A stretch of 36,876 nt of DNA from an uncultured Geobacter sp. (lineage in GTDB: Bacteria; Desulfobacterota; Desulfuromonadia; Geobacterales; Geobacteraceae). The stretch's first letter is position 1. Every line of letters starts with the position of its first letter. A program made the translations under genes and the position numbers. Below are positions 1-36,876 of the stretch, piece after piece. Where the stretch lies: NCBI GenBank assembly GCA_903915655.1, contig CAIWTU010000018.1, forward strand, positions 1-36,876. Reading direction: 5' to 3'. The notes under the pieces were generated by a model, which saw only the letters and a program-made list of their open reading frames with translations, searched no databases and was not told the origin of the DNA.

Positions 1-131
1 AACTCCGCCTGGCCTTTTGAAGACAATACCTTCGTAATAGCCGCAGTCAACGTGGTCTTGCCATGGTCAACGTGCCCTATCGTTCCTATGTTTACGTGCG
101 GCTTCTTCCTATCAAATTTAGCTTTTGCCAT
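1..131 (-). CDS. tuf: Elongation factor Tu, copy 1 (5' end only)
   Basis: EF-Tu is the GTPase that carries aminoacyl-tRNA to the ribosome. Only about the first 43 codons are inside the window; the gene continues past the left edge. The visible part starts [16 protein letters not shown] and includes the P-loop GHVDHGKTT. Its 131 coding bases match the second tuf copy (15229-16419) except at position 123, a synonymous AAA/AAG change. The match runs a further 12 bases past a single mismatch into the ribosome binding site, then stops. It lies 29 bases after the fusA stop, the classic rpsL-rpsG-fusA-tuf order. Confidence 0.97.
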
Positions 132-160
132 CAGGAGTCCCTCCCTCTATATGAAAAATA

Positions 161-2239
161 TTAACCTCTAACTTTAGCAATTATCTCTTCAGAAACCGAT
201 TTCGGCACCTGCTCGTAATGATGGAATGTCATCGTATAGGTAGCTCTACCCTGTGTCGCTGACCTTACGTCGGTGGCATACCCGAACATCATTGCAAGTG
301 GAACCATTGACGTAATAACCTGAGCTCCGGCTCTTGACTCCATACCCATGATATGACCGCGGCGGGAGTTCAAATCACCGATTACATCGCCCATATATTC
401 TTCAGGGACAACCACTTCAACTGACATGATCGGCTCAAGCAATATCGGTCCGGCCTTGGAGCACCCTTCCTTGAAACCCATGGAACCCGCTATCTTGAAT
501 GCCATCTCGGACGAATCGACATCGTGATATGAACCGTCTATCAGCGATACCTTCACATCAACCACCGGGAATCCAGCCAAGCCTCCCGTTCCGAGCGTTT
601 CCTGTATACCCTTGTCTACAGCAGGTATATATTCACGAGGAACTACACCGCCCTTGATTGCATCGACAAATTCATAACCGACGCCTGGTTCCTGAGGCTC
701 AATCTCGAGCCATACATGCCCATACTGACCACGACCACCGGACTGTCGGACAAACTTGCCTTCCACCTTGACTTTTTTCGTTATGGTTTCGCGATATGCA
801 ACTTGCGGCTTGCCGACATTCGCCTCAACCTTAAACTCACGCATCAGTCGATCTACAATAATTTCCAGGTGTAACTCACCCATCCCGGAGATAATCGTCT
901 GGCCTGTCTCTTCATCGGTCTTGACTCTGAAGGATGGATCTTCACTGGCCAGTTTCGCAAGACTGAGACCGAGCTTCTCCTGGTCAACCTTGGTTTTTGG
1001 CTCTATTGCTATCGATATAACAGGCTCAGGAAATTCAATCGACTCTAGTATAACCGGACTGGATTCGATACAGAGTGTATCCCCGGTCGTAGTATATTTC
1101 AAACCGACAGCAGCGGCAATATCACCTGCATAAACTTCTTTAATTTCTTCTCGCTTATTTGCATGCATCTTAAGGATACGGCCGATACGCTCTTTTTTTC
1201 CTTTGGTAGAGTTATATATATACGAACCTGAGCTTAAAACGCCTGAATAGACCCTGAAAAAACAGAGCTGACCGACAAACGGATCACCCATGATTTTAAA
1301 AGCTAGGGCTGAAAAAGGCTCCGAATCGGACGCAGCCCGCTCTACTTCAGTTTCAGTATCAGGATTAAGACCCTTGATCGGGGGAATATCAGTTGGAGCC
1401 GGCATATATTCGACAACGGCGTCAAGAAGGTTTTGCACCCCCTTATTCTTAAAAGCGGACCCGCATACTACCGGTATAATCTTGATATCGATAGTCGACC
1501 TGCGGATTGCAGCCTTGATTTCTTCTATGGTAAACTTCTCACCATTCAAATATTTGTCCATCAGATCATCATTATGAGTTGCCAGCTCCTCTATCATCTT
1601 TTCACGATATTCGAGTGCAAGCTGCATATCTTCTTCAGCAACATCCTGAGTCTGAAAGTTCGCCCCTAATGACTCATCATTCCAGACTATCGCTTTCATT
1701 TCAACCAGGTCGATTACACCGGTGAATGAGCTTTCCTTCCCTATAGGTAGTTGTATCGGAACAGCATTTGCCTTCAGCCGGTCCTTTATCATCTCTATTC
1801 CACGGAAAAAATCGGCGCCTACACGATCCATCTTGTTTATGAAAGCTATTCGCGGCACCCCATATTTATCTGCCTGTCGCCAGACAGTTTCCGATTGCGG
1901 CTCAACACCGCCGACAGAACAGAAAACTGCAACAGCGCCGTCAAGAACACGCAGCGACCGCTCGACCTCTATTGTAAAATCAACATGGCCAGGAGTATCA
2001 ATTATATTTATACGATGGTCACGCCAGGAGCAGGTAGTTGCAGCGGAGGTGATAGTAATACCCCTCTCCTGCTCCTGCACCATCCAGTCCATGGTCGCCG
2101 TCCCTTCATGGACTTCGCCGATCTTATACGATACTCCGGTGTAATAAAGTATACGCTCTGTGGTGGTGGTCTTTCCAGCATCTATATGAGCCATGATCCC
2201 GATATTTCGGGTTTTATCTAAAGGTACTAAACGAGGCAC
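161..2239 (-). CDS. fusA: Elongation factor G
   Basis: EF-G is the translocation GTPase, which moves tRNAs and mRNA through the ribosome and helps recycling. The 692-residue product has the usual full length. The G domain is N-terminal with P-loop AHIDAGKTT near residue 17, switch motif RGITI, DTPGH, and NKMD. The C-terminal domains follow, with the conserved GQYGHVW segment. Translation starts at GTG, since codons 1-3 read GTG-CCT-CGT, with a GGAGG about 10 bases upstream. It is 34 bases downstream of rpsG and just ahead of tuf. The sequence looks like the canonical housekeeping EF-G rather than a divergent paralogue. Confidence 0.98.
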
Positions 2240-2273
2240 TAAGAGGATCCCTCCAAAAAACTTATCTCAAAAA

Positions 2274-2744
2274 TTACCAACGGTAATGAGCAAATGCCCT
2301 GTTGGCTTCAGCCATCTTATGTACATCTTCACGCTTCTTGACTGCCGCGCCCCTGTTGTTTGATGCATCAAGGATCTCACCGGCAAGCTTTTCAGTCAAA
2401 GTCTTCTCTGAACGCGCGTCAGCAAACCTTACCAGCCATCGCATCGCAAGAGAAGTGCGCCTCTCGGCCCTCACCTCAACCGGCACCTGATACGTCGAAC
2501 CACCGACCCTGCGTGATTTCACTTCGAGCAGAGGGCGGATATTATCCAAGGACTTTTTAAAGACCTTGATCGGCTCATCGCTAGATTTCTTGGCGACAAT
2601 CTCAAGCGCGCCGTACAGCGCACGCTCGGCAGTACTTTTTTTACCATCAAGCATAAGGATATTGATAAGCTTGGCAACAACCCTATCATTATATTTAGGA
2701 TCAGGCAAAATAACCCGCTTTGCTACTACTCTTCTCCTGGGCAT
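2274..2744 (-). CDS. rpsG: 30S ribosomal protein S7
   Basis: S7 is a primary 16S rRNA-binding protein that nucleates assembly of the 30S head and lines the E-site exit. The 156 residues match the usual bacterial length. The family N-terminus [10 protein letters not shown] and the segments [12 protein letters not shown] and LAMRWLV are present. It starts at ATG, 22 bases after the rpsL stop, and precedes fusA, the standard str operon position. In E. coli this protein represses its own operon by binding the rpsL-rpsG intergenic RNA. The gap here is too short for me to identify an equivalent site. Confidence 0.98.
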
Positions 2745-2766
2745 ATCAACCTCTCAATTTAGTCTA

Positions 2767-3138
2767 TTACTTCGGCCTTTTCGCGCCATACTTGGAACGA
2801 GCCTGTTTTCTATCCTTGACACCAACCGCATCAAGGGTACCCCGAACGATATGGTACCTGACACCCGGAAGGTCTTTAACCCTCCCTCCACGAATCAGAA
2901 CAACTGAATGCTCCTGAAGATTATGCCCCACACCCGGGATATAGGAAGTCACCTCAAGCCCGTTCGTAAGCCTCACCCTGGCAACCTTCCGTAGCGCGGA
3001 GTTCGGTTTCTTCGGCGTAGTTGTATAGACCCTAGTGCAAACGCCCCTTTTCTGCGGACAACACTTTAGCGCCGGAGCTGTCGATTTGTCTTTCTTACTT
3101 TCCCTGCCGATGCGTATCAACTGATTAATGGTTGGCAT
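2767..3138 (-). CDS. rpsL: 30S ribosomal protein S12
   Basis: S12 sits at the decoding centre and is the classical streptomycin-resistance protein. I place the start at ATG 3138 ([19 protein letters not shown]), giving 123 residues, the family norm. The open frame continues 25 codons upstream but that extension has no family similarity. The decoding segments [17 protein letters not shown] and [13 protein letters not shown] are present. The two lysines whose change commonly gives streptomycin resistance, in KKPNS and RVKDLP, are wild type. The gene is first of rpsL-rpsG-fusA-tuf and has its own candidate promoter at 3204-3232. Confidence 0.98.
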
Positions 3139-3203
3139 ATCCTGTATCTCCCAAAAAACTACATGCTCAGAGACGAATCCCCCTGATAAGCGAAAACCCG
3201 ACC

Positions 3204-3232
3204 AAAATACCAATATCTGTTCAGATTGTCAA
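3204..3232 (-). promoter_or_regulatory. Candidate sigma-70 promoter for rpsL-rpsG-fusA-tuf
   Basis: On the minus strand TTGACA (3227-3232) is followed after exactly 17 bases by TATTTT (3204-3209), a perfect -35 with a 4/6 -10. It lies in the 135-base gap between rpoC and rpsL and would start transcription about 60 bases before the rpsL ATG. No terminator is visible after rpoC, so read-through from rpoBC may add to it. Confidence 0.6.
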
Positions 3233-3273
3233 GCTTTTTTCGCATGTCTTAATTTATTGTTATATTTAATCTG

Positions 3274-6200
3274 TTAACTTGCTACCTGTACGTCCAGTTC
3301 CGAAGGCTCTTCCGGTGTTACAGTTGCGTGATCAGGGAAGGCGAGCTTTACGTTTCTATAACGCGACAAACCTGTACCGGCCGGGATCAGCCGCCCCATG
3401 ATAACATTCTCCTTGAGCCCACGAAGGCTGTCAACCTTACCCTCAATAGCAGCCTGTGTCAAGACTTTTGTTGTCTCCTGGAAAGAAGCTGCAGAGATAA
3501 ACGACTCTGTAGAGAGTGAAGCCTTGGTAATCCCTAATAGGAGCGGTTCTGCAGTTGCAGGTTTGCCGCCATTAGAGAGAACTCTCTCATTTTCGTCCTC
3601 AAAAATGCTCCGCTCCAGCTGGTCATCAATAAGGAGGTTGGTTTCTCCAACATCCTTGATTTTGACCCTGCGCAACATCTGTCGGACGATAGTCTCGATA
3701 TGCTTGTCATTTATTTTGACCCCCTGCAGACGATATACTTCCTGAACCTCATCGACCAGATATTTCGCAAGCTCTTTTACACCCAGAACCCTGAGGATAT
3801 CATGAGGATTCGACGACCCGTCCATGAGCGCTTCACCAGCCTTCACATAATCACCTTCGTGAACGCTGATATGTTTACCTTTAGGAATCAGGTATTCCTT
3901 CGACTCCCCCTTTTCAGGAGTCACGACGACTTTACGCTTCCCCTTGGCATCCTTGCCGTAGGAGACAATACCATCTATTTCCGAGATTACGGCGAAGTCC
4001 TTAGGTTTCCTGGCTTCAAACAGCTCCGCAACCCTTGGGAGACCACCTGTAATATCTTTTGTTTTAGTCGTCTCTCTCGGGATTTTAGCGATAAAATCTC
4101 CAGCGTTGACAAATGAATCTTCGTGCACGGAGATGTTGGCGCCGACCGGAAGAAAGTAGCGTCCGACTGTACTTTCTCCCTGCCTGACCGTCTTGCCGGC
4201 TTCGTCTTTGATTGTAATGCGAGGGCGCTTGTCCGTGTCTCTGGACTCGATGATCACCTTTCGAGAAAGACCGGTAACCTCATCAAGCTGCTCCTCCACG
4301 GTAATACCTTCCAGAATGTCCCCGAATTTTATCCGGCCGGAAACTTCTGTCAATATAGGCATCGTATAAGGATCCCACTCCGCCAGCGAGTCTCCTGGTC
4401 TTACAAGTTGACCGGATTTGACCTTGATCTTCGCCCCATACACGAGGGTATATTTTTCACGTTCACGACCTGTTTCGTCTATGATTGCCAATTCACCGTT
4501 CCGGTTCATGACAATGTAGTTTCCATCGGCAGTTGTAACACTGTTCACATTTATAAAACTGACTTTCCCCTCGTTGCGTGCCTCAAGGGATGTCTGCTCT
4601 GCATGCCTTGATGCAGTACCACCTATATGAAAGGTTCTCATTGTAAGCTGAGTTCCAGGCTCGCCGATAGACTGGGCAGCTATAACCCCGACTGCTTCGC
4701 CAAGATTTACAAGGTGTCCGCGGGCAAGGTCCCTGCCGTAACATTTAGCACATATCCCCCGCTTGCTCTGACAGGTAAGCACAGACCGTATTTTTACCTT
4801 TTCAAGACCGGCATCGTCAATCCGCTTGACCAGGGCCTCATCTATCTCCATGTTCGCGGGAACAAGAACTTCATCAGTTACCGGGTCAAGAATATCATCA
4901 AGTGCAACACGACCAAGAATACGGTCGCCTATATGCTCTATGATCTCGCCACCCTCGGTTAAAGAGGATACAAGAAGTCCATCAATAGTACCGCAATCGG
5001 TTTCGGTGATGATAGCATCCTGTGCCACATCAACCAGCCTTCTTGTAAGATATCCCGAGTTTGCGGTCTTGAGTGCCGTATCCGCCAGACCTTTACGCGC
5101 ACCATGAGTTGAGATAAAGTACTGCAGAACCGTAAGACCTTCGCGGAAGTTTGCGGTAATCGGGGTCTCGATTATTTCACCCGACGGCTTGGCCATAAGA
5201 CCTCGCATACCTGCGAGCTGACGGATCTGCTGAGCTGAACCCCTCGAGCCGGAGTCAGCCATCATATGAATAGCGTTAAAAGAGGGAACCACCACTTCTT
5301 TGCCTTCCGCGGAAATGATGGTCTCCCTCGAAAGGTTGTCGAGCATCTCTTTGGCTATTTCTTCGGTCGACTTCGCCCATATATCTATAACCTTATTATA
5401 ACGTTCACCATCGGTTATGAGACCTTCAGTATACTGATTCTGAATTTCCTTGACCTCTTCCGTGGCCTTTTCGATAATCGCAGGTTTACTTTCAGGTATT
5501 ATCATATCGTTTATGCAGATTGAAATACCGGCTATGGTGGAGTAACGGAAACCTATCTCTTTCAATTTATCTGCCAGAATGACTGTTTCCTTGTTCCCGG
5601 CGAGCCGGTAGCAGATGTCCACAAGATTTGAAAGCTCTTTTTTAGTCATGACCTTGTTTATTGCGGAAAAGGGAACTGTCTCCGGCTGAATCTCTCTAAG
5701 AAGTATACGTCCTGTAGTAGTTTCAACCAATTGCGGCTTTGGATCTGCCGCCAGATTCTTCAGCCTGACTTTAATCCTGGTATGAAGATCTATCTCATCG
5801 GAGTCAAAGGCCATCCTAACTTCTTCAGGTGAGGAAAATATCTTTCCGTCTCCCTTCATGAAAGGCTTTTCCCTTGTCATGTAGTAAATTCCAAGGACCA
5901 TATCCTGAGAAGGAACAATAATCGGTTTACCGTGGGCAGGGGAAAGGATATTATTGGTACTCATCATGAGCACCCTCGCTTCTACCTGGCTTTCAACAGA
6001 AAGCGGGAGGTGAACCGCCATCTGGTCACCGTCAAAGTCGGCGTTAAACGCTGTACAGACGAGGGGGTGAAGCTGGATGGCTTTACCTTCTATGAGAACT
6101 GGTTCAAAGGCCTGAATGCCGAGACGATGCAGGGTCGGCGCACGGTTAAGCATCACAGGATGCTCCTTGATCACTTCCTCCAGGACATCCCAGACCTCAG

Positions 6201-7416
6201 GGCGTTCCTTTTCGACCATTTTTTTCGCACTTTTTATCGTAGTTACAAAGCCTCGTTCCTCAAGCTTATTGTAAATAAAAGGTTTGAAGAGCTCCAGCGC
6301 CATTTTTTTGGGTAATCCGCATTGATGGAGCCTGAGTTCCGGTCCGACTACAATTACGGAACGTCCAGAGTAGTCAACTCGCTTACCGAGGAGATTTTGC
6401 CTGAAGCGGCCGGATTTACCCTTCAGCATGTCAGAAAGCGATTTCAGTGGCCGCTTATTTGGACCTGCAATGGCTCTTCCCCGGCGACCGTTGTCAAAAA
6501 GGGCGTCCACAGCCTCCTGAAGCATCCGTTTTTCGTTACGTATGATTACCTCTGGCGCCTGAAGCTCCATGAGCCGCTTCAGCCGGTTATTCCTGTTAAT
6601 GACCCTGCGGTAGAGGTCGTTCAGATCGGATGTGGCAAACCGGCCACCGTCCAAAGGAACCAGCGGGCGTAACTCGGGAGGAAGGACCGGTATACACTCA
6701 AGGATCATCCATTCAGGTTTGTTTCCCGAGGACTTGAATGCGTCGACAACCTTAAGTCTTTTGGCTATTTTTTTTCGCTTTGCCTCACTTGTGGCCTCGA
6801 GCATTTCGGTACGAAGATCGACGGCCAGCTGATCCATATCAAGCGCCTGGAGGCAGCGTCTGATTGCAGCAGCACCCATTCCGGCCTCAAAGCCGCCGGG
6901 AAACTCCTCCAGAGCCTTCTGATAACGTTCTTCGGTAAGCACCTCTGAAAGTGTCATGCCTGTGTTTCCGGGATCCGTCACAGCATAAGCTTCAAAGTAG
7001 AGAACCTTTTCGAGGTCTTTCAGCGAAATGTCGAGGAGATTTCCTATCCTTGAAGGGAGAGATCTCAGAAACCAGATGTGTGCAACAGGTGTAGCGAGGT
7101 CGATATGGCCGAGCCTTTCCCGCCGGACCTTCGACGGGATAACCTCGACACCACATTTCTCGCAGACAATGCCGCGATGTTTCATTCGTTTATATTTACC
7201 GCAGTTACACTCATAATCTTTGGTAGGACCAAAAATTTTAGCGCAAAACAGACCATCACGTTCTGGCTTGAAAGTACGATAATTTATAGTCTCCGGTTTC
7301 TTTACCTCGCCAAAAGAGCGTTCGCGGATTTTTTCCGGAGACGATATTGATATTCTTATAGCAGAGAAATGAAGCGGGTCCTTAGGTTTTTCAAAAAAAC
7401 TAAAAAAATCTTCCAA
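3274..7416 (-). CDS. rpoC: DNA-directed RNA polymerase subunit beta'
   Basis: This is the largest catalytic subunit of RNA polymerase. The product has 1380 residues, typical of the group. The N-terminal zinc site (CNCGKY through CEKCG, about residues 70-88) is intact. The catalytic Mg-binding loop [12 protein letters not shown] is near residue 455-462, and the second zinc cluster with [11 protein letters not shown] is near 880-895. The start is TTG at 7416, supported by AAAGGAGG eight bases upstream; the next residues [19 protein letters not shown] fit the family. It follows rpoB by 77 bases. There is no frameshift or insertion. Confidence 0.98.
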
Positions 7417-7493
7417 AGTGTGTGCCTCCTTTACTGAGGAGTATTAGCAGGTTATTGTTTGCCGAAATCCAGTTTAACGTCCGAAAGGGAGAG

Positions 7494-10400
7494 TCAGTTT
7501 TCTTCGGTCTCCAATAGCTCAACATCAAGACAGAGAGACTGAAGTTCCTTGATGAGAACATTGAACGATTCAGGAAGTCCCGGTTCAAGGGTGTGTTTCC
7601 CTTTTGCAATGGCTTCGTACATCCTTGTTCGCCCCGCCACGTCATCAGACTTGACCGTAAGGAATTCCTGCAGCGCATAGGCAGCGCCGTAGGCCTCCAT
7701 GGCCCAAACGTCCATCTCCCCGAGCCTTTGACCACCGAATTGGGCCTTCCCCCCCAGTGGTTGCTGGGTGACCAGGCTGTAGGGACCGATCGAACGCGCA
7801 TGAATCTTGTCATCTACCAGGTGATGCAGCTTGAGAACATACATGATACCGACCGTAACTTTCTGTCTGAAAGCCTCGCCTGATTTTCCATCCCTGAGGA
7901 CAACCTGTCCTGATGTTGCAAACCCGGCCTTTTCCATCATATCCCTGATCTGCTGTTCCGAGGCCCCTTCAAAAACCGGAGAGGCCATCGGTACACCTCT
8001 TTTGAGCCTCCCGGCAACGGTGAGGAGTTCGTCATCAGCAAGCCCGTCGAGAAAAAGGTCCATCTCTCCTTCGTTATATATCCCCTTGATATACTTTTTG
8101 ATTGCAGACGGCTGAGTATTCTTTGCCAGCATCTCTTCTATCTGCCAGCCAATACCCTTTGCAGCCCAACCAAGGTGTGTTTCCAAAATCTGGCCTACGT
8201 TCATACGCGATGGGACGCCAAGGGGATTGAGGACAATTTCAACCGGACGACCATCTTCCATGTACGGCATGTCCTCTTCCGGCAGGATGCGTGAGACTAC
8301 ACCCTTATTTCCGTGACGGCCGGCCATCTTGTCTCCTACCTGCAACTTACGCTTGATGGCAACATATACTTTTACCATCTTTATAACACCTGGAGGGAGA
8401 TCATCACCCCGTTTCAGCTTCTGAATCTTGTCATCAAAAACGTAATTTATTATATCTATCTGCTGGTGTAGTGTTGCCAGTACCTGCGCGACTTTCTCGT
8501 CGACTCCATCAACATCGTCTACAGAAATCTCGTCCCATCTGTTCAGGGGGACTCCGGAGAGAGCTTCAGCGGTTATCTCGCATTTTTTTGGTAGGAGAAC
8601 ATTTCCCTCTTTGTCTTCGATCGGTAAGGCAGTTACTTTCCCGACAAGAAGTTTTTTGAGTTTGCTTACAGCCGAGTTTTTAATAATGGTAATTTCATCC
8701 TGCTCGTCTTTGCGGAGTTTTTCTTCTTCCGCCCTCTCGATGCTCTCAGTACGAGAATCCTTGTCGGACCCTTTACGGGAAAAGATTTTAGCTCCGATGA
8801 CGGTTCCCTCGACCCCTGGAGGAACACGTAATGACGTATCCCTGACATCGCCGGCTTTTTCACCGAATATTGCACGGAGAAGCTTCTCTTCGGGAGAAAG
8901 CTGAGTTTCTCCTTTCGGGGTAATTTTGCCCACCAGGATGTCGCTCGGCTTGACCTCGGCTCCAATCCGGATGATACCGGACTCGTCCAGATCCTTCAGG
9001 GTTTCTTCTCCAAGATTTGGAATATCGGAGGTTATTTCTTCCTTGCCAAGCTTGGTATCACGCGCTACACATTCGAATTCTTCTATATGTATTGAAGTAT
9101 AGCGATCATCCTTTACAAGTTTCTCCGAGATGAGGATTGAGTCCTCGAAGTTGTACCCTCCCCATGGCATAAATGCCACCAGAATATTCTGCCCCAGAGC
9201 AAGTTCACCCATCTCTGTTGACGGTCCATCAGCGATGATAGCGGCCTTTTTTACATTGTCGCCGACCTTTACCACCGGCCTCTGGTTTATGCAGGTGTTT
9301 TGATTGGAACGGGCGAACTTTATCAGATTGTATATGTCGACACCGGTGCCTGTTTCATCAAACTCATCCTCGTCAATTTTTACAACTATACGCGAAGCGT
9401 CTACGGATTCGACGACGCCATTATGTTTAGCTACAACAGAAACACCAGAGTCACTAGCAACGACTCTTTCAATACCGGTCCCGACAAGGGGAGAATCGGC
9501 ACGAAGAAGCGGGACAGCCTGACGCTGCATGTTAGATCCCATAAGCGCACGGTTTGCGTCATCATTTTCGAGAAAAGGGATGAGTGAAGCAGCAACCGAT
9601 ACAAGCTGCAATGGAGAGACATCCATAAGATCGACTTCGTCTCTACCGATCAGTACAAATTCTCCCCCTTTTCGCGCAGATATGTAATCCGTGACGAATC
9701 GGCCATTTTCATCCACTTCGGCATCGGCCTGCGATATTGCATGCCCCTCTTCTTCGAGAGCGGAAAAAAATCTTACCTCGTTAGAAACCTGACCGTTTTG
9801 TACTATCCGGTATGGAGTCTCGACAAAACCGTGCTGATTGATACGGGCATATGTTGACAATGAGGCGATAAGTCCAATGTTGGGACCTTCTGGAGTTTCT
9901 ATCGGACAAACCCTGCCGTAGTGGGTCGGATGGACATCGCGCACCTCAAACCCGGCCCTTTCACGAGTCAATCCACCAGGTCCGAGGGCAGAAAGCCGAC
10001 GCTTGTGGGTAACTTCCGACAGAGGGTTGGTCTGATCCATAAACTGGGAAAGCTGTGATGAACCGAAAAACTCCTTTACCACAGCCGTTACCGGTTTTGA
10101 GTTGATAAGGTCGTGGGGCATGAGATTTTCTACTTCCTGCAAACTCATACGTTCCTTGATGGCACGCTCCATCCGGACCAGGCCAATTCGGTATTGGTTT
10201 TCGAGAAGCTCGCCAACGGCGCGTACCCGACGGTTACCGAGATGGTCAATATCGTCAATATTTCCTTTACCGTTTTTAAGATCTATGAGATAGCGAACCA
10301 CTTCCAGGACATCTTCCTTGGTAAGGGTCTGACAATCAAGGGGAATATCGAGACCAACCTTATGATTCAGCTTCAAACGACCAACGGCGGAAAGATCGTA

Positions 10401-11603
10401 GCGGTCAGCATTGAAAAATAGATTTTCGAACAGCGCCTGTGCGCTTTTAAGCGTAGGGGGGTCGCCTGGACGGACTCTGCGGTAAATCTCTATCAGAGCC
10501 TCTTCCGGTGAAGATATCTTATCAATAAAGAGAGTATCCCTAAGCGAAGGGGTTACATGAAGGTTGTCAATAAAAAGGACCTTGATCGACTGCAAGCCCC
10601 TTTCCTTTACCTCATCATATTTAATTTGAGTTATTTCATCATTGCATTCGACCAGAATTTCACCGGTTGAGGGGTCGACAATATCATGAGATGCAATTTT
10701 ACCGAGCAGATCTTCCTCTGCTATCGGAATATATTTGATACCATGCTCGGCCATTTTTCTGATGGCAGCCTTGGTGAATTTTCGGTTTGCCTTGAGAATT
10801 ACTTCTCCCGTTCCTGGATCCGCTATATCGAAATGCGCCTTCTGATTCAGGAGGAGTTCCGGATCAGCAGATTTATGGAGAGTCTCTCCGCAGAAAATCT
10901 CCTCGCTCTTATAGTAGTAATTCAGAAGTTCCTCAACAGAATAGCCGAGAGCCTTGAGGAGAACAGTAGCAGGCATCTTCCGACGCCTGTCGATGCGAAC
11001 GTAGAGAATATCCTTGTGATCGAACTCGAAATCGAGCCATGAACCTCTGTAAGGTATTATTCTCGCTGAATAGAGAACCTTTCCGCTCGAATGAGTTTTC
11101 CCTTTATCGTGATCGTAGAAAACACCTGGAGAGCGGTGTAGCTGGCTGACAATTACGCGCTCGGTCCCGTTTATTATAAACGTCCCATTGTTGGTCATAA
11201 GGGGAATTTCGCCAAAATAAACTTCCTGTTCCTTGATATCGCGAACAGAGCGCATCCCTGTTTCCTTGATCAGATCCCAGACAACCAGGCGCACCTTTAC
11301 CTTCATCGGGGCTGCGTAAGTCATACCCCTCTGGTGACATTCTTCTACATCGTATTTTGGAGTTCCAAGACCGTATGAGACATACTCGAGAGAAGCGGTT
11401 TCTGTAAAATCCTTTATCGGGAAAACAGACCTGAAAACCGCTTCCAACCCGAAATTTTTCCTCGACTCGACAGGAACGTCTAACTGAAGGAATCTCTTAT
11501 AGGAGCTTTTCTGAATATCAATCAGGTTAGGTATTTCTATTATTTTCTTGATCTTAGCGAAGTTCTTGCGCAAAAGGTGGTTATTCGCAATAGAATAAGC
11601 CAT
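7494..11603 (-). CDS. rpoB: DNA-directed RNA polymerase subunit beta
   Basis: This subunit forms part of the RNA polymerase active site and carries the rifampicin pocket. The 1369 residues match the long beta subunits of proteobacteria. The rifampicin region is wild type: [30 protein letters not shown] and [18 protein letters not shown] keep the Asp, His and Ser positions usually changed in resistance. The C-terminal [20 protein letters not shown] segment is present. ATG 11603 has AAAGGAG five bases upstream. A hairpin lies between rplL and this gene, as expected for a stoichiometry-setting attenuator. Confidence 0.98.
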
Positions 11604-11721
11604 ATAATCTCCTTTAGATAATGCCTTAAACGACCTGCATCGATTTCTTGTCCACTGGGTTAACTGTATTATAAAAAGGGCTGTTTTCTACAACTGTGGC
11701 GGTACTAACTTTAAATAGAAC

Positions 11722-11750
11722 AGCCAAGGCCGCAAGAAGCAGCCTTGGCT
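11722..11750 (-). terminator. Hairpin between rplL and rpoB (candidate attenuator)
   Basis: A 9-bp perfect stem (11722-11730 with 11742-11750) encloses an 11-base loop. On the minus strand the 3' side runs into a moderately T-rich tract, GTTCTATTTAAAG. It sits in the 172-base gap between rplL and rpoB. In E. coli a partial terminator at the same place lowers rpoBC transcription relative to rplJL. The weak T tract suggests partial rather than full termination. Confidence 0.65.
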
Positions 11751-11775
11751 CGGAAGGAATGATCTGAATGAAACC

Positions 11776-12156
11776 TTATTTGACTTGCACTTCTGCACCC
11801 GCCTCTGTCAACTGCTTGGCAGCATCATCAGCCTCTGCTTTGGCTACAGCCGTCTTGACCGGTTGTGGCGCTCCGTCAACCAGATCTTTTGCTTCTTTCA
11901 GGCCGAGGCTTGTAAGAGCACGTACTACCTTGATAACGCCAATCTTGTTTGCGCCGCAAGCTTTGAGTATAACATCAAATTCCGTCTGCTCCTCTACGGC
12001 TTCAACAGCGCCGGCAGTTGCAGCTGCTGCGACAGCAACAGGGGCAGCGGCAGAAACGCCGAATTTCTCTTCAAGCTCTTTAACCATCTCGGAAAGTTCC
12101 AGCACGGACATTTTTTCTATAAAGCTTATTACATCAGCCTTGGTAATTTCTGACAT
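11776..12156 (-). CDS. rplL: 50S ribosomal protein L7/L12
   Basis: L7/L12 forms the ribosomal stalk, present in several copies, that recruits translation GTPases such as the EF-Tu and EF-G encoded nearby. The 126 residues show an N-terminal dimerisation segment ([22 protein letters not shown]), an Ala-rich hinge around residues 36-52, and the C-terminal globular domain with [20 protein letters not shown] and [14 protein letters not shown] 12156 has GGAGG eight bases upstream. It follows rplJ by 44 bases, with which its product forms the stalk complex. Confidence 0.98.
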
Positions 12157-12200
12157 TTTTCAATCCTCCATTAAGGTATATAAATAATATAATTCGTGGT

Positions 12201-12725
12201 CTAGTTTCCTTCTTTTTTAGCCCTTATCGCATCAAGGGCACGTACAAATGCAGCCGGCACGGCAGCGAGAGTCCCGACGAAACTTGTTATCGGGGCGTTC
12301 ATCGTACCTAGCAGCTTGGCAAGAAGCACATCACGGCTTGGCAGATCCGACAGTGACTGAATATCGGCAACAGACAGCGGCTTGCCGGATAAAACCCCGG
12401 CCTTCAGCTTGAATATTGCGTTTTTTTCCTTGGCAAATCGGGACAAAACTTTTGCCGCGGCGACCGGGTCATCATAACTGAACGCAATCGCGGTCGGCCC
12501 GGTAAAATGTGCTGATAACGATTCTTTACCGGTCTCCCTTGACGCAAGTTCAAGGAGAGTATTTTTTACAACCTTATACTCTACCGATGCATTTCGCAGT
12601 TCGTTCCTGAGCTGAGTAGCCTGTACGACGTTCATGCCGCGGAAGTCTGCCAAAAAAACAGCCTTTGCAGCCTTTAACTTTTCGTGCAGTTCACTGATAA
12701 TTTGCTGCTTACTTTCTCGTTTCAA
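12201..12725 (-). CDS. rplJ: 50S ribosomal protein L10
   Basis: L10 anchors L7/L12 dimers to 23S rRNA, and in complex with L7/L12 represses its own mRNA by binding the leader. The 174 residues begin [24 protein letters not shown] and contain [13 protein letters not shown] and [12 protein letters not shown], both typical. The start is TTG at 12725, with AAAGGAGG seven bases upstream. The leader upstream folds as an L10 leader (see the entry at 12726-12880). The C-terminal helix that binds L7/L12 is present. Confidence 0.97.
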
Positions 12726-12880
12726 GCGCCTTCCTCCTTTCTTTTTGGTGTGTGGGTCGTTAACCCGGCCAAAGTCAGGAAGCGGAAGTGAGTAACCTTA
12801 CGCACCATAAGTCTCGGTAGGCCGAAAAAACATTTAAGCAGCCAGGTAGTGACCGCGCCTACTGTCTTTGACTTTGGCAA
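12726..12880 (-). promoter_or_regulatory. Ribosomal protein L10 leader RNA (autoregulatory)
   Basis: The 169-base gap between rplA and rplJ folds like the known L10 leader. On the minus strand CCAAAGTCA (12869-12877) pairs perfectly with TGACTTTGG (12769-12777) to close a long-range stem. Inside it GTAGGC (12857-12862) pairs with GCCTAC (12817-12822). The second arm is followed by CGAGAC, resembling the conserved internal loop of this family. In the family, L10 with L7/L12 binds here to repress rplJL. The exact 5' boundary is approximate. Confidence 0.8.
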
Positions 12881-12894
12881 AAACGGCAAAAATC

Positions 12895-13596
12895 TTATAT
12901 TTGAGGAGTAAGGTCAGTTAGATCGATCGGCACACCGGGCCCCATCGTAGAAGATAACGTCACCTTCTTCATATAGTTGCCTTTTGCAGCGGGCGGTTTA
13001 GCTTTTACAAGAGCATCTACCAGCGCAAGTATGTTCTCCTGGAGCTTATCGATGGCAAAGGAAAGCTTGCCAACCGGCGCATGTACGATACCGGCCTTTT
13101 CGACCCTGAACTCGACCTTGCCAGCCTTGGATTCCTTTACCGCTCTATCTACATCGAATGTCACCGTACCGACCTTCGGATTGGGCATAAGACCACGCGG
13201 ACCAAGCAATTTGCCGATTTTACCGACAACACCCATCATGTCAGGAGTTGCAATCGCGGTATCGAAGTCAAACCACCCCCCCTGTATTTTTGCGACAAGG
13301 TCTTCAGCCCCCACGTAATCAGCTCCGGCCTCTCTCGCTTCCCTTTCTTTCTCACCCTTGGCAAACACCAGAACTTTGACATCTTTGCCAAGACCGTTCG
13401 GGAGTACAACAGCGCCGCGAACCATCTGATCTGCATGGCGTGGGTCAACCCCGAGCCGCACCGCTACATCGACAGTCTCGTCAAATTTGGCGTAAGAAGC
13501 GTCTTTGATTATCCCGACCGCTTCTTTCAGTAGATAATTTTTCGTCCTGTCAACTTTGGCACGGGCCTCTTTATGTTTTTTTGTAATAGTAGACAT
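12895..13596 (-). CDS. rplA: 50S ribosomal protein L1
   Basis: L1 forms the mobile stalk near the E site and acts as translational repressor of rplK-rplA in E. coli. The 233 residues match family length. Recognisable segments include [20 protein letters not shown] near residue 40, [10 protein letters not shown]-like [16 protein letters not shown] near 133, and the C-terminal TLSSTMGPG. The start is ATG 13596. The gene is 18 bases downstream of rplK, so the two are surely co-transcribed. Confidence 0.98.
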
Positions 13597-13614
13597 GCGT
13601 CACCCTCTCCTGAA

Positions 13615-14037
13615 TTAAACTATCTCAACACCCATGCTGCGTGCCGTACCCTCTATTGTCTTAACAGCTGCCTCAAGACTTGCAGCATTCAGATCAGGCA
13701 TTTTTTTCTTTGCGATTTCTATTACCTGATCCTTGGATAATTTGCCAACTTTGTTTTTATTAGGGACACTGGAACCGCTTTCTATGCCGAGCGATTTCTT
13801 GATAAGAACGGCAGCCGGCGGGGTTTTAGTAATAAACGTAAAAGATCTGTCAGCATAAACCGTTATGACAACGGGTGTTATTGTCCCCTCATCACCCTGA
13901 GTCTTGGCGTTAAATGCCTTACAGAACTCCATTATATTCACACCGTGCTGACCCAATGCAGGTCCGACAGGTGGCGAAGGATTCGCTTTCCCGGCTGGAA
14001 TCTGGAGTTTAATATACCCGGTAATCTTTTTAGCCAT
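13615..14037 (-). CDS. rplK: 50S ribosomal protein L11
   Basis: L11 binds the GTPase-associated region of 23S rRNA and is needed for RelA activation by uncharged tRNA. The 140 residues contain the N-terminal proline-rich switch ([20 protein letters not shown]), then IMEFCKAFN, and the rRNA-binding C-terminal domain with [17 protein letters not shown] 14037 has AAGGAG eight bases upstream. It lies 98 bases after nusG; I see no clear hairpin or promoter in that gap. Confidence 0.98.
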
Positions 14038-14135
14038 CTTGTAAGCTCCTTATACGTACGTCATAAAGCAGGTAAAAACCGCCTTTTTTTCTACTCCCTA
14101 CAGTTGAGTTTACTTCAAAACCAGACAACAGAAGA

Positions 14136-14663
14136 TCAGCACTTTTCTACCTGCATAAACTCTAATTCAACTGGAGTTGCCCGCCCGAAAATACTGACCA
14201 TGACCCGCAATTTACCTTTATCGGGCTTGACATCCTCCACAACCCCGGCAAAGTTCAGAAACGGGCCGTCTACCACGCGAACGGTTTCGCCTACCTCAAA
14301 AAGGACTTTCGGCTTCGGCTTCTCAGCCCCTTCTTCCATACGTCGAGTAATCTTATGGACTTCCTCATCAGGAATCTGCACAGGATTATTGCCGCCTACA
14401 AAGCCGGTAACCTTTGCCGTCTCCTTGACAACATGCCAGGTTTCGTCGTTCAACTCCATATTTAGCAGGATATAACCCGGAAAAAACTTTCTTGTAGAGG
14501 TCTTTCGCTCCCCTTTTTTCAACTCAACAACGGTCTCGCACGGTATCAGGACCTCGCCAAAAAACTCTTCAAGTCCCATGTTTTTTATACGTTCCTGAAG
14601 GGAAAGCTTTACCTTGTTTTCAAATCCGGAATACGTATGTACTCCATACCATTTTATTGCCAT
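14136..14663 (-). CDS. nusG: Transcription termination/antitermination factor NusG
   Basis: NusG binds the elongating RNA polymerase and couples it to Rho or to the ribosome. I choose ATG 14663 (MAIKWYGVHTYSGFENKV), 175 residues, with AAAGGA seven bases upstream. An in-frame TTG immediately before it is less likely. The NGN domain covers about residues 1-115, including PGYILLNMELNDETWHVVK. The KOW domain follows with FEVGETVRVVDGPFLNFAGVVE near residue 125. It is directly downstream of secE, an almost universal pairing. Confidence 0.97.
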   Translation of the reverse strand: MAIKWYGVHTYSGFENKVKLSLQERIKNMGLEEFFGEVLIPCETVVELKKGERKTSTRKFFPGYILLNMELNDETWHVVKETAKVTGFVGGNNPVQIPDEEVHKITRRMEEGAEKPKPKVLFEVGETVRVVDGPFLNFAGVVEDVKPDKGKLRVMVSIFGRATPVELEFMQVEKC

Positions 14664-14674
14664 CAAAAAATCCT

Positions 14675-14860
14675 TTAGCCAAGTAAAGCCCGTATCACTT
14701 TTGCAAGAATGGCATCACAGAGTCCAAGATAAAAAGAGATCAAAAGTATAATCAAAACGACAATCCATGTAGTGGAAATCGTTTCCTTTCGAGTTGGCCA
14801 TGTAACCTTCTTTAACTCGGAGCGAACATCAATTAGAAAATGATTTACTTTGGCCAGCAC
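14675..14860 (-). CDS. secE: Preprotein translocase subunit SecE
   Basis: SecE is the small essential clamp of the SecYEG protein-export channel in the inner membrane. The product is a one-TM type: an amphipathic stretch with the family motif ELKKVTWPTRKE, then a single membrane helix TTWIVVLIILLISFYLGLCD. I prefer GTG 14860 (61 residues) because AGAGG lies seven bases upstream. An ATG six codons earlier (14878, 67 residues) has no visible ribosome binding site. It sits between tRNA-Trp and nusG, the usual location. Confidence 0.93.
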   Translation of the reverse strand: MLAKVNHFLIDVRSELKKVTWPTRKETISTTWIVVLIILLISFYLGLCDAILAKVIRALLG

Positions 14861-14914
14861 GTTTCTACCTCTTCCCATCTCAATCGAGACTGAACCGATC
14901 TGATTTCTTTAAGT

Positions 14915-14991
14915 TGGCAGGCCAGGAGGGATTCGAACCCACAACACCCGGTTTTGGAGACCGGTGCTCTAGCCGTTAGAGCTACTGGCCT
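14915..14991 (-). tRNA. tRNA-Trp (anticodon CCA)
   Basis: A complete cloverleaf is visible on the minus strand. The acceptor stem AGGCCAG/CTGGCCT is followed by discriminator G and an encoded CCA end. The anticodon arm ACCGG-TCTCCAAAA-CCGGT carries anticodon CCA, and the T loop GTTCGAATC is canonical. It lies between rpmG and secE. Confidence 0.97.
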
Positions 14992-15026
14992 GCATGGTAC
15001 TACACCCCATCCGTTATGAGTGGAAC

Positions 15027-15176
15027 CTATTTGGTTTCCTTATGCAGAGTGTGTGTACGACAAAAGCGACAATACTTGCTGAACTCCAGTTTTTTGGGAG
15101 TTGTTCTTTTATTTTTTGTAGTTGTATAATTGCGCCTCTTACACTCGGAGCACGCAAGAGTAATAATATCTCTCAT
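15027..15176 (-). CDS. rpmG: 50S ribosomal protein L33
   Basis: L33 is a small protein of the large subunit near the E site. Translating the minus strand from ATG 15176 gives 49 residues starting [20 protein letters not shown] and ending HTLHKETK. Both zinc-binding pairs (CSEC and CRFC) are kept, so this is the zinc-containing type. AAAGGA lies seven bases upstream of the ATG. It sits between tuf and tRNA-Trp, an order seen in many bacteria. Confidence 0.96.
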
Positions 15177-15228
15177 TTTCTTATCCTTTATTTAAATGCA
15201 GGAATAAATTGCAGGCTGCATCTCTACT

Positions 15229-16419
15229 TTATTCTATGATTGAGCTGACAACGCCAGCGCCGACTGTGCGACCGCCTTCACGGATAGCAAAGCGTAGCCC
15301 ATCGTCCATTGCAATCGGGGTAATCAGGTTTACCGTCATCGCAACATTATCTCCCGGCATCACCATCTCGATCCCCTCCGGAAGCTCTGCCACACCCGTT
15401 ACGTCTGTTGTCCTGAAATAAAACTGCGGACGGTAACCATTGAAAAACGGTGTGTGCCGACCCCCCTCTTCCTTGGTCAGAATATACGCTTCTGCCTTGA
15501 ACTTGGTATGTGGCGTTATTGAACCGGGCTTCGCAAGAACCTGTCCCCGTTCTATATCCTCTCGCTTTACACCCCGCAGCAGTGCGCCGATGTTGTCGCC
15601 GGCACGCCCTTCATCCAGGAGCTTGCGAAACATCTCTACTCCGGTTACGGTCGTCTTTGCCGTAGTCTTGACCCCTACTATCTCTACCTCTTCTCCAACC
15701 TTGACTATACCGCGCTCAACTCGTCCGGTTGCTACTGTTCCTCGACCCGATATAGAAAAAACATCTTCTACCGGCATCAGGAACGGCTTGTCTATCGCAC
15801 GCTCCGGCATCGGTATGTAGCTGTCGACCGCTTCCATCAATTTCGTGATCGCCTGCTCGCCGAGCTCGCCCGTGTCCCCTTCCAGCCCCTTGAGCGCTGA
15901 ACCCTTGATTATCGGGATATCCTCTCCGGGAAAGTCATATGCGGAGAGAAGTTCGCGTATCTCAAGTTCGACCAGCTCGATAAGCTCCTCATCATCGACC
16001 ATGTCCGCCTTGTTCAGAAATACTACTATGTAAGGTACGCCAACCTGACGAGCAAGAAGAATATGCTCACGAGTCTGCGGCATGGGACCGTCTGCCGCTG
16101 AAACCACCAGTATCGCGCCATCCATCTGCGCAGCCCCGGTTATCATGTTCTTCACATAGTCCGCATGGCCGGGACAGTCTACATGGGCATAGTGACGGTT
16201 GTCCGTCTCATATTCCACATGGGCCGTGGCTATCGTGATCCCGCGCTCCCGCTCTTCCGGTGCATTGTCAATCATATCGAACGATTTGAACTCCGCCTGG
16301 CCTTTTGAAGACAATACCTTCGTAATAGCCGCAGTCAACGTGGTCTTGCCATGGTCAACGTGCCCTATCGTTCCTATGTTTACGTGCGGCTTCTTCCTAT
16401 CAAATTTAGCCTTTGCCAT
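15229..16419 (-). CDS. tuf: Elongation factor Tu, copy 2
   Basis: EF-Tu delivers aminoacyl-tRNA to the ribosomal A site. From ATG 16419 the product is 396 residues, exactly the family norm. The frame is open 35 codons further upstream, but that part overlaps tRNA-Thr and is not coding. Seen in order: P-loop [10 protein letters not shown] (about residue 18), [33 protein letters not shown], and the C-terminal barrel domains with [13 protein letters not shown] and [22 protein letters not shown]. It follows four tRNA genes and precedes rpmG-tRNA-Trp-secE-nusG. It is nearly identical to copy 1 over the overlap. Confidence 0.98.
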
Positions 16420-16479
16420 TAGGAGTCCCTCCTGCCTTGTTCTTGTTTTATTAGAATTTTCCTCTACGAGGAGCTTTAC

Positions 16480-16555
16480 TGGAGCCCACAATCGGACTCG
16501 AACCGATGACCTCTTCCTTACCAAGGAAGTGCTCTGCCGCCTGAGCTATGTGGGC
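16480..16555 (-). tRNA. tRNA-Thr (anticodon GGT)
   Basis: The acceptor stem GCCCACA/TGTGGGC has discriminator T and an encoded CCA. The anticodon stem CTTCC/GGAAG encloses loop TTGGTAA, anticodon GGT. It is last of four tRNA genes before tuf, the position of thrT in E. coli. Confidence 0.97.
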
Positions 16556-16566
16556 TTTATGAAAAT

Positions 16567-16643
16567 TGGAGCGGGAGACGGGACTCGAACCCGCGACCCT
16601 CAGCTTGGAAGGCTGACGCTCTAGCCAACTGAGCTACTCCCGC
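16567..16643 (-). tRNA. tRNA-Gly (anticodon TCC)
   Basis: The acceptor stem GCGGGAG/CTCCCGC has discriminator T and an encoded CCA. The anticodon stem TCAGC/GCTGA encloses loop CTTCCAA, anticodon TCC. Only 11 bases separate it from tRNA-Thr(GGT), so the two come from one precursor. Confidence 0.97.
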
Positions 16644-16747
16644 CAATTCCTGTAGATTTTTGAAGCCTTCTGCAGCAACAGATCCCCAGTACAAGTGACA
16701 TATGTCTCCTGGGAGAGCGGTTTGCATACGACTTCTGCAGTTCTTTA

Positions 16748-16833
16748 TGGTGGAGGGAGGAGGATTCGAACCTCCGAAGTCGTCCGACGACAGATTTACA
16801 GTCTGTTCCCTTTGGCCACTCGGGAATCCCTCC
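16748..16833 (-). tRNA. tRNA-Tyr (anticodon GTA)
   Basis: This is a class II tRNA with a long variable arm. The acceptor stem is GGAGGGA/TCCCTCC with discriminator A and an encoded CCA. The anticodon arm CAGACTGTAAATCTG carries GTA, and the variable arm CGTCGGACGAC follows. A 104-base spacer separates it from tRNA-Gly, longer than the other gaps in this cluster. Confidence 0.97.
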
Positions 16834-16860
16834 ATATGCGGACAAGCCAAAAACTATTGG

Positions 16861-16936
16861 TGGAGCTGGCGATGGGACTCGAACCCGCAACCTGCTGATT
16901 ACAAGTCAGCTGCTCTTCCAGTTGAGCTACGCCAGC
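16861..16936 (-). tRNA. tRNA-Thr (anticodon TGT)
   Basis: The acceptor stem GCTGGCG/CGCCAGC has discriminator T and an encoded CCA. The anticodon stem GCTGA/TCAGC encloses loop CTTGTAA, anticodon TGT. It is the first gene of the tRNA-tuf unit, about 67 bases downstream of the -10 box at 17003-17008. Confidence 0.97.
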
Positions 16937-17002
16937 ATCTCCTGCTTTACTACAAAAGCAGAAAACGATATACCGCTCTCTGTTCAAAAAAGTGAAGTTC
17001 CT

Positions 17003-17031
17003 TTTATAGATTACTTATCAAATTGTGTCAA
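17003..17031 (-). promoter_or_regulatory. Strong sigma-70 promoter for the tRNA-tuf-secE-nusG unit
   Basis: On the minus strand TTGACA (17026-17031) and TATAAA (17003-17008) are separated by exactly 17 bases, with A/T-rich sequence upstream of the -35. This is the best promoter in the window. It starts only 7 bases beyond the stop codon of the YgiQ-family gene, so the unit is independently transcribed. Confidence 0.85.
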
Positions 17032-17038
17032 GTTTTTT

Positions 17039-18832
17039 TTAGAGTACGCTTAATAATAATGACGCAGCAGATTCACGTCCGCAGAGCTTGAGCGCCTGGA
17101 GTACATTTTTACGCTCCTCCGGTAGATGGTATAGCATCAACGATTTTTGCAGCTGCTTTTCTTTATCACTGCGAGGGACGTATACTTTTTCACCAGTAAA
17201 GGGGTCCATTCCTGTAAAATAGATGCAGGTAGAGAGGGTTCCCGGCGTCGGAGTGAAGTCCTGCACCTGTTCAGACCTTAACCCCATTTGCCGGAGAAAG
17301 AGCGCCAGATCGACCATGTCTGAAAGGGTACAGCCGGGGTGGCCTGACATAAGGTACGGGACAACATACTGCTTTTTCCCCAAACGGCTGCTTTCTTTTC
17401 TGAAAAATTCCAGGAATTTTTCAAATGAGCTTCGACGCGGTTTACGCATCAAATCTGTCACCCTCTCGACCAGGTGCTCTGGGGCAACTTTCAGCAACCC
17501 TCCGACATGAGCAGCCAGAAGCTCCCGCCCGTATTCCGGTTGATGTTCCAGCAGGTCATAGCGAACCCCCGAGGAAACGGCTATATGCTTTATCCCCGGC
17601 AGGTCACGCATATGCCGAAGCAGAGCCGCCCCCCGGCTTCCGGAACAGTTTAAATGTTTACAGATTTCCGGATAGAGGCAGCTATTTCTGCGACAGAGTT
17701 GAGAGCGGGTGAAGTTGCCGCACGACAGACCGTACATATTGGCAGTTGGGCCGCCAACGTCACTTATGCTCCCTTTAAACCAGGCAAAGGCGGAAAGCTC
17801 TCGAGCTTCGCGCAGAATTGACTTCTCGCTGCGAGACTGAACTATTTTCCCCTGATGATGGGTTATGGCACAAAAAGCGCACCCGCCAAAACAGCCGCGA
17901 TGAGAGGTTATCGACGACCGGATCTGCTCGTACGCCGGGATCTTCTCTTTATAGGCGGGATGAGGAGCCTTCTCGAACGGGAGTGCATAAATAGCGTCAA
18001 GTTCATCTTCGGCGAGAGGTAAGGAGGGGGGGTTACAGAGGAGTCGGCGCTTGCCGTGATGCTGCGCGATCGTAGCGGCGCAAAACGGATTCATCTCGAG
18101 ATCCTGTCGCCGGTAAGCTTCTGCATACTTGGAACGGTCTCTGGAGACCTCTTCAAATGAGGGAATCTCGATCAGGGATGTGCTTGCAAGGATCGGCAAA
18201 TTGTCGCTTTCGCCAGTCAGATACGCCGTCCCGCGCAAATCCCTTATCTCTCTGACCGACTCACCATTCTTGACCCTCTCCGCCAGCTCAAGGAGTGAAC
18301 TTTCAGCCATACCATAGACGAGTAAATCAGCCTTTGCATCAAAGAGAATAGAACGACGGACACGGTCTTCCCAGAAATCATAATGAGCAAACCGCCGAAG
18401 ACTTGCTTCAATCCCTCCGATTACCACCGGGACATCCCGGTACGCCTCCTTCAACCTGGAAGTATAGACGATGGCGGCACGATTGGGGCGGGAGCCATGG
18501 CGACCTCCCGGCGTGTAGGCGTCGTCGCGACGGAGCTTGCGGGCTGGCGTATAATGAGCAACCATTGAGTCCATGGCGCCTGAGGAGACGGCGAAAAAAA
18601 GGCGGGGGCGCCCCAAAGCCATAAAAGGAGCTGTGGAACGCCAATCTGGTTGCGCGATGATCCCTACACGAAAACCGCGAGATTCCAGCAGCCTCGCAAG
18701 AAGTGGAACTCCGAAGGAGGGGTGATCAACATAGGCATCACCGGAAACAAAGATTATATCCAGTTCATGCCACCCACGCTTGCGAGCATCTTCTTCATTA
18801 ACAGGAAGGAAAGACATAGACTCTGAGACCAT
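17039..18832 (-). CDS. YgiQ family radical SAM protein (UPF0313)
   Basis: A radical S-adenosylmethionine protein of the YgiQ family; its reaction and substrate are not known. The 597 residues begin with the family signature ([19 protein letters not shown], then [14 protein letters not shown] near residue 28). The cluster-binding motif CFGGCAFC (CxxxCxxC) is at about 312-319. The family segments AISHHQGK-like AITHHQGK and KVAPEHL are also present. ATG 18832 has an AAAAGG very close by; the ATG at 18817 (MSFLPVN) is a good alternative and fits relatives better. It follows argC by 51 bases and may be co-transcribed with it. Confidence 0.93.
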
Positions 18833-18883
18833 TACCTTTTCTGCAGCCGTAAAACTGCCATCAAAACCGATGCCGCAATATTC

Positions 18884-19921
18884 TTACGGAAAAAAGGGGA
18901 GGGTTTCCAAACCGGTATTTTCCGGGAACCCGTTCATGATGTTCATGTTCTGAACCGCCTGTCCAGAGGCCCCTTTGACCAGATTATCAATCGCCGAAAC
19001 CACGACAACCCTCCCGGTCCGCTGATCCGAAACGAGCCCGATATCGCAGAAATTAGACCCCTGAACATGCCTTGTGGAGGGGAAATCTCCCTCGGGTAGA
19101 ATCCGCACAAAGGATTCACCTTGATAAAAATCGTTATACACCTTCAAAATCTCGGCTGTTGTGAAGGCGCCGGTCAACTGCGCATAGATAGTTGAGAGGA
19201 TACCCCTGTCAATTGGGATCAGATGAGGGGTAAAGGAAATAGTCATCTTTTTACCGGCCAGAAGCGAAAGCTCCTGCTCGATCTCGGGAGTGTGGCGGTG
19301 CGTTGCGACACCATATGCCTTGAAACCGTTATGGACCTCACAGAAAAGTGAATCGACCTTTGCGCCACGCCCTGCGCCGCTAACCCCCGACTTTGAGTCT
19401 GCAATAACAGAAGTCAGATTGATCATCCCCTTCTTCAAGAGGGGCGCCAACCCGAGAATCACACTGGTGGGGTAACATCCGGGGTTGGCAATAAGATCCG
19501 CCTTCCTTATTTTCTCCCTGCGGATTTCAGGCAATCCATATACCGCCTTTTTCAAAAGCACGGGGTTCAAATGCGGCTCATACCATGCAGCGTATTCTTC
19601 ATGACTCCGGAAACGGTAGTCTGCTGAAAGATCTACAACTTTTTTGCCAAGCTTGAGAAACGACGGGACCACTTCCATGGCAGCCTTATGGGGAAGAGCC
19701 GTGAAGATAAAATCAGCCTTTGCAGCCACCCTCGCGGGGTCGAGATTTTCCAGAATATAATTGCACCTGCCACGTACGGTCGGGAATATACCTGCAATCG
19801 GTTTCCCTGCGCTTCTTTCCGAGGTCACGCAGGTAACCGCAACCTCGGGATGGCAGTACAGTATCCTCAACAATTCTATGCCGGTATATCCGCTTGCTCC
19901 AACAATGGCAACTTTCAACAT
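18884..19921 (-). CDS. argC: N-acetyl-gamma-glutamyl-phosphate reductase
   Basis: This enzyme reduces N-acetylglutamyl phosphate to the semialdehyde with NADPH, the third step of arginine synthesis. The 345 residues begin with the Rossmann motif [16 protein letters not shown]. The substrate segment [11 protein letters not shown] follows near residue 95, and the catalytic Cys sits in NPGCYPTS (Cys 149). ATG 19921 has AAAGGGG six bases upstream. It follows rpsI but a terminator lies between them. No other arginine gene is in the window. Confidence 0.97.
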
Positions 19922-19995
19922 GAAAAACCCCTTTACTTCCTTAAATGAGCTGTCAATAGGAGCCTCTTGCGCCGGGAAAATTGTAGAGGCAGCAC

Positions 19996-20028
19996 AAAGA
20001 AAAGGGGAAACCCGTTTGGATTCCCCCT
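19996..20028 (-). terminator. Intrinsic terminator downstream of rpsI
   Basis: On the minus strand AGGGGGAA (20021-20028) pairs with TTTCCCCT (20003-20010), eight pairs including one G-U, around a 10-base loop. It is followed by TTTTCTTTG. It lies between rpsI and argC and should end the rplM-rpsI transcript. Confidence 0.75.
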
Positions 20029-20058
20029 GACAGCTGAACCGGCAACCGGCCTATTTTA

Positions 20059-20451
20059 TTAACGCTTAGAAAACTGGAAGCTTGCGCGGGCACCCTTCTT
20101 GCCGTACTTCTTTCTTTCCTTGACGCGGGAATCACGTGTAATAAAACCCGCCTTTTTCAAGGTTCCACGAAGAGCAACATCAAGCTCAAGCAAAGCCTTG
20201 GTCAGACCATGCTTTATCGCCCCGGCCTGGCCGGAGTCGCCGCCCCCCTTGACTGTGGCAAACACATCGTATTTACCTACATTTTCGGTAATTTCCAAAG
20301 GCTGCAGGACAACCATCTTCGAAGTCTCTCTGCCGAAATAATTATCGAGATCCTTGTTGTTGATTGTGATCTTGCCGCTGCCCGGCTTGAGCCAGACCCT
20401 GGCAATGGATGATTTTCTCTTCCCTGTACCGTAATAGCTGATTGCTGCCAT
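20059..20451 (-). CDS. rpsI: 30S ribosomal protein S9
   Basis: S9 belongs to the 30S head; its C-terminal tail reaches the P-site tRNA. The 130 residues match the family. The N-terminus [19 protein letters not shown], the middle [19 protein letters not shown] and the tail ending FQFSKR are all typical, with the final Lys-Arg conserved. ATG 20451 has AGGAG seven bases upstream. It follows rplM by 32 bases, the near-universal rplM-rpsI pair. Confidence 0.98.
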
Positions 20452-20483
20452 ATCTTATCTCCTGACTAGAAATAACGTCTTCA

Positions 20484-20912
20484 CTATATGTTCATCACTT
20501 TGGGCTGCTGAGAAGCGTGTGGATGCGCCGACCCTACATAAATCTTGAGCTTTTTCAGCATCTGGCTTGCCAGCTTGTTTTTGGGAAGCATCCCCTTTAC
20601 TGCCTGCCTGAGAAGTTCCTCTGCTTTTTTCTCAAGCAATTTGCCCGCGCTGGTTGACTTGAGACCGCCCGGATAGCCCGAATGGCTGTAATACATTTTG
20701 TCGGCAAGCTTATTGCCGGTCAAAACAATTTTTTCAGCATTCACGACTATAACAAAATCACCCGTATCAACACTCGGAGTAAAAAGTGGCTTTTTCTTGC
20801 CACGCAATACATCTGCTATCTGGGTTGCCACCCTGCCGAGCACCTTCTCGTTAGCATCGACCAGATACCAGTCCCGTGAAACCTCTTTTATTTTTGCCAC
20901 TTGCGTTTTCAT
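20484..20912 (-). CDS. rplM: 50S ribosomal protein L13
   Basis: L13 is an early-assembly protein of the large subunit. The 142 residues are the standard length. Family segments are [20 protein letters not shown] near residue 16, [19 protein letters not shown] near 51, and [10 protein letters not shown] near 110. The start is ATG 20912. It heads the rplM-rpsI unit, with a candidate promoter immediately after truA. Confidence 0.98.
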
Positions 20913-20967
20913 TGCAACCTCGCACCATTCTCAAATATATATCCGCAGAAACGTTCCGAAAGGGCGT

Positions 20968-20996
20968 AGGTTAATGCATCCGCCAAGCTTTGTCAA
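20968..20996 (-). promoter_or_regulatory. Candidate promoter for rplM-rpsI
   Basis: On the minus strand TTGACA (20991-20996) is followed after 17 bases by TAACCT (20968-20973). The -35 is perfect and the -10 is weak (3/6). It lies between the truA stop and the rplM ATG. Confidence 0.45.
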
Positions 20997-21022
20997 GGGG
21001 AAATTAAACTCTTCCGGCTTAA

Positions 21023-21769
21023 TCAATAAAATACTTCAATAAGAGATAACCCCTGCGGTGGGGCTGTAATACCCGTCTTTTTCCTGTCACCTGACAATAT
21101 CAGGGATGGGATTGAATCCGGGTCAAACGCCCCCTGCCCGACCCCTACGAGTGTCCCCACCATGATCCGGACCATGTTCTTCAGAAAACCTGACCCCTTG
21201 ACATCTATTCTGATGAAATCGTCGGCAGAGGAGAGCGCCACGGAATCAATACGGCGCACGGTTGTACCTGCACCGCAATTAGAGGCCCGGAATGCCGAAA
21301 AATCCTTTTCTCCCACGAAGTATTCCGCAGCCTGCCGCATAGCCTGCAGATCCAACTTCACCGGCATCTGCCAGACGAAATAACGATTCAGAGGGGACCT
21401 GCGCGGCGTATTCAGGATTGTGTACCGGTAGTGCTTGCCAACCGCATCGCTACGTGGATTGAAACCCTCCTCCGCCTCTATGGCCTCCCGGATTGCAATA
21501 TCCCGGGGGAGCAGTGAATTCAATCCATCCGAGAAGGCCCGCACCGGGATACCCTTCCCGGTCCGGAAAGCAGCAACCATCCCTCTGGCATGCACACCTG
21601 AATCGGTACGCCCCGAAGATCTGAGGGTGACCGCCTCGCCCAGAAGCTGCGCCAGGGCCTCCTCTATAACCTGCTGAACGGAAATTCCGTTCGGCTGAAA
21701 CTGCCAGCCGACGTAATTGGTCCCGTCGTATTCGATAACAAGTTTAATAGTTCGCATACTGCCAGCCAT
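21023..21769 (-). CDS. truA: tRNA pseudouridine(38-40) synthase
   Basis: TruA converts uridines 38-40 of the tRNA anticodon arm to pseudouridine. The 248 residues begin, after four residues, with RTIKLVIEYDGTNYVGWQFQ. The catalytic Asp is in GRTDSGVHA (Asp 56 from the first Met). The later segments HYRYTI and GSGFLKNMVRIMVG are conserved. The start is uncertain: ATG 21769 is 16 bases from an AAGGAGG that overlaps the asd stop, and ATG 21757 (MRTIKL) fits relatives better. It sits 20 bases after asd. Confidence 0.95.
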   Translation of the reverse strand: MAGSMRTIKLVIEYDGTNYVGWQFQPNGISVQQVIEEALAQLLGEAVTLRSSGRTDSGVHARGMVAAFRTGKGIPVRAFSDGLNSLLPRDIAIREAIEAEEGFNPRSDAVGKHYRYTILNTPRRSPLNRYFVWQMPVKLDLQAMRQAAEYFVGEKDFSAFRASNCGAGTTVRRIDSVALSSADDFIRIDVKGSGFLKNMVRIMVGTLVGVGQGAFDPDSIPSLILSGDRKKTGITAPPQGLSLIEVFY

Positions 21770-21789
21770 GAGGAAGCGGAATCGCCTCC

Positions 21790-22812
21790 TTACTGCAGGT
21801 ATTTTTCCACCAGTATCTCTGCGATCTGGACAGCATTGGTAGCAGCCCCTTTCCGGATATTGTCGGCAACAATCCAGAGATTAAGGCCATTAAGAATCGA
21901 CTCGTCTTCACGGATACGGCCAACAAACGTCAGGTCCTGACCGGCGGCATCGATAGGCATCGGATATACGCCTTTCGATACATCATCGACCAGCTTGCAG
22001 CCTGGAGCATTGCGGAAAAGCTCAAAAGCCTGTGCAACGGTAATCTTTTTTTCGGTTTCGATATTCACCGACTCGGAGTGGCCGTAAAAGACCGGAACTC
22101 GAACCGTAGTGGCTGTGACCCTTATATCATACTCCATAATCTTTCTGGTCTCATTGACCATCTTCATCTCTTCCTTGGTATAGCCATTCGGTTCGAAGGA
22201 ATCTATCTGTGGCAAACAGTTAAACGCTATCCGATGAGGGTAAACCTTCACTTCTGCAGGTCTGGCATTCAGCAGCTCGCCAGTCTGGGCCCTCAGCTCA
22301 TCTATGGCTTTCTTGCCTGTCCCGGAAACGGCCTGATAAGTCGAGACAACGATCCGTTTTATTATCCCGTAATCATGGATCGGTTTCAGCGCCACAACCA
22401 TCTGGATGGTCGAGCAGTTGGGATTGGCGATAATACCTTTTTTCCTGTATTGCGCGATGGCATGGGGATTCACTTCCGGGACAACCAACGGCACATCGGG
22501 GTCCATTCTCCAGGCGCTTGAATTGTCAATGCAAACGGCCCCGGCTTTTGCTGCAGAAGGGCAGAACTCCTCGGCACGGCTGCCGCCGGCAGAAAAAAGC
22601 GCAATGTCTACCCCCTCGAAGGAATCATGGCTCAAAAGCTCCACAGGGACAGGTTTCCCCTTGAATTCGAGAATTTTGCCGATGCTTCGCTCACTTGCAA
22701 GGTATTTGATCTTCCCGACAGGGAAGTTCCTTTCCACAAGGCATTCGATCATCTGATTTCCGACAGCGCCGGTGGCCCCGGCTATCGCTATGCTCCACTC
22801 TTTCTTTGCCAT
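21790..22812 (-). CDS. asd: Aspartate-semialdehyde dehydrogenase
   Basis: Asd reduces aspartyl phosphate to aspartate semialdehyde with NADPH, the branch point to lysine/diaminopimelate, methionine and threonine. The 340 residues start with the nucleotide motif IAIAGATGAVGNQMI. The phosphate-contacting segment SAGGSRAEEF and DNSSAWRMD follow, and the catalytic Cys lies in NPNCSTIQ (Cys 133). The His-bearing segment RVPVFYGHSESVNIE is near residue 243. ATG 22812 has AGGTG close upstream. It lies 89 bases after leuB and just before truA, likely one transcript. Confidence 0.97.
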   Translation of the reverse strand: MAKKEWSIAIAGATGAVGNQMIECLVERNFPVGKIKYLASERSIGKILEFKGKPVPVELLSHDSFEGVDIALFSAGGSRAEEFCPSAAKAGAVCIDNSSAWRMDPDVPLVVPEVNPHAIAQYRKKGIIANPNCSTIQMVVALKPIHDYGIIKRIVVSTYQAVSGTGKKAIDELRAQTGELLNARPAEVKVYPHRIAFNCLPQIDSFEPNGYTKEEMKMVNETRKIMEYDIRVTATTVRVPVFYGHSESVNIETEKKITVAQAFELFRNAPGCKLVDDVSKGVYPMPIDAAGQDLTFVGRIREDESILNGLNLWIVADNIRKGAATNAVQIAEILVEKYLQ

Positions 22813-22901
22813 CTTACACCTGTCTCCTCTCTGGATTGAGAACCGCTCAGTCAGACAATGAAAATGAATAACTGCAGTCTAAAAGCAGTCTATCCGGATC
22901 A

Positions 22902-23960
22902 TCAACTGACCGCCTTCGCAACCATATCACCAATTTCCGTGGTTGAATACCCCATTTTGCCGGCGCTCATGCTCTTCATCTGCTGCATGACGCCAACCAT
23001 TGCCGTCTCTACCGCTTCCGAGGCCTTCTTCTCACCGAGAGTATCCAGCATCATCATAACTGCGCCAATAGCTGCCATCGGGTTAATCACGTTCTTGCCG
23101 GTATATTTAGGAGCGCTGCCACCAATCGGCTCAAACATCGAGACGCCGGAAGGGTTTATATTTCCGCCTGAAGCAATGCCCATCCCCCCCTGAATCATGG
23201 CTCCCAGGTCCGTTATGATATCACCGAACAGATTATCGGTCACAATCACGTCAAACCACTCGGGGTTCTTGACCATCCACATGGTCGTTGCATCAACGTG
23301 GGCATATTCGCGCTTGATATCGGGAAAGTCCTGCTCGCCGACCTCGTGGAAGGTTCGCTCCCAAAGATCGAAGGCGTATGTAAGCACATTTGTCTTTCCG
23401 CAGAGGGTGAGAGTTTTTTTCTTGTTTCTTTTCCGTGCGCATTCAAATGCATAGCGGATACACCGCTCAACCCCCATACGGGTGTTTATGGATGTCTGGA
23501 TTGCGACTTCGTGGGGAGTCCCTTTACGCATATTCCCACCGGCGCCAACGTACAACCCCTCGGTATTTTCCCTCACGACCACAAAATCGATATGTTCGGG
23601 TCCCTTATCCTTCAGGGGGGTCTCCACGTTGGGGTAAAGCTTTATCGGGCGGAGGTTTATATACTGATCAAGTTCAAATCTGAGCTTCAGCAGGATACCC
23701 TTTTCCAGAATGCCAGGTTTCACATCGGGATGACCTATGGCGCCAAGGTATATTGCGTCGAACTGCCTCAAATCCGATACTGCGGTTTCCGGCAGAACCT
23801 CACCGGTTCTTAGATAACGCTCGCCGCCAAAATCAAAAGGGGTGAATTCCATTTTTATGTCGAATTTACTGTTGACTGCGTCAAGAACCTTAAGTCCCTC
23901 CCGAACAACCTCTGGACCCGTGCCGTCTCCACCGATAACCGCTATTTTATACATGCTCAT
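22902..23960 (-). CDS. leuB: 3-isopropylmalate dehydrogenase (actinobacterial-like type)
   Basis: LeuB oxidatively decarboxylates 3-isopropylmalate with NAD in leucine synthesis. The 352 residues show the family start [16 protein letters not shown], the substrate Arg segment [10 protein letters not shown], Lys in [10 protein letters not shown], and the metal-binding Asp of [33 protein letters not shown], with [13 protein letters not shown] after it, resembles the actinobacterial LeuB type more than the enterobacterial one. Homoisocitrate or tartrate dehydrogenases share RENTEG, so the substrate is inferred. Two nearby ATGs (23960, 23954) both have a GAGGAG-type site. A promoter and palindrome lie about 170 bases upstream. 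Confidence 0.88.
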
Positions 23961-24132
23961 CTCCTCTCCTCATATCCAGTTATACATGAACCCCTTGCAA
24001 AATGATTGTCATCCCCGAGCGCCTTTATCGGGGAGCCACTCTTTTCAGTCAGATCAAATTTGAATTCCGGATAGAAGACTGCCAGAATGACAAATATCTC
24101 GACTTTTGCGCGAGACGCACATGCTTGAAAAT

Positions 24133-24165
24133 TTTGTATACTATACAAATATTTTGTTATGTCAA
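24133..24165 (-). promoter_or_regulatory. Promoter overlapped by a 17-bp palindromic operator, upstream of leuB
   Basis: On the minus strand TTGACA (24160-24165), a 16-base spacer and TAGTAT (24138-24143) form a plausible sigma-70 promoter. The -10 box lies inside a perfect palindrome, TTTGTATA-c-TATACAAA (24133-24149). A dimeric repressor bound there would block polymerase. It would give leuB a 5' untranslated region of about 170 bases. The regulator is unknown. Confidence 0.65.
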
Positions 24166-24223
24166 CAAAATCCAGAACATAAAATCGAACCCGCTGCAAA
24201 AGCATCACACCATGCCGGTTGAT

Positions 24224-24498
24224 TTAACCACGAATCCGGAATTCCGCGAACTCTCCCGCATGATTTTCCGGTTTTAGGACAACTTCATCCACCCGTGCAC
24301 GGGGAGGCCCGATCCGGCACCATTCGACCAGTGCATTGACATCCCGCTCTTCCCCTTCGAAGCACCCCTCCAGATCTCCGTTCAGAAGATTTTTAACCCA
24401 ACCGGTCACATTGTGCTGAATGGCCTTCCCCATGGTGTAATAGCGAAAGTTAACCCCCTGCACAAGACCCTTTATGATAACCCTGGTCCGTATTTTCA

Positions 24499-24499
<1 letters not shown>
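24224..24499 (-). CDS. acyP: Acylphosphatase
   Basis: Acylphosphatase hydrolyses carboxyl-phosphate bonds of small acyl phosphates; its cellular role in bacteria is unclear. The 91 residues are the standard size. The phosphate cradle VQGVNFR with catalytic Arg 19 and the Asn of GWVKN (Asn 37) are both present. The ATG overlaps the ligA stop as TAATG, so it is probably translated by coupling with ligA. Confidence 0.95.
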
Positions 24500-26598
<2,099 letters not shown>

Positions 26599-26702
26599 CT
26601 ACCTCTTCAATGACAGAAATATGATCAGCTCCAGGCGGGAAAGGGGGCACAATTCCGGTAACCAGCGAAAATCGGGGGAAGGTAAAAAGATCTCCGGTAT
26701 CC

Positions 26703-27482
26703 TCAAATTATCCCGGTAATTTCTATCCGGGTGTCCCCCTCCCTGTCAATAGTCATAATTCCTTGCAGGGCATCCAGAGCTTCTCCGCGAGTCAGCCCCC
26801 CCTTTTTGCTCACGTATGCAGTCAGACTGAAACCCCATTTGTCCTGCTCCCCATTGCTGCGATAATCTTCTAGATACCTTTCAACGTCCAGCCCATCATG
26901 CATCGTCAGGGCAGCAATCTTGAGTAACTCACGCAAAGATTCCGCACCCTTCTCAATATCTTGCTGGAGCAGACAGCTTATATCGAAGTTATTTTTGGAA
27001 CTGTCAATAAATGAGCACGCACAACCCGACCTCCTGATTGCAGACTGTATTATTTTTACAGTTCTGTTCCTGGCCAGCAAGAGCAGCAGAGACCCTCCGG
27101 GCAATAAAAGGACGTTTACTATGAGCCGTGGAGAGACCAGAATAGAGACGCATCCAGAGACATGGTTGGATGCAAAGAAAGAAGAAAGGAGCTCCTTCAG
27201 AAGAAGAACGATTCCGGGTCGAAGGCTGGCGGACAACTTCTCAGGGAGAGGGTCGGCAATCAGCAGCGATTTCGTAAAGACAGGGGCGGTCCCTTCCTCC
27301 AGCCATTCTGGAGTTGTCTCCAGGGCAGTGGCAATTTTTTGCAGAGAAGCTCTATTCCGACCGCTATCCAAAGCAGCAACGTCCGCCGAAGTGTGATTCT
27401 GTTTTCCGCTCTTATCAACCAGGTCATACTGAGCCGAGCCTTTAAGTAAACGTAAAAATCTGATTCTATCTCCCATCAACAT
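26703..27482 (-). CDS. Protein with XRE-like helix-turn-helix N-terminus
   Basis: I do not recognise a specific family. Residues 3-70 resemble a Cro/CI-type DNA-binding domain: GDRIRFLRLLKGSAQ, then VAALDSGRNRASLQKIATAL, then PEWLEEGTAPVF. The remaining 190 residues are of unknown fold, with two hydrophobic stretches near 75-130 including NVLLLPGGSLLLLLARN. It may be a regulator with a sensing domain, or phage-derived in origin. ATG 27482 has GGGAGAG about six bases upstream; ATG 27476 is an alternative. It lies between ligA and the J-like protein gene on the same strand, with gaps of about 190 and 205 bases. Confidence 0.7.
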   Translation of the reverse strand: MLMGDRIRFLRLLKGSAQYDLVDKSGKQNHTSADVAALDSGRNRASLQKIATALETTPEWLEEGTAPVFTKSLLIADPLPEKLSASLRPGIVLLLKELLSSFFASNHVSGCVSILVSPRLIVNVLLLPGGSLLLLLARNRTVKIIQSAIRRSGCACSFIDSSKNNFDISCLLQQDIEKGAESLRELLKIAALTMHDGLDVERYLEDYRSNGEQDKWGFSLTAYVSKKGGLTRGEALDALQGIMTIDREGDTRIEITGII

Positions 27483-27628
27483 GATTACTCTCCCGGATCC
27501 TTTCTTGCCACTCGAAGTAGAACTAATCTACGTGATCCATATGGTATGAAATATTTTAATTTGTTTGCATCCATTAGCATTGACGCTTCGTTTTGCGCCA
27601 ATTCCGCGAATTTGAAGAAGTAAACCCA

Positions 27629-27656
27629 GCCGGGATGACTGGCCAGGCATCCCGGC
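27629..27656. repeat. Hairpin between the J-like gene and the XRE-like gene
   Basis: A 9-bp perfect inverted repeat (GCCGGGATG at 27629-27637, CATCCCGGC at 27648-27656) encloses a 10-base loop. No T tract follows on either strand, so it is not a clear intrinsic terminator. A Rho-dependent or mRNA-stabilising role is possible. Confidence 0.55.
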
Positions 27657-27687
27657 CACGGCGGCAATGATTACCAGCAGATAGAAA

Positions 27688-28260
27688 CTATAGGGTTCCG
27701 GACGGCAACAACTTGAGGAGCGCCGGTATCATATCGGGGAAGATGATTACTGCAGAAAAAACAAGGGTAACCGTCAGGAGAATGATCAGAATGATGACGT
27801 TCCTTTTCGTGAGATATTGCCTTATGAACTTTTCGATTCTGCCATATATGTGAGCTTTACATTTCGGGCATATTTTCAGCTCTTTGCTGATAAGACTGTA
27901 ACACGATGGACAGGTAACGGTCTTAACCTCCGGCACAACCACTTTAACATCAGGCTTCCTCAATTTTTTTACATCGGTCTTATTGCCAACCTGTTTCTCG
28001 TATTCTCTTGCGATAGAATTGTATGTGACCGACCCCTTGATGGTTTCGTATAACTCAGTGGTGACAGCCAGGCTTTTTTTTGCCTCTTCACGCAGATCCA
28101 GGTCGGGAGAAAAGAGGTTTTTCTTGTATTCCTTCGTCAGACAATTATAGGTGAATTCAATCTGCTCCGGTGAATCGGAGAGTGAGACCCCCATCGCCTG
28201 ATAGCAAAGAATAACATCCTTCAATTTATCGTCCCGCTCTTCAGTCTCGGAATTACTCAT
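27688..28260 (-). CDS. J-like domain, zinc-ribbon, C-terminal membrane helix protein
   Basis: An uncharacterised 190-residue protein. Residues about 12-80 are helical and resemble a degenerate DnaJ J domain (LCYQAMGVSLSDSPEQIEFTY, then LTKEYKK). The HPD motif needed to stimulate Hsp70 is absent; KNLFSPD occupies that loop. Four cysteines (CPSC 117-120, CPKC 131-134) form a zinc ribbon. A single hydrophobic helix at about 154-175 should place the C-terminus across the inner membrane. ATG 28260 has AGGAGG ten bases upstream, and a good promoter lies at 28364-28391. It could be a membrane-tethered adaptor. Confidence 0.8.
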   Translation of the reverse strand: MSNSETEERDDKLKDVILCYQAMGVSLSDSPEQIEFTYNCLTKEYKKNLFSPDLDLREEAKKSLAVTTELYETIKGSVTYNSIAREYEKQVGNKTDVKKLRKPDVKVVVPEVKTVTCPSCYSLISKELKICPKCKAHIYGRIEKFIRQYLTKRNVIILIILLTVTLVFSAVIIFPDMIPALLKLLPSGTL

Positions 28261-28363
28261 TTATCGTACACCTCCTTCTACCAGATACTTTTGCCCGGAT
28301 GACTGTATAGATCCGGCAGAGGCTCCCATTCGACAAACAGCCAATAAAACAGTATCATCGCTG

Positions 28364-28391
28364 ATTATACCAGAATTTCAGGCGGCGTAAA
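28364..28391 (-). promoter_or_regulatory. Extended -10 promoter for the J-like protein gene
   Basis: On the minus strand TGGTATAAT contains a perfect -10 (28364-28369) with the extended TGn. TTTACG (28386-28391), 16 bases upstream, is a 4/6 -35. It is about 100 bases before the ATG of the J-like gene. Confidence 0.7.
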
Positions 28392-28427
28392 ACCTTTATT
28401 CACCGAGCCTCTTCCAAAAGTCGAAAT

Positions 28428-28466
28428 AATCGGGATTCCGGCAAGCTTCCAACCGGAATCCCGATT
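28428..28466. repeat. 14-bp perfect inverted repeat
   Basis: AATCGGGATTCCGG at 28428-28441 pairs fully with 28453-28466 around an 11-base loop. The minus-strand side continues ATTATTTCGACTTTTGG, weakly T-rich. No gene on the minus strand reads into it, so it may instead stop transcription or be the remnant of a lost gene's terminator. Confidence 0.7.
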
Positions 28467-28709
28467 GCAACAAACTGAAAGGAGTGGACACCCCGATAGA
28501 GGGATTCGAGGATGATATCCATTTTGCAAGAGCCTCCACCGGCACGGCTATTAATTCTCCCCCCCTCCCCAATGATTGCATTCAGCTATGAATTAATTGC
28601 GCAGCTGGAATTACGCCTCTCCTGCCGCCAAAGGGAAGAAATGTTTCGGCCTGGCGCGAAAAACTTAATGCTATTCATGGAGTAAAGAGTCTCGATCGAG
28701 GGGGAGCAC

Positions 28710-28726
28710 TATGCAAAGTTTGCATA
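28710..28726. promoter_or_regulatory. 17-bp palindrome (operator candidate) upstream of pilV
   Basis: TATGCAAA-g-TTTGCATA is perfect over 17 bases and lies about 215 bases before the pilV ATG. A second short palindrome, CTCGATCGAG, is 10 bases to its left. The form suits a dimeric regulator. No adjacent promoter is clear, so the target is unproven. Confidence 0.5.
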
Positions 28727-28879
28727 CTGTTTTTATCAGACAAGGCCTACTAATATCTATAACCACCTGAAAAAGCGGCGCTTTCATCGGGAGCATAAGG
28801 CTAGGTCATTACGGCATGATTATTGCTGCGTTCATTTCGACTCCACAAAGATAAAGTTCGGCAAGATCGTACAGTTTTA

Positions 28880-28897
28880 CTGATACTCGCCTGATAC
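28880..28897 (+). promoter_or_regulatory. Paired CTGATAC direct repeats ahead of pilV
   Basis: CTGATAC at 28880-28886 recurs at 28891-28897, 11 bases apart, about one helical turn. A GATAAA follows at 28901 without a good -35 at the usual distance, as at activator-dependent promoters. The spacing suits a response regulator. This is inference only. Confidence 0.35.
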
Positions 28898-28940
28898 AAG
28901 GATAAAGCCGGTTTTACAGGCTGGGGACGAAGGGTGCCAT

Positions 28941-29465
28941 ATGTTACAAAATTTGCCGGGATATTGTGAAAATGATGCAGGGAGAGGGTTGTCTGAGCGT
29001 TTTTTTATCGGACTTCGCAATAACTGCAAGCCGGGAAAGGGGTGCGATTACCTGAAGAACCAGCAAGGATTCACGCTCATTGAGATTCTGGTTGCAATGA
29101 CCCTGATGGTGATCGGTCTCTTCGCCGTGATCGGCATGCAGACATTCGCGCTTCAAGCCAATTCGATTGCAAATCAGCTTTCGGTAGCAACTTCACTGGC
29201 GGGCGAAGCGCTCGAAGATATCTCTTCCAGCGCCTGGACATCAAACGGCGCGGCCATTACCAACGGTACCACTACATTGCCGTTCGACGCCTCTACCAAC
29301 TACGGAACCTATACCCATCAAAGCGCCGGAGTCTACACAACGACCTGTACTCCGACCCTGAATTCCCCTATAACAGGGATAGTACAGCTCGATATCACGG
29401 CAACCTATACCTTTAAAGGCAACACCAAAAGTGTCACCATGACCGGTTACAAGAGGGTGTTATGA
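28941..29465 (+). CDS. pilV: PilV-like type IV pilus minor pilin
   Basis: A prepilin of the type IV pilus machinery; such minor pilins prime pilus assembly in the inner membrane. The class III cleavage site is NQQG/FTLIEI, with Glu at mature position 5, then a hydrophobic helix (LVAMTLMVIGLFAVIGMQ) and EALEDI. From ATG 28941 (AAGGG six bases upstream) the leader would be 43 residues, unusually long. A shorter six-residue leader would arise from a CTG at 29052, which has AAAGGGG about nine bases upstream. It is first of the pilus operon, and its stop overlaps the pilW start (ATGA). Confidence 0.88.
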   Translation: MLQNLPGYCENDAGRGLSERFFIGLRNNCKPGKGCDYLKNQQGFTLIEILVAMTLMVIGLFAVIGMQTFALQANSIANQLSVATSLAGEALEDISSSAWTSNGAAITNGTTTLPFDASTNYGTYTHQSAGVYTTTCTPTLNSPITGIVQLDITATYTFKGNTKSVTMTGYKRVL

Positions 29466-30343
29466 GCAGAAAATTATCGGGGAATGGCGGGTTTACGCTG
29501 GTTGAACTCCTGGTGGTTGCGGGGATATTGGGACTCGTTATCGGAGCCATTTATTCCCTCTACCTGACTCACATGAGAGCCGCCTATACCCAGGACGAGG
29601 TGGTCGAGGTTCAGCAGAATCTGCGGATTGCCATGGGCGCGATCACCAGGGATCTCAAGATGGCAGGCGCCCTCCTCCCTTACGGAACTGACCCCGTATT
29701 TGGCACCAACTCCTCGGCAACCATAAACACCGGCGCCCCCACCGGCGCCATAGCCAGAATAAACGTGACCCAGGAGAGCACAGCCACCACCACTTTCAGC
29801 ACCACGGTGGAGTCGCCCGATGCCCTGGACAATTTCATAGTGGGGGACGCCGTGCGGATAATAAGGCCGTTCGACGGAGCCCAGCCCTTCTATACCGCAA
29901 CCCTGGGCAACTACACCACCATGCGGGTAAGTAACGTGGACAAGGCAAATTCAAACATCTCTCTGAAAAGGATTAACTCTGCGACTTTCAACGCCGGAGT
30001 AACCATAAAAAACGGCGATATCATAGCAAAAAAGAACGCTTACCCACAGTCAAGATACGATATAATAAGGTATTCTCTCGGTAGTTGCCCTGTCAATTCC
30101 GGGCTTAACGAAAGGTGCCTCTTTCGCGCCGTAAACGGCGGGACAGGGGACGTTGTCGCCTCGAATCTTTCCGGCATACTCTTTTCCTTCTTTACCGAGG
30201 TGAGCTACGGAACAACCGCGATAACGGCCGTCCAGGTAACCTTGGACGGTATAACGAGAAAGAAAGTCTCCTCCACCGATACACAATTCAAGAGCAGACA
30301 GCTTACCTCGATCGTAAAACTGAGAAACAGGAGATATTACTGA
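29462..30343 (+). CDS. pilW: PilW-like minor pilin
   Basis: A type IV prepilin of the PilW family, thought to join the tip or priming complex. The 293 residues have a short leader ending GNGG, cleaved before FTLVELLVV with Glu 5. The family sequence after the helix, QQNLRIAMGAITRDLKMAG, is clear near residue 55. The C-terminal half is beta-rich with two cysteines near 212 and 222. Its ATG overlaps the pilV stop by two bases. It ends one base before the pilX start. Confidence 0.92.
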   Translation: MSRKLSGNGGFTLVELLVVAGILGLVIGAIYSLYLTHMRAAYTQDEVVEVQQNLRIAMGAITRDLKMAGALLPYGTDPVFGTNSSATINTGAPTGAIARINVTQESTATTTFSTTVESPDALDNFIVGDAVRIIRPFDGAQPFYTATLGNYTTMRVSNVDKANSNISLKRINSATFNAGVTIKNGDIIAKKNAYPQSRYDIIRYSLGSCPVNSGLNERCLFRAVNGGTGDVVASNLSGILFSFFTEVSYGTTAITAVQVTLDGITRKKVSSTDTQFKSRQLTSIVKLRNRRYY

Positions 30344-30344
30344 G

Positions 30345-30938
30345 ATGGGAGCGAACAGTCAGATTGAATCCGGCAACAGGCTTGTCACGACCGGCAATGA
30401 GCGGGGTGTGGCGCTGATCATCGTACTGGCGATGCTCCTCCTTCTCAGCATCCTCGGGGCCTCCATGCTCGCCACCTCAACCTCGGAACTGAAGATCGCC
30501 GGCAACTACAGGAACAGCGAGGAGACCTTCTATACCGCTGATGCCGCAATGGAACTCGCCCACACCTACTCCGGCATCTATACGAATCTCGCTCTCGACT
30601 CCCCTTTCTGGCCCGTGAGCGGCAGTGGGCAGAATATGGAAGCAGACTTTGGTTCCCATGGGGCGAACACCAACAATCAGAAAAATCCCGATTACGCGAA
30701 CTATAACCGCGTATCCTTTACCGGCGCGAACGGCAACCCGAATACAGCTGACGTAAGGGTGGAACTGACCGGCAGCGGCAACCCTCCGGCAGGGTACGGC
30801 ATACAGGAAGACTCGGGGATAAGCCCCGGTTCAACCGGCTACAAGGCCAACTACTTTGCTGTTTCGGTAATAGCCTATGGCCCGAACGATACCACCTCAA
30901 AGCTGGAATCACAGCTCGCCAGAATTGTCCAGCAATGA
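30345..30938 (+). CDS. pilX: PilX-like minor pilin
   Basis: A PilX-type prepilin (PilX_N-like N-terminus). The 197 residues have the leader site GNERG before VALIIVLAMLLLLSILGASML. Position 5 of the mature protein is Ile, not Glu. Loss of Glu 5 is typical of the PilX/GspK class that sits at the pilus or pseudopilus tip. The following SELKIAGNYRNSEETFYTADAAMELA is the family signature. It starts one base after the pilW stop; a ribosome binding site AGGAG lies about 11 bases upstream. Confidence 0.92.
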   Translation: MGANSQIESGNRLVTTGNERGVALIIVLAMLLLLSILGASMLATSTSELKIAGNYRNSEETFYTADAAMELAHTYSGIYTNLALDSPFWPVSGSGQNMEADFGSHGANTNNQKNPDYANYNRVSFTGANGNPNTADVRVELTGSGNPPAGYGIQEDSGISPGSTGYKANYFAVSVIAYGPNDTTSKLESQLARIVQQ

Positions 30939-30968
30939 ATCTGGTCTCTATAGCTGAAAGGAGTCATT

Positions 30969-31325
30969 ATGAAAAATCGTCTCTCTTCTTTATTGCTTTT
31001 TATCTCCCTGCTCGTCTCCGCAACAACTATCACCGGGGTCTCGGCCGCAAAGGATCCCTATAATCCCGGGCAGACATATTCGGGGAAATACACGACCGCT
31101 GCCCTCTACTACAGGAGTCCTCGCAACCCCAACTGGTATCGCGGTCTCAGCGGCACATACCCGGATGGGGTACGCTGTCGGGACGCCCTCAACCATTTCA
31201 TGAACGACGGCAAATGGCAAGGCCATCTGAATACCGACGGTTCATGCGCCTCCCCGGCCGAGCCGTCGGAATGGGCTGTGGGAAACAGGCTGAACTACGA
31301 TGCTTCTTCCAGGGTCGCCCGATGA
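30969..31325 (+). CDS. Small secreted protein of unknown function between pilX and pilY1
   Basis: I do not recognise this protein. It has 118 residues: a signal peptide (KNRLSSLLLFISLLVSATT, cleavage near residue 26) and a mature part of about 92 residues. The mature part is rich in Tyr, Trp, Asn and Gly, with NPNWYRGLSGTYPDGVRC near residue 53 and two cysteines (70 and 93) that could form a disulfide. AAAGGAG is five bases before ATG 30969. Its place between pilX and pilY1 suggests a periplasmic or exported partner of the pilus tip; that is inference. Confidence 0.8.
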   Translation: MKNRLSSLLLFISLLVSATTITGVSAAKDPYNPGQTYSGKYTTAALYYRSPRNPNWYRGLSGTYPDGVRCRDALNHFMNDGKWQGHLNTDGSCASPAEPSEWAVGNRLNYDASSRVAR

Positions 31326-31392
31326 GGGGGAGATAACGCCTTGCTTCCGGAACCGTTCAACCATACCGGTTCCGCGCTACAGGAGACAGATC

Positions 31393-34300
31393 ATGAAAAA
31401 GCTCGTTCTGCTTGTAATATCACTGATGATTTCAGCGACGGCGGCCTCGCCCGTTTTCGCCGACTTCGACAAATATCCCGGCGATTCCTCCATCTACGGC
31501 GTCGAGTCGACCACAAAACCGAATGTCCTGATAGTCATCGACAATTCAGGGAGTATGGCCGATACGGTAATAGCCAACGATTATCTCCCCTCAACGACCT
31601 ATGCCACTTCAAGCTCATGCACCAGTCAACCCGGCGTTGGCAAGACCTGTGTCAGCGACCAGATCTATCGGAAGACCGGAACCGCCACCTATACGCTCAT
31701 ATACGGATCTACAACAGCGTCATCCCGGGTCTGGGTCTGTGACAGAACCAACAGGGACGGGACTTGCGGAAGCGGGCATTGGGATACCACTAACGTGACC
31801 ACCTATTATCCTCTCCATCTTTCACAGGTGCCCGCCACCTGCGGCACCCTGAGCCCTCTCTCCACGATGACAAACGAGGGGATCTATATCGGCTACCAGT
31901 TGTCCCCCCAGGCGAGTTCCACCGCTACCGCCACCTGCACGACCGGCGGCACCACAGGCTACACCTACGTGACCGGGAACTATGTCAACTATACTAAATC
32001 TCCTCAATACGTCTACAAACAGAAGATCGCGATCGCCAGGGATGTAGTCAAAAACCTGATAAAAACCACGGAAGGGGTCAATTTCGGCCTGATGACCTAT
32101 TTTTACACCCCTAGCTGCGATTACACATCGTATAACTCCTGCGCCCAGGGGGGGACCTTCATATCGAAATCGGTCGCCTTCGGGAGCAGTACGGGAACAT
32201 ATGTATCCACCATCAAGGAGATGGACACGATTTTCCCCACCGGAAACTCCGGCAATGCCGCCTGCATCGACACATCCAAATGCACCAACCGTGACGCCCT
32301 TATGACGACCGTTGATACCCTGACGAGCGCGGGCGCCACCCCTCTGGCGGAAACCATGCTCGAAGCCGGCCGCTACTTCAGCGGGGGGGCGCCGGCGTTC
32401 GGGGCTACCGTAGGGGTAAGCAGCGGCAAATACACCACTCCCGTTGTATCGACCTGCCAGAAGAATTACGTTATCTTCGTGACAGACGGCATGTCCACCG
32501 CGGATGACAGCGCCGTTCTTAGAACCATCGGCACGAGTGGAGACACCGACGGAGACGGGAACGAGCCTGGCGACCTCTCCCACTCCCTCGATGACGTGGC
32601 GAAATATCTGAATACCAGCGCCCAGAACATCGTATCCTATTACATCGGCTTCGACCTCTCCGGCGCCAATCAGGATGCGATAGACCTGCTGAACAGGGCC
32701 TCCGACGAGAACCACGGCAAGGGTGACTATTATTCGGCCAACAGCCAGATCGGCCTCTCCGACACACTCAGCACCATCATGTCCGAGATTATTTCGGTGA
32801 ACAGCTCTTATGTGGCGCCGGTTGTACCGGTCAGTCCACAGAACAGGTCCTACGGATCAAGCAGAGTCTACATGGGCTTTTTCCGCCCCTACGGCAACAG
32901 CTACTGGGCCGGCAATCTGAAAAAATACGCCCTCGATTACAACAACTTCGTTATTGACCTCAACAACAATTACGCTACATGGGTAGACGAGGACAACAAC
33001 GGCGTTGACGACAGGGACGGAACGACCCTTGAAACAGACGCATCCAACGGTAGCTTCAAGAGCACGGCGAAATCTTTCTGGAGCACCAGCGTCGACGGCG
33101 GGACCGTCAAACTGGGGGGAGCCGGAGAGGTATTGAAAGGTTTGACCGGATCTCGGCATCTCTATACCTATACCGGCACGAACAGCAACCTGACAGATTC
33201 CAGCAATCTGCTCAGCAGTGCAAATTCAGCCATAACCGCAACCACCCTGGGCGTTGCCGACTCCACGGCAAAGGATAATCTGATCAAATTTCTCCAGGGC
33301 TATGACGTATATCTCGAAAGCTCCAATTCAAGCGCAACCTCGGCAAGAAGCTGGGTCATGGGGGATATACTCCACTCCCGGCCGCTTGTCCTCAACTACA
33401 ATAAATATACCTTCAACACAACCAGCGAGGCCGACAGCAGCCAGAACAAGACGATGATTTTCGTCGGCGGCAACGACGGAATGCTCCATGCGTTTAACGA
33501 TTATAACGGGAGCGAGGCCTGGGCCTTCACCCCCCCCGAATCACTTGATAAACTCAAGGATATAACCGGAATCTATCACCCTATTTTCACCGATTCCTCC
33601 GTCTCTGCCTATGTGTACGATGCCAACAACAACGGCACCATAGAAACCGGTGACAAAGTGATCCTGATCTTCGGCGAACGGAGAGGTGGCGGTACATTCA
33701 GCGCCGCAACGACCGGCCACTATTACGCCTTTGATGTCTCCGACCCGGCATCCCCCCAGTATCTATGGAAGGTTGACAACACCACCTCCGGTTTCGCCCA
33801 GATGGGGGAGAGCTGGAGCGAGCCAAAATTTGTAAAAATGAAGATAGGGAGCGCAAGCAAGATAGTCGCGTTTTTCGGGGGGGGGTATGACAACCCGAAC
33901 GAAGATGGGAGATATGGCGCCACACAGGGCTTTACCGGAGCTGGTTCCGTCGTACTCAGCGAAACAGGTTCGGGCGCTGTGAGCAGCTCCAACACCGTCG
34001 CAGGCAACACACCCCTGAACCCGAGAGGGCGTGGCCTATACGCCGTGGAACTGGCAACCCTCAACAGCAGCGGAGTCCCCGCGGTTGCAAGCAGCGTTAC
34101 CAAGATCTGGAGCGCCACCAATGAAACAGGGACCCCCACCTCACCAAACAAATATTACTCGAACATGACATTTTCCTTCCCTGCCGAGGTTACGGCCATC
34201 GATTCCGACAACAACGGATATACGAACAGGATCTACGCCGTCGACACCGGCGCCAACCTCTGGCGCTTTGACCTGGACGATCCCTCCCCGGCCAACTGGG

Positions 34301-35061
34301 CCGCCAAGATGATCTTCAGCGCCAACCCTGGCTCCGCCAGCTCTTCGGATGTCGGAAGAAAGGTCTTTTACAAACCGTCTGTGGTTACGGAAAGGGGGTA
34401 CCGGATGATTTACTTCGGCACTGGTGACAGGGAACACCCCCTCAACACCAACGTCGTTGACAGGATATACGCATTCAAAGACCCGGACATCAATACCTAC
34501 AGCACGGCAAAAACGGAAAGCAACCTTGTAGACTTGACCCTGGACACTCTTCAGAACACCACGACAACCGGCACTGAATTGACCAACAGTATCAACCTCG
34601 TCCTGACGCAACTGAACAGCAGTTCCAACTTTGGCTGGTATATCAAACTGAACGAGAATTCCGGGGAAAAGGCGCTGTCGTCGCCGACGGTTTTCAGCAA
34701 GGTCCTCTACCTGACCACCTACTCGCCAAGCACGGCCACAAACTCAACCTCCTGCAGCGGGAATCTCGGCACGGCGCGCCTTTATGCCCTGGACTACAAA
34801 ACCGGCGAGGCGGTATTGAATTACAACGAGGCCAATGACGGCTCACTCCCCGTCAACATAAGGGCCAGAGACTCCGCCGGCAAGACCTTGACACGTAGCG
34901 ACCGGGTGACAACGCTCGGATCCGGAATCCCGTCCGGGGTAGTTGTACTCATATCCGCAGGGGGGCAGACAAAGATCATGACCGGGGTCGGGGGAAAGAT
35001 CGCCACAGCCAAGTCAATATCAGGCGGGACAATTATTCCTCTTTACTGGAGGCAAAAATAA
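31393..35061 (+). CDS. pilY1: PilY1-type pilus tip adhesin/assembly protein
   Basis: PilY1 proteins promote pilus assembly and surface adhesion or sensing. From ATG 31393 (AGGAG seven bases upstream) the product has 1222 residues with a signal peptide ending near residue 23. A von Willebrand A domain follows, its MIDAS seen as DNSGSM (50-55). The C-terminal PilY1 propeller starts near 685 (FVGGNDGMLHAF) and includes FFGGGYDN. Asp/Asn-rich EF-hand-like loops occur at about 384, 532, 743 and 937, and may bind calcium. Runs of G7 (two), C8 and G9 lie inside the gene. Its stop overlaps the next start (TAATG). Confidence 0.95.
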   Translation: MKKLVLLVISLMISATAASPVFADFDKYPGDSSIYGVESTTKPNVLIVIDNSGSMADTVIANDYLPSTTYATSSSCTSQPGVGKTCVSDQIYRKTGTATYTLIYGSTTASSRVWVCDRTNRDGTCGSGHWDTTNVTTYYPLHLSQVPATCGTLSPLSTMTNEGIYIGYQLSPQASSTATATCTTGGTTGYTYVTGNYVNYTKSPQYVYKQKIAIARDVVKNLIKTTEGVNFGLMTYFYTPSCDYTSYNSCAQGGTFISKSVAFGSSTGTYVSTIKEMDTIFPTGNSGNAACIDTSKCTNRDALMTTVDTLTSAGATPLAETMLEAGRYFSGGAPAFGATVGVSSGKYTTPVVSTCQKNYVIFVTDGMSTADDSAVLRTIGTSGDTDGDGNEPGDLSHSLDDVAKYLNTSAQNIVSYYIGFDLSGANQDAIDLLNRASDENHGKGDYYSANSQIGLSDTLSTIMSEIISVNSSYVAPVVPVSPQNRSYGSSRVYMGFFRPYGNSYWAGNLKKYALDYNNFVIDLNNNYATWVDEDNNGVDDRDGTTLETDASNGSFKSTAKSFWSTSVDGGTVKLGGAGEVLKGLTGSRHLYTYTGTNSNLTDSSNLLSSANSAITATTLGVADSTAKDNLIKFLQGYDVYLESSNSSATSARSWVMGDILHSRPLVLNYNKYTFNTTSEADSSQNKTMIFVGGNDGMLHAFNDYNGSEAWAFTPPESLDKLKDITGIYHPIFTDSSVSAYVYDANNNGTIETGDKVILIFGERRGGGTFSAATTGHYYAFDVSDPASPQYLWKVDNTTSGFAQMGESWSEPKFVKMKIGSASKIVAFFGGGYDNPNEDGRYGATQGFTGAGSVVLSETGSGAVSSSNTVAGNTPLNPRGRGLYAVELATLNSSGVPAVASSVTKIWSATNETGTPTSPNKYYSNMTFSFPAEVTAIDSDNNGYTNRIYAVDTGANLWRFDLDDPSPANWAAKMIFSANPGSASSSDVGRKVFYKPSVVTERGYRMIYFGTGDREHPLNTNVVDRIYAFKDPDINTYSTAKTESNLVDLTLDTLQNTTTTGTELTNSINLVLTQLNSSSNFGWYIKLNENSGEKALSSPTVFSKVLYLTTYSPSTATNSTSCSGNLGTARLYALDYKTGEAVLNYNEANDGSLPVNIRARDSAGKTLTRSDRVTTLGSGIPSGVVVLISAGGQTKIMTGVGGKIATAKSISGGTIIPLYWRQK
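33877..33885 (+). repeat. G9 homopolymer inside pilY1
   Basis: Nine consecutive G encode three Gly codons in the conserved FFGGGYDN segment of the PilY1 propeller. Gain or loss of one base would shift the frame of the last about 390 codons. Other runs in the same gene are G7 at 32148-32154, G7 at 32383-32389 and C8 at 33530-33537. Confidence 0.85.
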
Positions 35062-35996
35062 TGGGTACGGCTTTCCGGGCGACTCCTTCATTTCGGCTGC
35101 ATTCCATGGCATTATGCCTGGCTCTATGCGCAGTCACACTCTCTTCTTGCGACAGCGCGAAAAAGGAGTCGCCCGGTCCGCCCAAACCTGTTGCTCAACT
35201 CCATTCCGGGAAACTGGGTGTAAACATATTGCCCGTTGCCCCCTCCTCTTCTCATGATCTCCGTGCACTCTATTCCGGCGACAGGGGGGTCAGTTACTCC
35301 TGGGAGAAGAACGGACTGCTCATAGCAAGGGAAACCACTCCAAGGCTCTCCCGGCAGAATTTTGCCAAAAACGACAAGATCGCAGTTACAGTCCGTTCCG
35401 GCAATGAGACCGGGAGCGCCACTGTTGTAATCGGAAATGCACCTCCGCAAGTCATATCGATTGCTTTAGAACCCGCCGTTGTTTATACCGGGGCCGATAT
35501 CATCGCAAAACCGACTGCTTCAGACCCGGATGGCGACGATATCCAGTATGATTATCACTGGTCGATAAACGGTCAGGAGGTTACCGGTAGTAGTCCGGTT
35601 TTGAAAGGAGACCTCCTTAAAAAGGGGGACAAGGTTACACTTCTGGTCACTCCAACCGACGGCGAGCAGAGCGGGACCCCTTTCAAGGTTGATGTTGCGA
35701 CCGTTTCAAACTCCCCCCCGTTTTTCGTATCGACCCCACCGGAAAATTTCAGTGGGATGCAATACAGTTATCGCGCATCGGCAAAAGACCCGGATGGCGA
35801 TAAGATCGCCTACTCTCTGGCTACAGCCCCCAAAGGGATGACCATCGACCCGGTCTCGGGGATGATTACCTGGCTGATTTCTAAAGGGGATGCCGGTTCC
35901 CACCCGATTGAGGTTGTGGCAACTGATCCGGAAGGTGCAAAAATTTCACAGAAATTTACCCTGAATATCAGACTGAACAACGGGACAAGCCAATGA
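35061..35996 (+). CDS. Lipoprotein with Ig/cadherin-like repeats
   Basis: A probable outer-membrane or periplasmic lipoprotein of 311 residues. The lipobox is LSSC with the lipidated Cys at residue 30 after a hydrophobic segment. Three beta-rich repeats follow. Those near 127-215 and 217-305 start after NAPPQV and NSPPFFVSTP and carry DPDGDDI or DPDGDKI, the Ca-type motifs of cadherin-like and putative Ig domains (GMTIDPVSGMITW). The ATG overlaps the pilY1 stop as TAATG; GGAGG is eight bases upstream. Coupling suggests it partners PilY1, perhaps as a pilus-tip or secretin-associated protein. A C7 run lies at 35713-35719. Confidence 0.85.
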   Translation: MGTAFRATPSFRLHSMALCLALCAVTLSSCDSAKKESPGPPKPVAQLHSGKLGVNILPVAPSSSHDLRALYSGDRGVSYSWEKNGLLIARETTPRLSRQNFAKNDKIAVTVRSGNETGSATVVIGNAPPQVISIALEPAVVYTGADIIAKPTASDPDGDDIQYDYHWSINGQEVTGSSPVLKGDLLKKGDKVTLLVTPTDGEQSGTPFKVDVATVSNSPPFFVSTPPENFSGMQYSYRASAKDPDGDKIAYSLATAPKGMTIDPVSGMITWLISKGDAGSHPIEVVATDPEGAKISQKFTLNIRLNNGTSQ

Positions 35997-36517
35997 ATAT
36001 CGACAGGTCAATGATAGAGGGCCATCTTGCCCGTGAGAAGGGTTTCACCTTGATTGAGCTGATGATCGTAATCGGCATCTCTGCCATTATGACGGCAATT
36101 TCCATCCCTACCTTCGTTGATTGGCGAAAGAACCAGAATTTCCGCAAAACGGCGAACGAGATTACCTCTTTTCTGAGAGAAACACGGAGCAAGGCCATTT
36201 CGAAAGGGGTTCAGCATGAGATTCTCTTTAACCAGGTCAGCAATTGTTACCAGTTGCAGGTTTACAACATCGCCACCAGCAGCTTTGACACCCCCTCCCA
36301 GACACTCTGCCCTCCGGCAGATGTTTCGATCAAAAGCAGTTCGGATGGGACATCTACGGCAGTTCTGACAGTTATATTCAATTCCGACGGCACAACTACC
36401 ATATCAGGTCCGGATGGTCTGACGAGCGCGAATGTGTCAGTAAATGACCTGGCAACACAAAAATATCTGGTAACTGTCTTGCGGACAGGGAGAATATCGT
36501 CGGTAAGAAAGTACTGA
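35993..36517 (+). CDS. FimT/GspH-like minor pilin
   Basis: A type II/IV pseudopilin of the FimT/GspH group. The 174 residues have the leader site REKG before FTLIELMIVIGISAIM, with Glu 5 kept. The helix is followed by FRKTANEITSFLRETRSKAISKG, typical of this group, and a beta-rich C-terminal domain with two cysteines. The ATG overlaps the preceding stop (ATGA), so it is part of the same operon. It probably completes the priming complex with the PilV, PilW and PilX products. No major pilin or pilus motor gene lies in the window. Confidence 0.9.
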   Translation: MNIDRSMIEGHLAREKGFTLIELMIVIGISAIMTAISIPTFVDWRKNQNFRKTANEITSFLRETRSKAISKGVQHEILFNQVSNCYQLQVYNIATSSFDTPSQTLCPPADVSIKSSSDGTSTAVLTVIFNSDGTTTISGPDGLTSANVSVNDLATQKYLVTVLRTGRISSVRKY

Positions 36518-36668
36518 TGAACCAGAAAGGCTAGAGAGGGGCATAATCCAAATCCTCAATGATAGAACGGATAAACCGAACCATCGATGCTGCCGAACAG
36601 GACAATTGGTTTCGGGCAGAGAAACAGGAGGCGAGCAAGGAGGCCTTGAGGGGTAAAATAGTCATTGA

Positions 36669-36876
36669 TTATGACTGGGAGAAGGCCGACTTCTCCTCGG
36701 TCAGCCACCTCTCCAGTACCCTCGCCAGCGCCTCGGGATCGACCGGCTTGGTGACGTAGTCGTTCATCCCCGCCTCCAGGCACCGCTCCCGGTCCCCCTG
36801 CATCGCGTGGGCGGTCATCGCAATGACCGGAATCAGGTGATTGGCAACCGCCGACTCCGGAGCGCGGATCCGGCGG
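36669..36876 (-). CDS. Response-regulator receiver domain, C-terminal fragment
   Basis: The minus strand ends in an open frame that continues past the right edge. The last 68 residues match a CheY-like receiver domain: [23 protein letters not shown], then [17 protein letters not shown]. The conserved Lys of TKP is present; the phosphorylated Asp lies outside. The AMTAHAM style is typical of hybrid histidine kinases. It converges on the pilus operon, with 151 bases between the two stops and no clear terminator seen there. Confidence 0.9.

Follow-up and report, generated by a model that had tools for sequence, protein, structure and literature searches.

By sequence comparison, the 118-residue secreted protein encoded between pilX and pilY1 in the DNA of an uncultured Geobacter sp. 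(X118) is a stand-alone paralogue of a domain of about 80 residues that lies inside the VWA domain of PilY1, right after the MIDAS motif DxSxS. The stretch of DNA analysed (36,876 nucleotides, referred to as the window) carries the operon in the order pilV, pilW, pilX, X118, pilY1, Ig-domain protein and GspH-type minor pilin. The following features were assigned:

28941..29465, + strand: pilV (N_methyl; the listed start is probably too far upstream)
29462..30343, + strand: pilW (N_methyl; named from its place and from the operons of homologues)
30345..30938, + strand: pilX (PilX_N, E 1e-9)
30957..30963, + strand: X118 ribosome binding site AAAGGAG (by eye), five bases 5' of the ATG
30969..31325, + strand: X118 gene, 118-aa secreted protein (ATG at 30969, stop ending at 31325)
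30969..31046, + strand: X118 signal peptide, 26 residues (by eye; model helix at residues 3-21)
31059..31295, + strand: conserved domain of X118 (Y31-N109), a homologue of the insert in the PilY1 VWA
31176-31178, + strand: X118 C70
31245-31247, + strand: X118 C93
31260-31262, + strand: X118 E98
31393..35061, + strand: pilY1, 1222 aa from the likely ATG (AGGAG upstream of ATG 31393)
31537..31557, + strand: end of the PilY1 VWA strand and MIDAS motif I-D-N-S-G-S-M (D50-x-S52-x-S54)
31582..31992, + strand: PilY1 insert that follows immediately on the MIDAS motif and is the cis paralogue of X118, ending in GNYVNY
35061..35996, + strand: Ig-domain (He_PIG) protein with a lipobox-like LSSC (by eye), 3' neighbour of pilY1
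35993..36517, + strand: GspH/FimU-type minor pilin

The start listed for the PilY1 ORF at 31300 is probably spurious, and the ATG at 31393 is the likelier one.

The X118 signal peptide (MKNRLSSLLLFISLLVSATTITGVSA) looks like type I, with a cut between VSA and AK (by eye). The mature part of 92 residues contains 3 Trp, 8 Tyr and 8 Asn (counted by eye), and the protein has exactly two cysteines, C70 and C93, 23 residues apart. The initial annotation had described a signal-peptide protein with two cysteines, rich in Trp, Tyr and Asn, and preceded by a good ribosome binding site of its own; the sequence together with 27 homologues confirmed that this ORF is real, and the AAAGGAG found agrees with the statement on the ribosome binding site. 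The protein had also been called unknown, which holds for Pfam and NCBIfam (no match at E up to 1) but not for its kinship, as it is a detached PilY1 domain. The C-terminal beta-propeller PF05567, a trait of the PilY1/PilC family, is absent from its 118 residues by Pfam, as is the N_methyl prepilin motif (PF07963), which PilV, PilW and the GspH-type neighbour do match. The sequence contains neither CxxC nor CxxCH, the latter being the haem motif of TfcP-type cytochrome c.

Homologues were collected in two steps. A single-sequence search of 97 genomes, including the window's own, returned eight other strong matches to small frames (E 2.5e-15 or better) and one match at 4e-9 inside a 1147-residue frame of G001, the sole congener listed; for 19 weaker places (E 0.001 to 0.1) the profile gave no confirmation at E 0.001. 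The next best place in X118's own genome was at E 0.16, and all three further places there (E 0.16-0.33) were regarded as chance. From the nine small proteins a profile (A1) was built and applied to the order, the class and a phylum sample, where it matched in 18 of 141, 40 of 277 and 25 of 395 genomes, respectively, six of the last being already among the class genomes. The 45 matches in the class consisted of 28 small frames and 17 frames of 357-1380 residues; no new free copy was found with A1 in the phylum sample. The family thus comprises X118 and 27 homologues (22-47% identity to X118), that is, 28 genes in 28 of the 277 class genomes, with 11 invariant columns besides Met1. In four class matches (G113, G115, G186 and G155) the profile match crosses a stop that precedes the start chosen by the script; all 28 proteins used are free of inner stops and have signal-peptide-like starts. 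Two short frames of G617 were rejected as free copies, because they contain a MIDAS-like motif and represent PilY1 starts truncated by masked bases or the contig end (the G617 PilY1 was left out of all counts), and a 366-aa frame of L148 that matched the free-copy profile was rejected as a PilY1-like start at a contig end.

Among the named strains, the gene is present in Geobacter argillaceus ATCC BAA-1139, Geomonas limicola Red745, Pelotalea chapellei DSM 13688 and Trichlorobacter thiogenes ATCC BAA-34, which are cultured, non-pathogenic soil and sediment bacteria, so that the question of its role is testable. A pattern scan of named-species genomes gave 13 relatives among 56 pattern matches and no additional members, with an exact sequence pattern that misses many known ones. 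Phage records gave no match, and none of the five pattern matches in viral contigs was a relative. In a minimal comparison beyond the phylum, the PilY1 insert of Aeromonas caviae gave a weak match (E 4e-4), and no insert was seen in the PilY1 of Cupriavidus metallidurans.

In the 37 fetched regions and at the window end, each of the 28 genes stands immediately between pilX and pilY1 and in the same orientation, and none of the matches in the 277 class genomes is an X118 copy outside this position. The neighbour search proposed in the initial annotation therefore placed the homologues within pilus operons and not away from them. No unrelated family emerged either, the only related one found being the PilY1 domain.

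The kinship with PilY1 is visible through profiles and through the PilY1 of G001, not through direct BLAST against the PilY1 of the window, which aligned signal peptides and a few scraps of 4-66 residues and not the domain. The match in G001 falls within PilY1, just after the MIDAS motif, and X118 aligned with this protein at a pairwise E of 4e-12. An HMM of the first nine free copies found PilY1 frames unaided (E 2.4e-15 to 6.9e-4), and hhalign of A1 against eight PilY1 segments encoded beside small proteins gave an end-to-end alignment (E 1.6e-7, probability 94%). When the 28 free domains were compared profile to profile with the 20 PilY1 inserts of X118 operons and with 35 of the 37 other inserts, E values of 2e-11 and 2.1e-20 were obtained (80 columns); in the controls, the best of 20 column shuffles reached 0.099 for the first set and 0.043 for the second, and reversal of the profile gave 0.025. 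Run over the 3947 ORFs of the fetched regions (E <1e-3), the free-domain profile retrieved nothing other than 28 short frames, 39 frames of PilY1 and a single fragment resembling PilY1. The insert is present in most of the sampled PilY1s, and no Pfam or NCBIfam model matched it.

Free copies and inserts have Y31, Y37, Y47, C70, G81, C93, G105, N106 and N109 in common (X118 numbering), the last three forming part of a shared GNxxN motif. C70 is found in 28/28 free copies, in 20/20 inserts accompanied by X118 and in 33/37 other inserts; over free and cis domains together, C93 and G81 are each present in 85/85 and N109 in 84/85. The order of strands and helices is likewise shared. The two kinds of domain differ in that X118 is secreted separately, always has W83 and E/D98, and does without the extra cysteine pair of the inserts that accompany it. 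Neither W83 nor E/D98 ever varies among the free copies, but both do among the cis domains: an acidic residue at position 98 occurs in 28/28 free copies, in 2/20 cis domains with X118 and in 5/37 others, although cis domains with an acidic residue anywhere from -9 to -5 of GNxxN are not rare (4/20 and 13/37). X118 is encoded by a separate 118-aa gene outside any VWA domain and is accordingly classed as a stand-alone paralogue and not as a VWA insert. These residues also bear on the idea of X118 as a duplicate lacking its own function, which would suit a gene found in only 28 of 277 class genomes and missing from most relatives. Across the 28 divergent sequences, eleven columns besides Met1 never vary, the frames are open with signal-peptide-like starts, and two residues are fixed in the free copies but variable in the cis domains, all of which makes such an idle duplicate very improbable.

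An AlphaFold2 model of X118 (28 sequences) had a mean pLDDT of 88; in blocks of ten over residues 31-110 the values were 93-98, except for 87 in the block 91-100. The model consists of strands 46-50 and 53-58, helix 71-79, strands 82-85 and 100-104, and helix 105-116. In the model of the window's PilY1 head (27 sequences, mean 79), the stretch from the MIDAS motif to VWA helix 1 contains strands 63-67 and 108-113, helix 128-135, strands 137-140 and 163-167, and helix 168-174, with extra strands between these elements, mostly in a long loop. X118 and the PilY1 insert are thus predicted to have their strands and helices in the same order. The insert is placed in the head model between the DxSxS loop and helix 1, a side that forms the metal-site face of VWA domains. 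Fold comparison of the X118 model gave a best Foldseek E of 0.29 and, in a second comparison, a best Z of 2.3 (RyR/FKBP chains), both too weak for an assignment; the missing match does not imply a new fold. The single PDB-sequence match of the profile, GCP60 (E 0.023), was taken as chance. The window's PilY1 matched only designed propeller proteins among PDB sequences. The first rows of the fold comparison of its head held VWA domains (4fx5, 1fe8, 1shu and GBS104, 3tvy) and others, all at E >0.02 and headed by a viral capsid, an outcome compatible with VWA.

A domain tree was computed from 85 sequences on 88 columns, a length at which many forks are weak; 27 of 84 PilY1 entries, from which the script did not cut the domain cleanly, were left out. 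The 28 free copies formed one clade (support 99/93), which indicates one origin. X118 probably arose in an ancestor through duplication of the PilY1 insert domain and was then passed on with the operon. A tree of PilY1 bodies was built from 80 sequences and 941 columns (three short or masked rows dropped; L101 was too short). One Geobacter-type group (n = 17) contains 16 PilY1s with X118 and, at its base, that of G001 without it. A second group (n = 13) contains 11 with X118 and two tandem copies, one located inside an X118 operon and the other in G183, where the upstream part is cut by the contig end. The 17/11 split of the free-copy clade matches these two groups, which adjoin 38 PilY1s without X118. 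Two to three changes account for this pattern. As to tandem arrangements, L105, L106, L110 and L112 each have two pilV-W-X-Y1 operons in a row, with X118 in the first only and a degenerate MIDAS in the second, and L115 and L136 have a pair of pilY1 genes in immediate succession.

Over 24 operons the distances between X118 proteins correlated with those of PilX, PilY1 and PilW at Spearman 0.61, 0.60 and 0.55, and PilX and PilY1 correlated with each other at 0.71, above all X118 values. X118 tracks the three proteins about equally, so co-inheritance does not single out PilY1, and a mirror-tree link of X118 to PilY1 was rejected as not specific. X118 might instead bind PilX or other minor pilins, or be a free secreted adhesin or matrix protein, its place reflecting nothing but its origin by duplication. 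Its distances would agree with this, as would the position of the gene directly after pilX and an aromatic-rich sequence that may suit ligand binding. For the gene of a free adhesin, relocation would be expected, whereas all 28 copies are in the operon, none was found elsewhere in the 277 class genomes and none was new in the 395 genomes sampled from the phylum; this reading is considered improbable.

The DxSxS motif is intact in 27/27 PilY1s encoded with X118 and in 12/47 without it. The count covers 74 PilY1s with a readable motif (two tandem copies and four unreadable rows were left out). The PilY1s without X118 are a sample and not a complete census: 40 regions were hand-picked from the 94 class genomes with a PilY1 match, eight (L104 and L118-L124; three from outside the class) were added on account of a profile match in the insert, and some belong to second operons of X118 genomes. 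Of the 12 intact motifs without X118, two (L150, L153) are in the main PilY1 group and ten in groups more distant from it. Fisher's test of the association gave p 6e-11 without regard to descent; the independent pairs number only two, too few for significance. An extra cysteine pair ahead of the first strand of the insert was found in 19/20 PilY1s with X118 and in 4/37 without, two of these four being the tandem copies mentioned above. Seven PilY1s of the X118 type stand outside the 20; six have the pair and the frame of the seventh is cut short. The links of the MIDAS motif and of the cysteine pair to X118 rest on about two independent changes.

Two single cases are of special value. In G186 (one draft genome, 81% complete) the PilY1 beside X118 has no insert, and in the alignment with the related PilY1 of G185 its flanks continue in frame without other damage. 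G001, the window's congener, has no X118; its MIDAS motif reads DNNST and its third-loop motif ITNG, and its insert gives a much better match to the X118 profile than those of its close relatives. Within the group of 38 PilY1s without X118 (e.g., L127-L155), DxSxS is lost in 33 of the 35 with a readable motif; metal-dependent adhesion may hence not be general in PilY1. One PilY1 in L148 (323-3358, - strand) lacks both the insert and any recognisable MIDAS motif, and X118 is missing beside it. The PilY1 starts of L107, L108, L109, L111, L113 and L114 contain, after the MIDAS motif and ahead of the insert domain, Asp-rich DxDGDGxxD repeats, which we take to resemble thrombospondin type 3 calcium repeats.

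With all 28 genes between pilX and pilY1 and a PilY1 domain as the sole related family, a partner of the pilus tip complex, as suggested in the initial annotation, is the leading reading, its presence at the tip and its binding to PilY1 being presumed. More specifically, X118 is judged somewhat more probably than otherwise to act in trans as a subunit or regulator of the VWA/MIDAS head of PilY1, as a second, detachable copy of the lobe. It would be exported like PilY1 and dock on the VWA head near the MIDAS, at the site of the cis domain; the tip head would then be a two-protein assembly, in which adhesion or surface sensing could be set by whether X118 is bound. The acidic residue 98 is a speculative candidate for a contact to the metal site or to another part of PilY1.

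This role is favoured in view of reports on other pilus tips. Sections on the Gram-positive tip adhesins RrgA and GBS104 describe arms that are inserted around the VWA MIDAS, cradle over it and shape the binding site (PMC7893114). The PilY1 head resembles them in arrangement, as a pilus-tip VWA domain with inserted parts near its MIDAS; the arms described are in cis, whereas X118 is free. In Pseudomonas aeruginosa the VWA region of PilY1 (residues 48-368) is reported to adhere and to sense surfaces (PMC8806160). Cys152 and Cys147 matter there for signalling and not for twitching, and both are missing in PAO1-type strains (PMC8806160). The part modelled on a plain VWA starts at 201 according to an extract of PMC9210963, so the two cysteines, after 48 and before 201, fall in the stretch that corresponds to the insert, by position alone. 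They are five apart and strain-variable, unlike C70 and C93 of X118, which are 23 apart and invariant.

The main rival explanation is that X118 serves as a periplasmic helper for the folding, disulfides or metal loading of PilY1, outside the pilus. The precedent is TfcP of Myxococcus xanthus, for which excerpts of PMC8833165 report a type I signal peptide, a periplasmic location, stabilisation of PilY1.1 and absence from the pilus. Like X118, TfcP is an extra small secreted protein of a minor pilin/pilY1 cluster, and its case indicates that such a protein may be a transient periplasmic helper; the extra cysteine pair in the inserts of PilY1s with X118 (19/20) would be in keeping with this. TfcP is, however, a cytochrome c, and X118 lacks CxxCH and is kin to PilY1 itself. 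X118 further resembles a structural part of the supposed client and not a chaperone or an oxidoreductase, has no CxxC, and is retained in G186 though the PilY1 there has no insert to fold. We regard the helper role as somewhat unlikely. Rather unlikely, too, is a bolder form of the trans-acting lobe, in which the type IVa pilus tip would be a split adhesin: X118 would complete or gate the MIDAS head with its acidic residue on the metal site, contact or force would remove or reseat it and so switch adhesion or signalling, and in G186 the free copy would have replaced the cis lobe.

X118 suggests that the pilus tip may have an extra, hitherto unrecognised helper part. The insert around the metal site goes unnamed in the cited passages on PilY1, and a 2026 survey of PilY1 architectures states that, beyond vWFA and DUF4114, no further conserved N-terminal domain is on record (PMC13190605). 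Among the matches listed from the open-access literature on PilY1, minor pilins and Desulfuromonadales (most subscription papers and preprints were outside this scope), none described X118 or a free copy of this insert. A natural free copy, together with G186 (cis copy gone) and G001 (free copy gone), offers a direct handle on the role of the lobe.

Further genes were noted in the same genome and around the operon. A second, longer PilY1-like gene (1564 aa; G000:C156 / L179, 4789-9480, - strand) lies beside other pilins; it carries a different insert, which extends to KGNYMNWLTASKFDIEK and gave no match with the X118 domain profile. Upstream of the pilus operon, the window encodes at 27688-28260 (- strand) a protein of 190 aa with a J-domain-like start and a membrane helix (both by eye) and zinc-ribbon-like cysteines, for which Pfam gave weak zinc-ribbon matches only; a homologue was present near the minor pilin operon in 5/37 fetched regions (L092, L096, L097, L101 and L102). 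A homologue of the lipoprotein-like Ig/He_PIG protein follows pilY1 in 11/37 fetched regions.
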